Source of the DNA: an uncultured Roseobacter sp.
Lineage (GTDB): Bacteria > Pseudomonadota > Alphaproteobacteria > Rhodobacterales > Rhodobacteraceae
DNA length: 64,000 bases
Direction of reading: 5' to 3'
NCBI RefSeq assembly: GCF_947493125.1
Contig: NZ_CANLQB010000003.1
Span: 248,001-312,000 of the forward strand
The position numbers and the translations under genes are program-made. The notes under the pieces are model-generated. The model searched no databases. It had not been told where the DNA came from and saw only the letters and a program-made list of their open reading frames with translations. Below are positions 1 to 64,000 of the stretch, in pieces. Each line of letters starts with the position of its first letter. Position 1 is the stretch's first letter.

Positions 1-1288
1 CAAGGGCTGTCGTGACCAAGGCGCGTTCCGCATTGTACCGCGTGGTGTAGCGGCCGACGTTTACGCCCCACTGATGCCCCCCGGATGTCGACAGGCGTGT
101 CACGACTTCATTCTCCTCCGCGGCGCCTTCTGCCTCGGCCAGGGTTTCATCTGCAGGTCGCAGGATGGGCCGCAGGCTGACACCAGCCAAGCCGTTGGAG
201 GCTGACGCCGTCGTTGGCGCGGGCTCGATCGGGGTTTCTTGTGCTGCGATCAAAGCCATTTGAATGTCAGAGGACAGAACGCCGCTGGTGCTGGCCTGCG
301 CCGCTGCGGGAGGGGGCGTCGTTGCGGCTGGTGCCGCGGCTATCAAGCTGCCCGCTCTCATCTGAGGGCGTAGGCTGGTTCGGGTAAGCCCACTCGTACG
401 CACGATTTTTCCGGCTCCACCACGGACGTACGCCGGTTTCTTGGGTTTGCGCAAGGTGACCCGCGAGGGTGCGCGCTTGAACCCCATGTCGAGCAACTCG
501 GCCACACGCGCATTCCGCGCGCTTGTGGACGTGCCGCCAAAAACCGTCGCAATGATCCGCTCGCGGCCGCGCTCGGCGGAGGCGACCAAGTTGAACCCTG
601 CAGCGCGCGTGTACCCGGTCTTGATACCGTCTGCGCCACGATAGGCTGACAACAGTCGCCGATTGGTATTGGCAACTTCGCGCACGCCTGCGTTGGTCGA
701 GCGGCGCGAAAAGAGATTGTAGTACTCCGGATAGTCATACAGCACATGACGGCCCAGGATCGACATGTCACGCGCCGTCGACAGATGGCCGGATTCGGTC
801 AGGCCGTGCGCGTTCTTGAAGGTCGTTCTGGTCATGCCCAAGGCTTTGGCTGTGCGGTTCATCCGGCGTGCAAAGGCAGCTTCGGAGCCTTCCAAGGCCT
901 CACCGATGGCCGTCGCCGCGTCATTGGCAGATTTCACGGCAGCGGCGCGGATCAAGTAGCGAAATGCGATTCGCTGCCCCGGCTTGAGTCCAAGCTTGGA
1001 GGGAGGTTCAGAGGCTGCAAACCGGGAAATCTTGACCTTGGTGTCGAGTGTGATTTCGCCCTGCTCAACAGCCTGGAAAGCAATGTATAGCGTCATCATC
1101 TTGGTGAGAGAGGCCGGGTGCAGGCGTGTGTCGGCATTTCGAGAGTGCAGGACCTCGCCGGATCGTGCATCCATGACGTAGGCCGCGTAGGGTGCTGCCA
1201 CCGCACTCAGCGGCACGATGACCAACATCCATAAAGCTGCCAGAATAAATAGCCCGTACCGGGCCGGCACCGCGCGCCGAACCTTCAT
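1..1288 (-). CDS. Serine-type D-alanyl-D-alanine carboxypeptidase, 3' end outside window
   Basis: This periplasmic penicillin-binding protein trims the terminal D-Ala from peptidoglycan pentapeptides. The ATG at 1288 gives an N-terminal membrane/signal segment (residues about 12-32). The catalytic motifs follow in order: SLTK (S60, K63), SAN (S120-N122) and KTG near residue 221. After residue 300 there is an Ala/Pro-rich linker. The last visible residues (WGVNVGRYTTRYNAERA) resemble a SPOR domain, which binds denuded glycan and targets proteins to the septum. At least 429 residues are encoded here; the stop codon lies beyond base 1, so the gene is cut by the window edge. The exact DacA, DacC or DacF subclass cannot be fixed from what is visible. 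The AT-rich stretch at about 1330-1415 is the likely promoter region. Confidence 0.9.
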   Translation of the reverse strand, partial: MKVRRAVPARYGLFILAALWMLVIVPLSAVAAPYAAYVMDARSGEVLHSRNADTRLHPASLTKMMTLYIAFQAVEQGEITLDTKVKISRFAASEPPSKLGLKPGQRIAFRYLIRAAAVKSANDAATAIGEALEGSEAAFARRMNRTAKALGMTRTTFKNAHGLTESGHLSTARDMSILGRHVLYDYPEYYNLFSRRSTNAGVREVANTNRRLLSAYRGADGIKTGYTRAAGFNLVASAERGRERIIATVFGGTSTSARNARVAELLDMGFKRAPSRVTLRKPKKPAYVRGGAGKIVRTSGLTRTSLRPQMRAGSLIAAAPAATTPPPAAAQASTSGVLSSDIQMALIAAQETPIEPAPTTASASNGLAGVSLRPILRPADETLAEAEGAAEENEVVTRLSTSGGHQWGVNVGRYTTRYNAERALVTTAL

Positions 1289-1432
1289 GATAACCTGCCT
1301 TTTCTGCCTCACGCCGCCGATTAGTCGACTGGCTATTTTATTGTGTGCGAGACTAACACAGCTTTGGATTTCTATAAAGTCTTTGATTTAAAGTATTTGC
1401 GTTAAGTTTTGATGAACCCGAATCCACATCTG

Positions 1433-1455
1433 GGGGGCCAACACCCTAGGCCCCC
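1433..1455. terminator. GC-rich hairpin after the HAD gene
   Basis: There is a perfect 7-bp stem (GGGGGCC/GGCCCCC) with a 9-nt loop. It lies 54 bp downstream of the minus-strand HAD gene and upstream of the carboxypeptidase gene. It has no U-run on the minus strand, so it may be a weak terminator or an mRNA-end stabiliser. Confidence 0.3.
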
Positions 1456-1508
1456 AAAAAGGAGGATTGCCGGTGTATTGAAGATGACAACCATTTGGTT
1501 GCGTCGGT

Positions 1509-2216
1509 TCAGGACGACTCAATTAGCCGGATCAGATCAGGCAGTTCGGCAAGGCTGGTCAAACTATGGTACCGATCATTGCGAGCCGGTGGTGCGGCCC
1601 GTTCCATGTCCCACTCGTGTTCATGGGGGACGAAGACACCCCAGCCACCCGCTTCGATCATCGGCAAGACATCGGAACGCAAGGAGTTGCCCACCATCAT
1701 GCCTTGGTCGGTGACCGTCCCGTAGCGCGCGAAGATTTCAGAATAGACCTGCGGGGTTTTGTACGAAACGATTTCCACGCCATCAAACAGATCGTCCAGC
1801 CCGGACTGTGCCAGTTTGCGTTCCTGATCGAGCAGGTCGCCTTTGGTGATCAGCAGAATGCGGTGCGTTTCGCGGGCGCACTCGACGGCCCGGCGGGCAT
1901 GCGGCAGAAGGTCGACAGGGTGACGGAGCATTTCGCGGCCTGCATCGAGGATCTCCGCGATAACCGGTGCGGGGACCTGACCGCCGGTGACTTCGATTGC
2001 AGTTTCGATCATCGACAGTGTAAAGCCCTTCACGCCAAACCCATAGTGACCCAAGTTGCGTTTCTCAGCTGCCAGCAGGCGCTCCAGCAGGCTGTCGCGG
2101 TCGGTGAAGTCGGAGAGAAGGCCGGCGAAGTGGGCCTGGGTCATCTGGAAGAAACGCTCGTTGTGCCAGAGCGTGTCATCGGCATCAAATCCGATTGTGC
2201 TCAGCCGCTGACCCAC
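1509..2216 (-). CDS. HAD-superfamily hydrolase (YjjG-like phosphatase)
   Basis: This 235-residue soluble protein begins with the HAD motif I sequence FDADDTLW (residues 9-16), whose two aspartates form the phospho-aspartyl intermediate and the Mg site. A helical cap follows. Motif II is the serine/threonine in LLITKGD, and motif III/IV is the acidic patch at [11 protein letters not shown] near the C-terminus. The length is typical of small phosphatases such as YjjG, but the substrate cannot be deduced. It is transcribed toward the carboxypeptidase gene and divergently from clpS, with an 87-bp gap that must hold both promoters. Confidence 0.85.
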
Positions 2217-2303
2217 GGTGCTCGCCCCTTTTCTAAATGTTCAGACAGTTTATATAGAGCGCTCAACGACTCACCACGACCTAAACGCAGATCAGGAGCA
2301 GAA

Positions 2304-2645
2304 ATGCACCGCGATGCAATGATGATGGCAGACCGATCAGACGATGACGGCGACACGTCGATCCTGACCGCGACCAAGCCGAAGACGAAGCGCCCGCCGC
2401 TCTACAAGGTGCTGTTGCTCAACGACGACTTCACACCGATGGAATTCGTTGTACATGTGCTAGAGCGGTTCTTTGGCCTAAACCACGCGCAAGCCTTCGA
2501 GATCATGTTGACCGTGCACAAGAAGGGCGTTGCGGTGGTGGGTGTCTTCAGCCACGAGATTGCCGAGACCAAGGTGGCCCAGGTCATGGATTTTGCACGG
2601 CGTCATCAGCACCCGCTGCAATGCACGATGGAAAAAGAAGACTGA
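2304..2645 (+). CDS. clpS: ATP-dependent Clp protease adaptor ClpS
   Basis: ClpS delivers N-end-rule substrates to the ClpA-ClpP protease. The ATG at 2304 is preceded by AGGAG (2294-2298). The 113-residue product has a disordered acidic N-tail (residues 1-30), which feeds ClpA, then the core [19 protein letters not shown] with the conserved N-D-D-x-T substrate pocket. It also carries the VHKKG histidine and the C-terminal HPLQCTMEK. In-frame Met codons follow the chosen start within a few residues, but the ribosome-binding site favours the first. The RsmC-like gene starts 4 bp after its stop codon. Confidence 0.95.
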
Positions 2646-2649
2646 GCGC

Positions 2650-3642
2650 GTGATCGACGCCCGGCTATCGCTCGCGCTTGATCAAGGCGGGCTGGAGTTA
2701 CCATCGCGGGGCAGACTGGGCGTTTTCAACCCGCCGGTCGGCGCATCGCTTCCGGGCCTTCCGAAGGACCGTGCCCAGATCATAGCGGATTTCAAGCCGG
2801 ACGTAGATCAGTGGCGGCATCGTGGATATGACTGCGTGGTCGAGCCTCAGCAGCTATACGGCTTGAGTATCGTCTCTCTGCCGCGCGCGAAGACGGCGGC
2901 GCGCGCACTGGTCGCCGAGGCGGCGTCTCGCACCGACGGAACCGTGGTGATCAACGGGCAAAAGACTGATGGAATTGACAGTCTGCTGCGCGATGTCCGA
3001 AAGCGAACCGATATCGCCGGGCCGATCAACAAGGGCCACGGTAAACTCTTCTGGATCGCGGCAGGAGATCGAAATCCCTTTGAGGATTGGGCGTCGGGGC
3101 CCGTATTGACCGATGGTGGGTTCTGGACTGCACCGGGTGTCTTCTCGGCAGATGGCATCGATCCTGCCTCGGCACTGCTGGCGGCTTCACTGCCTGAGAC
3201 TCTCGGTTACCGCGTGGCCGATCTCGGTGCCGGATGGGGGTTTTTGTCAGCGCATGTTCTGACGCGATCAGACGTTGAAGAGCTACACCTGGTCGAAGCG
3301 GGTCATGTGGCGCTGGAGTGCGCCAAACGCAATGTCACTGACCCGCGCGCGCGCTTTCATTGGGCTGATGCAACAGACTGGCGCCCATCAGACCACGTCG
3401 ATGCCGTTGTCATGAACCCGCCATTCCACGTCGGCCGCGCAGCCGAGCCGACCTTGGGTCAGGCTTTCATACAGGCGGCGGCAAAAATGCTGACATCCCA
3501 AGGCCAGCTTTGGATGGTGGCCAACCGGCATTTGCCTTATGAGGCGACGCTAAATGCGTTCTTCGCGAAAACCACGGAACTGGCGGGCGACAGGCTTTTC
3601 AAGCTGTTCCATGCCAGCCGTCCACGTCGTACACCAGCCTGA
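2650..3642 (+). CDS. RsmC-like class I SAM-dependent methyltransferase
   Basis: The GTG at 2650, 4 bp after the clpS stop, gives 330 residues, so the gene is probably co-transcribed with clpS. The C-terminal half is a Rossmann methyltransferase with the SAM motif VADLGAGWGF and the N6/N2-guanine-type catalytic motif MNPPFH (NPPF). These are the hallmarks of RsmC, which methylates 16S rRNA G1207, and its relative RlmG. The N-terminal half looks like the degenerate duplicated methyltransferase domain of RsmC. An rRNA substrate is an inference from family resemblance. No in-frame ATG fits the gap between the two genes. Confidence 0.8.
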   Translation: MIDARLSLALDQGGLELPSRGRLGVFNPPVGASLPGLPKDRAQIIADFKPDVDQWRHRGYDCVVEPQQLYGLSIVSLPRAKTAARALVAEAASRTDGTVVINGQKTDGIDSLLRDVRKRTDIAGPINKGHGKLFWIAAGDRNPFEDWASGPVLTDGGFWTAPGVFSADGIDPASALLAASLPETLGYRVADLGAGWGFLSAHVLTRSDVEELHLVEAGHVALECAKRNVTDPRARFHWADATDWRPSDHVDAVVMNPPFHVGRAAEPTLGQAFIQAAAKMLTSQGQLWMVANRHLPYEATLNAFFAKTTELAGDRLFKLFHASRPRRTPA

Positions 3643-3678
3643 CGCCACCGCGATGAAGACGTACCACAGGGGGCCCTG

Positions 3679-4479
3679 ATGTCATTCTCTATCAACGGTA
3701 AAACAGCGATCGTGACCGGTGCCGCGAATGGCATTGGCTTGGCCATAGCACGTCAGTTCGCAGACCGCGGTGCCAATGTCATGTGCGCGGATATGGACGA
3801 AAGAAAACTTGTCAGCGAATGGGGAGATCAGGCCGAAGATGGCAATCTGCGCTATTTCGCGGGCGATCTGCGCCAGCGCCTCACAATCGCCAATCTGGTC
3901 TCTGCGACAATAGATGCGTTCGAGCGCGTGGATATTCTGGTCAACGCCTCAAGGCAGGTCATGCCGACAGACGCGCTGAATGTCGACGACACGTCCGTCG
4001 GTGTTCTGCTGGATCAAAACCTCATGACGTCCTTGAGCCTGATCCAGCAGGTGGCAAAGCGCATGATCAAGCAAGGCGCAGATCAGCCCGAAGGGCAGCT
4101 GGGGTCGATCATCAACCTCAGCTCAATCGCCGCACGCCACACACGACCCGAGCTGATGGGATACTCGATTGCCTGTGCAGCGCTTGAACAGATGACCCGC
4201 TCGATGGCATTGGCGCTGGCGCCTGAGCGCATTCGCGTCAACGCGGTGTCATTCGGGTCTGTGATGAGCGCATCGCTCAAGTCATCCGTGATCGAGAATG
4301 CAGATTGGCGCGAAGATATTCTGGATCACACACCGCTTGGGCGCATCGCTGGACCATCCGAGCTTGCGGACGCGGTTCAGTTTTTGGCGGCTGATGGATC
4401 AGGTTTCATAACCGGGGAGGTGATCACGGTCGATGGCGGCCGTAGCCTTCTGGATGTCGTGTCTGCACCTGCGCACTAA
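3679..4479 (+). CDS. SDR-family oxidoreductase-like protein lacking the catalytic Lys
   Basis: This 266-residue classical short-chain dehydrogenase fold has the dinucleotide motif TGAANGIG (residues 13-20), an Asp after beta-2 (ADMD) that would favour NAD, the catalytic Ser149 and Tyr162, and the C-terminal GEVITVDGG. The YxxxK signature reads YSIAC, so Lys166 is replaced by Cys. The usual NNAG motif reads VNAS. Such changes normally abolish or greatly weaken dehydrogenase activity, so it may be a binding or regulatory protein, or it may use altered chemistry. It lies between the RsmC-like gene and hemF on the same strand. Its substrate is unknown. Confidence 0.8.
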   Translation: MSFSINGKTAIVTGAANGIGLAIARQFADRGANVMCADMDERKLVSEWGDQAEDGNLRYFAGDLRQRLTIANLVSATIDAFERVDILVNASRQVMPTDALNVDDTSVGVLLDQNLMTSLSLIQQVAKRMIKQGADQPEGQLGSIINLSSIAARHTRPELMGYSIACAALEQMTRSMALALAPERIRVNAVSFGSVMSASLKSSVIENADWREDILDHTPLGRIAGPSELADAVQFLAADGSGFITGEVITVDGGRSLLDVVSAPAH

Positions 4480-4553
4480 GAATTGCGGCTTTTCGTCCCT
4501 GCCCGTTCCGCGCTACAGAGGGTGTCAGGACAGATTGACACATTGGACGATGG

Positions 4554-5447
4554 ATGACCGACAGCTTTGAGACCGAAAAAACCCGTGCTTCCGCTTGGTT
4601 CCGCAGCCTGCGCGATGAGATCGTCGCGGCATTTGAAGCCTTGGAGCAGGATCACGGAGAAGGGCCACTTTCGGAGGCGGCGCCCGGCAGGTTCGACGTG
4701 ACCGAAACGCAGCGCAAAAGCGACGATAGGACGGACGCGGGCGGCGGCCTCATGAGCGTGATGCGCGGTGGTCGCGTGTTCGAAAAGGTCGGTGTGAACG
4801 TCTCGACCGTCTACGGCACATTGGGTGCGCGGGCGCAGATGGCGATGGCCGCGCGAAAGGGAATTCCTGGCATGAAGGAGGATCCGCGGTTCTGGGCCTC
4901 CGGCATCAGTCTTGTGGCGCATATGAACAATCCACATGTGCCCGCCGTGCATATGAATACACGCATGTTCTGGACACCGCACGCCTGGTGGTTCGGTGGG
5001 GGGTCCGACCTGAACCCGTGCATCGAATATGACGAAGACACCGCGCATTTTCACGCGCAGCAAAAAGAGAAGCTGGATCCGCATGGATCCGAGCTCTACC
5101 CACGGCTCAAGGACTGGGCGGATGAGTACTTCTTCGTGCCTCACCGCAACCGGGCTCGGGGCGTTGGCGGCATTTTCATGGATGACCATTGTACCGGGGA
5201 TTGGGAGAAGGATTTCAGCCTGACTCAGGATATCGGTCGCGCCTTCCTGCCTGCCTTTGTTCCGCTGGTTCGCAAGCGCCGCATTCAGACGTGGTCAGAT
5301 CAGGACAAAGACGCTCAATTGGTACATCGGGGCCTGTATGCGGAATACAATCTTGTCTATGACCGCGGGACCAAGTTTGGCCTTGAGACAGGCCATGATG
5401 CCAACGCTGTCCTCATGAGCCTGCCACCATTGGCCAAATGGGTCTGA
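4554..5447 (+). CDS. hemF: Oxygen-dependent coproporphyrinogen III oxidase
   Basis: HemF converts coproporphyrinogen III to protoporphyrinogen IX using O2, in the cytoplasm. The product of 297 residues shows the family blocks GVNVSTVYG, NPHVPAVHMNTR, WWFGGGSDLNP, GGIFMDDHC and AEYNLVYDRGTKFGL along its whole length, and the size is normal. It converges on hemC with only 15 bp between the stop codons. Together with hemC and hemE it makes a local group of haem-synthesis genes, although the three are not in one operon. Confidence 0.97.
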   Translation: MTDSFETEKTRASAWFRSLRDEIVAAFEALEQDHGEGPLSEAAPGRFDVTETQRKSDDRTDAGGGLMSVMRGGRVFEKVGVNVSTVYGTLGARAQMAMAARKGIPGMKEDPRFWASGISLVAHMNNPHVPAVHMNTRMFWTPHAWWFGGGSDLNPCIEYDEDTAHFHAQQKEKLDPHGSELYPRLKDWADEYFFVPHRNRARGVGGIFMDDHCTGDWEKDFSLTQDIGRAFLPAFVPLVRKRRIQTWSDQDKDAQLVHRGLYAEYNLVYDRGTKFGLETGHDANAVLMSLPPLAKWV

Positions 5448-5462
5448 CCTAGACGCGGCGCA

Positions 5463-6413
5463 TCAGCTGTGGTGCCAGTCGAAGAAATCTGCCCCAGCTC
5501 TGGCGAGTAGTTCTTTTGCGAGATCCTCTCCCATCCGCGCCCCGTCTGTTATGCTGCCATCCCGGGCTCCTGCGATCGCTTCCGATCCGTCAGGGCGCAG
5601 CACTTCGCCCCGCAGATGCAGGCGATCACCGTCCAGTTCGGCAAGGCCGGCAATGGGCGTTTCGCAGGACCCATCCAGCGTGAGGAGAAAACTGCGTTCG
5701 GCGATCAAGCGATGCCCGGTGGGCAAGTCGTGGACGGCGGCCAGCAAAGCGGCAGTGGTTTCATCCGCGACCCGCCGCTCGATACCTATGGCGCCTTGGG
5801 CAACTGCGGGCAGCATGTTGTCTGGATCAATTGGCGTGGCAGGGACCTCGTCCATCTTGAGACGATTTAAGCCAGCTGCGGCGAGGAAGGTGCATTCGGC
5901 CACGCCATCTCCAAGCTTCTTCAGTCTGGTTTGGACATTACCACGAAACTCTACGACCTGCAGATCGGGGCGACGATTGAGCAACTGCGCCTTGCGCCGC
6001 AAGCTGGACGTTCCAACGACAGCACCTTCGGCAAGTTCAGAGAGGTTTTTCAGCCGTGGTGAGACGAAGGCATCGCGTACATCTTCCCGCGGCAAAAACG
6101 TCTCCAAGACCAGCCCGTTGGGCTGCACTGTCGGCATGTCCTTCATAGAGTGAACCGCGATGTCAATTTTTTCTGACAGCAGGTCCTCTTCGATTTCGCG
6201 TGTAAACAGCCCCTTGCCGCCAATGTCTTTCAAGGGGCGATCCTGGATCGCATCACCGGTCACCTTGATCACGACAATCTCAAAGCAATCATCATCAAGA
6301 TCAAAGGCTTGGCGCAGTCGGTTACGCGTCTCATATGCCTGAGCCAACGCCAGGGGAGAGCCGCGGGTGCCAATTTTGAGAGGTCTATCGGGTGTTGGGA
6401 GCGTCACTGTCAT
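5463..6413 (-). CDS. hemC: Porphobilinogen deaminase (hydroxymethylbilane synthase)
   Basis: HemC polymerises four porphobilinogens into hydroxymethylbilane. The ATG at 6413 gives 316 residues beginning MTVTLPTPDRP and continuing KIGTRGSPLALAQA. Conserved features are GDAIQDRPLKDIGGKGLFTREIE, HSMKDMPT, and GSCETPIAGLAE, which carries the cysteine that binds the dipyrromethane cofactor. The reading frame stays open far upstream across the hemE coding sequence, but nothing upstream of this Met resembles the family. It is divergent from hemE; the 102 bp between them should hold both promoters. Confidence 0.96.
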   Translation of the reverse strand: MTVTLPTPDRPLKIGTRGSPLALAQAYETRNRLRQAFDLDDDCFEIVVIKVTGDAIQDRPLKDIGGKGLFTREIEEDLLSEKIDIAVHSMKDMPTVQPNGLVLETFLPREDVRDAFVSPRLKNLSELAEGAVVGTSSLRRKAQLLNRRPDLQVVEFRGNVQTRLKKLGDGVAECTFLAAAGLNRLKMDEVPATPIDPDNMLPAVAQGAIGIERRVADETTAALLAAVHDLPTGHRLIAERSFLLTLDGSCETPIAGLAELDGDRLHLRGEVLRPDGSEAIAGARDGSITDGARMGEDLAKELLARAGADFFDWHHS

Positions 6414-6515
6414 AGCGATATCTTTAGGCGCGTCAATTTCTCCTGACAACCCGTCAGCGTCTTGACAATGGCGCGTCGGACACCGACCAACGTGCCAAGA
6501 CAGATGAGGATGATC

Positions 6516-7550
6516 ATGGCTGCGACAAAACCGATCCTGCGCGCGCTTGCGGGTGAAACTCTCCCGACACCACCGATTTGGATGATGCGCCAGGCGGGCC
6601 GGTACCTGCCCGAATACCGGGCGACTCGGGCGCAGGCCGGGGACTTTTTGTCGCTTTGCTACAATTCGGAGCTTGCAGCCGAAGTGACCCTGCAACCGAT
6701 CCGACGGTATGCCTTCGATGCGGCGATCCTCTTTGCGGATATCTTGTTGTTGCCGCAGGCTTTGGGGGCCGATCTTTGGTTTGTGACGGGAGAAGGGCCG
6801 CGCCTGTCGACCATCCAGACGCAGGCCGATTTCGATAAGCTGCGTCCGGTCGATGACATCCACGAGACGCTGGGGCCGATCTACGAGACCGTGCGCATTC
6901 TGCGTCGCGAGTTGCCGTCGGAGACAACCCTGATCGGGTTTGCGGGAGCGCCCTGGACTGTGGCCACTTACATGATCGCGGGACGCGGGACCCCGGATCA
7001 GGGGCCCGCCCACGCATTGATGCAGGAAAACAGACCGCTCTTCGAGGCGCTCATTGCGCGTTTGACGGCGGGGACAATAGACTATCTCGCCGCGCAAATC
7101 GATGCTGGGGTCGAGGTGGTCAAGATTTTCGACAGCTGGGCTGGCTCGCTCAAGGGAGATGCGTTCCAGCGCTACGCGCTTGAGCCCGCACGCGAGATCA
7201 CGAAGGCATTGAAAGAGCGATATCCCGGCATCCCTGTGATCGGTTTTCCGCGGGAGGCGGGGGACAGCTATATCGGCTTTGCGAAGGCTACCGGGGTCGA
7301 TTGTGTTGCGCTCGACAATTCCGTGAGCGCAGATTGGGCCGCCAAACATGTGCAGGTCGACGGTTGCGTACAGGGGAACTTGGCCAGCAGCCATATGGTG
7401 ACAGGGGGTCAGGCGCTGGTTGATGAGACACGGGCGATTGTCACCGCACTGTCCAACGGACCTCATATTTTCAACCTTGGGCACGGCATCACGCCCGATG
7501 CAGATCCCGACAACGTCCAGCGAATGATTGACGCTGTTCGGGCTCAATAA
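6516..7550 (+). CDS. hemE: Uroporphyrinogen decarboxylase
   Basis: HemE decarboxylates uroporphyrinogen III to coproporphyrinogen III. The ATG at 6516 is preceded by GAGGA (6506-6510), and the 344-residue product has the signatures [42 protein letters not shown] and [13 protein letters not shown] Met two codons upstream (6510) is possible but overlaps the ribosome-binding site. The gene runs divergently from hemC and is followed by the tRNA gene 53 bp downstream. Confidence 0.96.
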
Positions 7551-7603
7551 CCTTGATTTCTGGGTTGACGCGCTCAGCCCGGCGGACTAATCGAAGCGCT
7601 CGT

Positions 7604-7680
<77 letters not shown>

Positions 7681-7911
7681 ACTCGCCCTCCTGTTCTCTG
7701 CCTGCGCTCCCAGCTCTGCCTGCCGTCGTTTGGTTGGGTGGCGATAACGTGGCCGGCGGGGTGACGCGGAGCTGAGAACTGGCCTCGGATGGCGGAGGCG
7801 CGATGACAAACCCGGGTGACATCCCGATAGATCTGCAATAGCAATTTGACAGGGAAGACGAGTCAGAGGCCGCAAAACGCGAGGCCCGGCTGGGATTAGG
7901 GAGGAACCGTC

Positions 7912-8949
7912 ATGACGATTTCACGCAAAACATTTCTGGGTATGGCCGCTGCCGCAATGATGATTGGCTTGGGCGCGCCTTCTGCCATGGCGCAGGAGGT
8001 TACGCTGCGTCTTCATCAATTTCTGCCGCCACAGGCCAATGTGCCCAAGCTCGTGCTGGATGTCTGGGCCGACAGTGTGGAGGAAGACAGCGGCGGGCGC
8101 ATCAAGGTGGAGCGGTATCCGTCGATGCAGCTGGGCGGCAAGCCGCCTGAGCTTATGGATCAGGCCATCGACGGGGTCGCGGATATCGTCTGGACCGTGG
8201 TCGGATATACGCCGGGTCGCTTCCCCTCGACCGAGGTGTTCGAACTGCCCTTCATGATGACCAATGCAAGGGCCGCCTCCCGCGCCTATTGGGAGATGTT
8301 CGAGACCCACATGAAAGACACGGAATTCAAGGACGTTCATATCCTTGGCACCTGGGTCCACGGACCGGGCTTGATCCATGCCAACAAGGAGGTGCGCAAG
8401 CCCTCCGATATGGACGGTCTGAAGATTCGCGGAGGCTCGCGCCTGGCCAATGCTTTGCTGCAAAAGGTTGGTGCGACACCTGTCGGCATGCCCGTACCCG
8501 CAGTGCCGGAAGGGTTGTCCAAAGGGGTCATCGATGGCACCACGATCCCATGGGAAGTCACAGCGGCCCTGAAGATCCCCGAACTGGTGGATAACCACAC
8601 GGAATTCACTGGAAATGCGCTTTACGTCCTGACCTTCGTGCTGGCCATGAACAAGGACCGTTACGAGGGCCTGCCCGATGATCTGAAGAAGGTGATCGAC
8701 GACAACTCCGGCCTGGAGTTCTCTGTGTTTGCAGGGGGAACGCAGGCCGATGCCGATGGGCCCGCACGTGAGGCAGCCGCTGCACGGGGCAACAACATCG
8801 TCACGCTGACCGAAGAGGAAACCGCTGCGTGGCGCGACGTTGCGCAGCCGATCTACGACGAATGGGTGGCAGAAATGAACGAGAAGGGCATCGACGGGCA
8901 GGCCTTGATTGATGAAGCCCGCATGCTGATCGACAAATACACCGAGTAA
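7912..8949 (+). CDS. dctP: TRAP transporter solute-binding protein (DctP family)
   Basis: This periplasmic receptor belongs to a tripartite ATP-independent transporter. A signal peptide (residues 1-28, ending AMA-QE) leads into a 345-residue DctP fold with the conserved GLKIRGG block, whose Arg normally binds the substrate carboxylate, and the hinge segment near VPEGLSKGVIDG. GGGAGGAA sits just upstream of the ATG. The two membrane subunits follow at once, and the aryl-CoA ligase gene starts 100 bp after the last of them. Uptake of benzoate or a related aromatic acid is therefore inferred from context, not shown by the sequence. Confidence 0.92.
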   Translation: MTISRKTFLGMAAAAMMIGLGAPSAMAQEVTLRLHQFLPPQANVPKLVLDVWADSVEEDSGGRIKVERYPSMQLGGKPPELMDQAIDGVADIVWTVVGYTPGRFPSTEVFELPFMMTNARAASRAYWEMFETHMKDTEFKDVHILGTWVHGPGLIHANKEVRKPSDMDGLKIRGGSRLANALLQKVGATPVGMPVPAVPEGLSKGVIDGTTIPWEVTAALKIPELVDNHTEFTGNALYVLTFVLAMNKDRYEGLPDDLKKVIDDNSGLEFSVFAGGTQADADGPAREAAAARGNNIVTLTEEETAAWRDVAQPIYDEWVAEMNEKGIDGQALIDEARMLIDKYTE

Positions 8950-9009
8950 TCGCGGTATCGGCTGGCCCGCAGTGTCGCACCGCGGGCCTTTCTTCTGACG
9001 GAGCTCTCT

Positions 9010-9510
9010 ATGCATCAGGCCGTGCAACTGCTCGCCCGCGGGACAGCGATCATCGGCGGTCTTGTTCTGGTCGGGCTCGTCGCCCTGACAACTGTGTCAA
9101 CAGCCGGCCGAGAGCTGGGGCTTGGCGAGGTCAACGGCAGCTACGAAATCCTCGAAGCGGGCGTGGCCTTTGCCATCTTCTCCTTCTTTCCGATTTGTCA
9201 GTTGTATGGCGCGCATGCGACAGTTGACATCTTCACATCCAGACTGCCGGACCGGGTGAACCGCGCCATCATTGCGTTTTGGGAGCTCGTCCTGACCGCC
9301 GCACTTCTGCTGATCAGCTGGCGTCTTTATGAAGGGATGCAACGCTATATTGGCAATGGCGAGACGACGCTGTTTCTGCAGTTTCCGGTCTGGTGGGGCT
9401 ATGCGTTCAGCTTTGCAGCCTGCGTCGTGACCTGCATTGTCGCAATCTACTGCGCTGTGCTGCGAGTGCGCGAGGTCGTGAGCGGGCGCACCTTGCTGCC
9501 GACGGCCTGA
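9010..9510 (+). CDS. dctQ: TRAP transporter small membrane subunit (DctQ family)
   Basis: This 166-residue integral membrane protein has four predicted helices (about residues 11-31, 48-68, 90-110 and 128-150) and the DctQ-type motif REL near the end of helix 1. DctQ bridges the substrate-binding protein and the large permease subunit in the inner membrane. GGAG lies at 9000-9003, ahead of the ATG. It sits 60 bp after dctP and 11 bp before dctM, as expected for one transport operon. Confidence 0.9.
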   Translation: MHQAVQLLARGTAIIGGLVLVGLVALTTVSTAGRELGLGEVNGSYEILEAGVAFAIFSFFPICQLYGAHATVDIFTSRLPDRVNRAIIAFWELVLTAALLLISWRLYEGMQRYIGNGETTLFLQFPVWWGYAFSFAACVVTCIVAIYCAVLRVREVVSGRTLLPTA

Positions 9511-9521
9511 GGACCAACGGC

Positions 9522-10841
9522 GTGAGCAACCTTGAACTTGGGTTTTGGTCCTTTCCGGTTCTGCTGCTCATGGTGTTTCTGCGTGCGCCGATCGGGTTGG
9601 CCATGCTTCTGTGCGGCTTCGCGGGGTGGTATTTTGCCATGGGCGGCAATCCCAATGTCCTGCTGAACAAGCTGAAGTCCGAAACCTATACGCAGTTTTC
9701 CAGCTACTCCCTGTCGATCATCCCGATGTTCCTCTTGATGGGGCAGTTCGCGACGCTCTCAGGCATGTCGTCCGCTCTGTTCAAAGCGGCCGAGAGCTTT
9801 TTGGGCCACCGCAGAGGAGGCGTTGCAATGGCGTCGGTGGGGGCCTGTGCAGGCTTCGGTGCGATCTGCGGCTCCTCTCTTGCGACAGCGGCCACCATGT
9901 CCAAGGTCGCCTTGCCTGAGCTGCGCCGTTATGGGTACTCGGGCGGGTTCTCCACCGCTACGCTGGCTGCGGGTGGGACGCTGGGCATCCTGATCCCGCC
10001 GTCGGTGATCCTCGTGATCTATGCAATTTTGACGGAGCAGAACATTGCCAAGCTGTTTCTGGCCGCGTTCATCCCAGGAATCATGGCGGCGCTGGGATAC
10101 ATGCTCACCATCTCGCTCTACGTTCGGCTCTATCCCGATGCCGCGGGCACGCGACCACCTCAGCCCATGTCCGAACGCTGGGCGGCCTTGGCGGAGACCT
10201 GGCCTGTGCTGGTGATCTTCGGGCTGGTTGTCGGCGGTATCTATCTGGGGTGGTTTACTCCGACGGAAGGGTCAGCCATCGGAGCGGCAGGCACCGGGCT
10301 TGTCGCGCTCTTGTCTGGCAGTTTGAATTGGGCCGTCTTCCGCGACAGCCTCTTTGGGACGGCCCGCACCACGGCGATGATCTTCTTCATTGTGCTGGGC
10401 GCGAGTTTTTACAACAGCTTCCTCGCGCTGTCCGGTGTGCCGCAGTTCATGGCCGATTGGGTCCTGGCCCAAGGCTTCAGCGCTTGGTTCGTCCTCTCGG
10501 TGATCCTTGTCTTCTACCTGATCTTCGGCTGTCTGATGGACAGCCTGTCCATGATCCTGCTGACTGTGCCGATCTTCTTCCCGGTGATCGCGGCGATGGA
10601 CTTCGGCATGTCACCGGAGCATCTGGCGATCTGGTTCGGCATCCTTGTGCTGATTGTGGTTGAGGTCGGGCTGATCACACCACCTGTGGGTATGAATCTG
10701 TTCGTCATCAACGCGATGGATCGGCAAACACCCATGACCGAGACCTACAAGGCCGTCCTGTTCTTCGTCGGATCGGACATTGTGCGGGTGATTATCCTCG
10801 TGATGTTTCCGGCGATCACGCTCTTCCTGCTGCCCGGCTGA
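9522..10841 (+). CDS. dctM: TRAP transporter large permease subunit (DctM family)
   Basis: This multi-spanning permease drives sodium-coupled uptake. The GTG at 9522, 11 bp after dctQ, gives 439 residues starting VSNLELGFWSFPVLLLMVF, matching the usual DctM N-terminus. About a dozen hydrophobic helices are visible, along with the family motifs GGxxLGILIPPSVILVIY, GSAIGAAG and LITPPVGMNLFVI. The frame is open further upstream, inside dctQ, but that part does not resemble the family. Its stop codon lies 7 bp before the TGCA-rich operator region of the aryl-CoA ligase gene. Confidence 0.93.
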   Translation: MSNLELGFWSFPVLLLMVFLRAPIGLAMLLCGFAGWYFAMGGNPNVLLNKLKSETYTQFSSYSLSIIPMFLLMGQFATLSGMSSALFKAAESFLGHRRGGVAMASVGACAGFGAICGSSLATAATMSKVALPELRRYGYSGGFSTATLAAGGTLGILIPPSVILVIYAILTEQNIAKLFLAAFIPGIMAALGYMLTISLYVRLYPDAAGTRPPQPMSERWAALAETWPVLVIFGLVVGGIYLGWFTPTEGSAIGAAGTGLVALLSGSLNWAVFRDSLFGTARTTAMIFFIVLGASFYNSFLALSGVPQFMADWVLAQGFSAWFVLSVILVFYLIFGCLMDSLSMILLTVPIFFPVIAAMDFGMSPEHLAIWFGILVLIVVEVGLITPPVGMNLFVINAMDRQTPMTETYKAVLFFVGSDIVRVIILVMFPAITLFLLPG

Positions 10842-10848
10842 GACGGCA

Positions 10849-10911
10849 TGCACGAAAGTGCAAAGCAGTATCCGACAACTTGCAGCGCTCGAACACGCGT
10901 GCACTAATGCA
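10849..10911. promoter_or_regulatory. TGCA-repeat cluster, candidate BoxR operator and ligase promoter
   Basis: Five copies of TGCA occur in 63 bp (starting at 10849, 10859, 10881, 10900 and 10908). The first pair forms TGCA-N6-TGCA, inside CATGCACGAAAGTGCAAAG. TGCA repeats are the known recognition element of BzdR and BoxR regulators, and a boxR gene lies in the same cluster. The site is between dctM and the aryl-CoA ligase start. Control of the box genes from here is an inference. Confidence 0.6.
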
Positions 10912-10941
10912 GGTGCGTCACGGGGGGCCGGGGAGAGCGAT

Positions 10942-12486
10942 GTGATCGGGACTGATATGAACGCGGCCAGCTACTTTGTTGACCGGCACCTGGCGGAGGG
11001 CCGATCCGAGCGGGTTGCGTACCGGGAAGCGATCACTGGTCGGTCATTGAGCTATCAACAATTGGCCGATGGAGCGGGACAATGCGCGGGCGCCCTGTTG
11101 CGCGCAGGGCTTCGACCGGAAGAGCGTGTTGCCATGCTGATGCTTGACACAATTGAGTTTCCGCAGGTTTTCTTTGGCGCTCTGAAGTGCGGCGTCATAC
11201 CTGTCCCGATCAACACTTTGCTCGCAGGCCCGATCTACGATTCCATTCTTCGGGACAGCCGTGCCGCCGCGCTGATCGTATCGGCGCCGCTCTACGAGGC
11301 GGTCAAGCCTGCTCTGGACGGTAACGCTTACATTCGCGCGGTCGTCGTGGTCGGCGGGCCCGCGCCCCTAGGCGGCATGGACTATGAGACCTTCATGTCC
11401 GGGGCGGAGACGCTGCCGACGGCGAATGTCAGTGCCGATGAAGTCGCCTTCTGGCTCTATTCCTCTGGGTCCACCGGTCGACCGAAGGGCGTTCAACATG
11501 TTCATTCCAGCTTGAAGGCGACGGCTGATACCTACGGTGCTCAGGTTCTTGGCCTGACCGCAGAGGACACGGTGCTGTCCGCTGCCAAGCTTTTCTTTGC
11601 CTACGGTCTCGGAAATGCGATGACCTTCCCACTGGCCGTTGGTGGCACGACGATCCTGTTTTCAGGTCGCCCAACGCCCGGAGATATGATCGCGACGCTG
11701 GAGGCGGAACAACCCACGGTGTTTTGCGGCGTGCCCACGCTTTATGCCGCGCTGGTGGCCGAGATGGATAAGTCCGGCGTGCCTGAGGTGCCTCTGCGCC
11801 GCTGTATCTCGGCAGGCGAGGCCCTGCCGGAGGACGTAGGGCGGCGCTGGAAAGCGCACACGGGCGTCGATATCCTCGACGGTGTCGGATCTACCGAGAT
11901 GCTGCACATCTTCCTGAGCAACACAGTTGACGATCTGGAATATGGCACCTCGGGAACGCCGGTGCCGGGATACGACGTGCGGCTTGTGGACGACTCGGGT
12001 CGTGATGTCGGGGACAATGAGATTGGCGAACTTCTCGTGACTGGCGGGTCCGCAGCAGCAGCCTATTGGAACCAGAGGGACAAGTCGCGCCGCACGTTTG
12101 AAGGCCTCTGGACACGAACAGGCGACAAATACGAACGCCGCGCGGATGGCCGCTACGTCTACTGCGGGCGTACGGATGACATGTTCAAAGTGTCGGGTAT
12201 CTGGGTCTCGCCCTTTGAGGTTGAGCAGGCTCTGGCAAGCCATCCCGCTGTGATGGAAGCTGCTGTGGTCGCTGCGAAGGACGGTGATGGGTTGGACAAA
12301 CCCAAGGCATTCATTGTGCTCGAGGCCGAAGCGCCGGCCGACCTCGAAGCCCAGCTGGTTGAGCATGTAAAGTCGCGCGTGGGCAAGTGGAAGTATCCAC
12401 GCTGGATCGAAATTGTGGAGGATCTGCCCAAGACCGCGACGGGGAAGATCCAACGGTTCAAGCTCCGCGAGCCAGAGGCATATTGA
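10942..12486 (+). CDS. bclA: Benzoate-CoA ligase family protein (aryl-CoA synthetase)
   Basis: This cytoplasmic enzyme activates benzoate (or a close analogue) to its CoA thioester with ATP. The AMP-binding P-loop YSSGSTGRPKG, the GSTEMLHIFLS region, TRTGDKYERR, the hinge FKVSGIWVSPFEVEQ, and the C-terminal lysine motif KTATGKIQRFKL are all present. The GTG at 10942 has GGGAGAG 5 bp upstream and is chosen as start (514 residues); the ATG at 10957 is a plausible alternative. It follows the TRAP genes and overlaps the alpha/beta hydrolase gene by one base (TGATG). Specificity for benzoate is inferred from the neighbouring boxABC genes. Confidence 0.88.
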   Translation: MIGTDMNAASYFVDRHLAEGRSERVAYREAITGRSLSYQQLADGAGQCAGALLRAGLRPEERVAMLMLDTIEFPQVFFGALKCGVIPVPINTLLAGPIYDSILRDSRAAALIVSAPLYEAVKPALDGNAYIRAVVVVGGPAPLGGMDYETFMSGAETLPTANVSADEVAFWLYSSGSTGRPKGVQHVHSSLKATADTYGAQVLGLTAEDTVLSAAKLFFAYGLGNAMTFPLAVGGTTILFSGRPTPGDMIATLEAEQPTVFCGVPTLYAALVAEMDKSGVPEVPLRRCISAGEALPEDVGRRWKAHTGVDILDGVGSTEMLHIFLSNTVDDLEYGTSGTPVPGYDVRLVDDSGRDVGDNEIGELLVTGGSAAAAYWNQRDKSRRTFEGLWTRTGDKYERRADGRYVYCGRTDDMFKVSGIWVSPFEVEQALASHPAVMEAAVVAAKDGDGLDKPKAFIVLEAEAPADLEAQLVEHVKSRVGKWKYPRWIEIVEDLPKTATGKIQRFKLREPEAY

Positions 12487-13304
12487 TGGACTGGAGCGCC
12501 ACACCGTCCTCGCCCCTTGACGTAGGAGGCGTTCGGTTGGAGTACAGTTGCCACGGACCGCACCCTGGTACGGGGCCAACGCTTGTCCTTTTGCACGAAG
12601 GTTTGGGGTGCGTCACGCTCTGGCGGGATGTCCCCACGCGGCTCTCACAGCGAACTGGCTTGGGTGTCTTTGCTTACTCACGGCAGGGATATGGGCAGTC
12701 GGACCCGGTTTCTTTGCCGCGTCCCCTTGACTACCTCACCCAAGAAGCCGTCTCCGTGCTCGGCCCGGTTATCGACGCGGCAGGTCTGGGGGATGTCATC
12801 TTGGTCGGGCACTCAGATGGCGGCACCATCGCTGCAGAATATGCCGGATCGGTCAGCGACCGGCGGGTGCGTGGGCTCATTCTGATCGCGCCGCATTTCT
12901 TTGCGGAACCACAGGGCGTCGCCGCGATTCGTGCTGCGGGGGCGAAGTTTGGATCGGGCGATCTTCGCGACAGGCTTGCCCGCCACCACAAGGATGCTGA
13001 TCGGGTGTTTTGGGGGTGGCACGATGCGTGGACCAACCCGGCCTTTGCCGATTGGGATGTGACCGATGCCATAGACCATTGGCGCGTTCCTGTTCTGGCC
13101 ATCCAGGGCGCGGAGGATGTCTATGGCAGTCTCGCGCAAATCGACGAGATAGAGGCTCGAATCTACGCGCCTCTTGAGACGAAGATCATAGAAGGATGCG
13201 GCCACGCTCCACATGTGGACTGCCCTGAGGCAACTCTGGATACGATCACAGAGTTTTGCGCGCGGTTGCTTCGGCTCGAGCAGGACCATGTCGCTCTGGC
13301 CTGA
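12486..13304 (+). CDS. Alpha/beta-fold hydrolase of the box cluster
   Basis: This 272-residue protein shows the alpha/beta-hydrolase plan: an oxyanion-hole region LLHEGLG, the nucleophile elbow GHSDGG, an acid in QGAEDVYG and the catalytic histidine in GCGHAPHVDCPE. There is no signal peptide, so it is cytosolic. Its ATG overlaps the ligase stop codon, and its end overlaps the DUF309 gene by 17 bp, showing tight coupling. A role in hydrolysing a thioester or lactone intermediate, or in rescuing stalled CoA esters, is plausible but not demonstrated. Confidence 0.85.
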   Translation: MDWSATPSSPLDVGGVRLEYSCHGPHPGTGPTLVLLHEGLGCVTLWRDVPTRLSQRTGLGVFAYSRQGYGQSDPVSLPRPLDYLTQEAVSVLGPVIDAAGLGDVILVGHSDGGTIAAEYAGSVSDRRVRGLILIAPHFFAEPQGVAAIRAAGAKFGSGDLRDRLARHHKDADRVFWGWHDAWTNPAFADWDVTDAIDHWRVPVLAIQGAEDVYGSLAQIDEIEARIYAPLETKIIEGCGHAPHVDCPEATLDTITEFCARLLRLEQDHVALA

Positions 13305-13731
13305 GTTGCGGCCCCACTGGCGACCGCCTCACGCCTATATTCCTGGCAAAACCGCAAGACATCCGGAGGACTGGTTCGATCAGATCAAGGCATCGGTCGC
13401 CGGTGTGCCGCCAAGCCGTTTGCACCATACGGTCGCGTTTCAGACCGGTCTTGCCTACTTTGGGGAGGGGTTTTTCTGGGAATGTCACGAGGTGCTTGAG
13501 GCGGTGTGGATGCGCACCGCCGAGCGCAGCGTCGAACGTGCGCTTGTCGTCGCCTTGATCCAACTGGCTAACGCACGCCTTAAGCTTGAGATGTCGCGAC
13601 CAAGAGCGGCCCGGCGGCTGTGCGATATCGTCGATACTCATCTGTGCCGATGTGAGGGGCACCGACGCGTTCTTGGGGTGGGAATCGCGGATCTGACCAA
13701 GGAACTGACTGAGACACGAGACTCCCTTTAG
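13288..13731 (+). CDS. DUF309 domain protein
   Basis: The ATG at 13288 (MSLWPELRPHW) gives 147 residues. It contains the DUF309 helical signature ECHEVLEAVWM, with a conserved His-Glu pair, followed by LIQLANARLKLEM. DUF309 proteins are small helical proteins of unknown function. It overlaps the hydrolase gene by 17 bp and is the last gene before the boxC promoter region, so it is co-transcribed with the ligase. Co-occurrence with aromatic degradation genes here gives no clear functional clue. Confidence 0.75.
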   Translation: MSLWPELRPHWRPPHAYIPGKTARHPEDWFDQIKASVAGVPPSRLHHTVAFQTGLAYFGEGFFWECHEVLEAVWMRTAERSVERALVVALIQLANARLKLEMSRPRAARRLCDIVDTHLCRCEGHRRVLGVGIADLTKELTETRDSL

Positions 13732-13732
13732 G

Positions 13733-13764
13733 TGCACTATAAATCATAAATTGATCACTTTGCA
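13733..13764. promoter_or_regulatory. AT-rich boxC upstream region with two TGCA elements
   Basis: Two TGCA tetramers (13733 and 13761) flank an AT-rich stretch (TATAAATCATAAATTGATC) just after the DUF309 stop codon. This is the most promoter-like sequence in the cluster after the ligase region. It could be a second BoxR-controlled promoter driving boxC-boxB-boxA. The TGCA spacing (28 bp) differs from the N6 pair upstream of the ligase. Confidence 0.4.
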
Positions 13765-13861
13765 CAAGTATCGAGCACCTTAGCGGTGTTTCATGTCGGA
13801 AACTTGTGTACTATCATTCAAAAACTTGTCGGGCTTACCGGCGCAGTCCAAAGGCCAGCCC

Positions 13862-15520
13862 GTGAGCGAGCGCATAGATTTTCAAGTTGATCCAACCAAG
13901 ATGAAGCACTGGAAGGTCACCTACGACGGTGCTGTCGCATATCTCTATATGGATGTTGATGAAGACGGTGGCCTCTTCGAAGGCTACCAGTTGAAACTGA
14001 ACTCCTATGATCTTGGCGTGGATATCGAGCTTGCGGATGTGGTCCAGCGCATGCGGTTCGAGCATCCGGAGGTGAAGGTGGTCGTCCTCGGCTCCGCCAA
14101 GGAGAAGGTGTTTTGCGCGGGTGCAAACATTCGCATGCTGGGCAGTGCGGCGCACGCGCACAAGGTGAACTTCTGCAAATTCACAAATGAGACCCGCAAC
14201 ACCTTTGAGGCTGCCCTGCAGGACAGTGGACAGAACTACATCTGTGCAGTGCGCGGCGCATGTGCGGGTGGCGGTTACGAACTGGCACTGGCGTGCAACC
14301 ATATCATGCTGACAGACGACAGCACCTCGTCGGTCGCCCTGCCTGAAGTCCCCCTCTTGGCCGTCCTGCCGGGCACCGGTGGCCTGACGCGCGTGACCGA
14401 CAAGCGCAAGCTGCGTCGCGACCTCGCGGATGTGTTTTGTTCGGTGGAAGAGGGCGTAAAGGGCAAGCGTGCTGTGGAGTGGCGGTTGGTCGATGAAGTG
14501 ATCCCGAATTCCAAGTTTGAAGAGACAGTGCGCGAGCGCGCGCGAGGTTTTGCGGAGGCGTCGGACAAACCTGATGTCGCGCGGGGCATCACGTTGAAGC
14601 CGCTGGACCGTGTATTTGCCACGGACAGCGTGACCTATTCGACTCTGGACGTGAAGTTTGATCGCCCTGGTCGGCGCGCGGTGATCACGATTCGGGGTCC
14701 GAACGAAGACGCGCCTATTGATATGGCCACCTTTGAAGCGGAGGGGTCCGATGCCTGGATGCTGCGGTGCGCGCGGGAACTGGACGACGCGATCCTGCAC
14801 CTGCGTACCAATGAAGGCGCGCTCGGCCTCATCGAATTCCAGACGATCGGAGACCCGGCGCGCGTGGTCGCGCACGAGGCGCTGTTGCTGTCGAACCGGG
14901 AACATTGGCTCGCCAACGAAGTGGTGTGCCTTTGGAAGCGGGTGCTGAAACGCGTTGATATGACGTCACGCAGTCTTGTCGCGCTGGTCGAGCACGGGTC
15001 TTGTTTCGCGGGCGTTTTGGCCGAACTGCTTTGGGCTGTGGATCGCAGCTACATGATGCTGGATCCATTTGAAGATGATGACAGACGGCTGGCCGCCATC
15101 ACTCTGACACCTGGCAACTTCGGGCAGTATGTCATGAGCAACGGGCTGAGCCGCCTTCAGACCCGGTTCTGGGGCACGCCGGATCACGTCGAGACGATGC
15201 AACCCAAAACAGGCGTCACTTTGGACGCCGAGGCAGCTGAGGTGCTTGGTCTGGTAACCTATGCCTTCGACGATATCGATTGGGAGGATGAGGTACGGCT
15301 GTTCCGCGAAGAACGCGCGAGTTTCTCGGCCGATGCAATGACCGGCATGGAGGCCAACCTGCGCTTTGCGGGACCGGAAACAATGGAAACCCGGATTTTC
15401 GGGCGTCTGACGGCCTGGCAGAACTGGATCTTCCAGCGTCCCAATGCCGTCGGTCCCGAGGGCGCCCTGCAGCGCTATGGAACAGGGATGCGAGCCGTCT
15501 ATGACATGCAACGTGTGTAA
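13862..15520 (+). CDS. boxC: 2,3-epoxybenzoyl-CoA dihydrolase BoxC
   Basis: BoxC cleaves 2,3-epoxybenzoyl-CoA hydrolytically to 3,4-dehydroadipyl-CoA semialdehyde and formate. It is a fused double crotonase of 552 residues. The first half has the BoxC-type blocks LKLNSYDLGVDIELAD, KEKVFCAGANI, GACAGGGYELALACN and LPGTGGLTRVTDKRK. The GTG at 13862 (VSERIDFQVDPTKMKHWK) is preferred because family similarity begins there and AAGG lies 7 bp upstream. An in-frame ATG at 13793 would add 23 residues without a visible ribosome-binding site. An inverted-repeat element separates it from boxB. Confidence 0.93.
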   Translation: MSERIDFQVDPTKMKHWKVTYDGAVAYLYMDVDEDGGLFEGYQLKLNSYDLGVDIELADVVQRMRFEHPEVKVVVLGSAKEKVFCAGANIRMLGSAAHAHKVNFCKFTNETRNTFEAALQDSGQNYICAVRGACAGGGYELALACNHIMLTDDSTSSVALPEVPLLAVLPGTGGLTRVTDKRKLRRDLADVFCSVEEGVKGKRAVEWRLVDEVIPNSKFEETVRERARGFAEASDKPDVARGITLKPLDRVFATDSVTYSTLDVKFDRPGRRAVITIRGPNEDAPIDMATFEAEGSDAWMLRCARELDDAILHLRTNEGALGLIEFQTIGDPARVVAHEALLLSNREHWLANEVVCLWKRVLKRVDMTSRSLVALVEHGSCFAGVLAELLWAVDRSYMMLDPFEDDDRRLAAITLTPGNFGQYVMSNGLSRLQTRFWGTPDHVETMQPKTGVTLDAEAAEVLGLVTYAFDDIDWEDEVRLFREERASFSADAMTGMEANLRFAGPETMETRIFGRLTAWQNWIFQRPNAVGPEGALQRYGTGMRAVYDMQRV

Positions 15521-15523
15521 CGA

Positions 15524-15599
15524 GGGTGGCCTGAAAGCCCACCCTACCTGCCAGCACGACGGGCAGGACAGGCAGGTGCGGTGGGCTTTCAGGCCGCCG
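15524..15599 (+). repeat. Intercistronic inverted-repeat element, full copy A
   Basis: The left arm GGTGGCCTGAAAGCCCACC (15525-15543) and the right arm GGTGGGCTTTCAGGCCGCC (15580-15598) form a long stem, extended by inner ACCTGCC/GGCAGGT. It begins 4 bp after the boxC stop codon and ends 17 bp before boxB. Related copies lie at 31550, 49272 and 57317. Confidence 0.85.
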
Positions 15600-15616
15600 C
15601 GCGACAGGAGGACTAA

Positions 15617-17068
15617 ATGCTTGATCTGATCAATGTCAGCTACGACAGCCAAATACCGAACAATGTCGGACTGAGTTCGGACAGGAAAGTGCTCAAGGCA
15701 CTGGAAAAATGGCACCCGGGTTACATCAATTGGTGGAATGACCTTATCCCGCAGAACTTCCAGGAGAGCATGGTCTATCTTCGGACGGCTGTCTCTGTGG
15801 ATCCAAAAGGCTGGGCCAAGTTCGACTATGTAAAAATGCCGGAATATCGGTGGGGCGTCCTTCTGGCCCCGGCGGTTGAGGACCGTCGCATCCCCATGGG
15901 GGAGCATCTGGGTGAGCTCGCCTGGCAGGAGGTGCCGGGTGAGTACCGCAATATGCTCAAGCGACTGATTGTCATTCAGGGCGATACCGAGCCGGGCTCT
16001 GTCGAGCAGCAGAGATTCCTCGGGCTGACCGCGCCTTCGCTCTATGACATGCGCAATCTCTTCCAGGTCAACGTCGAAGAAGGCCGTCACCTCTGGGCAA
16101 TGGTCTATTTGCTGCAGAAGTATTTCGGACGAGACGGGCGCGAAGAGGCGGATGATCTGCTCGTCCGCTCTTCGGGATCGGATGAGGCGCCGCGGATGCT
16201 GGGCGCGTTCAATGAAGAAACGCCCGACTGGCTCAGCTTTTTCATGTTCACTTACTTCACGGATCGGGATGGAAAGATGCAGCTGGAGAGCCTCGCGCAA
16301 TCCGGCTTCGACCCGTTGAGCCGCACCTGCCGTTTCATGCTGACCGAAGAAGCGCACCACATGTTTGTCGGAGAGACTGGCGTCGGACGGACCATTCAGG
16401 CCACGTTGGAAGCGATGAACAAGGCCGGGCTCACCGATCCCTACGATATCAACAAGGTCCGCGATCTCGGTGTGATCGACCTTCCGACAATCCAGAAGAA
16501 ACTCAACCTGCACTATACGCTGTCGCTCGACCTGTTTGGCCAGGAGGTGTCCACCAACGCGGCGAATGCCTTCAACGCGGGCATCAAGGGGCGCTACATG
16601 GAGCAGCGCATCGACGATGATCACAAGCTCCAGAATGACACATATGCGGTGACGTCGATCAAGGATGGCAAGATCTTGACAGAAGACGTTCCAGCGCTGA
16701 CGGCAATCAATATGCGGCTGCGGGACGACTACGTGCGCGATGCGGCAGGCGGCGTAGGCCGCTGGAACAAGGCCATCGCGAAGGCCGGCGTTCAGTTCGA
16801 ACTCAAGCTGCCACACGAAGGCTTCAACCGGCAGATCGGGGTTTTTTCTACTGTCACCGTTGATCCGGACGGCACTATCATTTCCGCCGACGATTGGGCG
16901 AGGCAACGCGATGCCTGGCTGCCGACCAAGGCTGACGGAGACTTCATACAGTCGCTGATGGTTCCCTGCTATGAGCCGGGGCAATACGCCTCCTGGATTG
17001 CACCGCCAAAGGTTGGCATCGACAACAAGCCCGGCGATTTCGAATACGTGAAACTGCACATGGCTTGA
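15617..17068 (+). CDS. boxB: Benzoyl-CoA 2,3-epoxidase catalytic subunit BoxB
   Basis: BoxB is the diiron oxygenase that epoxidises benzoyl-CoA at C2-C3 using O2 and electrons from BoxA. The 483-residue protein keeps the expected carboxylate/histidine ligands: E125 (DTEPG), E155 and H158 (EEGRH), D216 (FTDRD) and E245/H248 (EEAHH). GACAGGAGGAC directly precedes the ATG at 15617. It lies between boxC and boxA, and the length and ligand set indicate a functional enzyme. This step makes the pathway strictly aerobic. Confidence 0.96.
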   Translation: MLDLINVSYDSQIPNNVGLSSDRKVLKALEKWHPGYINWWNDLIPQNFQESMVYLRTAVSVDPKGWAKFDYVKMPEYRWGVLLAPAVEDRRIPMGEHLGELAWQEVPGEYRNMLKRLIVIQGDTEPGSVEQQRFLGLTAPSLYDMRNLFQVNVEEGRHLWAMVYLLQKYFGRDGREEADDLLVRSSGSDEAPRMLGAFNEETPDWLSFFMFTYFTDRDGKMQLESLAQSGFDPLSRTCRFMLTEEAHHMFVGETGVGRTIQATLEAMNKAGLTDPYDINKVRDLGVIDLPTIQKKLNLHYTLSLDLFGQEVSTNAANAFNAGIKGRYMEQRIDDDHKLQNDTYAVTSIKDGKILTEDVPALTAINMRLRDDYVRDAAGGVGRWNKAIAKAGVQFELKLPHEGFNRQIGVFSTVTVDPDGTIISADDWARQRDAWLPTKADGDFIQSLMVPCYEPGQYASWIAPPKVGIDNKPGDFEYVKLHMA

Positions 17069-17154
17069 TGTGCATCAAAGTATTCGACCGGCAGGCCGAT
17101 TTGACTGTTGTGAACTGTCCACTGTGACTTTGGCGCCTTAAGGAGATTTGACCC

Positions 17155-17298
17155 ATGCAGACTCAAGTGACACCGTTACATCCACAACCCAGGCCAGCCT
17201 GTATCGGCTGTACCGAGTGCAAAGGCCTTTGCCGGGATATCCTCGACCTTGCGGTTTTGCCCGAGGCCATTTTGAAGCGACCCGCCGCCAGCCCATGA
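17155..17298 (+). CDS. 47-residue Cys-rich protein coupled to boxA
   Basis: The ATG at 17155 follows a strong AAGGAG (17140-17145) and encodes 47 residues ending in TGA at 17296-17298, which overlaps the boxA ATG as ATGA. The product has a compact cysteine cluster, ACIGCTECKGLCRD (C-x2-C-x2-C-x3-C), followed by a short hydrophobic helix LDLAVLPEAIL. The pattern resembles half of a ferredoxin or a small zinc knuckle. The boxA ATG itself has no good ribosome-binding site, so translation of boxA may depend on this ORF. No family is recognised. An electron-transfer or cofactor-assembly role for BoxA is only a suggestion. Confidence 0.65.
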   Translation: MQTQVTPLHPQPRPACIGCTECKGLCRDILDLAVLPEAILKRPAASP

Positions 17299-18491
17299 CC
17301 GCCCCCGTCAAACAACATCTGATCGATCCGGAGATCTGCATCCGCTGCTATACCTGCGAGATGACCTGCCCCATCGGAGCGATCCAGCACGACGATACAA
17401 ACGTGGTTGTGGACCCGGACACATGCAACTTCTGCATGGATTGCATCCCGGTCTGTCCCACCGGGTCCATCGACGAATGGCGTGTGGTGGCGCAACCATA
17501 TACTCTCGAACAGCAGTATGCCTTTGACGAACTTCCAGAGCAGGACGATATCGCGCTTCCAGACGCATCCGAACCAGCGGAGATCGAGGCGCATGAAACG
17601 GCCATCGCTGCGTTGTTGGCCGAGGCTCACAAGGGGACGGGTGGCAAGACGCGCGCGCCCGCATCCGCATCCAAACCGACAATCAACCTCTATGCGCTTG
17701 GCAATCCGGCGACCGCGACCGTGCAGGGCAACTACCGCTTGACGGACGCCGATGGCGAGAACGACGTGCGTCATGTCATTCTCGATCTGGGAGCACAACC
17801 GTTTCCTGTCCTGGAAGGGCAGAGCATAGGGATCGTTCCACCCGGTGAGGACGCGGACGGGAAACCACATTTGCCACGGCTCTATTCCGTCTCGAGCCCA
17901 CGCGACGGCGAGCGGCCCGGCTTCAACAATATCTCCCTGACAGTCAAACGGGAGCGCCAGGGTGTCTGCTCTAACTACGTCTGCGATCTGCAGAAGAGCG
18001 ATACGGTCCAGATCACTGGGCCGTTCGGGTCGACGTTTTTGTTGCCGTCCGATCCGACCGCACATCTGCTGATGATTTGCACCGGGACAGGGTCCGCTCC
18101 GTTTCGCGGCTTCACGATGCGCCGCCAGCGTGAGACACCCGGTGCCCGCGACAGTCTCACGTTGGTGTTCGGAGCGCGCAGTGCGCGGGATCTGCCGTAT
18201 TTCGGGCCGCTCAAGAAAGTGCCCGATCAGTTTATGCGCAAGTCATTTGCGTTCAGCCGTGCCGTGGATCAACCCAAGCAATACGTGCAGGACAAACTTC
18301 GGGAACAGTCCGATGTGGTGGCCTCGGTGCTCGGTCGGGACAAAACGCACGTCTACATTTGCGGGCTTAAGGCGATGGAAGAAGGTGTGGAGGACGCGCT
18401 GCAGGACATTGCCGAGGCGTCGGGTACAGACTGGGCCGCGCTGCGCCAGCAGATGCGCGAAGAGGGCCGGTATCATGTCGAGACGTATTGA
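17295..18491 (+). CDS. boxA: Benzoyl-CoA 2,3-epoxidase reductase subunit BoxA
   Basis: BoxA carries electrons from NADPH to BoxB. The ATG at 17295 gives 398 residues. The N-terminus holds two 4Fe-4S ferredoxin motifs: CIRCYTCEMTCP (C15, C18, C21, C25) and CNFCMDCIPVCP (C44, C47, C50, C54). After a linker of about 90 residues comes an FNR-type flavin domain with RLYSVSSPR for FAD and CTGTGSAPFRGF for NADPH. The C-terminus, GRYHVETY, is typical of the FNR family. The start overlaps the stop of the small Cys-rich ORF, indicating translational coupling. Confidence 0.95.
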   Translation: MTAPVKQHLIDPEICIRCYTCEMTCPIGAIQHDDTNVVVDPDTCNFCMDCIPVCPTGSIDEWRVVAQPYTLEQQYAFDELPEQDDIALPDASEPAEIEAHETAIAALLAEAHKGTGGKTRAPASASKPTINLYALGNPATATVQGNYRLTDADGENDVRHVILDLGAQPFPVLEGQSIGIVPPGEDADGKPHLPRLYSVSSPRDGERPGFNNISLTVKRERQGVCSNYVCDLQKSDTVQITGPFGSTFLLPSDPTAHLLMICTGTGSAPFRGFTMRRQRETPGARDSLTLVFGARSARDLPYFGPLKKVPDQFMRKSFAFSRAVDQPKQYVQDKLREQSDVVASVLGRDKTHVYICGLKAMEEGVEDALQDIAEASGTDWAALRQQMREEGRYHVETY

Positions 18492-18587
18492 GGTCTGGCG
18501 CGCCTCCGGGTTTCTGTCGGACCTGCGGGTGCCGACCCATCCGGTATATGGCGTCGGTTCGCGCAGACGCGTGTGGGGGAGGGCGGC

Positions 18588-19478
18588 GTGACCGAAACAC
18601 CGCTCGTCGCCGACCCTTCGCAGCAGCTGAAGAACCGTGTTGCGGCCCGTGTCCGCAGCCAGCGCAAGGCGCAAGGCCTGCCGCGCCGGGTGCTCTCGGA
18701 GATGTCGGACGTGTCCCCCCGCTATCTCGCGCAGTTGGAGGCGGGGGAGGGAAACATCTCGATCGCGCTGCTGCACCGGATCGCTCTGGCGCTTGGTCTT
18801 CCGGTCGACAGCCTGCTGTCCGAGGATGCTCCTCAAGACCGCGAGGCGCAGCGCATTGGCGAGCTATATCGCGAGGCCTCTCCGGACGTTCAAAGGGCGG
18901 TCCGGGGGTTGCTGGCACCTCAAAATCCAGCGGCCCTGCGGGCAGGCCGGATTTGCCTGATCGGCCTGCGTGGTGCGGGAAAGTCCACCTTGGGCAAGCT
19001 GGCCAGCGAAGCCCTCAATCTGCCCTTTGTTGAGCTCAATCGCGAGATTGAGCGCGAGACCGGTATGCCGCTGGCCGAGGTGATGGCGTTTTATGGACAG
19101 GAGGGATATCGCGCGCTGGAGGCAGACGCCATTTCTCGCGTGGTCGCGACGCACGACCGCCTCGTTCTGGCCGTGGCCGGCGGGCTGGTTGCCGAGGAGG
19201 CGACCTATGAGCAGGTGTTGCAGCGGTTCCACACCGTTTGGCTGAAGACATCTCCTGTGGAGCATATGCAGCGGGTTCGCGCGCAAGGTGACTTACGCCC
19301 TATGCAGGGCAACCCGGCTGCTATGGAGCAGCTCAAGTCGCTTCTGGATGCGCGCGCACCGCTTTATCGGCGCGCCGATGCGCAGGTGGACACGTCGAGC
19401 AAGACGGTCAAGTCATCGCTGAATGATCTGCTCAAAGTGATTGCCTCAAAGGGCTTTCTCGATGGGGCAGCGGAGTGA
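18588..19478 (+). CDS. boxR: BoxR/BzdR-type transcriptional regulator
   Basis: This regulator joins an N-terminal helix-turn-helix (residues about 17-70, Cro/CI type) to a shikimate-kinase-like C-terminal domain with an intact P-loop GLRGAGKST (residues 126-134). BzdR and BoxR of this architecture repress benzoate genes and are released by benzoyl-CoA. The GTG at 18588 has GGGGAGGG a few bases upstream and gives 296 residues. It sits 96 bp after boxA, and its stop overlaps the next gene (GTGA). The TGCA clusters upstream of the ligase and boxC genes are its likely targets. Confidence 0.93.
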   Translation: MTETPLVADPSQQLKNRVAARVRSQRKAQGLPRRVLSEMSDVSPRYLAQLEAGEGNISIALLHRIALALGLPVDSLLSEDAPQDREAQRIGELYREASPDVQRAVRGLLAPQNPAALRAGRICLIGLRGAGKSTLGKLASEALNLPFVELNREIERETGMPLAEVMAFYGQEGYRALEADAISRVVATHDRLVLAVAGGLVAEEATYEQVLQRFHTVWLKTSPVEHMQRVRAQGDLRPMQGNPAAMEQLKSLLDARAPLYRRADAQVDTSSKTVKSSLNDLLKVIASKGFLDGAAE

Positions 19479-20038
19479 CCGAGGCTCAGATCGCAGCGCA
19501 GTTGCAGGACAGTTTGAATGCTGTTGCCGACGATCTTCTCTTTCGGATGACCACGCCCTGGGAGTTAGACGCGGTCATGACCGATTTCGGTTTTGCAGCT
19601 GGCGTCTGCGCCCTGCAGGATGCCGTGGGGTTGGATACCATATGCGCGCAGCGTCAGAAGACTGGTCACACTCCGACACCGGTCCTGACGCGGATGGTTG
19701 CGGAAGGCCGCCTTGGGCGTGCGGTGGGGGTTGGATGGTATCGGTATCCGGGCGGTGGCGGCCCAGTGGTCGATCCTCTGGTCGAAGATCTGTTGCGGGA
19801 GGAAGCATGGTTTGCTCAAGGTGAGCGCAAGGAAGTTTCTGACGCTGCGCTCATGACCGGACTGCTCGCCGGCCTGCTGCGCGAGGGTCTGTCACTTATG
19901 AGTGCCGGCGCCGCACCTGACCAGATTGACCGGGTGAGCTGTGACCGGCTTGGCTTTCCACGTGCGAAGGGCGGGCTTCTCAGCCATGCCCGCGCGGCCG
20001 GTCTCGTTGCCGTCGGAGATGCGTTTGCCCGCGTTTGA
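19475..20038 (+). CDS. Stand-alone 3-hydroxyacyl-CoA dehydrogenase C-terminal domain protein
   Basis: This protein of 187 residues matches the C-terminal half of 3-hydroxyacyl-CoA dehydrogenases. The first part has DFGFAAGVCALQDAVGLD and RLGRAVGVGWYRYPGG; the second has LREGLSLMSAGAAPDQIDRV and RLGFPRAKGG, as in FadB/PaaH tandem domains. No Rossmann NAD-binding domain precedes it, and the upstream frame belongs to boxR. The GTG start overlaps the boxR stop (GTGA), so it is the last gene of the box cluster. It could partner a separate dehydrogenase or bind an acyl-CoA, but no function is established. Confidence 0.75.
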   Translation: MTEAQIAAQLQDSLNAVADDLLFRMTTPWELDAVMTDFGFAAGVCALQDAVGLDTICAQRQKTGHTPTPVLTRMVAEGRLGRAVGVGWYRYPGGGGPVVDPLVEDLLREEAWFAQGERKEVSDAALMTGLLAGLLREGLSLMSAGAAPDQIDRVSCDRLGFPRAKGGLLSHARAAGLVAVGDAFARV

Positions 20039-20073
20039 AGGCTCGCACTTTAAAACATCCGCGTGATTTTCCT

Positions 20074-20562
20074 TCACCCCTGAGCGAGCAGGATCATTGT
20101 CGCCAAGCCCCAAAGCGTCATCTGGAAGTGCGTGTTCTGCGCGTCTTCGTGACAAAACCAGTAGCAAAAGTGGTTGCCGATCACGAGAAACCCGGCCCAG
20201 ACGGCGGTGAAACTCAACGTGCCGAGGAGAGCCAAGGCCCGCCCGGTTTCCGGCAACGCCGTACCCGCCATGCCCATCAGCAGCCCGACGGTGCCGACCC
20301 AAAGCAGCAGGCAGGCAATACCTTCGGTCAGCAACACGAGCTTGAAGGCAAGCTGCTGAAGCTGTCGGTTCGTAATCGCCCTGTGGGCGACATGCGCAAA
20401 TTCCTCCGGGAAGTCGGTTCGCATCCGGGTCATGGCCAGCACCTGTGCGGTGTAGGTCTCATTCACCGACGGGTAGAGCAGATTGTCGCGCAGCCCCAGC
20501 GACAGCCACGCAGCGATCAGCCCGGTTGAAACGGTCTGTGCCAGCAACAACACGCTGTCCAT
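20074..20562 (-). CDS. DUF2165 small integral membrane protein
   Basis: This inner-membrane protein of 162 residues has about four helices (residues 4-22, 72-95, 103-128 and 145-160). It carries the DUF2165 signature GNHFCYWFCHEDAQNTHFQMTLWGL (split here: NHFCYW, then QNTHFQMTLWG near the C-terminus). The family's function is unknown. It is transcribed convergently with the box cluster and downstream of the solute-binding protein gene, from which it is separated by a strong terminator. Confidence 0.85.
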   Translation of the reverse strand: MDSVLLLAQTVSTGLIAAWLSLGLRDNLLYPSVNETYTAQVLAMTRMRTDFPEEFAHVAHRAITNRQLQQLAFKLVLLTEGIACLLLWVGTVGLLMGMAGTALPETGRALALLGTLSFTAVWAGFLVIGNHFCYWFCHEDAQNTHFQMTLWGLATMILLAQG

Positions 20563-20590
20563 ACGTGCGTCCTTTGCTGAGTTCCGACAG

Positions 20591-20618
20591 AAAAAGGGCC
20601 GCGCGGTGCGCGACCCTT
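20591..20618 (-). terminator. Rho-independent terminator of the solute-binding protein gene
   Basis: On the minus strand the stem AAGGG-CGCGC / GCGCG-CCCTT (one mismatch, 3-nt loop) is followed by TTTTTCTG. It lies 14 bp after the stop codon of the ABC solute-binding protein gene. Confidence 0.85.
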
Positions 20619-20632
20619 GAGTTTGATTTTGA

Positions 20633-22297
20633 TCAGGTCCAGGCCATACGGGCCGGATGATACTCGAAGGCGATATGGTGCTCGGCGCCGACGAGGCCGT
20701 CCTTGGTGAAGTTGTAGAGCGATCGCCAGTACGGCTGGATCGTCACACCCTCTTCCTGAATGAGCGCCTGCATGTCTTTCATCATCGTGCGGCGCGCCTC
20801 CACATCTGCCGTGGCCAGAGCTTCATCGAGCATCTTGTCGAACTCGGCATTGGACCAACCGAATTCGTTCCAGGCTTCGCCAGAGCGATAGGCCAGCGCC
20901 CAGATCTGCACGCCCAAGGGACGATGGTTCCAGTTGGTCGACGAGAAGGGGTACTTGACCCAGTCGTTCCAGAAGGTGGAGCCCGGCAGGATCGTGCGCT
21001 TCACCTTGATGCCCGCGTCGCGCAACTGCGCTGCGACGGCATCTGTGGTGTCCTTGCGCCAGGCATCGTCGATGGAGAAGAGTTCGTGCTCGAAATCCCC
21101 CATACCGGCCTCGTCCATGAGCGCCTTCGCCGCTGCCGGGTCAACCTTGATCGGGGGCAACTCGGCATAGTCGGGGTGCATCGGGCCCACGTGGTGGTTC
21201 TCCGCCACGATCCCGCGCCCGCCGTAGCCAAGCTCCAGAAGCACTTCGTTGTCCACGGCCATGGCCAGCGCCTGTCGGACGCGCTTGTCCGCATAGGGCT
21301 TCTCGCCGTCGATTTCGGCCAACTGGTTCGGGCGAATGACAATCGTCGCTGCCGTGGCGATGGAGTTCTCCACCCAGCCATCGAGCGTTGCAAAGATGTC
21401 GATGAAGTCGCCCTCGATGGAATAGACCGCATCGATCTCCTCTGCTTCCGCAGCGGCGACAAACGCCGATGGATCCGTGCCATAGTCGATATATTCCAGA
21501 CGGTCGATGTAAGGACCACCGAAGACCTCCGTGCCCCACCAGGTGTGCTCGGTATTCTTGACCAGCACGCCCTTGACGCCCACCTCTAGCGACTCTGGCA
21601 GGTACGGTCCGGTGCCGACCGGATTTTCCAGCATTGTGCCGGCGTCAAACCCCGCAGGTGTGATCGCAGCCGGATAATCCGCCATGCCAGGGATCAGGGA
21701 GATGTCGGGCCGCGGCAGGGCGAGCTTCACGGTGTGGCTGTCCACCACCGTGATCGCGCCGTCAATGGCTTGGCCGGTATCGTCGTCGATCAGCACGGCA
21801 AAACGGCCCGCCATCGAGTTGCCTTCGAGGCCTTTGTCGCACCAACCGGTGATATTGCGCGCCACATCCTCGGCAGTGAAATCGCTGCCGTCGTTCCAGG
21901 TCACGCCCTTGCGGACGTTCAGCGTGTATTCGGTCGCGTTGTCATTGATCTCCCAGCTTTCCAGCAGGGCTGGGGTGAAGGTGCCGTCGTTTTCGTAGAT
22001 CACCAGATATTCGAGCCAGCCGCGCGAAAAGTTGGCGATTTGTGACCAGTCGTAGGTGCGCGGATCCTTGAGGGCGCGCACCTCTTGTTGCATGCGGACA
22101 ACGCCGCCTTCTTTGTGTCCCGCCGCTTGTGCGGGGGCCGCCATACCGATCATGGAATAGGCTGTGGCCGCCGTCGCGCCAAAGGCGCTGGCGATGGCCA
22201 GAAACTCGCGGCGGTTGACCGGGTCGGCCCCGACCTTCGCCGCTGAGTCCACCACGGTTTTCGGCAAGGGTTTGCCGGTACGTGTGAAAAATGTCAT
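20633..22297 (-). CDS. ABC transporter family 5 solute-binding protein with Tat signal
   Basis: This periplasmic peptide/opine/nickel-type receptor (SBP_bac_5) has 554 residues from the ATG at 22297, which is preceded by AGAGGAAGAAG. After a 38-residue N-terminal extension comes the twin-arginine motif NRREFLA, with a hydrophobic stretch ending APAQA, so export of a folded protein is likely. The mature part shows the family segments [20 protein letters not shown] and [13 protein letters not shown], plus a [17 protein letters not shown] ending. No permease or ATPase gene is adjacent, so it is an orphan receptor here. The ligand cannot be predicted. Confidence 0.9.
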
Positions 22298-22875
22298 CTT
22301 CTTCCTCTCTGTTTTTTTGCACGCAGTCCTGGCGCGCTTTGCCGCATTACATCGGCATCGGTGATGCAGTTGTTCTGCCTTCATTGGTCGCCCATCGGGG
22401 AACGCGCAGAGTGTCAGATGTCACAGCCGTGGCGTCAACCCTTTCTCCGGAGCGTCGAGCTCTGCAGGGAGGTCCTGCGGGCTGCATCCGCGAGGACGCA
22501 CTGCTGCCCAGCCGATTGGTGCAAAGCCGGGACGCATTCAAATGGGCTGGAAAACCCCGAGCTGACGGTCGGGCACGGCGGATTTTTGACAGGAGATGTC
22601 GCGAAAGTGCAACGCAAGTCGCCCCGTCTGTGGCAGCCCCCAATGCTTTGCGGCCCGTCCCCGCGCAGCTGACGGGTTTGGGTGCGCACGAAAAAACTTG
22701 TCTGCTGTCTTCTTTGGTAGCGCGCGCGGGCCCTCATTGCGGTGGGTTTGGTCTCCGTTGCGGGGTGCGAATCTGATTTGTCGGTCTAGAACTTTGCCAC
22801 CGGTCATTTCATTGCAGGTTGCAAAAGCCGCCACTGCTATCATCATGACCGCGACCCGCACAGCAGGATGATGTC
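22298..22875. other. 578-bp intergenic region, no supported gene
   Basis: Short frames exist on both strands, but none has a convincing start, ribosome-binding site or recognisable protein. The region must hold the promoter of the minus-strand solute-binding protein gene and that of ridA. Eight TGCA tetramers are scattered through it without the regular spacing seen upstream of the ligase. Confidence 0.5.
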
Positions 22876-23268
22876 ATGAGAGCTCTTTCACCAGCCAGTA
22901 TCGCACCTCCGTTCGCCCGTTATTCGCATGGTGTTGCGTTGCCTGCAGGGGTCCGGCTCGTGCGCACCTCGGGGCAGCTGGGGGCGGCGCCCGACGGAAC
23001 CGTGCCGGACGGTGCCGAGGCCCAGGCTGAGATCTGTTTTCGCAACATCGCAGCCATTCTGGCGGAAGCCGAGATGGTGCCAGCGAACGTGTGTCATCTG
23101 AGTGCTTACGTTACCGATCGCGTGCACATGACAGGCTATATGGCTGCGCGTGATCGCTTCCTTGGCAGCGTGCCGGTGTTGCCGTCGTCGACGCTCGTGA
23201 TCGTGTCGGGCTTCACCCGCCCGGAGTTTGTCGTGGAGGTGGAGGTTTGGGCCGCGGCCGCCGGCTAG
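22876..23268 (+). CDS. RidA/YjgF family protein
   Basis: RidA proteins deaminate reactive enamine/imine intermediates made by PLP enzymes. The 130-residue product has the expected size and the conserved TSGQLG block, QAEICFRNIAAIL, and the C-terminal SGFTRPEFVVEVEVWA, whose Arg binds the substrate carboxylate in active members. It is a monocistronic gene converging on the small membrane protein at 23265, overlapping it by 4 bp. Confidence 0.9.
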   Translation: MRALSPASIAPPFARYSHGVALPAGVRLVRTSGQLGAAPDGTVPDGAEAQAEICFRNIAAILAEAEMVPANVCHLSAYVTDRVHMTGYMAARDRFLGSVPVLPSSTLVIVSGFTRPEFVVEVEVWAAAAG

Positions 23269-23486
23269 GGGTCGGGCGCGTCCGAATACTCCTTGCGAAG
23301 CAGCTTCTTGAGGCTCCACAAGAAGGTGCCCCCGAAGAAGGCACCTGCGATGCCAATGGTTTCGAACATGGCCGGGCCCTGTGGCATCCCCCGATAGGCG
23401 ATGGCGATTGCCATGAAGACGAGACCACCCACCGAGACGTACAGCCGGAACTTCAGTTCCTTCCTGCTGGGGCCGTATTTATTCAT
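23265..23486 (-). CDS. Small two-helix membrane protein, unknown function
   Basis: This 73-residue protein has two hydrophobic segments (about residues 15-31 and 41-58) and basic ends (N-terminal SRKELKFR, C-terminal KKLLRKEY), suggesting both ends face the cytoplasm. Its ATG overlaps the stop of the DinB-family gene, so it is the last gene of a three-gene minus-strand operon. No family is recognised with confidence. Confidence 0.65.
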   Translation of the reverse strand: MNKYGPSRKELKFRLYVSVGGLVFMAIAIAYRGMPQGPAMFETIGIAGAFFGGTFLWSLKKLLRKEYSDAPDP

Positions 23487-24037
23487 GTCCAGTAGATCTC
23501 CGCGGAAGGGGCCCGATCGAAGGAGAGGTGAAACTCGTCGAGCTGCGGTGGCGCGACGCCCAGGGCTTGCAATTGCACATGCGCCTGTCCGCGATGGTGC
23601 ACCTGATGTTGGAAGAGGTGCAACAACAGCGCCTGAACCGTCTCTTCCGTCGTCATGTCTCGACGCTCCGTCGCGCGGCTCTCGGACAATTGCTCAACCG
23701 TCAGTGTTGTGCAGAAGGCGATCAGACGGGCGTCAACGGACGCTTGCTCTTCTGCCAGTTTCGCCAGGGACAGCTCCTCCTCACGCGCGTAGACACGGCG
23801 CCCAAGCCTGCCCGCCTCAAGCGCGTCGACGTAGTAAAGGTCGACCTCATAGATGTGGTTCAGAGTTGCCGTAAGCGTCGGAAAGAACCCGGGTGCCGAC
23901 CTCGTGGCGTCGGTGTCGGGCAGCCTGCGCGCGGCCTCATAGAGCGTCGCGTTTGCCCATGCGTTGTTCTCGGCCATCCTCAGATAGGCGTCGAGGGGCG
24001 TGATCTGTCGGGTCATCGGTGCCTCGGCGCGGCTCAT
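23483..24037 (-). CDS. DinB-family four-helix protein
   Basis: This 184-residue DinB/YfiT-like protein is a predicted metal-binding four-helix bundle. The histidines expected of the metal site are seen in LNHIYEVD and in the C-terminal HQVHHRGQAH. The ATG at 24037 overlaps the stop of the preceding 38-residue gene (ATGA); a second Met at 24016 with GAGG upstream is an alternative start. DinB-like enzymes include thiol-dependent transferases, and the specific activity here is unknown. Confidence 0.85.
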   Translation of the reverse strand: MSRAEAPMTRQITPLDAYLRMAENNAWANATLYEAARRLPDTDATRSAPGFFPTLTATLNHIYEVDLYYVDALEAGRLGRRVYAREEELSLAKLAEEQASVDARLIAFCTTLTVEQLSESRATERRDMTTEETVQALLLHLFQHQVHHRGQAHVQLQALGVAPPQLDEFHLSFDRAPSAEIYWT

Positions 24038-24150
24038 TCGTCCGGAGGGGCGCTGTCGCGCTTTTTCCGCGCTTGCAGCCAGCGAAAGAGGACAAACAGC
24101 ACAACAAAGAGCCCAGTCCAGAACAGAAGGTCAATCAGCATATGCGACAT
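24034..24150 (-). CDS. 38-residue single-pass membrane peptide coupled to the DinB gene
   Basis: The frame from the ATG at 24150 encodes a single transmembrane helix (about residues 5-22, LIDLLFWTGLFVVLFVLF), then a basic cytoplasmic segment RWLQARKKR and an acidic tail. Its TGA overlaps the ATG of the DinB gene (ATGA), which argues that it is translated. The upstream ribosome-binding site is weak. Function is unknown; small membrane peptides of this kind are often modulators or assembly factors. Confidence 0.6.
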   Translation of the reverse strand: MSHMLIDLLFWTGLFVVLFVLFRWLQARKKRDSAPPDE

Positions 24151-24211
24151 GAGGGATATCTATTCTCTATTGGCGGGCTGTCGAACAGTTTTTCCGGATC
24201 TTCTGACCACA

Positions 24212-24236
24212 GGGGTTCACATCTCCAGAGAACCCC
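24212..24236. terminator. Hairpin between mipZ and the DinB operon
   Basis: There is a perfect 7-bp stem GGGGTTC/GAACCCC with an 11-nt loop, 46 bp downstream of mipZ on its strand. It has no U-run, so it may act with Rho or as a weak terminator. Confidence 0.35.
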
Positions 24237-24281
24237 GCAGCGAAGGCATGCCGTGCAAGACGACCGGTCGGTCAGGCCATG

Positions 24282-25091
24282 TCAGAAATCAACGGAAACC
24301 CCCGGCAAGTTGAGCGCCTTCATCAGATCACGCAACTCCTGACGGGCGGCGACGTTGGAGATATTGAGTTGCTTGACCCCGATGTCCTTGAGGTCGAGCA
24401 GTGTCAATCCGCGCGGGAAGAGCTCACGAAATATCACACGCTCGGAGAAGCCGGGCGCTATGCGGAAGCCGATGCGCTTGCTGAGGTTTCTGATGGCGCG
24501 CTCCATTTTTTCCTTGTTGACCATGCGTTGCGCGCCCATGCGGTTGCGCACGACGATCCAGTCAATCGGCGCCAGGCCTGCCTGGGCCCGGAGTTGGCGC
24601 GCGTTCCAGACCATCTCGGAATAAACCGACGGGCCGAGAATTTCGTCCCCCGACGCATCGGTTCGCGCCAGCAGATCGAAATCGACGAAACTGTCGTTCA
24701 GTGGTGTGATCAGCGTGTCGGCCAGAGAATGTGCCACCTGGCTGAGGCGCGTGTGCGAGCCCGGGCAGTCGATCAGGATAAAATCATTGTCCGGCTCCAG
24801 CGACGCCACTGCCGCCGAGAGACGATGGTCGTAGATATTCTCACCAGGCTTGAGGCTGTCCGGTGCAATTTCCGGCAGCTCGCAGGTGGTTGGACTGGCA
24901 AGATCGAAGCCCGCCTTGATCAGGAAGGCTTTGCGGTTTTCCGTATAGCGCCCAAAAGTTCGCTGGCGCAGATCCAGATCAAGGGCGCTGATCTTGTGGC
25001 CCATGCGGGCCAAGGCCGTGGCCACATGCATAGAGACGGTCGATTTGCCTGCGCCACCCTTTTCATTCCCGACGACGATGATATGCGCCAT
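24282..25091 (-). CDS. mipZ: MipZ division-plane positioning ATPase (ParA family)
   Basis: MipZ forms a gradient from the cell poles and blocks FtsZ assembly away from midcell. The ATG at 25091 gives 269 residues starting MAHIIVVGNEKGGAGKST, with the deviant Walker A (KGGAGKST) of the ParA/Mrp group. The DLDLRQRT switch and FILIDCPGSHT Walker B follow, and the C-terminal NLPGVSVDF is a helical tail. The frame is open upstream of this Met, but nothing there resembles the family. The gene is divergent from the 25326 gene and typical of alphaproteobacteria that lack MinCD. Confidence 0.9.
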   Translation of the reverse strand: MAHIIVVGNEKGGAGKSTVSMHVATALARMGHKISALDLDLRQRTFGRYTENRKAFLIKAGFDLASPTTCELPEIAPDSLKPGENIYDHRLSAAVASLEPDNDFILIDCPGSHTRLSQVAHSLADTLITPLNDSFVDFDLLARTDASGDEILGPSVYSEMVWNARQLRAQAGLAPIDWIVVRNRMGAQRMVNKEKMERAIRNLSKRIGFRIAPGFSERVIFRELFPRGLTLLDLKDIGVKQLNISNVAARQELRDLMKALNLPGVSVDF

Positions 25092-25325
25092 GGCCCGATC
25101 CTTTGCCCCGACCGCTTCGCGCGGCCTGTCTGTTCGGCGGCACTTTATGGAGTGTTCGGGTCTTTGGGAAGGCGTCAGAGTGCCTAAGTCTGTCCGCTTT
25201 GGCGCCGAGACTCGCACCCCGTGCGGTGCACCATCGGCGAGGCGGTTCATCGCCAGGAAATTGCCCGGTTTTAGCGGCTTGTAAACTTTCGGTTGCTATT
25301 CCGCAGCAAAGATGAGCGAGAGTCT

Positions 25326-25625
25326 ATGCCGATCCTGTCCTACATCATGGCGTTCACATTGGTTGCCTTTTCCGGCCCGTTGCTGGCACTTGCCGCGGCC
25401 GATCCGGTCCCGGGAGAGATCATGCTGGTGATCGGTCCGTCGGCGTCCGTGCAGCCTGCTGTGATCACTGCAGCGGGGGGGCACCTGATCGGGCCGGAAC
25501 TGGCGCGCTTTGGCGCTTTGGCTCAATCCGATCTTGCAGAGTTTTCGCATGTGCTCGTGGAACAGGGCGCATGGTTCGTCGTCGATGGTCGGCGCATTGC
25601 GGCTTTTTGTGGAGTAGAAATATGA
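25326..25625 (+). CDS. Small exported or membrane protein upstream of the chemoreceptor
   Basis: The ATG at 25326 (GAGCGAGAG upstream) gives 99 residues. A hydrophobic N-terminal segment (residues 4-22) may be a signal peptide or anchor. The rest is a compact alpha/beta stretch ending [15 protein letters not shown]. Its stop overlaps the chemoreceptor ATG (ATGA), so the two are co-translated. No family is recognised; the overlap hints at a periplasmic or membrane partner of the receptor. Confidence 0.6.
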
Positions 25626-27469
25626 GCACCCCCCAAACCTTTCGTGATGAGGCATGGAATAAGGCGGCGGAAAGGGCGGCGACGCAGGTTGCCTTTGGCA
25701 GTGCTGCGCTGGTGCCATTTGCACTGCTCGCGGCATGGATTGCGGGGACGCCTGTCTTGCTTGTGGGGGCTGTTGCGGCCGCTTTTTCCGGGCTCGCGTT
25801 CGTCGGTGCGCGCCTGCCCAACGTCCATGGTCGCATCCTGGCGGCGGTTGGCCTGATTGGGCAGGCGATTTGTATCACCGCTGCTCTGTCCGGTCATCCC
25901 TGGCAGCTTGACAGCCATATGATTTTCTTCGCGCTTCTGGCGGTGTGCATGATCATGTCGGAGCCGCTGGTGATCCTTGCCGCGGCGGGCGTCATTGCCA
26001 CGCATCACCTTAGCTTGTCGGTGGCCTTCCCGGCGCTGGTATATCCGTCGGCAGACCTGAGCGAGAACCTGTCCAGAACGGCGCTGCATGGCGTTGTCGT
26101 CGTGATCGAGGCTGCGGTGCTCTGGATCGCGCTGCGGAATCGGAATGCGGCGTATGAGGACAGCCTGAAAAAAAGTGCTGAGATTCAGGCCTCGGCGGAT
26201 GAAACGCGGGCTGCACTGGCTGCGGCGGAAACCGCCCGGGCCGAGACTGAAGATGCGCTTGCCTCCGCCAAGGCTGCACAGCAAGAGGCACTTGAGGCAC
26301 GCAAGACGGCAGAGCAGGAAACGCAGAACGCCATCGAGGCTGATCGCAAGGCGCGCGAAACCGAAGAGGTTGCGCGCGAGAAGCGGGCCAAGACCGAGGC
26401 GGAGCAAACTCTTGTCGTCGACACCTTGCGCGACGCTTTGAGCAATCTGTCGACGGGGGATCTGTGCAAGGAGATTGAGACGCCGCTGCCTGAGAGATAC
26501 GAAGACCTGCGTCGTGACTTCAATACGGCGCTCTCCGCCTTGCGCGAAGCCATGACGGTAGTGGACCAGAATGCGGAAACCATTGTCGACGATGTGAACT
26601 CTATCGAGGATGCGGCAGATACGCTGGCCAAGCGGACCGAGTCCCAGGCTTCAACGCTCGAAGAAACGACTGCCGCGATTTCTCAGATTTCCGCCAATTC
26701 GGGAAGCGCAGCCCAGAGCGCAAAACAGGCCGATGAGGCCGTTGCAGTCGCGAAATCCAAGGCGGATTCCTCTGACGAGATTGTACGCAAGGCGGTCTCT
26801 GCAATGGCAGAGATTGAAACTTCCTCCGGGCAGATTGCCAAGATTGTGGGGGTAATCGAAGACATTGCCTTCCAAACCAATCTACTGGCTTTGAATGCGG
26901 GTGTGGAGGCGGCCCGCGCCGGTGAGACCGGGCGTGGGTTCTCGGTCGTGGCGTCGGAGGTCCGCGAGCTTGCGCGCCGATCCTCCGAAGCGGCACGCGA
27001 GATCGGCGAGTTGATCGACGCGAGCGGCAAGCAGGTCGCGAACGGTGTGGAGCTTGTGAGCGAGGCAGGCAACGCGCTGCAGAACATTAATGAGGCGGTG
27101 GAGGATATCGCCAGCTTCGTCTCGGTGATTGCAACGGCGGCCGAGGAGCAATCCTTGAGCATTTCGGAGTCGAACGATGCGATGCAGCAGCTCGAAGGCG
27201 TGACCCAACAGAACGCGGCCATGTTCGAAGAGACCAACGCGGTGACGCAATCACTGGCCAAACAGGCGCACAGTCTCAAGGCGGCCATGGCCCGCTTCTC
27301 GATTGGTACAGAGCGGGCGGCATCGCGGTCTGCTGTCTCTATAGAGGCGGCAGCCTCTGGCGCGTCTTCGCGGGCCGCAGCTGCGAAACCGGCGCCCAGA
27401 ATGGATGGGAATGCCGCACTTGCGGTATCCGACCAGCCTGATCTCGATTCCGGTTGGGAAGAGTTCTAG
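25622..27469 (+). CDS. Methyl-accepting chemotaxis protein with membrane-embedded sensor
   Basis: This 615-residue receptor signals to CheA/CheW. Residues about 20-180 form five or six transmembrane helices with only short loops, so the sensor lies in the membrane and there is no large periplasmic domain. Residues 185-275 form a long Ala/Glu/Lys coiled coil. A HAMP-like segment follows (about 280-330), then the signalling domain with the highly conserved tip [19 protein letters not shown] and flanking methylation helices rich in Glu/Gln/Ala. The ATG overlaps the stop of the small gene upstream. A stand-alone location away from che genes is usual in Rhodobacterales. Confidence 0.9.
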
Positions 27470-27550
27470 ATCTGCGTGAGTGTTCCGTGGCCCCCTAGGT
27501 GCGCCATAGTCATTGCAAGGCTCCAACCGTCGCTGAATACCTCTGAAAAA

Positions 27551-27580
27551 GAAAAAGCCATCCGCACCGCAGATGGCTTT
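27551..27580 (-). terminator. Rho-independent terminator of the rplS-rpmE transcript
   Basis: On the minus strand the 9-bp stem AAAGCCATC/GATGGCTTT with a 9-nt loop runs into TTTTTCTTTTTC, 24 bp after the rpmE stop codon. The chemoreceptor gene converges on it from the other side and could also end here, but with a poorer U-run. Confidence 0.9.
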
Positions 27581-27603
27581 CCGACTGTCCAGTCGAGCTG
27601 ATC

Positions 27604-27825
27604 TTAGAAGCCCAGACCTGCATATTTGTTCTTGAACTTGGACACGCGCCCGCCGGTGTCCATCAGACGCGACGAGCCGCCGGTCCAGGCCGGGTGCACG
27701 GAAGGATCAATATCCAGCGCCAACTGGTCGCCTTCCTTACCCCAGGTAGATTTCATCTGCACCACGGTGCCATCGGTCATCTTGACGTCGATGATGTGAT
27801 ATTCGGGATGTGTATCGGCTTTCAT
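27604..27825 (-). CDS. rpmE: 50S ribosomal protein L31
   Basis: L31 helps bridge the large and small ribosomal subunits. The 73-residue protein begins [14 protein letters not shown] and contains [21 protein letters not shown], diagnostic of L31. It lacks the CxxC zinc motif, so it is the zinc-independent form. It lies 11 bp after rplS and ends just before a strong terminator. Confidence 0.96.
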
Positions 27826-27836
27826 CGGTCAGATCC

Positions 27837-28220
27837 TTACGCTTCAGCGCCCGCTTTGGGCTTGTAGTTGGTGTTTTCCGTAATCCGCGCGGATTTCCCG
27901 CGACGGCTGCGCAGGTAGTACAGTTTGGCGCGACGGACTCGCCCGCGACGGACAACGGTGATGCTGTCGATGTTGGTGGAATGCAGCGGGAACACACGTT
28001 CCACGCCCTCGCCGAAGGAAATCTTGCGCACCGTGAACGAGCCCGCGATGCCGGACCCATTGTTGCGGGCGATGCAGACGCCTTCGTAGTTCTGCACGCG
28101 GGTGCGCGTGCCTTCGGTCACTTTAAAACCGACGCGGATGGTATCTCCGGCGCGGAAGTCGGGAATATCTTTTCCCAGAGCGGCGATTTGCTCCGCTTCA
28201 ATCTCAGCTATCAGATCCAT
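27837..28220 (-). CDS. rplS: 50S ribosomal protein L19
   Basis: L19 sits at the interface of the 30S and 50S subunits. The ATG at 28220 is preceded by AGGAGATGATCCG and gives 127 residues. The L19 blocks [48 protein letters not shown] and [22 protein letters not shown] are complete. The open frame continues upstream, but that part does not belong to L19. It heads the rplS-rpmE unit, separated from trmD by two hypothetical genes. Confidence 0.97.
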
Positions 28221-28577
28221 CGGATCATCTCCTATCTGCTCGTGGTTGTTCCACGAAGATTGTACCGCGTTCCAGAGCTTCCGGTCTGTCATCGGGTCCG
28301 CAGTTTGCGCCCGCCGGGAGAGTCCAAACGTCATTCCTTGATGCACCGCCTGTCATGGAACGCCGACAGAAAACAGCGCTTAATGCTCCATGAGTAACGG
28401 GTCCAGTACAGCATTTTCTGTCCGAACCTGGGCCGTATAAGCGGGAACCGCCTGCGGATCAAGAGGAGATATACGGCTCAATTCTTCGTTAACGTTTTGC
28501 AGTCTAGCGTGTGGCCCGGCGCTTTGCTTGTGGGGGCAGCGGAGCGATCTGAGTGGAGTTGGACGGGGTGATTTGAC
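28221..28577. other. 357-bp divergent intergenic region with an rplS leader hairpin
   Basis: The region separates rplS (minus) from a hypothetical gene (plus) and must contain both promoters. A 5-bp hairpin CGTGG-TTGTT-CCACG (28241-28255) lies in the rplS leader, 20 bp before its start codon, where L19 autoregulation could act. No further gene or known RNA is seen. Confidence 0.4.
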
Positions 28578-29123
28578 ATGGCAAAAAGACGAGAACCGGC
28601 GAGCGCATTGTCTCCAGAACAGGAGGATCGCGGCCTGTTCCGGACCTATGGCGGTCCAATCGAGGTTGAGCTGGTTCCGAGATTAAGTCGCGACGCGGCG
28701 GGCGATGTTGTCATACACGCCTTCTTCAAGGGGGTACGCGAAATCTCTGTCATGTTTCCGGGACGCCGAGCGCGCGAGATCGGACCGCTTCATCAGCATT
28801 TGCGATGGCTCGACAGCCGGGCACGTCGGGCCGCCGTCGCCGCGCGGCGCCCCTCGCCAAGTCCGGATCTGGTCCGGCTGTCCGTTCAAGTCAAAGGAGC
28901 CTGGCGGCAACAGTCCCGGCGGGACGACGATGACATCGAGAACGGGATCTACCAACTGGTGGCTGCCCGATGGGCCTTCACCGACCAGACAGGCACACTC
29001 GTTCAATTCGGAGAGGCGCCGGCTTACGACATGACCGCACGGCAGCGCCCCAAGTCCTACATCCTGACTACCCGAGAAATCGACGCAGTACAGCGATCCA
29101 GACGCACCGAGAACGCCGACTGA
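28578..29123 (+). CDS. Hypothetical protein, unknown function
   Basis: This 181-residue soluble protein has no signal peptide or membrane segment. The middle carries a very basic Arg/Ala-rich stretch (RARRAAVAARRPS, about residues 76-90), followed by an acidic run RRDDDDIENG. The C-terminal part looks like a beta-rich domain (LVAARWAFTDQTGTLVQFGE). GC-rich third positions and a start with GGGG upstream support a real gene. I do not recognise the family. Confidence 0.65.
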   Translation: MAKRREPASALSPEQEDRGLFRTYGGPIEVELVPRLSRDAAGDVVIHAFFKGVREISVMFPGRRAREIGPLHQHLRWLDSRARRAAVAARRPSPSPDLVRLSVQVKGAWRQQSRRDDDDIENGIYQLVAARWAFTDQTGTLVQFGEAPAYDMTARQRPKSYILTTREIDAVQRSRRTENAD

Positions 29124-29162
29124 TCGTACAGCCGATCCGGGATGCTCTCGGTCGCGTGGGTC

Positions 29163-29465
29163 TCAGACCAGATCGGCAAATCTTTGCGGCAGAGCGCGCC
29201 GCAAGACGGCAACAGAAACGCCGGTATCCGCGTAGAGGTGAGCGTTTTCGTCAATCGGCAACGAGTCGGGCACAGCCACACGGGACGCTGGTTGACGCGA
29301 CATGCTGCGGACGGTCCCGTCATGCTCGGACAGCGACATCGCAGCGACCGGAGCGGCCAAGACGGCGCGTGTCTTGGTGTGGGTGAAGCGCGTATAGCGG
29401 ATATCCTCAGGCGGCTGCGTGTTCTTACGGGTTTCTGCCGCGGCGGTTTCGGACGGTTTTGGCAT
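29163..29465 (-). CDS. Hypothetical protein, unknown function
   Basis: The minus-strand ATG at 29465 gives 100 residues; an earlier start at 29510 is possible. Codon third positions are G/C-biased like the neighbours. The product is mostly polar, with a C-terminal segment ENAHLYADTGVSVAVLRRALPQRFADLV that looks structured (shown in part: VAVLRRALPQRF). A plus-strand frame overlaps it but is less gene-like in composition. It lies between trmD and the 28578 gene, convergent with the latter. Confidence 0.45.
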   Translation of the reverse strand: MPKPSETAAAETRKNTQPPEDIRYTRFTHTKTRAVLAAPVAAMSLSEHDGTVRSMSRQPASRVAVPDSLPIDENAHLYADTGVSVAVLRRALPQRFADLV

Positions 29466-29603
29466 CTGATGTGGCCCCTGATTGACGTTGCCTCCAAGGT
29501 CGCGGGTCAATGTGTCGATTTTTAGTCAAGACTGGCCCGATTTGCGGCTGCAACCGGGCAGCCCAATCCAAACGGCAGGCCGAAGGTTCGGTGCGTGCCA
29601 GGC

Positions 29604-30395
29604 TCAGTCCTCTCCTGCGAACGTCGACCACAAGTCAGGCCGGCGCTCTTGGGTCAGCGCTTCGGACCGTTCCCGGCGCCATTTTGCGATCTCCCCATGA
29701 TGTCCGGACTGAAGAACATCGGGGATCGCACGGCCTTCCCAGACAACGGGCCGCGTGTAGTGCGGGTGCTCTAGCAGCCCGTCCGCATGGCTTTCCTCCC
29801 GCGTACTATCAGCATTCCCCAGCACACCGGGCAGCAGCCGCACGGTGGCATCGATGAGCGCCTGCGCCGCCAATTCGCCGCCTGTCATCACGAAATCCCC
29901 GAGAGACACCTCGGTGATGCTGAAGTGTTCGAGAACCCGTTCATCGACGCCTTCGAAGCGACCACAGAGCAGGGTGACGCCGTCACTGCGCGCAAGATCA
30001 CGGGCCATGCTTTGATCGAAAACTCGTCCGCGAGGCGACAGATAGAGCACCGGCCAGCGGCCTGTCGCATGCTGCTGTGCATCGGCGATGGCAGGGCCGA
30101 CCACATCCGCACGCATCACCATCCCCGCGCCACCACCGGCCGGTGTGTCGTCAACGTTGTGGTGCTTGCCGATGCCGAAGTCCCGCAGATTGTGGGTATG
30201 CAGCTGCCAGAGCCCTTCTTGCAGCGCCTTGCCCGTCAGCGACAGGCCCAGCACGCCGGGAAATGCCTCGGGGAAGAGCGTAACGATCCGGGCCTGCCAC
30301 GCCCGAGCCAGCGTCTCCGTCTCGTCCATCAGGGACCGGGGTGTGAGGGTGGGCCGAAGACGCTTGCGACCGTGGCTTCTGGGCGTGTCGCTCAT
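29604..30395 (-). CDS. trmD: tRNA (guanine-37-N1)-methyltransferase TrmD
   Basis: TrmD methylates G37 of tRNAs to prevent frameshifting. The ATG at 30395 gives 263 residues. Diagnostic SPOUT-knot segments include GGGAGMVMRADVV, YLSPRGRVFDQ, LCGRFEGVDERV and SLGDFVMTGGELAA. An N-terminal extension of about 30 residues (MSDTPRSHGRKRLRP) precedes the usual start IVTLFPEAFPG, so a shorter start is conceivable. The gene begins 1 bp after the rimM stop. Confidence 0.95.
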   Translation of the reverse strand: MSDTPRSHGRKRLRPTLTPRSLMDETETLARAWQARIVTLFPEAFPGVLGLSLTGKALQEGLWQLHTHNLRDFGIGKHHNVDDTPAGGGAGMVMRADVVGPAIADAQQHATGRWPVLYLSPRGRVFDQSMARDLARSDGVTLLCGRFEGVDERVLEHFSITEVSLGDFVMTGGELAAQALIDATVRLLPGVLGNADSTREESHADGLLEHPHYTRPVVWEGRAIPDVLQSGHHGEIAKWRRERSEALTQERRPDLWSTFAGED

Positions 30396-30396
30396 G

Positions 30397-30903
30397 TCAG
30401 AAGAGGCCCTCGGGCGGGTCGGCGATGATCCGCCCGACGCCGATGTCGACAGTGGGGACGGCTGCCAGCGTGAAAGGGAGCAGGACGGTTTCGGAGGATC
30501 CCGGGCGCTGGACTTCCAGAAGATCACCGGCGCCGTGGTCCAGAACCGTCTTGACACGTCCCAAGAGCGTACCGCCGGTGTCCAGGACGTCCAACCCAAT
30601 CAGGTCAGCGTGGTAGTACTCATCATCCGGCAGTCCCGGGAGTTGATCGCGGCGTGCGAAGAGCTGTGTCCCTTTCAGCGCGTCGGCCTCCTCTTTTGTC
30701 GCGACTTCCGCGATGCGGGCGACAAAGCCGTTTTTAATGGGCCGGATGAGGGCGAGATGAAAGGTCTGTTCGCCGCTTTCGGTGGTCAGTGGCGTATAGG
30801 TTTCAACATCTTCGGGCACGGCGCAGAAGCTCTTGATGCGCAGCTCGCCGCGCACCCCATAAGCCCCTCCGATGGCACCGACACAGACCTTCTCCGACAT
30901 CAT
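30397..30903 (-). CDS. rimM: Ribosome maturation factor RimM
   Basis: RimM binds S19 and helps assemble the head of the 30S subunit. The 168-residue product has the N-terminal RimM domain ([20 protein letters not shown]) and the C-terminal PRC-barrel ([20 protein letters not shown]). Two adjacent Met codons are available; the first overlaps the stop of the small upstream gene (ATGA), supporting 30903. It is followed at once by trmD. Confidence 0.95.
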
Positions 30904-31043
30904 TCGTCCACTCCTATGCAGAGACCTTCGGACATTGCTCCGCCTCGATCAAGGCAGCTGTCACGCTGATTGGCCCGCTCGACAAAGAGGCCGGCGAGGA
31001 AGGCGACGAGCACCAGCATGAGCGTGCGGATCGGGCGAAACAT
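30900..31043 (-). CDS. 47-residue single-pass membrane protein between rpsP and rimM
   Basis: The ATG at 31043 encodes [20 protein letters not shown], a single N-terminal helix that may be a signal anchor. A short polar tail with two cysteines ([20 protein letters not shown]) follows and probably faces the periplasm, where a disulfide could form. Its TGA overlaps the rimM ATG. Its place inside a ribosome-maturation operon suggests expression linked to growth rate. No function is known. Confidence 0.65.
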
Positions 31044-31092
31044 GAGGCACCTCAGCGGCCATCCTCGATGTTGCAGACGGCATCCGGAGACA

Positions 31093-31116
31093 GGCTGCCC
31101 CAAAAACGGGGCAGCC
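31093..31116 (-). terminator. Strong hairpin downstream of rpsP (attenuator-like)
   Basis: There is a perfect 9-bp stem GGCTGCCCC/GGGGCAGCC with a 6-nt loop, 15 bp after the rpsP stop codon. No U-run follows, so it more likely protects the rpsP mRNA end or tempers read-through into the membrane peptide, rimM and trmD. Confidence 0.5.
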
Positions 31117-31130
31117 CGGCAGTACATGCC

Positions 31131-31529
31131 TTACTCGGTGGTTTCTTCTGCGGGCGCGTCTTCCGCAGGGGCTTCAGCCGGAGCAGCGGCGTCTGCAGCC
31201 TTGGCCGCCTTCTCCTCTGCGCGTTCCTGCGCTTTCTTGCCAGGTGTGCCCTTGTTGGGGTTGTTGCGCTCGGTTTTCTCTTTCAGACCAGCGGCTTCCA
31301 ACATGCGGGCGACACGGTCGGTGGGCTGCGCGCCTTGGCTGAGCCAGTGCTGGACGCGCTCGACGTCCATCTTCACGCGCTCTTCGCTGTCTTTCGGCAG
31401 CAGCGGGTTGTAGGTGCCCAGTTTCTCGATGTAGCGGCCGTCGCGTGGCATGCGGCTGTCGGCTGCAACGATCCGGTAGAAGGGGCGTTTTTTGGAGCCG
31501 CCGCGGGCAAGACGAATTTTCATAGCCAT
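31131..31529 (-). CDS. rpsP: 30S ribosomal protein S16
   Basis: S16 is an early 30S assembly protein. The N-terminal 80 residues match S16 closely ([49 protein letters not shown]). The protein is 132 residues long because of an Ala/Glu/Lys-rich tail from about residue 90 ([20 protein letters not shown]), common in alphaproteobacterial S16. It follows the chorismate mutase gene, with an inverted-repeat element between them. Confidence 0.96.
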
Positions 31530-31549
31530 AGTGTGTGTCCTTTGTAATC

Positions 31550-31580
31550 GGCAGGTAGGGTGGGCTTTCAGGCCACCCTA
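31550..31580 (-). repeat. Intercistronic inverted-repeat element, half copy B
   Basis: Read on the minus strand it starts with the TAG stop codon of the chorismate mutase gene, then GGGTGGCCTGAAAGCCCACCC and TACCTGCC, the left arm of the element seen at 15524. The right arm is absent. It lies immediately upstream of the rpsP start region. Confidence 0.8.
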
Positions 31581-31874
31581 GGTTTGGTGAAGTTTGTGGT
31601 GCTGAATGACTTCAGCGATGATGAAGTTCAGGAACTTCTTGGCGAATTCGGGGTCGAGATCGGCCCGGTTCGCCAAATCTTCGAGCCGTTCGATCTGTGC
31701 GGCTTCGCGCGCGGGATCGGACGGGGGAAGGTCGTGTGCAGCCTTGAGTTTCCCCACAGCCTGCGTGTGTTTGAACCGCTCGCCGAGCGTATAGACGAGG
31801 ATCGCATCGAGGCGGTCAATGGAGGCGCGGTGCTCTTTCAGCACCTCTGCCGCGCGGGTTGCAGCGTCGGTCAT
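31578..31874 (-). CDS. Chorismate mutase, AroQ fold
   Basis: This small all-helical enzyme converts chorismate to prephenate for Phe/Tyr synthesis. The ATG at 31874 gives 98 residues. AroQ active-site positions are recognisable: Arg in GERFKH, Lys in AVGKLK, Asp and Arg-Glu in SDPARE, and Gln in VIQHH. The stop codon TAG is the first base triplet of an inverted-repeat element, and rpsP follows. It heads the ribosomal-protein transcript, downstream of the GNAT array. Confidence 0.9.
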   Translation of the reverse strand: MTDAATRAAEVLKEHRASIDRLDAILVYTLGERFKHTQAVGKLKAAHDLPPSDPAREAAQIERLEDLANRADLDPEFAKKFLNFIIAEVIQHHKLHQT

Positions 31875-31967
31875 GCGCACCCCCAAATCCGACGTCTGTG
31901 GCCTGTCGGTATCGCGTCGGTATCACGTCGGTATAACGTCGGTGCGCGGCGCGCGCTGTGGTAAGGT

Positions 31968-32570
31968 CTAGTCAATGGCCCAGCCTTTCGGTTTGAAGAG
32001 CGGATCGGCGTAGTGGCTGATCTCCATTTCGATCCCATGCGCGAGCTGCGAGCCCATGATCTCGGCGGGCGCGGGGTGGCGGTAGACCGCGTCATTGCCG
32101 TCGATGGTCGCCGCGTCGTGGTCCTTCGCAGCACCCAGCCGCTCGGCCAGCCGGATGCTGTCCAGGTTCTTGGGGTCGATGTAGCTGACCGCCGTCTCCC
32201 AGCCGAGTTGGTCATAGAGGTAACCTCGGACGGCATGGGTGGCTTCGAGCGCGTAACCCTTGCCGCCGCGATCCGGCCAGATCACCCAGGCGATTTCGGC
32301 CTCGGGCCATTTCGCGGGTTTCCAGCCACCCGCCATGCCGAAGGTGTCACCGCTGGCCTTGTCGTGGATCATCCACATGCCGTAGCCGCGGATCTGCCAG
32401 TGGCCGATTTCGGCGGCGTAGAGCATCCAGGCCTCATAGGCGTTGAGCGGCCCGCCCATGAAGCGTGCGCGGTAGCTGGTGAAGGTCGCCTTGAAGTCGG
32501 GATAGTCTTCCGGTTCCGGGCCGCGCAGGACGAGACGGCGGGTCTCCAATGTGGGGATTTGCATGCTCAT
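31968..32570 (-). CDS. GNAT acetyltransferase, RimJ/RimL-like, array member 5
   Basis: This 200-residue N-acetyltransferase is related to RimJ/RimL (Acetyltransf_3). It shares with its neighbours TLETRRLVLRGPEPED, GGPLNAYEAW, IGHWQIRGYGMW and the acetyl-CoA loop DRGGKGYALEA, then LGWETAVSYIDPKNLDSIRL and RLGA. A C-terminal extension of about 35 residues is unique in the array. It is the last gene of the five-GNAT series before chorismate mutase. The acceptor substrate is unknown. Confidence 0.88.
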   Translation of the reverse strand: MSMQIPTLETRRLVLRGPEPEDYPDFKATFTSYRARFMGGPLNAYEAWMLYAAEIGHWQIRGYGMWMIHDKASGDTFGMAGGWKPAKWPEAEIAWVIWPDRGGKGYALEATHAVRGYLYDQLGWETAVSYIDPKNLDSIRLAERLGAAKDHDAATIDGNDAVYRHPAPAEIMGSQLAHGIEMEISHYADPLFKPKGWAID

Positions 32571-32604
32571 TGGGCGACCTCAAAGCAGATTGAGATCGTG
32601 GATC

Positions 32605-32637
32605 GCCTCCGGCGGGAGTATTTTGGGAAGAATGAAG
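32605..32637 (-). repeat. Short dispersed motif, copy 1
   Basis: On the plus strand it reads GCCTCCGGCGGGAGTATTTT followed by GGGAAGAATGAAG. It lies just after the stop of the GNAT gene at 32647. A related sequence (GAGTATTTGGGGAAGGGTGA) lies at 37377. The two agree at 18 of 22 positions from GAGTATTT onward. Confidence 0.4.
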
Positions 32638-32646
32638 GGAGGCCCG

Positions 32647-33177
32647 TCATGCCAGACCCTCCGGGCGGGGGTGGCGGTAGACGTAGCCGGGTGTTTCCGG
32701 TTTGGGCTGGACGGCCTCCTCGTCGAGCAAGGCACCAAGGCGTTTGGCGAGCGCCACGGAGGCGTCGTTGCCATGGGCGATGTAACTGACGATGGTCGGC
32801 CATTTCAGGACCCGCCAGGCGTGGTCGACGCAGGCCTTTGCCGCCTCGAAGGCGATGCCCTGGCCTTCGCTGGCCGCCTCGAAGAGGACCCAGCCCACTT
32901 CCTTTTCGGGCCAGCCCCAGGGGTACCAGTGGCCGACGATGCCCAAGGGGGCGTCAGAGCCTTTGCGGGTGACGATGAACATGCCGAAGCCGTGGATCGC
33001 CCAATGGCCGATTTCGGTGCCAAAGAAATTCCAGGCCTGGCGCGGTGTCATCGGGCCCCCGGTGAACTGCGACCGCTCGGTGGCGTAGAACGCCATGAAG
33101 GCCTCGGCGTCGGAGGCTTTCGGGCCGCGCAGGATCAGGCGGTCGGTCTCGAGCGTGGGTGTTTTGATGAGGGTCAT
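32647..33177 (-). CDS. GNAT acetyltransferase, array member 4
   Basis: This protein of 176 residues has the array signature TLETDRLILRGPKASD, GGPMTPRQAW, EIGHWAIHGFGM, the acetyl-CoA loop SEGQGIAFEAA and IVSYIAHGNDASVALAKRLGA. Its ATG overlaps the preceding gene's region near 33174-33177 (ATGA), indicating coupling with array member 3. Substrate unknown. Confidence 0.87.
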   Translation of the reverse strand: MTLIKTPTLETDRLILRGPKASDAEAFMAFYATERSQFTGGPMTPRQAWNFFGTEIGHWAIHGFGMFIVTRKGSDAPLGIVGHWYPWGWPEKEVGWVLFEAASEGQGIAFEAAKACVDHAWRVLKWPTIVSYIAHGNDASVALAKRLGALLDEEAVQPKPETPGYVYRHPRPEGLA

Positions 33178-33731
33178 GCGGCGACCCCCCCGCTGCCATA
33201 ACGCCAGACCTGCGCGTCGTCGACCAGGCCGTCGCGCACAGCACCCAGCCGGGTGGCGAGGCGCTGGGCGCGGGTGTTGCTCGGGTCGATGTAGCTGACG
33301 AGCGTGGTCCAGCCGAGGCCGTTGAGGGCGTGATGCTGCGCCGCGGTCGCGGCCTCGAAGGCGATGCCACAGCCTTCGGCTTCGGGCAGCAGCAGGAAGC
33401 CGAGCTCGGGTTCCAGATCGCCCGGCTCAAACCCGAGCAGGACGAAGCCTGCGATTTCTCCGCCACGTCCGATGGTCCAGATGCCATGGCCGTGCAGCAG
33501 CCAGGTGGCGGTCATCTGCGTGAAGTCCGCCCAGGCGTCTTCGCGCGTCATGGGGCCGCCGAAATATTGGCCGCGCTCGGTGCAGGCGATGCGGGCGAAG
33601 GCGTCGAAGTCCTCGACCTTGGGCGCGCGCAGCAAGAGGCGGTCGGTCGCCAGCAGCGGCAATTGGCCTTGCAGGTGCAGCGCAAACATCGCGGCGGGGC
33701 CGGTGCGGGGCGTTTCGCAGGCGAAGCTCAT
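33174..33731 (-). CDS. GNAT acetyltransferase, array member 3
   Basis: This protein of 185 residues has LLATDRLLLRAPKVEDFDAF, GGPMTREDAW, LLHGHGIWTIG, LGWTTLVSYIDPSN and RLATRLGAVRDG. The acetyl-CoA pyrophosphate loop reads AEGCGIAFEAA, with Cys replacing the Gln/Lys/Arg of its paralogues. The start at 33731 overlaps the stop of array member 2 (ATGA). A later Met (MFALHLQG) is possible. Confidence 0.85.
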   Translation of the reverse strand: MSFACETPRTGPAAMFALHLQGQLPLLATDRLLLRAPKVEDFDAFARIACTERGQYFGGPMTREDAWADFTQMTATWLLHGHGIWTIGRGGEIAGFVLLGFEPGDLEPELGFLLLPEAEGCGIAFEAATAAQHHALNGLGWTTLVSYIDPSNTRAQRLATRLGAVRDGLVDDAQVWRYGSGGVAA

Positions 33732-34228
33732 GCGGCGACCTCGTAGCGGTAGACCACATCATCGGCGTCGTGCGTTTCGCCCGCTGGATCGTGGGTGCCG
33801 CCCAGCCGTTTGGACAGCGCGATGGAGCGCGCGTTGTCGCGGTGGATGTAGCTGACCAGCGAGGCGGGTTTGATGGTGCTGCGCGCATAGTCGAGCGCAA
33901 GGGTTGCTGCTTCGAACCCGATGCCTTGGCCTTCGAAGCCGTCGAAGAGGACCCAGCCGAGTTCCGGCTCGGCGAAATGGGGCGGGTGGGTGACGGCGAC
34001 CTGTCCTGCAAGAGCGCCTTCGACCTCGATGCCCCAGCCCCCCATGCCGGTGAGCTGCCAGGAGCCGACCTCGGAGGCAAAGCCGTACCACAGGTGGGTG
34101 CGGGTGTTCGGGCGGTCCATGAACTCAGCGCGCGAGCTTTGGTAGAACGACCAGAAGGCCTCCATGTCGTCCAGGACATGGGGGCGCAGGCGCACACGGC
34201 CGTTGGTTATGACGGGGGCTGTGGTCAC
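33728..34228 (-). CDS. GNAT acetyltransferase, array member 2
   Basis: This protein of 166 residues shows NGRVRLRPHVLDD, EVGSWQLTGMGGWGI, the acetyl-CoA loop FEGQGIGFEAA and LVSYIHRDNARSIALSKRLGG. The GGP-x-T motif of its paralogues is altered to DRPNTR, so it is one of the more diverged members. It lies 1 bp after the NIPSNAP gene and overlaps array member 3 (ATGA). Confidence 0.86.
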   Translation of the reverse strand: MTTAPVITNGRVRLRPHVLDDMEAFWSFYQSSRAEFMDRPNTRTHLWYGFASEVGSWQLTGMGGWGIEVEGALAGQVAVTHPPHFAEPELGWVLFDGFEGQGIGFEAATLALDYARSTIKPASLVSYIHRDNARSIALSKRLGGTHDPAGETHDADDVVYRYEVAA

Positions 34229-34229
34229 G

Positions 34230-34565
34230 TTACATCAGGCCGAGATCGGTGGGGCGGGCGCCGTCGAGCACGGGTCGCGTGAAGGAGCGGTCGTAGCGGC
34301 GGATACATTGGGTTTCGGTGGCCAGGGCGTAGGCGGCCAGGCACTCCTCATCCTCCCACATGCGGGTGCGGTAGTCCTCGTAGGCGGCGAGCGACGGGAA
34401 GGAGAAGTGGCAGTAGGCGATGTCGTTCGGGCCCTCGTGGGGCATGTGATAGCCGTGGTGCGTGCCACCCATCTGCGCGATCTTATAGATCCAGAAGCGG
34501 GCATAGCGTTCGAAGGCGTCGAGCTTGGCCGGGTCGATTTCATATCGGACGGTGCAGGTGATCAT
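34230..34565 (-). CDS. NIPSNAP-family protein
   Basis: This 111-residue protein has the NIPSNAP ferredoxin-like alpha/beta barrel pattern: VRYEIDPAKLDAFERYARFW near the N-terminus and YEDYRTRMWEDEECL near the middle. NIPSNAP proteins are dimeric and of poorly known function. It sits inside the GNAT array: its start overlaps the stop of array member 1 (ATGA), and array member 2 starts 1 bp after its stop, so all are one transcript. Confidence 0.85.
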   Translation of the reverse strand: MITCTVRYEIDPAKLDAFERYARFWIYKIAQMGGTHHGYHMPHEGPNDIAYCHFSFPSLAAYEDYRTRMWEDEECLAAYALATETQCIRRYDRSFTRPVLDGARPTDLGLM

Positions 34566-35101
34566 GCGACATCCCTCGCCGGTTGGTGGCGGTAGATCAG
34601 AAGCTCGCCAAGGTCGGGTGCGGTAAAGCTGCCGTCGCGCGTGGCCCCCAGGAGTTTGGCCAGCGCGTGGCTGCGGGTGTTGTCCTTGAGAACACAGCTG
34701 ATGACCGTGGACCAGCCGAGCACGGTGTAGGCGTAGGTGCGGGTGGCCAGCGCGGCCTCATAGGCGACCCCCTTGCCCTCGGCGTCGGCGAAGACCGACC
34801 ATGCGATTTCGGGTTCCGGCCAGGCCGGTGTGTTCATCAGCCCGACCACGCCGAGCGGGGTGTCGTCAGCGTCGGTGACCATCCAGCGGCCGTAGCCTTC
34901 GACCTGCCAGTGGCCGATGAGGCCGCAGAGGCTGTCGTAGGCCTGCTCGCGCGTGTAGGGCCCGCCCACGCCCACCGCACGGTCGGAGCTGCGAAAGGCG
35001 GCATAGGCCTCGAAATCCGAGGCTTTCGGCGCGCGCATCACGAAGCGCTCCGTCCGCAGGGTGGGAATGCGGATGAGGGTATGGTCCTCGACCTGCATCA
35101 T
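34562..35101 (-). CDS. GNAT acetyltransferase, array member 1
   Basis: This 179-residue protein has TLRTERFVMRAPKASDFEAY, GGPYTREQAYDSL, LIGHWQVEGYGRW, the acetyl-CoA loop AEGKGVAYEAA and VLGWSTVISCVLKDN. It is the first GNAT after ffh: its ATG overlaps the ffh stop codon (ATGA), so the acetyltransferase array is translationally coupled to the signal-recognition GTPase gene. Two Met codons start the frame; the first matches the overlap. Confidence 0.87.
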   Translation of the reverse strand: MMQVEDHTLIRIPTLRTERFVMRAPKASDFEAYAAFRSSDRAVGVGGPYTREQAYDSLCGLIGHWQVEGYGRWMVTDADDTPLGVVGLMNTPAWPEPEIAWSVFADAEGKGVAYEAALATRTYAYTVLGWSTVISCVLKDNTRSHALAKLLGATRDGSFTAPDLGELLIYRHQPARDVA

Positions 35102-36612
35102 TTCTTCTTGCCGAACCCAGACAGGCCGGGGGGCAGGGGCATGCCGCCGCCACCGCCCAAACCACCGAGGCCGCCGGGCAGCTTGCCGCCCATGGCCTTT
35201 GCCGCGGCTTCGAGCTGTTTGGGGTCCATCTGGCTGGGGTCCATGCCCGCGGGCATGCCGCCTTTGCCGAACATGCCCTTCATGGCCTGTTTCAGCATAC
35301 CGCCTTTGCCCATTTTGCCCATCTTTTTCATCATGTCGCCCATCTGGCGCTGCATCTTCAGCAGCTTGTTGAGCTCGGAGACCTCGAGGCCGGCGCCCTT
35401 GGCGATGCGTTTCTTGCGGGAGGCCTGCAGGATCTGCGGATTGGCGCGTTCCTTCTTGGTCATCGACTGGATGAGCGCGATCTGGCGCTTGAGGATGCTG
35501 TCATCAAAGCCCGCGGCCTCGACCTGTTTGGCCATCTTGCCCATGCCGGGCATCATGCCCATCATGCCTTCCATCCCGCCCATCTTGAGCATCTGTTCGA
35601 GCTGCATCTTGAGGTCGTTCATGTTGAACTGACCCTTGGTCATGCGCTTCATCATGCGCTCGGTCTGTTCGATTTCGAGCGTTTCCTGCGCCTTCTCGAC
35701 CAGCGCCACGATGTCGCCCATGCCCAGGATGCGGCCCGCGATGCGCTCGGGCTCGAAGGTCTCGATGGCGTCCATTTTCTCGCCCAGGCCCACGAATTTG
35801 ATCGGCTTGCCGGTGACGGCGCGCATCGACAGCGCCGCGCCGCCGCGCCCGTCACCGTCCATCCGGGTCAGCACGACGCCGGAGACGCCGATCTTGTCGT
35901 CAAATTCGGTGGCGACGTTCACCGCGTCCTGACCGGTGAGGCCATCGACCACGAGCAGGGTTTCGCGCGGGTTGGCCACGTCGCGCACGGCGGCGGCCTG
36001 GGCGATCAGCTCCTGATCGATGTGCAGCCGACCCGCGGTGTCGAGCATATAGACGTCGTAACCGCCGAGGCCCGCTTGCGTCTTGGCGCGCCTGGCGATG
36101 GCGACGGGGTCTTCGCCCTTGACGATGGGCAGGGTGTCGACGCCGATCTGTTGGCCGAGAATGGCGAGCTGCTCCATCGCGGCGGGGCGGTTCACGTCGA
36201 GCGAGGCCATCAGCACGCGCTTGCCCTCACGGTCGGTCAGGCGTTTGGCGAGCTTGGCGGTGGTGGTGGTCTTACCGGAGCCCTGCAGGCCGACCATGAG
36301 GATCGGGGCGGGCGGGTTGTCGATCTTCAGCGCACCGGGTTCGCCTTCGCCTTTCAGCACGTCGATCAGCGCATCGTGCACGATCTTGACGACCTGCTGG
36401 CCCGGCGTGATCGATTTGGTGACCGCTTGCCCGGTGGCTTTCTCCTGAACGGCTTTGACGAAGTCGCGGGCGACGGGCAGGGAGACGTCGGCCTCCAGCA
36501 GCGCCACGCGCACCTCGCGCAGGGCGGTGGTGACATCGTCTTCGGACAGCGCGCCCTGTTTCGTGAGCCGGTCAAAGACGCCGCCGAGGCGTTCGGACAG
36601 ATTTTCAAACAT
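35098..36612 (-). CDS. ffh: Signal recognition particle GTPase Ffh
   Basis: Ffh (SRP54) binds signal sequences and 4.5S RNA for co-translational membrane targeting. The ATG at 36612 gives 504 residues: an N domain (MFENLSERLGGVFDRL), a G domain with GLQGSGKTTTTAKLA, DTAGRLHID and TRMDGDGRGGAAL, and a methionine-rich M domain (about residues 330-460). The tail is Gly/Pro-rich and ends GFGKKK. Upstream in-frame sequence lacks family similarity. No 4.5S RNA gene is recognised nearby. Confidence 0.97.
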   Translation of the reverse strand: MFENLSERLGGVFDRLTKQGALSEDDVTTALREVRVALLEADVSLPVARDFVKAVQEKATGQAVTKSITPGQQVVKIVHDALIDVLKGEGEPGALKIDNPPAPILMVGLQGSGKTTTTAKLAKRLTDREGKRVLMASLDVNRPAAMEQLAILGQQIGVDTLPIVKGEDPVAIARRAKTQAGLGGYDVYMLDTAGRLHIDQELIAQAAAVRDVANPRETLLVVDGLTGQDAVNVATEFDDKIGVSGVVLTRMDGDGRGGAALSMRAVTGKPIKFVGLGEKMDAIETFEPERIAGRILGMGDIVALVEKAQETLEIEQTERMMKRMTKGQFNMNDLKMQLEQMLKMGGMEGMMGMMPGMGKMAKQVEAAGFDDSILKRQIALIQSMTKKERANPQILQASRKKRIAKGAGLEVSELNKLLKMQRQMGDMMKKMGKMGKGGMLKQAMKGMFGKGGMPAGMDPSQMDPKQLEAAAKAMGGKLPGGLGGLGGGGGMPLPPGLSGFGKKK

Positions 36613-36699
36613 GGGCCATGGCCCCCTTCGATGTCGGTTGCGGGATGCTTCTGATGTAAGCAACCCACGGTCATTGCACAAACGTCCCGGCCGGACCGA

Positions 36700-36723
36700 A
36701 ACGAAAAGCGCCCCCGTGGGCGC
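36700..36723 (-). terminator. Rho-independent terminator of the 36796 gene
   Basis: On the minus strand GCGCCC-ACGG-GGGCGC is followed by TTTTCGTTTCGG. It lies 73 bp downstream of the hypothetical membrane protein gene and upstream of ffh. Confidence 0.8.
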
Positions 36724-36743
36724 GACGCGCTGACGGAGGGCGA

Positions 36744-36781
36744 TCCCGAACGGCTCGGGACCGGAAGGCTGATGCTTCCGG
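36744..36781. other. Two back-to-back hairpins before the terminator
   Basis: TCCCGA-acggc-TCGGGA (36744-36760) abuts CCGGAAG-gctgatg-CTTCCGG (36761-36781). Together with the terminator they make three hairpins in about 75 nt of the 3' untranslated region of the 36796 gene. This may be a structured 3'-UTR or a small RNA. Confidence 0.45.
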
Positions 36782-36795
36782 ATGTTGGGTGGCGT

Positions 36796-37287
36796 TTAGG
36801 CGGTGATGGACCGCGAGTCAAGCCAGGCGTTGATGCGCTGGACTACCTTTTCGGCATGCGGCCCGCTGCGGTAGCTGCGGGTGAGCCCGTGGCGGTTTTC
36901 CAGCCGCTCGGTCCCCAGCACCAGGGCGACGCGGTGGCTGTCGGCGGTGTCGTGATTGCCCTTGCGGGTCTGAAGCATGGCGCGGGTCACCTCGCCCAGC
37001 GCGTGGGTGGTGACGCGCTCGCCCGAAAACCGGCGCGCGCGCCAGGTGACGGTGCCCACGGACCGGTCGAAAGTGACCTGGACCCGCTCGATGGCGAACC
37101 AGAAGGCGGGGCCCATGAGTGCTGCGGTGAGGAAGAGGACGAAATGCCCTCTGGCGGCGTAGCCGTCGGCATAGTTGCTCAGGGCCGCGAAGACCAGGAT
37201 CAGGGTCAGCGCGGTCAGGGACAGGCCGAGCAGGATGGGGCGGTGCTCCAGCACCAGGAGGTCGGGGGTGTCGATCAGAATCTTCAT
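36796..37287 (-). CDS. Two-helix membrane protein, unknown function
   Basis: The ATG at 37287 gives 163 residues. Two adjacent transmembrane helices (about residues 17-36 and 46-66) are followed by a cytoplasmic domain (TFDRSVGTVTWRARRFSGER) with alternating strands that resembles PH-like domains of small membrane proteins. The C-terminal helix reads VVQRINAWLDSR. The frame is open upstream but without family-like sequence. It is monocistronic and ends at a clear terminator. Confidence 0.7.
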   Translation of the reverse strand: MKILIDTPDLLVLEHRPILLGLSLTALTLILVFAALSNYADGYAARGHFVLFLTAALMGPAFWFAIERVQVTFDRSVGTVTWRARRFSGERVTTHALGEVTRAMLQTRKGNHDTADSHRVALVLGTERLENRHGLTRSYRSGPHAEKVVQRINAWLDSRSITA

Positions 37288-37376
37288 GCGGCAAGTGTGC
37301 CGCAAAAGAATGGTGGTATTGCGGCAGCTTCCGAGCAGGAGGGTGGCGGCGGCCCCGGATGGCCCGCGGCGCGTCT

Positions 37377-37398
37377 GAGTATTTGGGGAAGGGTGAAG
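37377..37398 (-). repeat. Short dispersed motif, copy 2
   Basis: The plus-strand sequence GAGTATTTGGGGAAGGGTGA (then AG) matches the motif at 32605 with 4 differences in 22 positions. It lies 90 bp upstream of the 36796 gene, in the same orientation as copy 1. Confidence 0.35.
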
Positions 37399-37498
37399 AC
37401 AGGTGCATGACGACGGCACGGGCTTGTGTTGATCCGGCGCAAGGCGGAGTGCCGCGAACCCCATCAAGGTCAACCTTACGACCTGTAGGGATAGGGAT

Positions 37499-37678
37499 AT
37501 GAGCCTTGTGAAACTGGCCTCGGTCGCAGTGTCTTTGGCCGCGACGTCATCATTCGCGGCTTTGGCGGACCTACCGCGGCCGGACAACACCGAGATGTCG
37601 CATGGGGGTGGGTGCCACAAAAGCTCGCCCCCGGGACAATGCTGCCATGACGGGTTACAACCCTATCATTGTCATTGA
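37499..37678 (+). CDS. 59-residue exported Cys/His-rich peptide
   Basis: The ATG at 37499 follows AGGGATAGGGAT and encodes a signal peptide (residues 1-23, VKLASVAVSLAATSSFAALA) and a mature part of about 36 residues. The mature end is dense in metal ligands: GGGCHKSS, GQCCHDG and PYHCH, four Cys and four His in 21 residues. This recalls the C-terminal YHCH-type metal-binding motif of small exported proteins. It lies alone between a membrane protein gene and azoR, followed by a strong hairpin. Binding of Zn, Cu or Ni is inferred. Confidence 0.6.
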   Translation: MSLVKLASVAVSLAATSSFAALADLPRPDNTEMSHGGGCHKSSPPGQCCHDGLQPYHCH

Positions 37679-37685
37679 GCCCGGC

Positions 37686-37716
37686 GATCGGAGGCGGCTT
37701 TTCTCCGCCCCCGATC
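37686..37716. terminator. Bidirectional hairpin between convergent genes
   Basis: A 12-bp stem (GATCGGAGGCGG/CCGCCCCCGATC, one mismatch) with a 7-nt loop lies between the stop codons of the small exported peptide gene (37678) and azoR (37727). No strong U-run follows on either strand. Confidence 0.55.
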
Positions 37717-37726
37717 ATCGTGACGG

Positions 37727-38305
37727 TCAGGCGGCGAGCGCCGCGATCTGGGCGGTGGCCTCGGCCATGGCTTTCTCGGCATCCGCCATCAGCCGGTCGG
37801 CGGCGACGATCTCGACGTCGGTGATGCCGATGAAGCCCATGATGTGGCGCATGTAGCCGCTCGCGAAGTCGATCTCGGAGCCCACGGGCGTGCCGCCGGT
37901 GGCCAGGGCGATCACCGCGCGTTTGCCCTGAAGAAGGCCTTCGGGGCCCTGTTCGGTGTATTTGAAGGTGAGGCCCGCGCGGGCGATCTGGTCGACCCAG
38001 GCCTTGAGGGCCGCAGGGATGCCGAAATTATAGACCGGCACGCCAATCACCAGCACATCGGCGGATTTGATCTCCTCCACCAGCGTGTCGGAGAGCGCCA
38101 GCGCGTTTTTCTGTGCCTCGGTGCGTTGATCGGCGGGGGTGAAATTGGCGGTCACCCAGCTCTCGTCGATCTGTGGAATTGCGGCGGTCAGGTCGCGGCG
38201 GATCACGTCGCCGCCGAGCTTTTCGACGATGGAGGCGGTGAGTTGACGCGACGTGGAGCCTGCGGTCCGCGCGGAGGCGTCGATGTGCAAAATGGTCTGT
38301 GTCAT
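37727..38305 (-). CDS. azoR: FMN-dependent NADH-azoreductase
   Basis: AzoR is a flavodoxin-fold FMN enzyme that reduces quinones and azo compounds with NADH. The ATG at 38305 gives 192 residues with ILHIDASARTAGSTSRQLT (the phosphate-binding loop for FMN), GVPVYNFGIPAALKAWVD and IALATGGTPVGSEIDF. It is divergent from a LysR-type regulator, and an inverted repeat lies between them, so regulation by that protein in response to quinones or electrophiles is likely. Confidence 0.92.
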   Translation of the reverse strand: MTQTILHIDASARTAGSTSRQLTASIVEKLGGDVIRRDLTAAIPQIDESWVTANFTPADQRTEAQKNALALSDTLVEEIKSADVLVIGVPVYNFGIPAALKAWVDQIARAGLTFKYTEQGPEGLLQGKRAVIALATGGTPVGSEIDFASGYMRHIMGFIGITDVEIVAADRLMADAEKAMAEATAQIAALAA

Positions 38306-38359
38306 GGGGCGTGTCCTTGGTTGAGGATCGGGGATGTCGTGGTGCCTTCCAAGATGCCT

Positions 38360-38379
38360 ATTGCAATTTCGAACGCAAT
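38360..38379. promoter_or_regulatory. Inverted repeat between azoR and lysR, candidate LysR operator
   Basis: ATTGC-N10-GCAAT (sequence ATTGCAATTTCGAACGCAAT) is a perfect 5-bp dyad containing a T-N11-A pattern, typical of LysR-type binding sites. It lies 54 bp upstream of azoR and 56 bp upstream of lysR, central to the divergent promoter. Confidence 0.6.
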
Positions 38380-38435
38380 TCTTGATCTTCCACATCAGAT
38401 GTGCGGTTGCGCACAGCTTCGGTGAGTGGACTGCC

Positions 38436-39314
38436 ATGGAAAACTGGGACGAGATCAAGACGGCCTATCAGGTGGCGCGCATGGGCACGGTCAGTGGGGC
38501 GGCGGAGGTGCTGGGGGTGCACCATGCCACGGTGATCCGCCATATCGATGCGCTGGAGGGGCGGCTGGGCGTGAAGCTCTTTCAGAGGCACGCGCGGGGC
38601 TATACCGCCACGGAGGCGGGACAGGATCTGCTGCGCGTGGCGCAGGCGACGGATGATCAGTTCAGCCAGTTGGCGGGCCGCATCAAGGGGTTGGGCGATG
38701 AGGTCTCGGGCGATCTGGTGATCACCTCGCTGATCAGCCTCGCGCCGCGCATGGTGCCGCTGCTGGCGCGGTTTCAGGAGCTTTATCCGGATGTGGTGGT
38801 GCGGTATCTCACGGGCGAGCGGCTGTTTCGGCTGGAGTACGGCGAGGCGCATGTGGCGATCCGCGCGGGCAGCGCGCCGGACCAGCCGGACAATGTGGTG
38901 CAGACCTTTCACCATCAGCAGATGGGGCTCTATGCGACCCGTGGCTATCTGACGGCGCATGGGACACCGGCGTCGGTGGCGGATCTCGCGCAGCACCGCT
39001 TCGTGGGGCACGACAGCGATCAGAGCCGGGCGCCGTTCAATCGCTGGCTGCGCGCGCATGTGCCTGCCGAGGCGATCATCTTCCGCTCCACCGACACCCG
39101 CGCGCTGGATGTGGCGGTGAAGACAGGCGCGGGCATCGGCTTCATGGCGGTGCTGGATGCGCGGGACGATCCGGAGCTTGTGGAGGTCATCCCGCGGCAG
39201 GAGGATTGGTCGGCGCCGCTGTGGCTGGTCACCCATGTGGATCTGCACCGGACGACGAAGGTGCAGGCCTTTCTGAGTTTCCTCAAGGAGCAGTCGAAAG
39301 ACTGGGGCGCATGA
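38436..39314 (+). CDS. LysR-type transcriptional regulator, azoR-linked
   Basis: This 292-residue regulator has an N-terminal winged HTH (VSGAAEVLGVHHATVIRHID, residues about 18-40) and a substrate-binding effector domain with the usual hinge near residue 88. The N-terminus MENWDEIKTAYQVARMG fits the single-gene azoreductase-linked subgroup. It is divergent from azoR, and its stop overlaps the EamA gene start (ATGA), so the permease is probably co-expressed. Confidence 0.92.
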   Translation: MENWDEIKTAYQVARMGTVSGAAEVLGVHHATVIRHIDALEGRLGVKLFQRHARGYTATEAGQDLLRVAQATDDQFSQLAGRIKGLGDEVSGDLVITSLISLAPRMVPLLARFQELYPDVVVRYLTGERLFRLEYGEAHVAIRAGSAPDQPDNVVQTFHHQQMGLYATRGYLTAHGTPASVADLAQHRFVGHDSDQSRAPFNRWLRAHVPAEAIIFRSTDTRALDVAVKTGAGIGFMAVLDARDDPELVEVIPRQEDWSAPLWLVTHVDLHRTTKVQAFLSFLKEQSKDWGA

Positions 39315-40228
39315 GCCCTGGCGCGCAGGGGCATCTGGCGATGCTGACCTTCTCGGCGCTGGTGGCGGGGTCGTTCTCGCTGGGCGCGCAGGCGGCGAAT
39401 GCGATTGATCCGGCGGTGCTGAATGCCGCGCGCTTTGTCATTGCCGCGGCGGTGATCGGGGCGGCGGCGCTGGCCACAACCGGGGTGCCGCGCACAGCCT
39501 TCCGGGCGCCGTGGCGCTATGCGCTGTTGGGCGGGACCTTCGCGATCTACTTCGTGCTGATGTTCGAGGGGCTGAAGACCGCACCGCCGGTGAGTGCGGC
39601 GGCGGTCTTCACGCTGACACCGGTGATGGCGGCGGGGTTCGGCTGGCTGCTTTTGCGCCAGATCACCACGGCGCGCATGGCGCTCGCCTTGAGCATTGGC
39701 GCCGTGGGTGCGCTCTGGGTGATTTTTCGGGCAGATTTCGCGGCGCTGCGGGCGTTCGAGGTGGGGCGGGGGGAGGCGATCTATTTTCTGGGGTGCGTGG
39801 CGCATGCAGCCTATACGCCGATGGTGCGCAAGCTGAACCGGGGGGAGCCGGCGGTCGTGTTCACCTTCGGGATGCTGGTGGCGGGGGCGGTGCTGCTGAC
39901 CGTGGTCGCGTGGCGTGACATTCTGGCGACGGATTGGAGGGGGCTGCCGGGGATCGTCTGGGTCACGCTGATCTATGTGGCGCTCTTTGCCTCCGCCGCG
40001 ACCTTCGTGCTGCTGCAATTCGCCACGCTGCGCCTGCCGAGCGCCAAGGTCATGGCCTATACCTACCTCACGCCCAGCTGGGTGATCCTGTGGGAGATCG
40101 CCTTTGGCAACGGGGTGCCACACGCGCTGGTGCTGGGGGGCGTGGCGCTGACCATGGTGGCGCTGGCGCTGCTGCTTCGCGATGAAACGACAAGCCAAGG
40201 GGAACCAAAGACGCAGCTCTCACGTTGA
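39311..40228 (+). CDS. EamA/DMT-family permease
   Basis: This inner-membrane protein of 305 residues has ten predicted helices arranged as two EamA repeats. PVMAAGFGWLLLRQITTARM closes the first repeat, and TYLTPSWVILWEIAFG is in the second. The start at 39311 overlaps the lysR stop codon. DMT permeases export amino acids, metabolites or drugs; coupling to the azoR regulator hints at export of a toxic compound, but the substrate is unknown. Confidence 0.9.
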   Translation: MSPGAQGHLAMLTFSALVAGSFSLGAQAANAIDPAVLNAARFVIAAAVIGAAALATTGVPRTAFRAPWRYALLGGTFAIYFVLMFEGLKTAPPVSAAAVFTLTPVMAAGFGWLLLRQITTARMALALSIGAVGALWVIFRADFAALRAFEVGRGEAIYFLGCVAHAAYTPMVRKLNRGEPAVVFTFGMLVAGAVLLTVVAWRDILATDWRGLPGIVWVTLIYVALFASAATFVLLQFATLRLPSAKVMAYTYLTPSWVILWEIAFGNGVPHALVLGGVALTMVALALLLRDETTSQGEPKTQLSR

Positions 40229-40259
40229 GCTTTCAACGAAACGAGAAAGGACCCTGAAC

Positions 40260-40328
40260 ATGCGTAGCATTATTTACATTATTGGCCTTGTTGTTGTGGT
40301 GATGGCGGTAATCAATCTCGCCACCTGA
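40260..40328 (+). CDS. 22-residue transmembrane peptide
   Basis: The ATG at 40260, with AAAGGA 7 bp upstream, encodes MRSIIYIIGLVVVVMAVINL plus AT. The whole peptide is a single hydrophobic helix with an N-terminal Arg. It lies 31 bp after the EamA permease gene and 13 bp before the converging ArsR gene. Good ribosome-binding site, codon use and membrane-helix composition support it. Tiny membrane peptides of this kind are easily missed in annotation; function is unknown. Confidence 0.5.
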   Translation: MRSIIYIIGLVVVVMAVINLAT

Positions 40329-40341
40329 CACTGTCGAGCGC

Positions 40342-40674
40342 TCAGGCGCTCTGATCCGGGAGTTCGGCCGCGAGGAACCGCTCGAACGCCTCGAGGTTCA
40401 CCGGCTCGAACTGCCCGAATCCCTGCATCCAGACCGAGGCGGCGCGCAGCGCGTCCGGCTCGAGCTTGCACCACTTCACGCGGCCCCGCTTTTCCTGTGA
40501 GATCAGCCCGGCCGCGGTGAGCACCCCGAGGTGTTTGGAAATCGCGGCCAGCGACATCTCGAAAGGTTCGGCCACATCGGTGACGGCCATATCGTCTTCC
40601 AAAAGCATTGTCAGAATTGCCCGGCGCGTCGGGTCCGCAAGTGCTGCAAAGGCCTGATCAAGATCGCGGGTCAT
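40342..40674 (-). CDS. ArsR-family transcriptional regulator
   Basis: This 110-residue winged-helix protein begins with the typical FAALADPTRRAILTMLLEDD, then the recognition helix in SLAAISKHLGVLTAAGLI and the wing EKRGRVKWCKLEP. It belongs to the ArsR branch that often sits with START/AHSA1-domain proteins. No metal-site CxC motif is seen in the recognition helix, so the signal may not be a metal. It is monocistronic, 39 bp from the DUF1127 gene on the same strand. Confidence 0.9.
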   Translation of the reverse strand: MTRDLDQAFAALADPTRRAILTMLLEDDMAVTDVAEPFEMSLAAISKHLGVLTAAGLISQEKRGRVKWCKLEPDALRAASVWMQGFGQFEPVNLEAFERFLAAELPDQSA

Positions 40675-40713
40675 GCCCCGTCATAGCGCTGGCACTGGAC
40701 CAGGGAAAGCCTG

Positions 40714-40935
40714 TCAGCCGCGCGGGTGGTGGGTGGTTTGAGACGGAAGTTCCATCCGATGCCGCTCCAGCTCTGCGGGGGACAGCCCGATATCGCGGGC
40801 GAGATGATCGTCGATTTGACCGAGCTTCAGCCCCTTCGTGGGCCGCCGAAACCAGCCCTTCATCTGTTTCAAAGCACTTTTTTGTGACCAAAATGCAAGA
40901 AAAGAGCGAGCGCGCAAACGCGTTAGACTGGCCAT
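40714..40935 (-). CDS. DUF1127 (YjiS-like) small protein
   Basis: This 73-residue protein is rich in Arg and Lys in its N-terminal half. It carries the DUF1127 consensus IDDHLARDIGLSPAELERH in its C-terminal half. Small DUF1127 proteins in alphaproteobacteria are RNA-binding or linked to phosphate and RNA turnover. It is divergent from the LysR gene at 41039, and palindromes lie between the two starts. Confidence 0.8.
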   Translation of the reverse strand: MASLTRLRARSFLAFWSQKSALKQMKGWFRRPTKGLKLGQIDDHLARDIGLSPAELERHRMELPSQTTHHPRG

Positions 40936-40984
40936 GTAGAGCCTCCATTCGAGGATTTGAGCCTAGTCTGCTGTAAGAATGCGC

Positions 40985-41031
40985 TGATTTCAAAATCAAT
41001 TGCTTGACTGGATCTGTGCAAAAAAGGCACA
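40985..41031. promoter_or_regulatory. Two palindromes in the DUF1127/lysR divergent promoter
   Basis: TGATTT-CA-AAATCA (40985-40998) and TGTGC-N7-GCACA (41015-41031) are both perfect dyads. The second ends 7 bp before the lysR ATG, consistent with autorepression. A TTGACT hexamer lies between them (41004-41009). Confidence 0.5.
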
Positions 41032-41038
41032 AATTGGC

Positions 41039-41932
41039 ATGTCCCGTCGGCTCCCCCCTTTGAATGCTCTGCGCGCCTTTGAGGCCGCCGGGCGCCACGA
41101 GAGCTTTTCCAGAGCCGCGGAGGAGCTGGGCGTCAGCCATTCCGCGATCAGCCGACACGTGCGGGGGCTCGAGGACCGTTTGAGCACGCGGCTGTTTCGC
41201 GATCTGGCGCGGGGAGTTCAGCTGACCGTCGATGGCGCGGCCTATCTGGAGCAGATCACCCCGGCCCTCGATTCGATTGCAGAGGCGACGGATCGGGTCA
41301 CCGAACAGCCCGCAGGTGTCGTGATGGTCAACAGCGAGCCGCTGTTTGCCACGAAATGGCTGATCCCGAGGCTGTCGGAGTTTCACGCGGCGCATCCGGA
41401 GATCGAGATCCGGCTGGAGGGCTCTCGCTGGCTCGCCGATGTGAGCCGCTATGAGGCGGATATCGCGATCCGGTTTCTCAAGGTGGCGGGCTCCGACCCG
41501 GATGCGGTTTTGCTCAGCAACGCGCCGCTCCATCCTTTTGCAATACCTGGCCTGGTCGATCTGCCGCTGGCGCGCCCGCGCGATCTGGCACGGCACACGC
41601 TGATGCGGGACCGCTCGACCGGGACCTGGGGCGTTTGGTTTGCCTGCGCGGGTGAGCACGACCCGGAGATCGTGCCGTCGATCGGCTGGCGGATGCGGTC
41701 CTATCTGGCCTACGAGGCGACTCTGGCCGGGCAGGGCGTCTTTCTGACCTCGAGCGAGGTCACCTGTCTCGATGTGGCAGCCGGGCGGCTGCAGCGTCTG
41801 TCGGACATCGGTTTCCGCGAGGGGGGCTACTATCTCCTACTCGGCGAAGGTGCGCGGCGGCGCAAGCCCGTCCGCCTGTTTCGGGATTGGCTGATGGACC
41901 GCACCGCACCACATCGGGACGAGCCGATCTGA
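41039..41932 (+). CDS. LysR-type transcriptional regulator (GcvA-like)
   Basis: This protein of 297 residues starts MSRRLPPLNALRAFEAAGRH, the typical N-terminus of GcvA-like regulators, followed by the HTH FSRAAEELGVSHSAISRHVR. The effector domain follows after residue 90. An upstream in-frame start exists but would lie within the palindromic operator. It is divergent from the DUF1127 gene, which may be its target, and is followed by the ATP synthase operon in the same direction. Confidence 0.9.
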   Translation: MSRRLPPLNALRAFEAAGRHESFSRAAEELGVSHSAISRHVRGLEDRLSTRLFRDLARGVQLTVDGAAYLEQITPALDSIAEATDRVTEQPAGVVMVNSEPLFATKWLIPRLSEFHAAHPEIEIRLEGSRWLADVSRYEADIAIRFLKVAGSDPDAVLLSNAPLHPFAIPGLVDLPLARPRDLARHTLMRDRSTGTWGVWFACAGEHDPEIVPSIGWRMRSYLAYEATLAGQGVFLTSSEVTCLDVAAGRLQRLSDIGFREGGYYLLLGEGARRRKPVRLFRDWLMDRTAPHRDEPI

Positions 41933-42139
41933 CGACGATCAACCATATGGTTGAATAAGACTTTACCGCCAATTGGCCGGAAACCGGGCTGCGGCAAAGC
42001 GCGCGCCGCCTTTTCATTGTTCCAAAAATATGAAATTTTACAGATACTTGTGCCAGTTCCAACACTCTGGGCAGTGCGCTTGACTCACCCCGCCCTGCGC
42101 AATAGCAACGGCGCAACCATCCGAAGGGAGTGTTTGCGC

Positions 42140-42484
42140 GTGACCGACCCGGACGAAAAGCGGCAACTTGAGCAGCTTGAGGCCCGGATCGCGGCGGCAA
42201 AACAGGGTCAGGCGCCCAAGCCCCGGCAGGATGAACACTATTCACAGGCGCAGCTGGCCTGGCGCATGGTGATCGAATTGGTGGCCGGTCTGGGGATCGG
42301 TTTCGGCATCGGATACGGGCTCGACAGCCTGTTCGGGACCATCCCGATCTTCCTGGTGCTCTTTACGATGCTGGGTCTGGCGGCGGGGATCAAGACGATG
42401 CTGCGCTCCGCCAAGGAGATCCAGGAGAAGAAATTGGCCGAAGAGGCCGAGAAGAAAGACGAGGGAGCCGGGAATGGCGGATAA
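42140..42484 (+). CDS. atpI: ATP synthase protein I
   Basis: AtpI is a small membrane protein that helps assemble the c-ring and, in some species, supplies Mg2+. The GTG at 42140 gives 114 residues. A basic/acidic coiled N-terminus ([17 protein letters not shown]) is followed by two helices (about residues 45-65 and 72-90) with [15 protein letters not shown]. An in-frame TTG at 42134 is an alternative start. The stop lies inside atpB (11-bp overlap), typical of atpI-atpB. Confidence 0.88.
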
Positions 42485-43220
42485 GGCGGAAGAAGGCGGT
42501 CTGGTATTTCACCCCATGGACCAGTTCATCATCAAGCCGTTGTTCGGCGGTGAGGTGACCTGGTACACGCCGACGAACACGGCGATGTGGATGGGCTTTT
42601 CGATCATCGCCATCATCGTCCTGCTGGTTCTGGGCAGCCGTCACCGCGCCATTGTGCCGAGCCGGTCGCAGTCGATTGCGGAGCTCGCCTATGGCTTCAT
42701 TTACAAGATGGTCGAGGACATCTGCGGCAAGGAAGGTTTGCGGTATTTTCCGTATATCATGACGCTGTTCATGTTCATTGTCTGCGCGAACTTCCTCGGG
42801 CTGATCCCCACGTCCTTCACGCCGACCTCGCATTTTGCGGTCACGGTTGTGCTGGCGCTCGCGGTCTTCCTGACCGTGACCGTGCTGGGCTTCGTGAAGA
42901 ACGGGGCGGGGTTCCTGAGCCTCTTCTGGGTGTCCTCAGCCCCGCTGGCGCTGCGCCCGGTGCTGGCGATCATCGAGATCATTTCCTATTTCGTGCGGCC
43001 CGTGAGCCACTCCATTCGTCTTGCGGGCAACGTCATGGCGGGCCACGCGGTGATCAAGGTCTTTGCAGGCTTCGCGGCCATCGCCGCCGTCAGCCCGGTG
43101 GCGGTGCTCGGGATCACCGCGATGTACGGGCTGGAGGTGCTGGTGTCCTTCATCCAGGCCTATGTCTTCACGATCCTCACATGCGTGTACCTCAAGGACG
43201 CGCTGCACCCGCATCACTAA
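42474..43220 (+). CDS. atpB: ATP synthase F0 subunit a
   Basis: Subunit a forms the proton half-channels beside the c-ring. The 248-residue protein has five to six helices. The key arginine lies in [12 protein letters not shown] (helix 4), with [16 protein letters not shown] upstream and a C-terminal helix with [20 protein letters not shown]. The product has the normal length and is encoded 54 bp before atpE. Confidence 0.96.
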
Positions 43221-43274
43221 TTCGGACGATCCGTCCGTAACTCTACTCAACTTCCAATCGTAAGGAGAATTCAC

Positions 43275-43499
43275 ATGGAAGGCGAACTCGCACATATCGG
43301 CGCAGGTCTGGCGGCAATCGGCTCGGGCGCGGCTGCCATCGGGGTGGGCAACGTGGCCGGCAACTATCTGGCCGGCGCTCTGCGCAACCCCTCCGCAGCA
43401 GCCTCGCAGACCGCGACGCTCTTCATCGGCATCGCCTTCGCAGAAGCGCTCGGGATCTTCGCGTTCCTCGTCGCCCTGCTGCTGATGTTTGCCGTCTAA
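43275..43499 (+). CDS. atpE: ATP synthase F0 subunit c
   Basis: Subunit c forms the proton-driven ring. The 74-residue hairpin has two helices with the loop RNPSAAA between them. The second helix has the essential carboxylate in [18 protein letters not shown] (the first E after ALFIGIA). AAGGAG lies 8 bp upstream of the ATG. Confidence 0.97.
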
Positions 43500-43581
43500 G
43501 CTCTAGAGACGACTTTCCTTACGCTCGGGCGGCGCGACGACGCGCTGCCCGATGTCTGGGACCGCCTCGAAGGAGACCACC

Positions 43582-44109
43582 ATGGCAACCGAAACACCAA
43601 GCGCAGACGCCGCCTCCTCGGGGGGCATGCCACAGCTCGATTTCTCGACCTGGGGCAACCAGATCTTCTGGCTGGTTCTGACGCTCATTGTCATCTATTT
43701 CGTTCTGTCGCGCATCGCGCTGCCGCGGATTGCGGCCATTCTGGCGGAGCGGCAAGGCACGATCACAAGCGATCTGGCGGCTGCCGAGGATCTGAAGGCG
43801 AAAGCGGAACAGGCAGAGGCGGCTTATGAGAAGGCGCTGGTGGATGCCCGCGCGGAGGCACATCGCATCGTGGCGGAAGCCAAGGCCGAGATCCAAGGCG
43901 ATCTGGACGCCGCCATGGCCAAGGCGGATGCGGAGATCGCGGCCAAGGCGGCTGAATCCGAGAAGGCCATCGCCGAGATCCGGGCCGGTGCCATGGAGGC
44001 CGTGAAGGAGGTCGCTGCCGAGACCGCGCAGGGGATCGTGGCGGCCATGGGCGGACAAGCGGATGCCAAGGCGATTTCCGCTGCCGTCGACGCACGGATG
44101 AAAGGATGA
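43582..44109 (+). CDS. atpX: ATP synthase F0 subunit b'
   Basis: Subunit b' is the diverged second copy of b found in alphaproteobacteria and phototrophs; it pairs with b as the peripheral stalk. The ATG at 43582 has AAGGAG upstream. A soluble N-terminal stretch of about 30 residues is followed by one membrane helix ([20 protein letters not shown]) and then a long Ala/Glu/Lys coiled coil, 175 residues in all. Its stop codon overlaps the atpF ATG (ATGA). Confidence 0.94.
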
Positions 44110-44687
44110 ACGTCATGCGGACCCTGACCGGACACCTGTCGCTGGCCGCTGGCCTGCTTCTCGCGAACCCGGCCTTTGCGGCGGGCGACAAGCCGTTCTT
44201 CTCGCTCAAGAACACCGATTTTGTGGTGCTGCTGGGCCTGATCCTCTTTGTTGCGATCCTTGTCTACTTCAAGGTGCCGAGCCTGGTGGCGGGGATGCTG
44301 GACAAGCGCGCCGAGGGCATCCAGTCGGAGCTCGACGAAGCACGCAGCCTGCGCGACGAGGCACAGGCCCTGCTTGCCAGCTATGAGCGCAAGCAGCGCG
44401 AGGTGCAGGAGCAGGCGGACCGGATTGTGGCTGCCGCCAAGGAAGAAGCCACCGTCGCCGCCGAGGCAGCGCGCGCGGATCTGGCCAAGTCGCTGGAGCG
44501 CCGGATGGCTGCGGCCGAAGAGCAGATCACCAATGCTCAGAGCGCGGCGATCAGGGAAGTGCGCGACCAGTCGGTGACCGTTGCCATGTCCGTGGCCCGC
44601 GAGGTGATCGCCAAGCAGATGACGGCGGCGCAGGCCAACGGGCTGATCGACGAGGCGATCTCGGAAGTGGATGCCAAGCTGCACTGA
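44106..44687 (+). CDS. atpF: ATP synthase F0 subunit b
   Basis: Subunit b forms the peripheral stalk with b'. This 193-residue copy has a cleavable-looking N-terminal hydrophobic segment ([16 protein letters not shown]), then the membrane anchor [18 protein letters not shown] and a coiled coil rich in Arg/Glu/Ala. Signal-like N-termini occur on b subunits of this group. It is the last F0 gene; the F1 genes are not in the window, as is usual in alphaproteobacteria. Confidence 0.94.
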
Positions 44688-44710
44688 CCCGAACCGCTTT
44701 TGACTGTTGC

Positions 44711-44740
44711 AAAGCCCGGCCACCGCGCCGGGCTTTTGCA
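44711..44740 (+). terminator. Rho-independent terminator of the F0 operon
   Basis: A 10-bp stem AAAGCCCGGC/GCCGGGCTTT with a 6-nt loop is followed by T-rich sequence, 23 bp after the atpF stop codon. Confidence 0.9.
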
Positions 44741-44817
44741 TTTGTGTCAGCCCATCACGGACGGTGTCGTTTCGGAGCGTGGGGACACAGGGCGCCGATG
44801 AGAAGAGGCCATGCGGA

Positions 44818-45588
44818 TCAGCGCTCGTGCACCTCGTGGTCAAGACGCTGGCGGGCCACCTCCTCGTTGCGCTCCGCCTTGACCTGATCCTGCAGGCAGG
44901 TCTCCACGTAGTCGAGATGCGCCTCCACCGCCGCGCGGGTGGCGTTGGCATCGCGGGCCTGCAGGCTGTCGTTGATGTCGCGATGCTGGTCGAGCAGCGT
45001 CTCGCGCGTTGCGCGCTGTTTGAACATGATCTGCCGGTTGTAGAACACGCCCTCGCGCAGCAACTCGTACATGGAGCGCATCATGTGCAGCATGACGACG
45101 TTGTGGCTCGCCTCGATGATGGCCATGTGGAACTGGGCGTCGAGCCGGGCCTCGTCCTCGGGGTTCCGCTTGGCATGGGCGGCTTCCATCTTTTCGAAGA
45201 TGGTCTGCACGACGCGCAGATCCGTGTCGGAGCCAAGCCGTGCGGCGCGCTCTGCGGCCAGCCCCTCCATGTCGCGCCGGAAGGACAGGTAATCGAAGAC
45301 CGCCGTCTCGTGACGGGCAAAGAGCTGTACCAGCGCGGGGGCAAAGGCCGAGCCCAGAACATCGGCCACATAGACGCCCGCCCCGGCCCGGGTGCTGAGC
45401 AACCCCTGCTCCTGCAGCGTGCTGATCGCATCGCGCAGGCTGGGGCGGGACACACCCAGGCGCTCGGCCAATTCGCGCTCTGCCGGCAGCCGCTCTCCCG
45501 GGCGCAGGATGCCGCGCAGGATCAACTGCTCGATCTGCCGGACAACGGCGGTGGAAAGCTTTTCGGACTGGACGGGGCGGAAAGGCAT
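44818..45588 (-). CDS. FadR/GntR-family transcriptional regulator (FCD domain)
   Basis: This 256-residue regulator has an N-terminal winged HTH (residues about 10-75, RLPAERELAERLGVSRPSLR) and an all-helical FCD effector domain. The Asp/His metal-site residues are seen in DAQFHMAIIEASHN and in the helix DQHRDINDSLQARD. It is closest in style to PdhR, LldR and GlcC, which sense small organic acids. A perfect inverted repeat lies 14 bp upstream of its start. No obvious target operon lies beside it except smc on the other strand. Confidence 0.9.
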   Translation of the reverse strand: MPFRPVQSEKLSTAVVRQIEQLILRGILRPGERLPAERELAERLGVSRPSLRDAISTLQEQGLLSTRAGAGVYVADVLGSAFAPALVQLFARHETAVFDYLSFRRDMEGLAAERAARLGSDTDLRVVQTIFEKMEAAHAKRNPEDEARLDAQFHMAIIEASHNVVMLHMMRSMYELLREGVFYNRQIMFKQRATRETLLDQHRDINDSLQARDANATRAAVEAHLDYVETCLQDQVKAERNEEVARQRLDHEVHER

Positions 45589-45601
45589 GTCTGCTCCATT
45601 T

Positions 45602-45620
45602 TGGTCAAATTATATGACCA
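45602..45620. promoter_or_regulatory. TGGTCA-N7-TGACCA inverted repeat, candidate GntR operator
   Basis: The dyad TGGTCAAATTATATGACCA is perfect in its 6-bp arms and has an AT-rich centre. It resembles the TnGTnnnACnA pattern bound by FadR/PdhR-type regulators. It lies 14 bp upstream of the GntR gene and about 185 bp upstream of smc. Confidence 0.65.
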
Positions 45621-45805
45621 CTTCGAGGGGATGGGAAACCCTTTTTGCGACGCCCGGATGTGCGTGCGCGGCGGGCTGCTCTCGGTGCCGAAACAATATC
45701 TTGTGGATAACCCGCCCTGTCGCGCAGGGTGTGGTGTGTTTTGGTTGACACACCCTGCTGGCGCCCGCAGGCTGAGGCACCATAGGAATCAAAGGGCGGA
45801 CCGCT

Positions 45806-48800
45806 GTGCGCTTTTCCAAACTGAGACTGACCGGCTTCAAGAGCTTCGTGGATCCCACCGATCTGATCATCGCGGACGGCCTGACCGGTGTTGTCGGCCC
45901 GAACGGCTGTGGCAAGTCGAACCTGCTGGAGGCGCTGCGCTGGGTGATGGGCGAGAATCGCCCCACGGCGATGCGCGGCGGCGGGATGGAAGACGTGATC
46001 TTCGCCGGCGCTGCGACCCGGCCCGCGCGCAACTTTGCCGAGGTGGCGCTGCATCTGGACAATTCGGAGCGGTTGGCGCCTGCGGGGTTCAATGACAGCG
46101 ATCAATTGGAGATCGTGCGGCGGATCACCCGCGATGTGGGCAGCGCCTATAAGGTTGGGGCCAAGGATGTGCGGGCGCGCGACGTGCAGATGCTCTTTGC
46201 CGATGCCTCGACGGGGGCGCACAGCCCCGCGCTGGTGCGGCAGGGGCAGATTGCGGAGCTGATCAATGCTAAGCCGAAGAGCCGGCGGCGCGTTCTGGAA
46301 GAGGCGGCGGGGATCAGCGGGCTCTACCAGCGGCGGCATGAGGCGGAGTTGAAGCTGAAGGGTGCCGAGGCGAACCTCGCGCGGGTCGATGATGTGATCG
46401 AGCAGTTGGCAGGCCAGTTGGCTCAGCTGGCGCGGCAAGCCAAGCAGGCGGCGCGGTATCGCGAGATCGGCGCATCGCTGCGGCGGGCGGAGGGCATGCT
46501 GCTCTATCGCCGCTGGCGCGAGGCGGATGAGGCGCGGGCCCAGGCCGAGGATGCGCTGCGCGGCAAGGTGACCGAGGCGGCGCAGGCCGAAGCAGCGGTG
46601 CGTCAGGCGGCCAAGGCACGGGAAGCGGCGGAGGCTGCCCTGCCGCCCCTGCGCGAGGAAGAGGCGATTGCCGCGGCGGTGTTGCAGCGGTTGACCGTCG
46701 AGCGCGACACGCTGAACGAGCAGGAGGCGCGGGCGCTGGCGCTGATCGAGACGCTGACGGGTCGGATCGCGCAACTGGGCCATGACATCGAGCGCGAAGG
46801 CGGGCTGAACCGCGATGCGGGCGAGACGATCGCGCGGCTCGAATGGGAAGCGGCGGAGCTTGCCAAGGCCTCGGAGGGCCATGAGGCGGATCTGGCCGAG
46901 GCGGCAGAGGCGGCGCGCGAGGCGGCGGCGGTGCTGCAGACCCGTGAAGGAGATATGTCGACCCAGACCGAGGATATGGCGCGGCTTGCCGCACGGCACG
47001 GCTCGGCGCAGCGGGTGTTGGAGGACAGTCGGAAGACTCTGGGCAAATCCGAGGCCGAAGCGGCGCGAGCGCGCGACGCGGTGGCCGCGAGCGAGGCGGC
47101 GCTGGCCCGGGCCCGGGCGGATTTCGTGGCGGCGGAAGCTGCGGAGAAAGAGGCGGTGGCCAGTGCCGAGACCGCCGATGCGGCCCTGATCGCGGCGGAA
47201 GACGCGCGCGCGGAGACACAGGCGCGGGAGGCGGAGGCGCGGGCGCAGCGCTCGGAAGCCGAAGGTGAGATGAACGCATTGCGGGCCGAGGCGGGGGCGC
47301 TGGCCAAGCTGGTGGAGCGGGACACCACGGAGGGCGGACAGGTGCTCGACCAGCTGCAGGTGACCGCGGGTTATGAAAAGGCGTTGGGGGCGGCCCTGGC
47401 CGATGATCTGCGCGCGCCCGAGGTGGCGGATGATGGGCCGTCGGGATGGGCCGCGTTGCCGGGTTATGAGCGGCACCAGCCCTTGCCTGCAGGTGTGAAG
47501 CCGTTGTCGCTCTTTGTCGACGTGCCCGAGGTTCTGGCGCGGCGGATCAGTCAGATCGGGCTGGTGGAGGCAGATGAGGGGTCGCGGTTGCAGGCCGCGC
47601 TCGGGCCGGGGCAGCGGCTGGTTTCGGTTGAGGGCGATCTGTGGCGCTGGGACGGGTTCCGCGCCTGGGCCGAGGATGCGCCCTCGGCGGCGGCGCTGCG
47701 GCTGCAGCAGCTGAACCGGCTGGAGGAGCTGAAGCAGGGGCTTGAGGCTGCGACCCAGCGGGCCGATGGCGCGCGGGCGGCACATCTGCGGCTTGGAGAG
47801 GAGCTGGAAGAGCTGACCCAGGCCGACAAGCGCGCTCGTGATGCGCGGCGGGCGGCGGACCGGCTGATGGCGGAGGCCGGGCGCCAGCTGAGCCGTGCGG
47901 AGGCGGACCGCAATCTTGCGGAGGGCAGGCTGGAGTCGCTCGGGCTTGCGGTGACGCGGCATGAGGAAGAGGCGATGGCGGCGCGCACGCGGCTGAAGGA
48001 GGCCGAGCGCGCGCTGGAGGAACTGGGCGATCTGGAGGAAGCGCGGGCGCTGGTCGAGCAGGTGCGCATGGCGGTCGAGGCTGCGCGGATCACCATGATG
48101 TCGCGCCGCTCGGCCCATGATGAGCTGCGCCGCGAAGGGGAGGCGCGCACCCGGCGGGCGCAGGAAGTGACCAAGGAGATCAGCGGCTGGCGGCACCGGC
48201 TCGAGACGGCGGCGAAGCGCTCGGCCGAGCTGGTGGCGCGCAAGGCCTCCGCCGAGGAGGAGTTGACGCTGGCAGAGGCTGCGCCCGAGGAGATTGCCGC
48301 GAAGCGTCTGGAGATGAGTGACGCGATTTCCATCGCGCAGGTGCGCAAGGCGCAGAGTGCCGATGCGCTGTCGGAGGCGGAGACTGTGCTGCGCGGTGCC
48401 ACGCAGACGGAGCGCGACGCCGAGCGCACCGCGTCGGAGGCGCGTGAGGCGCGTGCCGGGGCGGAGGCGCGCAGCGAGGCGGCCCGCGAGACGGTGGCGT
48501 CGGCGGCGGAGCGGATTGCGGATGAGGCGCAGGTGACGCCCAACCAGCTCCTGGGGCAACTGGAGGTGACACCCGACGACATGCCGCGCGCAGATGCGCT
48601 GGAGGCGGATGTGAACCGGTTGAAGCGACAGCGCGATGCGCTGGGGGCGGTCAATCTGCGCGCCGAGGAAGATGCCGCCGAGGTGCAGACGGACTACGAT
48701 ACCCTGACAGGGGAAAAGGCCGATCTTGAGGAGGCGATCAAGACCCTGCGCAGCGGGATTGCCAGCCTCAACAAGGAGGGGCGCGAGCGGCTGCTGACCG

Positions 48801-49261
48801 CGTTTGAACAGGTCAATTCCAACTTCTCCATGCTGTTCACGCATCTGTTCGGCGGCGGTGAGGCCAATCTGGTGATGGTGGAGAGCGACGATCCGCTGGA
48901 GGCGGGGCTGGAGATCATGTGCCAGCCGCCGGGCAAGAAGCTCTCGACGCTGAGCCTGCTGTCGGGCGGGGAGCAGACGCTGACGGCGATGGCGCTGATC
49001 TTTGCGGTGTTTTTGGCCAATCCCGCGCCGATCTGTGTGCTCGACGAGGTGGATGCGCCGCTGGATGATGCGAATGTCACCCGGTTCTGCGATCTGCTCG
49101 ACGAGATGTGCCGCCGGACGGAGACGCGGTTTCTGATCATCACGCACCACGCGGTGACCATGGCGCGGATGGATCGGCTCTTCGGGGTGACGATGGCGGA
49201 GCAGGGCGTGAGCCAGCTGGTCTCGGTCGATCTGAAGAGGGCGGAGACACTGGTGGCGTGA
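45806..49261 (+). CDS. smc: Chromosome segregation ATPase SMC
   Basis: SMC, with ScpA/ScpB, organises and condenses chromosomes. The GTG at 45806 gives 1151 residues. Walker A is at 31-38 (GPNGCGKS). Two very long Ala/Glu/Arg coiled coils flank a hinge near residues 510-620. The C-terminal head has the ABC signature LSGGEQTLTAM (about residue 1050) and Walker B CVLDEVDAPLDD. It is a complete, normal-length SMC and stands alone; ScpA/B are not in the window. An inverted-repeat element follows its stop codon. Confidence 0.97.
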   Translation: MRFSKLRLTGFKSFVDPTDLIIADGLTGVVGPNGCGKSNLLEALRWVMGENRPTAMRGGGMEDVIFAGAATRPARNFAEVALHLDNSERLAPAGFNDSDQLEIVRRITRDVGSAYKVGAKDVRARDVQMLFADASTGAHSPALVRQGQIAELINAKPKSRRRVLEEAAGISGLYQRRHEAELKLKGAEANLARVDDVIEQLAGQLAQLARQAKQAARYREIGASLRRAEGMLLYRRWREADEARAQAEDALRGKVTEAAQAEAAVRQAAKAREAAEAALPPLREEEAIAAAVLQRLTVERDTLNEQEARALALIETLTGRIAQLGHDIEREGGLNRDAGETIARLEWEAAELAKASEGHEADLAEAAEAAREAAAVLQTREGDMSTQTEDMARLAARHGSAQRVLEDSRKTLGKSEAEAARARDAVAASEAALARARADFVAAEAAEKEAVASAETADAALIAAEDARAETQAREAEARAQRSEAEGEMNALRAEAGALAKLVERDTTEGGQVLDQLQVTAGYEKALGAALADDLRAPEVADDGPSGWAALPGYERHQPLPAGVKPLSLFVDVPEVLARRISQIGLVEADEGSRLQAALGPGQRLVSVEGDLWRWDGFRAWAEDAPSAAALRLQQLNRLEELKQGLEAATQRADGARAAHLRLGEELEELTQADKRARDARRAADRLMAEAGRQLSRAEADRNLAEGRLESLGLAVTRHEEEAMAARTRLKEAERALEELGDLEEARALVEQVRMAVEAARITMMSRRSAHDELRREGEARTRRAQEVTKEISGWRHRLETAAKRSAELVARKASAEEELTLAEAAPEEIAAKRLEMSDAISIAQVRKAQSADALSEAETVLRGATQTERDAERTASEAREARAGAEARSEAARETVASAAERIADEAQVTPNQLLGQLEVTPDDMPRADALEADVNRLKRQRDALGAVNLRAEEDAAEVQTDYDTLTGEKADLEEAIKTLRSGIASLNKEGRERLLTAFEQVNSNFSMLFTHLFGGGEANLVMVESDDPLEAGLEIMCQPPGKKLSTLSLLSGGEQTLTAMALIFAVFLANPAPICVLDEVDAPLDDANVTRFCDLLDEMCRRTETRFLIITHHAVTMARMDRLFGVTMAEQGVSQLVSVDLKRAETLVA

Positions 49262-49271
49262 GCCTGCGCCG

Positions 49272-49301
49272 GCGGTGGCCTGAAAGCCCACCGCACCTGC
49301 C
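49272..49301 (+). repeat. Intercistronic inverted-repeat element, half copy C
   Basis: It contains GGTGGCCTGAAAGCCCACC (49274-49292) followed by GCACCTGCC, the left arm only, 11 bp after the smc stop codon and in smc orientation. The downstream gene starts 56 bp later. Confidence 0.8.
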
Positions 49302-49356
49302 TGCGGTCACCGGAACGTGTCTTGGATGTGTCCTGCGCTGCGGTAAGGTGGCCGCC

Positions 49357-49722
49357 ATGTCTTTGCGGTATCTTGCTCTTGTGGCTGCCTTTTGTCCGGT
49401 GTCGGTGCTGGCGCAGGACTGGGCGTTGCGTGCGCAGGATCGTCTGTTGACGCGGGAAGAGGTCGCGGCCCTGACCGAAGGGCGGACCCTGGTCTTCTAT
49501 GATGACGGGCGGTCGAAATTCTCGGCGGGCGGGGCCTATTCCTACACCTATGCCAGTGGCGCATCGGCCTTTGGGCGCTATCGGGTCGAGGCCGACGGGA
49601 CCGTGTGCATCGACTATCGCAACGGGTTTGGTCGCTGTGACCGCTATGTTCAGAGTGGCGACCGGATCGTCATGCTGACCGAGAGAGGGGAGCGCTTTCC
49701 GATCCGACCGTTGGCGGATTAG
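49357..49722 (+). CDS. Small exported protein, unknown function
   Basis: The ATG at 49357 gives 121 residues with a signal peptide (residues 1-19, LALVAAFCPVSVLAQ). The mature protein is rich in Gly, Tyr and Asp (GGAYSYTYASGASAFGRYRV) with a short Cys pair CIDYRNGFGRC that could form a disulfide. It looks like a small beta-rich periplasmic protein. It follows smc by 95 bp, with an inverted-repeat element between. The family is unknown. Confidence 0.65.
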   Translation: MSLRYLALVAAFCPVSVLAQDWALRAQDRLLTREEVAALTEGRTLVFYDDGRSKFSAGGAYSYTYASGASAFGRYRVEADGTVCIDYRNGFGRCDRYVQSGDRIVMLTERGERFPIRPLAD

Positions 49723-49732
49723 GGCGGCCCAA

Positions 49733-49766
49733 GAAAAGACCCTGTGGCTTTGGGGCGCACAGGGTC
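49733..49766 (-). terminator. Hairpin terminator of the transglycosylase transcript
   Basis: A 9-bp stem GACCCTGTG/CACAGGGTC with an 11-nt loop is followed on the minus strand by TTTTCTT, 78 bp after the transglycosylase stop. It may also stop the 49357 gene from the other side. Confidence 0.75.
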
Positions 49767-49844
49767 ATGAAGTGACAAACCTGAATGTGAGTTCAGCGGA
49801 GAAGATAGCCCCGCGCTCGTAAAGAAAGGTAAACGCCGCGGGCG

Positions 49845-51008
49845 TCAGAGCCGTGAGAGCAGCGCGGGCGTGGGCCAGGCATCCGCTGGCAGGCCGAGGC
49901 GTTTCTGTTCGGCCTGCACCGCGGCACGGCTGCGGGCCCCGAGGATGCCATCGACCTTGCCCACATCATGACCGCGGGCCTGCAGCTTGCGCTGAAGCTC
50001 CTTGATCTGGGCGCCGCTGAGGCCCGGATCCGGGCTTCCGGCATCATAGACCGGGGCGCCTTCCAGACGTGTGCCGAAATAAGCGGCGGTCAGAACATAG
50101 GTAAAGCTTTGATTCCATTCAAAATAGACGCGGAAATTCGGATATGCGAGGAAGGCCGGGCCCTTGTGACCCTGCGGCAGCAGCAGCGAGGCCTGGAGCC
50201 CGCGTGTCAGGCTGCCGGTGCGGGCGCGGACGCCGAGCGCCTCCCATTGCGCGGCGGTCTTCTGGGTGCGCAGCCCGCTTTGCGACCAGTCCATAGTGGC
50301 GGGCACGGTGACCTCCTGCAGCCAGGGCTCTCCGGCACGCCAGCCGAGACTCTGCAGCATCTTGCCGCCGGACATCAGCGCATCGGTGGGCGAGGTCTTT
50401 AACGAAACCTTACCGTCGCCGTCGCCATCCACCCCGTTTTCGATGATGTCGCGGGGCAGCATCTGGACCATGCCGATCTCGCCCGCCCAGGCGCCGGTGG
50501 TGGTGCGCGGATCAAGGCCGCCCTGCTCGAAAAGTTCCAGTGCGGCGAAGACCTGCGGGCGGAAGAGTTCCGGGCGCCGGCAGTCGTGAGAGAGCGTCAC
50601 GAGCGCGTTGACTGTGTTGAAGTCCCCCTGAAAGCCGCCGTAGTCCGTCTCGAAGGCCCAGAAGGCCAGCAGGACACCGCGGCTCACACCGTAGCGCCGT
50701 TCGATCTGGTCGAAGACGGCGTCGTATGTGCGCGCGTTGGTCTGGCCGCGCTTGAGCCGGTCTGCGGAGATCAGGCGTTGTGAGAAGTCGAGGAAGGGGC
50801 GTTGGAAGACGCCTTGCGCGCGGTCGGCCTTGAGCACGGCCTGGTCCTGCCGGACGCTGGCAAAGAACTGATCGACAGTGCCGCGATCGTGGCCCTTCCG
50901 GACCGCTTCGGCCTTGAGGTCGGTCACGAAGCCGGAAAAGCTGCCCCCGCAGGCCATTGCGACGCCGGGCAGGGTGAACATAAGAGCAGCGAGGAGGGGC
51001 AGGCGCAT
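49845..51008 (-). CDS. MltB-family lytic murein transglycosylase with PG-binding domain
   Basis: This periplasmic enzyme cleaves glycan strands with 1,6-anhydro ends. The ATG at 51008 gives 387 residues with a signal peptide ([19 protein letters not shown]). The SLT/MltB domain carries the catalytic glutamate in FWAFETDYGGFQGDF, followed by GAWAGEIGMVQMLP. A C-terminal peptidoglycan-binding domain (about residues 325-385) has LQRKLQARGHDVGKVDGILG. Its start overlaps the cobD stop by one base. Confidence 0.9.
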   Translation of the reverse strand: MRLPLLAALMFTLPGVAMACGGSFSGFVTDLKAEAVRKGHDRGTVDQFFASVRQDQAVLKADRAQGVFQRPFLDFSQRLISADRLKRGQTNARTYDAVFDQIERRYGVSRGVLLAFWAFETDYGGFQGDFNTVNALVTLSHDCRRPELFRPQVFAALELFEQGGLDPRTTTGAWAGEIGMVQMLPRDIIENGVDGDGDGKVSLKTSPTDALMSGGKMLQSLGWRAGEPWLQEVTVPATMDWSQSGLRTQKTAAQWEALGVRARTGSLTRGLQASLLLPQGHKGPAFLAYPNFRVYFEWNQSFTYVLTAAYFGTRLEGAPVYDAGSPDPGLSGAQIKELQRKLQARGHDVGKVDGILGARSRAAVQAEQKRLGLPADAWPTPALLSRL

Positions 51009-51931
51009 CAGGGGTCTCCCAAGAATTGAACGGCAACAATTACGGTGCAAAAGGCGACAAAGAGGGCCCATGCGCGCCACAGCATGGCGATACTGGCTTC
51101 GATGTCCACCGATGTGAGCAGCTTACGGCCGGTGGGGTTTACAAAAGGATAATCGCGCATCTCGCCGTCATAGGCCCGGGGGCCTGCCAGCGCGATGCCG
51201 AGTGCGCGGGACATGGCCGCCTCGGGCCAGCCGGCGTTCGGCGAGCGGTGTTTGGCTGCATCGGCGCGAATGCCGCGGGCGTCAGCGACGCCGGCCGGCA
51301 CGGCGATGAGCAGGGCGGTCAGGCGCGCGGGGATCAGGTTCAGCACATCATCGAGCCGCGCGGCGGCCCAGCCGAAGGCCTCGTGCCGGGGGGTGCGGTA
51401 GCCGATCATGCTGTCGGCGGTGTTGATGAGCTTGTAGGTGATCAGGCCGGGCAACCCGGCGACCAGGAACCAGATCGCAGGCGCGATGACCCCGTCGGAG
51501 AGGTTTTCTGCGGCACTCTCGACGGCGCTGCGGCTGATCTGGCTTTGATCCATGGCCGCGGTGTCGCGGCTGACGATCAGGGCGACGGCGCGGCGGCCCT
51601 CAGGCAGCGACCGACGCAGGCCGCGGGCGACCTGTGCGACGTGCTCGGTCAGCGAGCGGTGAGCCAGCAGGATGGCGGCGATGAGGATCTCGGCAAAGGG
51701 GCCGAGGTGTTGGAGGAGCCAGCCGGAGACCACGCCGGTGAGGCAGAGAAGAAAGGCGCAGAGCGCCCCCTTCGCACGGCGATGCGTGCCGGCGTTGACG
51801 CGTCGGTCCAGTGCTGCGACGAGCCGGCCCATCAGCACGGCGGGATGCGGCGCACGGTCCCAGAGCCAGCGCGGCTCACCCAGCAGCGCGTCGAGCAGCA
51901 GCGCGCAGATCAGCAGGGCGGCGGCGCTCAT
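51008..51931 (-). CDS. cobD: Adenosylcobinamide-phosphate synthase CobD/CbiB
   Basis: This integral membrane enzyme joins aminopropanol phosphate to adenosylcobyric acid in cobalamin synthesis. The ATG at 51931 gives 307 residues with several helices and the motifs [37 protein letters not shown] and [11 protein letters not shown]. Its ATG overlaps the cobC stop (ATGA). The upstream open frame belongs to cobC in another register. Cob genes outside this pair are not seen here. Confidence 0.93.
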
Positions 51932-52881
51932 GCCAGCGCGGCTTCGAGGCGCGGCCAGTGCAGGCGGTGCGGCAGGCCGAGGCGCAGCCAGCGCGGGTTG
52001 TAGGGGAAGACACGGCTCCAGATCCGATGTGAGGCGAGGCGGGTTTGCCAGGCGCTGGCGTCCGTGACCTCGTACAGCCGGAAGAGCGTGGTGCCGCCCA
52101 GCACCCGGGCCCCTGCGATCTGCATGAGCGCATCGAGACGGGCGGCGTCCTCCGCCAGACGGGTGCGGGTGTCGCGGGCCCACTGCGGATCGGTCAGCGC
52201 CGCGACCCCCAGATGCAGCGCGGGACCGGAGACCGCCCAGGGGCCCAGCCGCTCGCGCAGCCGGGTGATCAGCGCCGGATCGCCCGCGACGAACCCAAGG
52301 CGCAGCCCCGCCAGCCCCCAGAATTTCCCGAAGCTCTTGAGCACCAGCGTGCCGGGGCTGTCGGCCAGGGAGATCAACGACTGGGTGCGGTCGACATCAC
52401 AGAAGCTTTCGTCGATCACAGTGAGCGTGGCATCGCGCGCGGGCAGGGTTTCGGAGGTCCAGAGCGTGCCATCGGGGTTGTTGGGATGCACCACAACCTG
52501 TGCGATGGCGGGCGCGGTCTCGACCTCCTGCCAGCCGTGGGCGGCGAAAGCGGCGGCGTGTTCGTTGTAGGTGGGCCCGGGTATGCAGACGGTGCCCCGC
52601 GGCAGCAGCTGCGGGATCTGCGCGATGACGGCCGAGGCGCCGGGCGCGGCCAGCAGCGCGGCCATGTCCGGGACCTGCCAGAAGCTCCGCGCCGCCGCCT
52701 CGAGACGAGCCGCAGCGCCGGTATCGGGCAGGGCGGCCCAGGCCGCGGAGGGCAGCCGGGAGACCGGGTAGGGGTGCGGGTTGATGCCGGTCGACAGGTC
52801 GATCCAGCCGATTCGGTTGCCGCCGAACTTCGCAATCGCAGCATCCAGTCCGCCGCCGTGGTCGCGTTCACCTGTCGTCAA
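51928..52881 (-). CDS. cobC: Threonine-phosphate decarboxylase CobC
   Basis: CobC makes (R)-1-amino-2-propanol phosphate for the cobalamin lower ligand linker. This 317-residue PLP aminotransferase-fold protein begins with [15 protein letters not shown] and [12 protein letters not shown], typical of CobC. The cofactor lysine is in [19 protein letters not shown]. It is the first gene of the cobC-cobD-transglycosylase unit and is divergent from the receiver protein gene, with a CtrA box in between. Confidence 0.93.
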
Positions 52882-52998
52882 CAGTCGGCCTCAAAATCAA
52901 GGATCGTGGCGCAAAACCGCAGCTTTGCCCGTCGCAGAAAGCGGAAATCAGCCTGTTAATCAAGTCTGACCGCAAATCATAAAGTTGTCGCTGATCGC

Positions 52999-53014
52999 TT
53001 AATCGTTTGTTAAC
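52999..53014. promoter_or_regulatory. CtrA binding site (TTAA-N7-TTAAC)
   Basis: TTAATCGTTTGTTAAC matches the full CtrA consensus TTAA-N7-TTAAC with exact spacing. It lies 64 bp upstream of the receiver protein ATG and 118 bp upstream of cobC. CtrA is the alphaproteobacterial regulator of motility, cell cycle and gene-transfer agents. Confidence 0.75.
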
Positions 53015-53077
53015 CTTTGAAGCACACCACAGTGTTACAGAGTGCAACAATTCCGGAGCTTCCGGGATGGAGGACAG

Positions 53078-53458
53078 ATGAAGGTTCTGATTGTCGAGAG
53101 CCAAAACGATCTGGCTAAAATCTGGCAGAGACATCTTGAACGCATGGGTATGAGCGTGTCGCGCTCGTCCGGGCAGACGGATGCGATTTGCCATCTGAGC
53201 ACATATGATACGGACATCATCATCATGGACCTGGTTCTGGATGATGGATCTGCGCTGGCTGTTGCGGATTATGCCAGCTATCGGCAGCCCGACGCCAAGG
53301 TGATCTTTGTCACCAACACGTCGTTCTTCTCCGATGGCTCGATCTTTTCGCATGCCACCAACGCCTGCGCCTTCGTGCAAAGTGCCACGCCGCCCGAAGA
53401 TCTGGCGGCCATGGTGGAACACTACGGTGCCACGACGCCGCAATCGGGCGCGGCCTGA
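53078..53458 (+). CDS. Stand-alone receiver-domain protein, partly degenerate
   Basis: This 126-residue response-regulator receiver domain has no output domain. The phospho-acceptor is D51 in IIIMDLVLDDG. The acidic pair near the N-terminus is reduced to E7-S8 (LIVESQ), and the conserved Lys before the last helix is absent (FVQSATPPED). It may thus signal weakly or act as a phosphate sink or protein-binding module. The ATG follows GGAGGACAG. A CtrA box is 64 bp upstream, suggesting a role in CtrA-controlled behaviour such as motility. Confidence 0.85.
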   Translation: MKVLIVESQNDLAKIWQRHLERMGMSVSRSSGQTDAICHLSTYDTDIIIMDLVLDDGSALAVADYASYRQPDAKVIFVTNTSFFSDGSIFSHATNACAFVQSATPPEDLAAMVEHYGATTPQSGAA

Positions 53459-53491
53459 CCGCGTCCGGCTGACCGAGACGCCCAAACCAGC

Positions 53492-54472
53492 CTAGCCGCG
53501 GCCATGCGGCGCCATGAAATCCAGATCCGGCCCGATCGGAATGATCCTGTGCGGATTGATGGTCTCGTGGCTGTAGTGATAGTGCCGGATGATGTGGGCG
53601 AAGTTGACCGTCTCGGCGACACCCGGGGTCTGGTAGAGATCGCGCGTGTAGGCCCAGAGGTGGGGGTAGTCGATCACCCGTTTGCGGTTGCATTTGAAAT
53701 GCCCGTGATAGACCGGATCAAAGCGCACCAGCGTGGTGAAGAGCCGCCAGTCCGCTTCCGTCAGCGGGTCGCCCATGAGGTAGCGCCGGTCCGAGAGCCG
53801 CGCCTCGAGCCAGTCGAGCGTTTCGAAAAGCGGTGTTATCGCAGCATCGTAGGCCTCTTGCGTGGTGGCAAACCCGGACTTGTAGACGCCGTTGTTCAGC
53901 GTGTCGTAGATGCGGTCGTTTACCGGGGCGATCTCGGTGCGCAGGGCTTCGGGCCAGTAGTCGTCGGTATTGCCGGTCAGGTCGTTGAAGCCCGTGTTGA
54001 ACATGCGGATGATCTCGGAGCTTTCGTTGGAAACGATGGTCTCCCGCTGCCGGTCCCAGAGGATCGGGACGGTGACGCGCCCTGTGATCTGGGGATCGGC
54101 CTTGAGATAGATGTCGCGCGCGAAGGGGAGGCCGTAGAGTGTGTCGCCGGTGGCGCCTTGGTCATCGGTTTCGAAGGTCCAGCCTTCGCCCAGCATGTCC
54201 GGGTGCACGACTGAGACCGAGATATGACTGGTCAGCTCCTTCAACTGCCGGAAGATCAGCGTGCGGTGCGCCCAGGGACAGGCGAGGCTGACATAGAGGT
54301 GGTAGCGGCCCGAATCGGGCGTGAAACCGCCCGTGCCCGAGGGGCCTGCCGCCCCGTCCGGGGTGATCCAGTTGCGGAATTTCGACTCGGAGCGTTTGAA
54401 TGTGCCGCCGGTTGACGCAGTGTCATACCAGCTGTCCTGCCAAACGCCGTCTACCAATAGTCCCACACGCAT
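53492..54472 (-). CDS. Glutathionyl-hydroquinone reductase (Xi-class GST, YqjG/ECM4)
   Basis: This 326-residue enzyme reduces glutathionyl-hydroquinones. The N-terminal thioredoxin-like domain holds the nucleophilic cysteine in YVSLACPWAHRTLIF. The C-terminal helical domain has PLTEADWRLFTTLVRFDPVYHGHF, diagnostic of the Xi class. The ATG at 54472 has AGGAGA immediately upstream. It converges with the receiver gene across 33 bp. It is likely to protect against quinones formed during aromatic breakdown. Confidence 0.92.
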   Translation of the reverse strand: MRVGLLVDGVWQDSWYDTASTGGTFKRSESKFRNWITPDGAAGPSGTGGFTPDSGRYHLYVSLACPWAHRTLIFRQLKELTSHISVSVVHPDMLGEGWTFETDDQGATGDTLYGLPFARDIYLKADPQITGRVTVPILWDRQRETIVSNESSEIIRMFNTGFNDLTGNTDDYWPEALRTEIAPVNDRIYDTLNNGVYKSGFATTQEAYDAAITPLFETLDWLEARLSDRRYLMGDPLTEADWRLFTTLVRFDPVYHGHFKCNRKRVIDYPHLWAYTRDLYQTPGVAETVNFAHIIRHYHYSHETINPHRIIPIGPDLDFMAPHGRG

Positions 54473-54644
54473 TCTCCTGTGTTTTCTGGCCAAACCCTAG
54501 GCTGGGACCGACCCGCGCACCATAGGCGCCGCCGCGCAGGGGATCTGCACGCCTGCACAACGGCGTCTGCCACAAAAACTTAACTTGATTTTTAGACAAA
54601 GCGCGTCTCATCTGGCAGCCGGGGGTCTTGTAGGGCGTAACGAT

Positions 54645-54995
54645 ATGGAAGCGATTTTTTCCAAGGAAATTCAAGCGGGTCTGGATCAGGCCCGGATCGA
54701 CGCGATGAAGAAGTCATCGCGGTTGCGGGTGCGGGTCGATGGTGACATCCACCCGGTTCTGCACATGTGGAAGACCGGCTTTGCGCTGCCGAGCGATGCG
54801 CCGGCGCTGCGCGGCCGTGTCGATCTCTACGATGGCGCGGTGCATCTGTTTCAGTGCCTGATCATCACCAGTTCCGACGAGGCGGGCGAGCGGCGCTATG
54901 AGTTCAAGCGCGCGACAGCCGTCTCCGACGCACCGGCGGTGGATTTCGAGATCGACGAGGAGGCACCTGCGGGGCTGATCGAAGACGCGCGCTGA
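54645..54995 (+). CDS. Hypothetical protein, unknown function
   Basis: The ATG at 54645 gives 116 residues. The product is soluble, with a basic segment KKSSRLRVRVDGDIHPVL and a beta-rich middle (FALPSDAPALRGRVDLYDGAVHL in part). The C-terminus is acidic (EIDEEAPAGLIEDAR). It converges on patB with 15 bp between them. A longer upstream start exists but lacks a ribosome-binding site. I do not recognise the family. Confidence 0.7.
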   Translation: MEAIFSKEIQAGLDQARIDAMKKSSRLRVRVDGDIHPVLHMWKTGFALPSDAPALRGRVDLYDGAVHLFQCLIITSSDEAGERRYEFKRATAVSDAPAVDFEIDEEAPAGLIEDAR

Positions 54996-55010
54996 GCCGC
55001 GGGTCGGGCT

Positions 55011-56204
55011 CTACTGCAGGTCTCCGAAGGCGCGGGCGAGCCGGTCGCAGGCGTCTTTCACGCGCGCCCGCTGGGTGCCGATGTTGAACCGCATGAAGCT
55101 TTCGCCGCCGCCGCCGAAGGTGGTGCCGTGGTTGGCGGCAATCTGCGCGTCGTCCTGGATGCGGCGGATCACCTCGTCCTGTGCCATGCCGGTGCCGGAG
55201 AAGTCGACCCACGACAGATAGGTGCTTTCCAGCGCCATGGAGCGCAGGCCGGGGATGGCGTTGACCTCGGCATCGAAGAGCCGGCGGTTGCCGTCGATGT
55301 AACCCACCAGATCCTCCACCCAGGCCGCCCCCTCGGGCGTGTAGGCCGCGCGGGCCATCACCAGGCCGAAGGAATTGGGCGAGAGCCCCAACCCCGCCAT
55401 GCGCTGCGCAAAGCGCGCGCGCAGGGCGGGGTCCTCGATGATCACGTTGCCGGTGTGGTGCCCGGCGAGATTGAAGGTTTTGCTGGTGGCGGTCATCATC
55501 ACCAGCCGGTCGGTGATGCCGTCGATCAGAGCGGCAGGAATATGGCTGTGACAGGGCATCACCAGATCGTGGTGGATCTCGTCCGACACCAGGATCAGGT
55601 CGTGGCGGCGCGCGAAGGCGGCCAGCCCCTCAAGCTCTGCGCGTGTCCAGACGCGCCCGCCGGGGTTGTGCGGCGAGCACAGGATGATCATCCTCTCGGA
55701 GCCGGTCATCTGTGCGTCATAGGCGTCGAAGTCCATCTCGTAACGGCCATCCGTGTTGACCAGCCTGCATTCGACGACCTGCCGTTCAGCCGCTTTGATG
55801 ACGCGCGAGAAGGCGTGGTAGACGGGGGTGAAGAGGATCACCCCGTCGCCGGGCTCTGTGAAGGCGTCGATGCAGAGCCCGGTGCCGTTGACAAGACCGT
55901 GGGTGCTGAAGATCCAGTCGCTCTCCACGTGCCAGCAGTGCCGGGTCTGCATCCACCATTGGATCGCGGCGCGGTAGCTGCCCTCATCGCCGTAATAGCC
56001 GTAGATCCCGTGGTCGATCATCCCCTGCAGCGCCGTCTGGACGCACTCTGGCGGGCGAAAGTCCATATCCGCCACCCACATGGACAGGCCGCTGTCCGGT
56101 GAGACGCCGTAGAGGCCCTGCATGCCGTCCCATTTCGCGCAATCGGTGCCGCAGCGGTCGATCAGCGTATCGAAGCGGGGGTCATGTGGGGTATCAAGGC
56201 TCAT
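55011..56204 (-). CDS. patB: MalY/PatB-family cystathionine beta-lyase-type aminotransferase
   Basis: This 397-residue PLP enzyme (fold type I) belongs to the MalY/PatB group, which includes C-S beta-lyases. The ATG at 56204 is preceded by AGGAGACCTCCC. Motifs are MWVADMDFRPPECVQ near the N-terminus, LCSPHNPGGRVW, and the cofactor lysine in TATSKTFNLAGHHTG. It acts in the cytoplasm on cystathionine or cysteine conjugates; the true substrate is uncertain. It is divergent from the deformylase genes. Confidence 0.9.
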   Translation of the reverse strand: MSLDTPHDPRFDTLIDRCGTDCAKWDGMQGLYGVSPDSGLSMWVADMDFRPPECVQTALQGMIDHGIYGYYGDEGSYRAAIQWWMQTRHCWHVESDWIFSTHGLVNGTGLCIDAFTEPGDGVILFTPVYHAFSRVIKAAERQVVECRLVNTDGRYEMDFDAYDAQMTGSERMIILCSPHNPGGRVWTRAELEGLAAFARRHDLILVSDEIHHDLVMPCHSHIPAALIDGITDRLVMMTATSKTFNLAGHHTGNVIIEDPALRARFAQRMAGLGLSPNSFGLVMARAAYTPEGAAWVEDLVGYIDGNRRLFDAEVNAIPGLRSMALESTYLSWVDFSGTGMAQDEVIRRIQDDAQIAANHGTTFGGGGESFMRFNIGTQRARVKDACDRLARAFGDLQ

Positions 56205-56303
56205 GGGAGGTCTCCTGCGTTTGATGCGCAAGCTAGCGGGTTTGTGGGGCGCTGCAAGCCCGTGTGTGTTGCAGAGCCGTGGCGGCTGGCATACATGCAG
56301 ATT

Positions 56304-56822
56304 ATGAAGAGAAAGATACTGCTGCACCCCGATCCGCGCCTGAAAAAGGTCGCAGCACCTGTGGCGGATTTGAGCGATGAGCTGCGCGCTTTGGCCGACG
56401 ATATGCTGGAGACCATGTATGACGCGCCTGGCGTAGGCCTGGCGGCGCCGCAGGTGGGGATTTTGCAGCGTCTGGTGGTGATGGATTGCATCAAGGGCGA
56501 GGGGGAGACGCCGCGCCCGATGGTCCTGTTCAATCCGGAGATCGTATCCTCCTCCGACGAGACGAACGTCTATGAGGAGGGGTGCCTGTCTTTGCCGGAG
56601 CAGTTTGCGGATGTGACGCGTCCCGCGGAGGTCGAGGTACGCTGGATCGACCGGGATGGGAGGGAACAGCAGGAGGTGTTCGACGGGCTCTGGGCCACCT
56701 GCGCGCAGCATGAGATCGACCATCTGGAGGGCAAGCTCTTCATCGACTATCTCAAGCCGCTGAAACGGCAGATGATCACGCGCAAGATGGTCAAGATGAA
56801 GCGTGAGCTTGCCCGGACGTGA
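56304..56822 (+). CDS. def: Peptide deformylase (active-site complete)
   Basis: Def removes the N-formyl group from nascent proteins. The ATG at 56304 gives 172 residues (an in-frame ATG at 56295 is possible). All metal and catalytic residues are present: motif 1 GVGLAAPQ (43-50), motif 2 EGCLS with Cys94, and motif 3 QHEIDH with His136, Glu137 and His140. Its stop overlaps the start of a second deformylase-like gene (GTGA), and fmt follows, so formylation and deformylation genes are together. Confidence 0.95.
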   Translation: MKRKILLHPDPRLKKVAAPVADLSDELRALADDMLETMYDAPGVGLAAPQVGILQRLVVMDCIKGEGETPRPMVLFNPEIVSSSDETNVYEEGCLSLPEQFADVTRPAEVEVRWIDRDGREQQEVFDGLWATCAQHEIDHLEGKLFIDYLKPLKRQMITRKMVKMKRELART

Positions 56823-57316
56823 CCCAACGCGCTTTGCTTCAGTGGCCGGACCCGCGGTTGCGTGCCAGGGCGGCGCCGGTAGAGGAGATCACCGATGAGA
56901 TCCGCACGCTCTGGGATGATATGATCGAGACGATGGATGCGATGCCGGGGGTCGGGCTTGCGGCGCCGCAAGTCGGGGTCCTGTTGCAGGTCGCCGTGGT
57001 GGATGCCTCCGATAAGCGCGACCGGCGCATCCGCATGGCCAATCCAGAGGTGCTGGATGCGTCTGCGGTGATGAACGACCACGAGGAAGCCAGCCCGAAC
57101 CTGCCGGGCGTGTCGGCGAAGGTCTCGCGTCCACGCGGTGTGGCGGTGCGGTTTCTGGATGAGACGGGGATGTACGTGCGGCGTGATTTCGTAGGGCTGG
57201 AGGCGGCCAGCGTGCAGCATCAGATCGATCATCTGCAGGGGCGGATGTATTTCGACCGGCTCAGCAAGGTCAAACGCGACATGCTGCTGCGCAAGGCCCG
57301 CAAGCTGCAGCGGTGA
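56819..57316 (+). CDS. Peptide deformylase-like protein lacking catalytic residues
   Basis: This 165-residue homologue of the preceding Def keeps motif 1 GVGLAAPQ (44-51) but has lost the catalytic chemistry. EGCLS is EASPN (Cys to Ser92, Leu to Pro), and QHEIDH is QHQIDH (Glu to Gln135), while both histidines (134, 138) remain. It should not deformylate by the normal mechanism. Overlap with def (GTGA) and synteny with fmt argue that it is kept for a function, perhaps binding nascent chains or Def. An inverted-repeat element follows its stop codon directly. Confidence 0.85.
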   Translation: MTQRALLQWPDPRLRARAAPVEEITDEIRTLWDDMIETMDAMPGVGLAAPQVGVLLQVAVVDASDKRDRRIRMANPEVLDASAVMNDHEEASPNLPGVSAKVSRPRGVAVRFLDETGMYVRRDFVGLEAASVQHQIDHLQGRMYFDRLSKVKRDMLLRKARKLQR

Positions 57317-57392
57317 GGTGGCCTGAAAGCCCACCTGACCTGCCGGTGGCTGACCTTTGGGCTGGCAGGTTGGGTGGGCTTTCAGGCCACCC
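57317..57392 (+). repeat. Intercistronic inverted-repeat element, full copy D
   Basis: The left arm GGTGGCCTGAAAGCCCACC (57317-57335) begins directly after the stop of the deformylase-like gene. TGACCTGCC follows, then after a loop GGCAGGT (57364-57370) and the right arm GGTGGGCTTTCAGGCCACC (57373-57391). The structure equals the copy at 15524. It ends 18 bp before fmt. Confidence 0.85.
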
Positions 57393-57409
57393 CGGCCCGG
57401 AGCAGTGAC

Positions 57410-58315
57410 ATGCGTGTGATCTTCATGGGAACGCCCGAGTTTTCGGTGCCGCTGCTGGACGCGCTGGTGACGGCGGGGCACGAGATTCCTTGCGTCTATT
57501 GCCAGCCGCCCCGACCGGCAGGGCGCGGCAAGAACGAGCGGCCCAGCCCGGTGCACAGCCGCGCGCTGGACCTCGACCTGCCGGTGCGCACACCGGCCTC
57601 GCTGCGCGACCCCGAGGCGCAGGCGGCCTTCCGCACTGTCAATGCCGATGTGGCCGTGGTGGTGGCCTATGGTCTCATCCTGCCGCGCGCGATCCTCGAA
57701 GCGCCGGCGCATGGGTGCCTCAATATCCACGCCAGCCTGCTGCCGCGCTGGCGCGGCGCGGCCCCGATCCATCGGGCCATCATGGCGGGGGACGCGCAGA
57801 CCGGTGTTTGCATCATGCAGATGGAGGCGGGCCTCGACACCGGGCCGGTGCTCTTGCGTCAGGCCACCGAGATCGGCGCCGAAGAGACAACCTCGGAGTT
57901 GCATGACCGGCTGAGCCAGCTTGGCGCCCGCTTGATCGTCGATGCGCTGTCGCAGATCAATGATCTGGTGGCCGAGCCTCAGCCCGAGGCGGGGGTGACC
58001 TATGCCGAGAAGATCGACAAGGCCGAGGCCCGCGTGGATTGGACCCGGGATGCGGCGGAGGTGGACCGTCTGATCCGTGGGCTCTCGCCCTTTCCCGGGG
58101 CCTGGACGCTGGACGGCGAGACCCGCATCAAGCTGCTGGGTTCGCGTGTGGCCGACGGGCAGGGCGCGGCCGGGACGATTCTGAATGGCCCGCTGCGCGT
58201 GGCCTGCGGGGAGGGCGCAGTGGAACTCACGCGCTTGCAGCGGGCGGGCAAAGGGGTGCAGGATGCCGACACGTTCCTGCGAGGATGGCCCATGCCGGCG
58301 GGCAAGCAGCTTTGA
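57410..58315 (+). CDS. fmt: Methionyl-tRNA formyltransferase
   Basis: Fmt formylates initiator Met-tRNA using 10-formyl-THF. The ATG at 57410 gives 301 residues with [19 protein letters not shown] at the start, the catalytic [16 protein letters not shown] (Asn, His) and the C-terminal barrel with [10 protein letters not shown]. Upstream in-frame sequence comes from the inverted-repeat element. It completes the def/def-like/fmt unit. Confidence 0.96.
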
Positions 58316-58430
58316 CGCAATTCGACTTTACAATGAACCGCTTTTTGCGGCTTTTCACCTGTGGTTCAAACGCAAGAAGCGTTAGGTCTGTCTGAATGAA
58401 TAGTCGAACCGCGAGCGAGGAGGACAGCGC

Positions 58431-58667
58431 ATGTTTCCAACCATCATTGGCACCGTGGTGATTGCGGGCATTGTCGGCTACCTCTGCGAGAGAACGGGCT
58501 TCACGCACAACGGCGTGCTGCAGAGCATCGTGATCTGCGTGGGCGGAGCCTTCGTGTTCTATTTCATCACACTGATGTTTGGCATTGGCTTCCGCAGCCC
58601 AGGCATGAACGCCATCGCCGCCTCCATCGGCGCGCTGATCATCGTGCCGTTTCACTGGCGGAAATAG
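58431..58667 (+). CDS. GlsB/YeaQ/YmgE-family small membrane protein
   Basis: This 78-residue hydrophobic protein has three short helices with glycine-rich spacing (IGTVVIAGIVGYL, VICVGGAFVFYFITLMF, AIAASIGALIIVPF), the pattern of transglycosylase-associated/GlsB stress proteins. It lies alone, converging on the RND permease gene with 2 bp between stop codons. The function of the family is unclear. Confidence 0.7.
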   Translation: MFPTIIGTVVIAGIVGYLCERTGFTHNGVLQSIVICVGGAFVFYFITLMFGIGFRSPGMNAIAASIGALIIVPFHWRK

Positions 58668-58669
58668 CG

Positions 58670-61600
58670 TTACTCCGCGGGGCTCTGGCTCATTGCGGTG
58701 TCCGCGTCGGGGCGGGGGGCGCGCACGCAAAGACGGAGGAGCGGCGGCACGGTCAGCAGCGTCAGGAAGGCGGACATGGACAGGCCGCCGACCACGACCG
58801 CGCCCAGGCCCCGATAGAGCTCCGAGCCTTCACCGGGGATCATCACCAGCGGCAGCATCCCGAAGACGGAGGTGAGCGTGGACATGAAGATCGGCCGGAT
58901 GCGGTTGCTCGTGGCTTCCTCGATCGCGTCGATGGGCGCCAGGCCATCCTCGCGCAAATGGTAGAGCGTCTGGTGCACGATCAGGATGGCGTTGTTCACG
59001 ACGATGCCGACGAGGATGATGAACCCCAGCAGCGTCAGCATATCGAGTGGCTGGGTCTGGTAGGTGTTCAGAAGCGCCAGCCCTCCGACACCCCCTGCCG
59101 CGGCCACGGGGACGGAAATCAGGATCACGAGGGGCAGCACGAAGCTCTCGAAGAGGATTGCCATCACGAGGAACACGATGACCAGCGCCACGGCGAGGTT
59201 GATCTGGATCGCGTCCCAGGTCTGGCTCAGCTGATCCGCGGTGCCGGAGACGCTCATGCGGATGCCGTTTGGCAATCCCTGCTCTTCCAGCGCATCGACC
59301 ACTTCGGTTTGCAGCAGTTCGACGGCCGCCTCCAGCGGGAGCGCATCGGAGGGGCGGACTTCCAGCGTCACGGTGCGCAGCCGGTCACGGTGGCGGATTT
59401 CCGTGGGGCCAGCGGTCACGATGACGTCGGCCAAGGCCGACACCGGCACGATCTGGCCCGAGGGCGTGACCACCGGGTAGTTCCCGATGTCCTGCGTGCG
59501 CTGCGCCAGCTGCAGGCCGGGATCACCCTTGAGCATGAGGTTGAGGCGCTCTGCCCCCACGGTGATTTCCGCAATGCGCAGCCCGTCGTTGAAGGCATCG
59601 ACCGTGAGCGCGAGGTCAGAGGCCGTGAGCCCCGCGTCGGCCAGCCTGAGCCGGTCCGGCACCAGCCGCACCTCGGGTGCGCCAAGCTCAAGCCCGGGGA
59701 TCGGGCGGAACTGGTGCCCTTCCGAGCGCGGCAGCAGGCCGGAGATCGTGCCCGCGGCCTGACCGGCCACGGAGAGGATGTCTTCCAGGTCCTGGCCGGA
59801 GATGTTGAGCTCAATGGTGCGCCCGCCCCCCACGCCGCGTCCGAAGAGCGAGGGCTGGGTCATGAAGCCGAAGGTGCCCGGTTCGGCGAAGATGGGGCCG
59901 GAGAGCACGGGGATGAGTTCGCCGGCGCGTGTGCCGTCGACGGCGGCGGCGCCGACGAAGCTGGTGCCGCTGAGGGCCACGAAGAAGAAGTTCTCAATCG
60001 TCGGTGTGCCGTCTTCCATCTGCGGCTCGGGCGCGGCTTCCCAGAGCGGGCGCGCCACACCTTCGATGCGCTGCGCGATGGTTTCGGTGGTGTCGAGGTT
60101 GTAGCCCGGTGGCGGAATGATCAAGCCGAAGACGAGGTTGCGGTTGCCTTCCGGCAGGTATTCGAGGCGTGGCAGGAAGATCACGGCCGCAATGGCCGCC
60201 CCCCCCGCGATGGCGGCGACCATCAGGAGCCCGATGGCGCGGAACCGCACCGTCATCCGCACGTAGCGCATGACCAGCCCGTGGAACCCGCGGGCCAGAT
60301 GGTCGAGACCCGGGATGCCGATGGTGGTCTGCTCGCCCTGTTTCAGCAGGCGGCTGGCCAGGGCCGGGATCACCGTGACGGCGACAACGAGGGACAGCAG
60401 CACGGATACGGAAATCGCCACGGCGATGTCGCGGAAAAGCTGCCCCGCTTCGAGCTGCATGATCAGGATCGGGACGAAGACGAGAACGGTGGTTAGTGCT
60501 GAGACGAGGATCGCACCCCATACCTGCTTGGCGCCTTTGTACGCGGCCTCACGTCGGCTGAGGCCCTGTTCGCGTAATCGGTAGATGTTTTCGAGCACAA
60601 CGATGGCGGCGTCGACGATCATGCCGACCGCAAAGGCGATACCTGCGAGCGAGATCACGTTGAGCGTGCGCCCGGTGGCGGCCATGGCGACGAAGGTGGC
60701 CACGATACTGACCGGGATGGCGAGCGAGACCACCAGAGTTGCGCGCGGGCTGCGCAGGAAGGAGAGCAGCACGGCAGCTGCCAGCACGCCGCCGATCCAG
60801 ATGTTTTGCGTGACGAGGTCAATCGCGCCATTGATGTAGATCGTCTCGTCGTAGACCTGTCGCATCTTCAGGCCTGCGTCGGAGACGGGGCCTTCATCCA
60901 GCTCGGTCAGCACGGCGCGCACGGCGTCCATGGTCTCGATCACATTGGCGCCGGGTTCGCGCACGATGTTGAAGGCGAGCCCCGGTTCACCGCGAAAGCG
61001 CAGACGCGCGCGCGGCTCCTCGAAGGAAAAGCCCACCTCGGCCACATCGCCGACGCGGACACGGCCCGAACCGCCTGAGCCGATCTCGGAGCGCAGAACG
61101 ACTTCCTCGATGGCGGCGACCGTGTTGAGGTTGCCCTCGGCGCGCACCACGTAGCGGCGCTTGCCCTCTTCGACGTCACCGGCGGAGAGCGAGATGTTCT
61201 CGTTGCGCAGGATCCGCACCACATCCGGCACCGTCAGATCGAAGCGGGCGAGCTGGCGCGGGTCGACCACAACCTGCAATTCCCGTGTGACGCCGCCAAA
61301 GACGTTCACGGCCGAGACACCCTCGATCCGCTCCACACGGTCCTTGATGATGTCCTCCACGAAGTCGCCATAGGTCGGCATGGCGCGGGTGTTGCCGTCC
61401 TGCGCGGTGAGCAGCACCCAGGCAATCGGGCTGTCATCCGACCCGGAGGTGTCGAGCGAGGGCTCGCCCGCCTCGTCGGGGTAGTCGCCCACCCGGTCGA
61501 GCCGGTTCGAGACCAGCAGCAGCGACTGGCTCATATCGGTGCCGATGCCGAACTCCAGCGTCACCTCGGCCTCACCGGTCTGGGCCCGAGAGGTCATGAC

Positions 61601-61834
61601 GTCGAGCCCTTCGAGCCCGCGCAGCGCCTCCTCCTGCGGGTTGATGATTTCCCGCTCGATCTCGGAGGGCGCGGCCCCAGGCCAGTTGGTGGTGATCACC
61701 ACGATGGGTTTGCGCACGTCCGGGGCCAGCTGGATCGGGATTCGGGTGACGGCGATCACACCGAAGAGCACGGCCATCACCACCGCGGCCATGACGGCAA
61801 CGGGGCGGTCGATTGCAAAGCGGATGATGTCCAT
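58670..61834 (-). CDS. RND efflux transporter permease subunit
   Basis: This inner-membrane proton/drug antiporter has 1054 residues, the normal size. It has the RND N-terminus (RFAIDRPVAVMAAVVMAVLF), a periplasmic porter domain, and the transmembrane signature GIAFAVGMIVDAAIVVLENI, in which one Asp replaces the usual Asp-Asp pair. A second helical block ends near LTLLTVPPLLRL. The ATG at 61834 is 2 bp after the adaptor stop. It works with the adaptor below and an outer-membrane channel not seen here; the substrate is unknown. Confidence 0.93.
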   Translation of the reverse strand: MDIIRFAIDRPVAVMAAVVMAVLFGVIAVTRIPIQLAPDVRKPIVVITTNWPGAAPSEIEREIINPQEEALRGLEGLDVMTSRAQTGEAEVTLEFGIGTDMSQSLLLVSNRLDRVGDYPDEAGEPSLDTSGSDDSPIAWVLLTAQDGNTRAMPTYGDFVEDIIKDRVERIEGVSAVNVFGGVTRELQVVVDPRQLARFDLTVPDVVRILRNENISLSAGDVEEGKRRYVVRAEGNLNTVAAIEEVVLRSEIGSGGSGRVRVGDVAEVGFSFEEPRARLRFRGEPGLAFNIVREPGANVIETMDAVRAVLTELDEGPVSDAGLKMRQVYDETIYINGAIDLVTQNIWIGGVLAAAVLLSFLRSPRATLVVSLAIPVSIVATFVAMAATGRTLNVISLAGIAFAVGMIVDAAIVVLENIYRLREQGLSRREAAYKGAKQVWGAILVSALTTVLVFVPILIMQLEAGQLFRDIAVAISVSVLLSLVVAVTVIPALASRLLKQGEQTTIGIPGLDHLARGFHGLVMRYVRMTVRFRAIGLLMVAAIAGGAAIAAVIFLPRLEYLPEGNRNLVFGLIIPPPGYNLDTTETIAQRIEGVARPLWEAAPEPQMEDGTPTIENFFFVALSGTSFVGAAAVDGTRAGELIPVLSGPIFAEPGTFGFMTQPSLFGRGVGGGRTIELNISGQDLEDILSVAGQAAGTISGLLPRSEGHQFRPIPGLELGAPEVRLVPDRLRLADAGLTASDLALTVDAFNDGLRIAEITVGAERLNLMLKGDPGLQLAQRTQDIGNYPVVTPSGQIVPVSALADVIVTAGPTEIRHRDRLRTVTLEVRPSDALPLEAAVELLQTEVVDALEEQGLPNGIRMSVSGTADQLSQTWDAIQINLAVALVIVFLVMAILFESFVLPLVILISVPVAAAGGVGGLALLNTYQTQPLDMLTLLGFIILVGIVVNNAILIVHQTLYHLREDGLAPIDAIEEATSNRIRPIFMSTLTSVFGMLPLVMIPGEGSELYRGLGAVVVGGLSMSAFLTLLTVPPLLRLCVRAPRPDADTAMSQSPAE

Positions 61835-61836
61835 GG

Positions 61837-62967
61837 CTAGCCTCCGTTCGTCGGGTCGCCCATGGGCGCGATGGGCTGGCCGGGGCGCAGGCGTTCGTTG
61901 CCACGGGTCACCACAACATCTCCCTCGGCGAGCCCGCCGAGCACTTCGAAGCGGTCGCCCAGAGCGACGCCGATTTCCACGGGCCGCGGTTGCGCCTGGC
62001 CGTCTTCCGCAACGAAGACCGTCCAACCGCCGCGGGCCTGGACTAGGGCGTCCTTTGGCACCGAGAGCACCTCGCGGGGGGTGCTGATCGGGATGGATAC
62101 GGTGATCGACTGGCCGATCGCGATGGTCTGCAGGCCCGTGAGCTGACCGGAGGCAAAGCGGACGGGCCGGGTGCGGGTTGCCGTCTCCTCGACCGGCAGC
62201 AACGCCCGCACTGTCAATGCAAGATCTTCGCCCGCCTCCGTCACTCCCTCGACGGCCAGCCCCGGTTCCAGCACGCGGATGTATTTCGAGGGCACGCTGG
62301 CTTCGATCTCGAAAGAGGCGGTGTCGAGCAGGGAGACCACGGCGGAACCGGCGCTGATGAACTCGCCGGGGTTGACGTTGACCTCCAGCACGATGCCGGA
62401 AAACGGAGCGCGGATCTGGGCGCGGTCGAGCTCATAGCGGGCTTCAGCGGCGTTGGCCTCTGCCGTTTTCACGCGCGCTTCGGCCTCGGCTAACTGGCCC
62501 TGGGCTTCAAAGACGTCGCTCTGCGCCTCATCGAACCGGCTGGACGAAAACGAGGTGGTGCCGCGCAGACCTTCGATCCGGGCGAACGCCTTGGCGGTGC
62601 GGTCGACCCGCGCCTTGGCGGTGGAAATGCCTGCGCGTGTTTCAGCCAGCCCGGCTTCGGCCTGCCGTGCCAGGATGTCGAGGAGTTCCGTGTCGAGCTC
62701 GGCGAGGATGTCTCCTTCCGATACCGCGACCCCCTCCAGCACATGCACGGCCTCCACGGTGCCCGCAATGCGGCTGGCCACGGTGCCTTCGCGCGAGGTC
62801 ACCACCTCCGCAAAGAGGGGCACGGTTTCCGCGATGGTCCTGGTCTCGACCGTCTCGACGCCCACGGAGGCCGGGCCATTTTGGGCCAAAGCCACCGCCG
62901 CCGCGAGGCAGAGCGCGCCGGTGCCCAGCACAACTTGCAGCAATCTAGGAAGTGCACATGCAGTCAT
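61837..62967 (-). CDS. RND efflux periplasmic adaptor (membrane fusion protein)
   Basis: The ATG at 62967, with AAAAAAGG upstream, gives 376 residues with a signal peptide (LLQVVLGTGALCLAAAVALAQ in part). The barrel-sandwich half VSREGTVASRIAGTVEAV and IRAPFSGIVLEVNVNPGEF flank a coiled-coil hairpin (about residues 95-170). A beta-barrel (SIPISTPREVLSVPKDALVQ) completes the MFP fold. An upstream Met at 62991 lacks a ribosome-binding site. It heads the two-gene efflux operon. Confidence 0.92.
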   Translation of the reverse strand: MTACALPRLLQVVLGTGALCLAAAVALAQNGPASVGVETVETRTIAETVPLFAEVVTSREGTVASRIAGTVEAVHVLEGVAVSEGDILAELDTELLDILARQAEAGLAETRAGISTAKARVDRTAKAFARIEGLRGTTSFSSSRFDEAQSDVFEAQGQLAEAEARVKTAEANAAEARYELDRAQIRAPFSGIVLEVNVNPGEFISAGSAVVSLLDTASFEIEASVPSKYIRVLEPGLAVEGVTEAGEDLALTVRALLPVEETATRTRPVRFASGQLTGLQTIAIGQSITVSIPISTPREVLSVPKDALVQARGGWTVFVAEDGQAQPRPVEIGVALGDRFEVLGGLAEGDVVVTRGNERLRPGQPIAPMGDPTNGG

Positions 62968-63036
62968 AGGGATGCCTTTTTTGCCCACCATGGGACGTTT
63001 GGGAGGATCTAGCGCGGTCCCACCGCAATCAAATAA

Positions 63037-63046
63037 CACTTAAGTG
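63037..63046. promoter_or_regulatory. CACTTAAGTG palindrome upstream of the efflux operon
   Basis: This perfect 10-bp palindrome lies 70 bp upstream of the adaptor ATG and downstream of the tetR stop codon. Its position suits repression of the adaptor-permease operon by the neighbouring TetR protein. Confidence 0.5.
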
Positions 63047-63082
63047 CGCATGTCGCTTGGCAAAAATGCGTGACCGGGTGGT

Positions 63083-63742
63083 TTATTTCGGGTTTTTGCC
63101 GGCCTCGACGGCTTTCGCGTAGGCGATGAGCGCCTCGACCTCGCTGTCCAGCGGCTCCTGTCCGGTGAAGCCAATGAGATAGCTGGGCATCAGGCGGTTG
63201 CGCGCGTCCATCGGTTCATTCAGTTGCGCGTCATCATAGCCGATTTGCATGTAGTAGAGAATGCGGGCGCGGGCGATCGCCTCGAGATCGGGACAGCCGA
63301 AGCGGGCGAACATGGCGCGCAGAGCTTCCAGCCGCGCGGCTTCCGAGGCGTGCAGAACGGCGCGCACGTCAGGGGCACGCCGCGCCCAGTCGCGGATCGC
63401 AAAGTCCAGCCGCGTGTCGAAGAGCGCGGGGTTGATCACGCAGCGAAAGACGTTGCCGACGGCTTCGGTGATGGTCGTCGCCGGGCGTTCGGCCATTGCG
63501 ATCAGAGCGGCGCTGTTGCTGCGCTGCCAGTGCTCCAGAAGCGCGGTCAGCAGATCCTGGCGGGACTGGAAATACCAGTAAAAGCTGGAGCGGGAGACGT
63601 TGAGTTGTTCGCCTAGCGGTTGGATTTTCACGCCTTCGACGCCGTGCTCCAGAAGCGCGGTGAGGGCGGCATCCAGCCAGTCCTGCCGGGTGACCTTGAT
63701 ATTGCCGACGAGATCGCCGGATTTCTGCCTGATGCGCGGCAC
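63083..63742 (-). CDS. TetR-family transcriptional regulator of the efflux operon
   Basis: This 219-residue regulator has an N-terminal TetR HTH (residues about 20-65, LGEQLNVSRSSFYWYFQSR) and a helical ligand-binding domain. The GTG at 63742 follows GAGAG and overlaps the stop region of the preceding gene (TGAGTG). The gene lies upstream of the RND operon in the same direction with 115 bp between, where a palindrome is found, so it is the likely local repressor. Confidence 0.9.
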   Translation of the reverse strand: MPRIRQKSGDLVGNIKVTRQDWLDAALTALLEHGVEGVKIQPLGEQLNVSRSSFYWYFQSRQDLLTALLEHWQRSNSAALIAMAERPATTITEAVGNVFRCVINPALFDTRLDFAIRDWARRAPDVRAVLHASEAARLEALRAMFARFGCPDLEAIARARILYYMQIGYDDAQLNEPMDARNRLMPSYLIGFTGQEPLDSEVEALIAYAKAVEAGKNPK

Positions 63743-64000
63743 TCAGCTCTCCGGTGGCGCGCCGCCCGCGTCCGATCTGGTGCGGATATCGGCGTGCAGG
63801 CGCGACAGCGCATCGGGATCGACGGTCGGGCCCGTGGGATCCGCGAGGATCCGCTTCCACAGGCCTGTGGCGCGGGTGGTTGTGTCGATGCTGCCGCGTT
63901 CCTGCCAGGTGCCGAAGTTCGAGAGGTCCCCGATCAGCGGTTCGTAGAAGGCGGTTTGATAGCGCTCCATCGTGTGGGCGGCGCCGAAGAAATGGCCGCC
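63743..64000 (-). CDS. MttB-family methyltransferase, 3' end only
   Basis: The last 85 codons of a trimethylamine methyltransferase-type (MttB) corrinoid-dependent enzyme are visible. The segment GGHFFGAAHTMERYQTAFYE followed by PLIGDLSNFGTWQERGSIDT is typical of the C-terminus of the non-pyrrolysine MttB family. The gene runs in from beyond the window end, and its stop codon lies next to the tetR start. The substrate (a quaternary or tertiary amine) is not known. Confidence 0.85.
   Translation of the reverse strand, partial: GGHFFGAAHTMERYQTAFYEPLIGDLSNFGTWQERGSIDTTTRATGLWKRILADPTGPTVDPDALSRLHADIRTRSDAGGAPPES

What the first reader, a model, noticed from the sequence alone, without database searches (positions are those of the whole stretch)
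17155..17298. Small Cys-rich ORF coupled to boxA inside the benzoyl-CoA epoxidase operon
A 47-residue ORF has a strong AAGGAG site, a dense cysteine cluster (C-x2-C-x2-C-x3-C in ACIGCTECKGLC) and a stop that overlaps the boxA ATG. The boxA start itself lacks a good ribosome-binding site. It may be a missing small component of the BoxAB system (Fe-S carrier, assembly factor or metal chaperone) or a translational regulator that depends on cysteine supply. I know of no described function.
Basis: partly seen in the sequence, partly recalled or inferred. Interest (0 to 1): 0.7.

Follow-up and report, generated by a model that had tools for sequence, protein, structure and literature searches.

The report
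Small four-cysteine protein in benzoate operon
A tiny, unnamed protein with four fixed cysteines is encoded just before the reductase gene of a benzoate-degrading operon in many marine Rhodobacteraceae; it is a real, conserved gene that probably binds an iron-sulfur cluster, but its job is untested.

Summary
The 47-aa ORF (17155-17298) is a real gene of an unnamed family. A homologue lies upstream of boxA at 61 of 80 loci. Four Cys and one Gly are invariant in the aligned members, close pairs show dN/dS 0.22, and its stop overlaps the boxA start (ATGA) in 48 of 63 junctions. In 394 family genomes, 56 of 74 boxA genomes carry it.

18 of 74 boxA genomes lack it. Seven sampled genomes keep an intact copy without boxA or boxB, each time as the last gene before a convergent neighbour. 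So it is neither required by BoxAB nor a cysteine-dependent leader of boxA. Its Cys spacing is that of a [4Fe-4S] motif, but Cys-fixed shuffles score nearly as well, so cluster binding is inferred.

Most likely it is a Fe-S (or other metal) accessory protein of aromatic-acid operons, perhaps an electron shuttle between scarce BoxA and abundant BoxB. Its translation probably carries ribosomes onto boxA. Boldest open reading: a half-ferredoxin working as a homodimer in aerobic bacteria.

The parts
17138..17145 (+). Shine-Dalgarno TTAAGGAG of the small ORF
   Evidence: sequence; family anti-SD pairing median -7.6 kcal/mol, n=67, starts partly chosen for SD
17155..17298 (+). small four-Cys ORF, 47 aa plus stop
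   Evidence: translation; alignments of 67 and 88 rows; dN/dS 0.22, pN<pS in 35 of 35 close pairs
17200..17232 (+). C-x2-C-x2-C-x-G-x-C motif (residues 16-26)
   Evidence: 4 Cys + Gly invariant in 67 of 67 and 88 of 88 rows (rows were selected partly on the Cys motif); motif dN/dS 0.08
17295..17298 (+). ATGA overlap of small-ORF stop and boxA start
   Evidence: sequence; same 4-nt overlap in 48 of 63 junctions
17295..18491 (+). boxA, benzoyl-CoA epoxidase reductase subunit
   Evidence: TIGR03224, 552 bits against cut-off 459
15617..17068 (+). boxB, di-iron epoxidase subunit
   Evidence: TIGR03225, 896 bits against cut-off 499
13793..15520 (+). boxC, 2,3-epoxybenzoyl-CoA dihydrolase
   Evidence: TIGR03222, 918 bits against cut-off 712
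18573..19478 (+). boxR-like regulator (HTH + shikimate-kinase domain)
   Evidence: Pfam HTH_3 and SKI; the name BoxR is recalled
13213..13731 (+). DUF309 gene, kept beside the small ORF in box-less G266
   Evidence: Pfam PF03745; synteny
7912..10841 (+). TRAP transporter dctP-dctQ-dctM, often near the small gene
   Evidence: Pfam DctP, DctQ, DctM; dctP homologue within 25 kb of 43 of 62 tested copies

Best explanation
The ORF encodes a genuine small protein (45-61 aa among the 67 aligned members) that binds a metal centre, most likely one [4Fe-4S] cluster, through its invariant C-x2-C-x2-C-x-G-x-C loop. It serves aromatic-acid (chiefly box) operons of Rhodobacteraceae as a soluble accessory: an electron shuttle or cluster donor that helps the scarce reductase BoxA serve the abundant oxygenase BoxB, without being essential. 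In cis, ribosomes that finish it are handed to boxA through the ATGA overlap, which probably sets a modest BoxA level. Shown: gene, conservation, purifying selection, operon position, overlap, dispensability. Inferred: metal type, electron or cluster role, coupling and its efficiency.
For: 61 of 80 boxA loci carry it upstream of boxA. 56 of 74 boxA genomes against 10 of 320 without boxA hold it (Fisher p 1.7e-41, not corrected for kinship). Four Cys and a Gly are invariant (rows partly selected on the Cys motif). dN/dS is 0.22 overall and 0.08 in the motif, pN<pS in 35 of 35 close pairs. The Cys spacing is that of 4Fe-4S motifs, and C1-C2 reads C-[VIL]-G-C in most rows. Four copies that are not beside boxA sit right after boxB (G220, G390, G213, G080). 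[quoted passage not shown] Coupling: 48 of 63 ATGA overlaps, weak SD at those boxA starts.
Against: Cys-fixed shuffles match ferredoxins in PDB about as well: best E 5.7e-4 for shuffles against 9.4e-4 and 3.5e-4 for the two family profiles. Shuffles also match Fer4 Pfam models, some more often than the family does (Fer4_9 4 of 45 against 2 of 67; Fer4_8 2 against 0). Both AlphaFold2 models are poor (pLDDT 67, pTM 0.33 and 0.29) and show helices, no ferredoxin strands. 18 of 74 boxA genomes do without it. Seven intact copies live without boxA or boxB. The SD difference between boxA starts with and without the ORF is not significant on phylogenetically independent pairs.
Confidence: 0.42

Rival explanations
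1. It is a stand-alone metal- or redox-sensing regulator (or stress accessory) of catabolic operons, not a partner of BoxAB; box operons are only its commonest home.
For: Seven family-sample genomes without boxA and boxB keep an intact copy beside varied genes (TRAP dctM, DUF309, FAA hydrolase, HpcH aldolase, PBP-like regulator, AraC regulator). In the window's genus, G266 (searched genome-wide for boxA and boxB) and two genomes seen only locally (G795, G790) have TRAP-DUF309-small with no box genes beside it. Median dN/dS of these three is about 0.25.
Against: No Pfam DNA-binding domain and no constant neighbour; 54 of 67 copies sit directly upstream of boxA. Synonymous sites are near saturation in the three-genome comparison.
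Confidence: 0.27
2. It is a structural zinc-binding mini-protein, the CxxCxGxC loop acting like a zinc knuckle.
For: The invariant Gly between C3 and C4 gives CxxCxG, seen in zinc ribbons (recalled); one of 67 members weakly hits Anti-TRAP in Pfam (E 0.04); no Pro after C4 in 82 of 88 rows.
Against: C-x2-C-x2-C-x3-C with C-[VI]-G-C is usual for 4Fe-4S sites (recalled). LdhH and Fer4_18 models match 25 and 13 of 67 real members against 1 and 0 of 45 shuffles; members are related, so these are not independent counts.
Confidence: 0.15
3. It is a leader ORF whose translation, not its product, regulates boxA (for example cysteine-supply attenuation or pure coupling).
For: Strong SD, ATGA overlap, weak boxA SD; cluster of Cys codons.
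Against: In 7 of 7 intact box-less family-sample copies the next gene is convergent, so there is nothing to regulate. Amino-acid-level constraint covers the parts on both sides of the Cys loop in close pairs (dN/dS 0.32 and 0.23), though a cruder run on distant pairs gave 1.02 and 0.86 there. 15 of 63 boxA junctions do not overlap, with gaps up to 333 nt.
Confidence: 0.06
4. Chance ORF.
For: None beyond its small size.
Confidence: 0.01

Closest known systems
Bacterial 4Fe-4S ferredoxins (Pfam Fer4 clan; PsaC in PDB)
   Same: C-x2-C-x2-C-x3-C spacing with a hydrophobic residue and usually Gly between C1 and C2
   Different: One motif only, no Cys-Pro after it in 82 of 88 rows, no predicted beta strands, invariant Gly between C3 and C4, no Pfam or NCBIfam match near a curated cut-off; Cys-fixed shuffles score similarly
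Semidoxins / PD1 half-ferredoxins (PMC12648291; abstract, outline and passages seen)
   Same: A very short protein with a single 4Fe-4S-type Cys motif, encoded as its own gene
   Different: Paper: natural ones about 30 aa and so far only in thermophilic anaerobes; here 45-61 aa, in Rhodobacteraceae beside an O2-using enzyme; dimer and cluster untested
Benzoyl-CoA epoxidase BoxAB
   Same: Encoded between boxB and boxA, overlapping boxA
   Different: Described system has two proteins, BoxA and BoxB (PMC4498308, passages); BoxA already carries its own two 4Fe-4S clusters; the small protein is absent from 6 of 6 sampled boxA loci outside the class
Cysteine-attenuation or metal-stalling leader peptides (recalled; no paper fetched)
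   Same: Small Cys-rich ORF upstream of and overlapping an enzyme gene
   Different: Kept as terminal gene with no downstream target in box-less genomes

Membership tests
4Fe-4S ferredoxin (Fer4) | profile match to Fer4-type models at curated cut-off | tested here: not met
   best E 0.0019 among 67 members; Cys-fixed shuffles reach 0.0022
4Fe-4S ferredoxin (Fer4) | C-x2-C-x2-C-x3-C followed by Pro | tested here: not met
   spacing present in all rows, Pro after C4 in 6 of 88
4Fe-4S ferredoxin (Fer4) | beta-alpha-beta fold | tested here: inconclusive
   AlphaFold2 pLDDT 67, helices only, pTM 0.33 and 0.29
Semidoxin (half-ferredoxin homodimer) | single-motif gene product, no second motif | tested here: met
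   four conserved Cys in one motif; 65 of 67 members have exactly four Cys
Semidoxin (half-ferredoxin homodimer) | homodimer with two [4Fe-4S] clusters | not testable with these tools
   needs purified protein; no multimer prediction here
BoxAB component | obligate co-occurrence with boxA/boxB | tested here: not met
   18 of 74 boxA genomes lack it; 7 genomes have an intact copy without boxA or boxB
BoxAB component | physical interaction or rate effect on BoxAB | not testable with these tools
   needs purified proteins
Leader-peptide regulator of boxA | always upstream of a regulated gene | tested here: not met
   7 of 7 intact box-less family-sample copies followed by a convergent gene

The most novel reading that the evidence does not exclude
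A natural half-ferredoxin: a single-motif 4Fe-4S protein that homodimerises, each subunit lending its fourth cysteine to the partner's cluster, and shuttles electrons from BoxA to BoxB in aerobic marine bacteria, contrary to the view that such proteins are so far found only in thermophilic anaerobes.
Probability: 0.1. Interest if true: 0.78.

Novelty: new variant of a known kind. Interest (0 to 1): 0.48.

Why it matters
It adds an unnamed, conserved third gene to the boxB-boxA junction of a widespread marine bacterial family, where sources give at most automatic names such as 'hypothetical protein' or 'ferredoxin'. It makes testable how scarce BoxA serves abundant BoxB, and whether minimal one-motif Fe-S proteins work in aerobes.

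Tried and rejected
P0001 alone as database query: no candidate. tblastn of P0001 and of L087's protein against plasmids: no match. Origin from BoxA's own ferredoxin motifs: the family scores no better than shuffles on a BoxA-derived motif matrix, but that matrix is narrow because BoxA motifs hardly vary, so this says little. Resemblance to ferredoxins as proof of Fe-S: rejected after the shuffle control. Phenylacetyl-CoA epoxidase as the partner in box-less genomes: paaA in 4 of 7 box-less carriers and 5 of 8 non-carriers, no association. TRAP transporter as the partner: dctP homologue within 25 kb of 43 of 62 copies against 6 of 17 boxA-without-small genomes (the two frameshifted copies and three carriers left out are not in the 62, and G119 is not in the 17), but contigs are broken, kinship is not corrected, and 4 of 7 box-less carriers lack it nearby. 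SD compensation at boxA when the ORF is absent: raw Fisher p 0.016 or 0.0016, not significant on independent pairs. A first dN/dS run over 705 distant pairs gave 0.73 overall, 1.02 for the N-terminal part, 0.86 for the C-terminal part and 0.24 for the Cys motif; I distrust it because of saturation and gaps, and used 35 gapless pairs of 60-99% identity instead, a choice that itself favours low dN. Structure search (fold search) was not run because both models are low-confidence. Rfam: no family at gathering score in 16900-17500. Paper searches: no listed title or abstract start concerns a small protein in the box operon; the papers were not all read, and the library lacks most subscription journals.

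Full report
WHAT IS THERE. The ORF at 17155-17298 encodes 47 aa with one C-x2-C-x2-C-x3-C loop. It has a strong ribosome-binding site at 17138-17145, and its TGA overlaps the boxA ATG as ATGA. It lies between boxB (15617-17068) and boxA (17295-18491), with boxC upstream and a boxR-like gene downstream. An ORF of at least 30 aa with that Cys pattern came up in 2 of 20,000 dinucleotide shuffles of the junction. The window is part of a 4.83-Mb genome; its nearest BoxA relatives are Roseobacter.

A REAL FAMILY. A scan of GTDB genome contigs with BoxA kept the best 80 of 237 loci. A homologue of the small ORF lies within 700 nt upstream of boxA in 61 of the 80 (first seen). In 67 aligned members and in 88 rows that include database proteins, the four Cys and one Gly between C3 and C4 are invariant. 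A Pro is nearly invariant in the first set and invariant in the second; an Arg at position 5, a Gly and a Leu reach 90% in the second. Rows were first collected partly by the Cys pattern, which favours Cys invariance; the profile search of whole genomes did not require it. 43 of the 67 have exactly 26 residues before the first Cys; the window's group has 13 to 15. Over 35 gapless pairs of 60-99% identity, dN/dS is 0.22, in the Cys loop 0.08, and pN<pS in 35 of 35. A cruder run over 705 distant pairs gave 0.73 overall and 1.02 for the N-terminal part, so the N-terminal part is at best loosely constrained. Pfam and NCBIfam have no family for it.

DISTRIBUTION. Of 394 family genomes, 71 have a profile match at E<=0.001. 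I counted the 66 genomes with E<=3.5e-9 (67 copies) and left out five weaker ones (G001, G093, G139, G302, G376). 74 genomes have boxA at E<=1e-60, one of them partial (G119). 56 have both, 18 boxA only, 10 the small gene only, 310 neither. 54 of 67 copies lie 12-352 nt upstream of the boxA match on its strand. Two copies look frameshifted, G009 (beside boxA) and G143, and are included in these counts. For 17 of the 18 boxA-only genomes I fetched the boxA locus and found no copy upstream of boxA; G119 was not fetched. In 385 genomes drawn from the class, only the window's own genome gave a strong match; four others lay at 1.8e-4 to 8.7e-4. Of 13 boxA loci returned by a phylum draw, the six from outside the class and four from another family of the class have none in their 1.5-kb flanks. 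Two plasmid box loci (Mycetohabitans, Rhizobium) have none either. On a BoxA tree the trait needs 16 changes, 8 of them forced by well-supported branches, against a shuffled mean of 29.5. It has therefore been gained or lost repeatedly, and BoxAB can evidently do without it.

WITHOUT BOX GENES. Ten carriers have no boxA. Two of these (G220, G390) have boxB with the small gene right after it; eight have neither boxA nor boxB, and of those eight seven copies are intact and one (G143) is frameshifted. Two boxA genomes (G213, G080) have boxB-small on one contig and boxA on another, and G383 has a second copy between a CoA ligase and a boxR-like gene. In the seven intact box-less cases the next gene (ORFs of 90 aa or more) points towards the small gene: a DUF2165 homologue, an AlkZ-like glycosylase (four cases), a 4HBT thioesterase, a urate-oxidase-like protein. 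The gene before it varies: DUF309, dctM (two cases), HpcH/HpaI aldolase, PBP-like regulator, FAA hydrolase, AraC regulator. In one genome (G220) TRAP-DUF309-boxB-small-boxR lies at an AlkZ-LacI site like that of four box-less genomes, so I infer that box genes were lost there while the small gene stayed. In the window's genus 16 of 19 genomes have the gene, three of them (G266, G795, G790) in a TRAP-DUF309 setting without box genes beside it; only G266 was searched genome-wide for boxA and boxB. Median dN/dS among these three is about 0.25, with synonymous sites near saturation.

TRANSLATION. The overlap is exactly 4 nt in 48 of 63 junctions (the window, 61 GTDB loci and frameshifted G009); the other 15 have gaps of 0 to 333 nt. 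Anti-SD pairing medians: small-ORF start -7.6 (n=67; starts were chosen partly for their SD, so this figure is flattered); boxA start -3.45 with overlap (n=48), -3.5 without overlap (n=15), -5.8 where the ORF is missing (n=36); background -3.0 (n=990). The boxB-boxA distance is 242 nt with the ORF and 85 nt without (medians). The excess of good SD sites where the ORF is missing (Fisher p 0.016 or 0.0016) is not significant on independent pairs. Coupling is thus likely in the overlapping loci; compensation after loss is not shown.

METAL. The profile's best PDB matches are PsaC and ferredoxins, at E 9.4e-4 (67 rows) and 3.5e-4 (88 rows), over the Cys loop only. A control of 45 Cys-fixed shuffles reaches 5.7e-4 in PDB and matches several Fer4 models, Fer4_9 and Fer4_8 even more often than the family does, so the match is chiefly Cys spacing. 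A remainder favours the real family: LdhH 25 of 67 against 1 of 45, Fer4_18 13 of 67 against 0 of 45; members are related, so these counts are not independent. AlphaFold2 gives low-confidence models with a helix after the Cys loop, or helices on both sides, and no strands.

READING. [quoted passage not shown] A soluble Fe-S carrier or cluster donor encoded between them, with BoxA translated by coupling, would fit. This is inference. The box-less copies say that the protein is useful elsewhere too, which favours a general Fe-S or redox accessory over a dedicated BoxAB subunit.

NOVELTY. PMC12648291 (abstract, outline and passages) describes designed half-ferredoxins that dimerise, and says that natural ones appear rare and are thus far only found in thermophilic anaerobes. 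The present family is a candidate of that sort beside an oxygenase, but dimer, cluster and fold are untested and the usual Cys-Pro is mostly missing (present in 6 of 88 rows). Paper searches listed no title or abstract start about such a protein.

CHECK.

Noticed in passing
L119 (G390) and L124 (G220): boxB and the small gene without any boxA hit at E<=1e-60 in the genome (G390 is 99% complete, G220 75%); which reductase serves BoxB there is unknown.
   Followed up: partly
window 13213-13731; L114, L118, L123, L124: A DUF309 gene recurs in box clusters and stays beside TRAP and the small gene where box genes are absent (L114); its role there is unknown.
   Followed up: partly
L121 (G383 C48): Second small-gene copy in a TRAP - CoA ligase - small - boxR-like cluster with no boxA or boxB found in the stretch, perhaps for another aromatic acid.
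   Followed up: no
window 19475-20038: Short gene after boxR matching only the C-terminal domain of 3-hydroxyacyl-CoA dehydrogenase (PF00725).
   Followed up: no
L115 (G106): Formate-dehydrogenase-like genes, an FAA hydrolase, a TRAP transporter and the small gene lie in a row without box genes (the dehydrogenase call is by eye from the translation).
   Followed up: no
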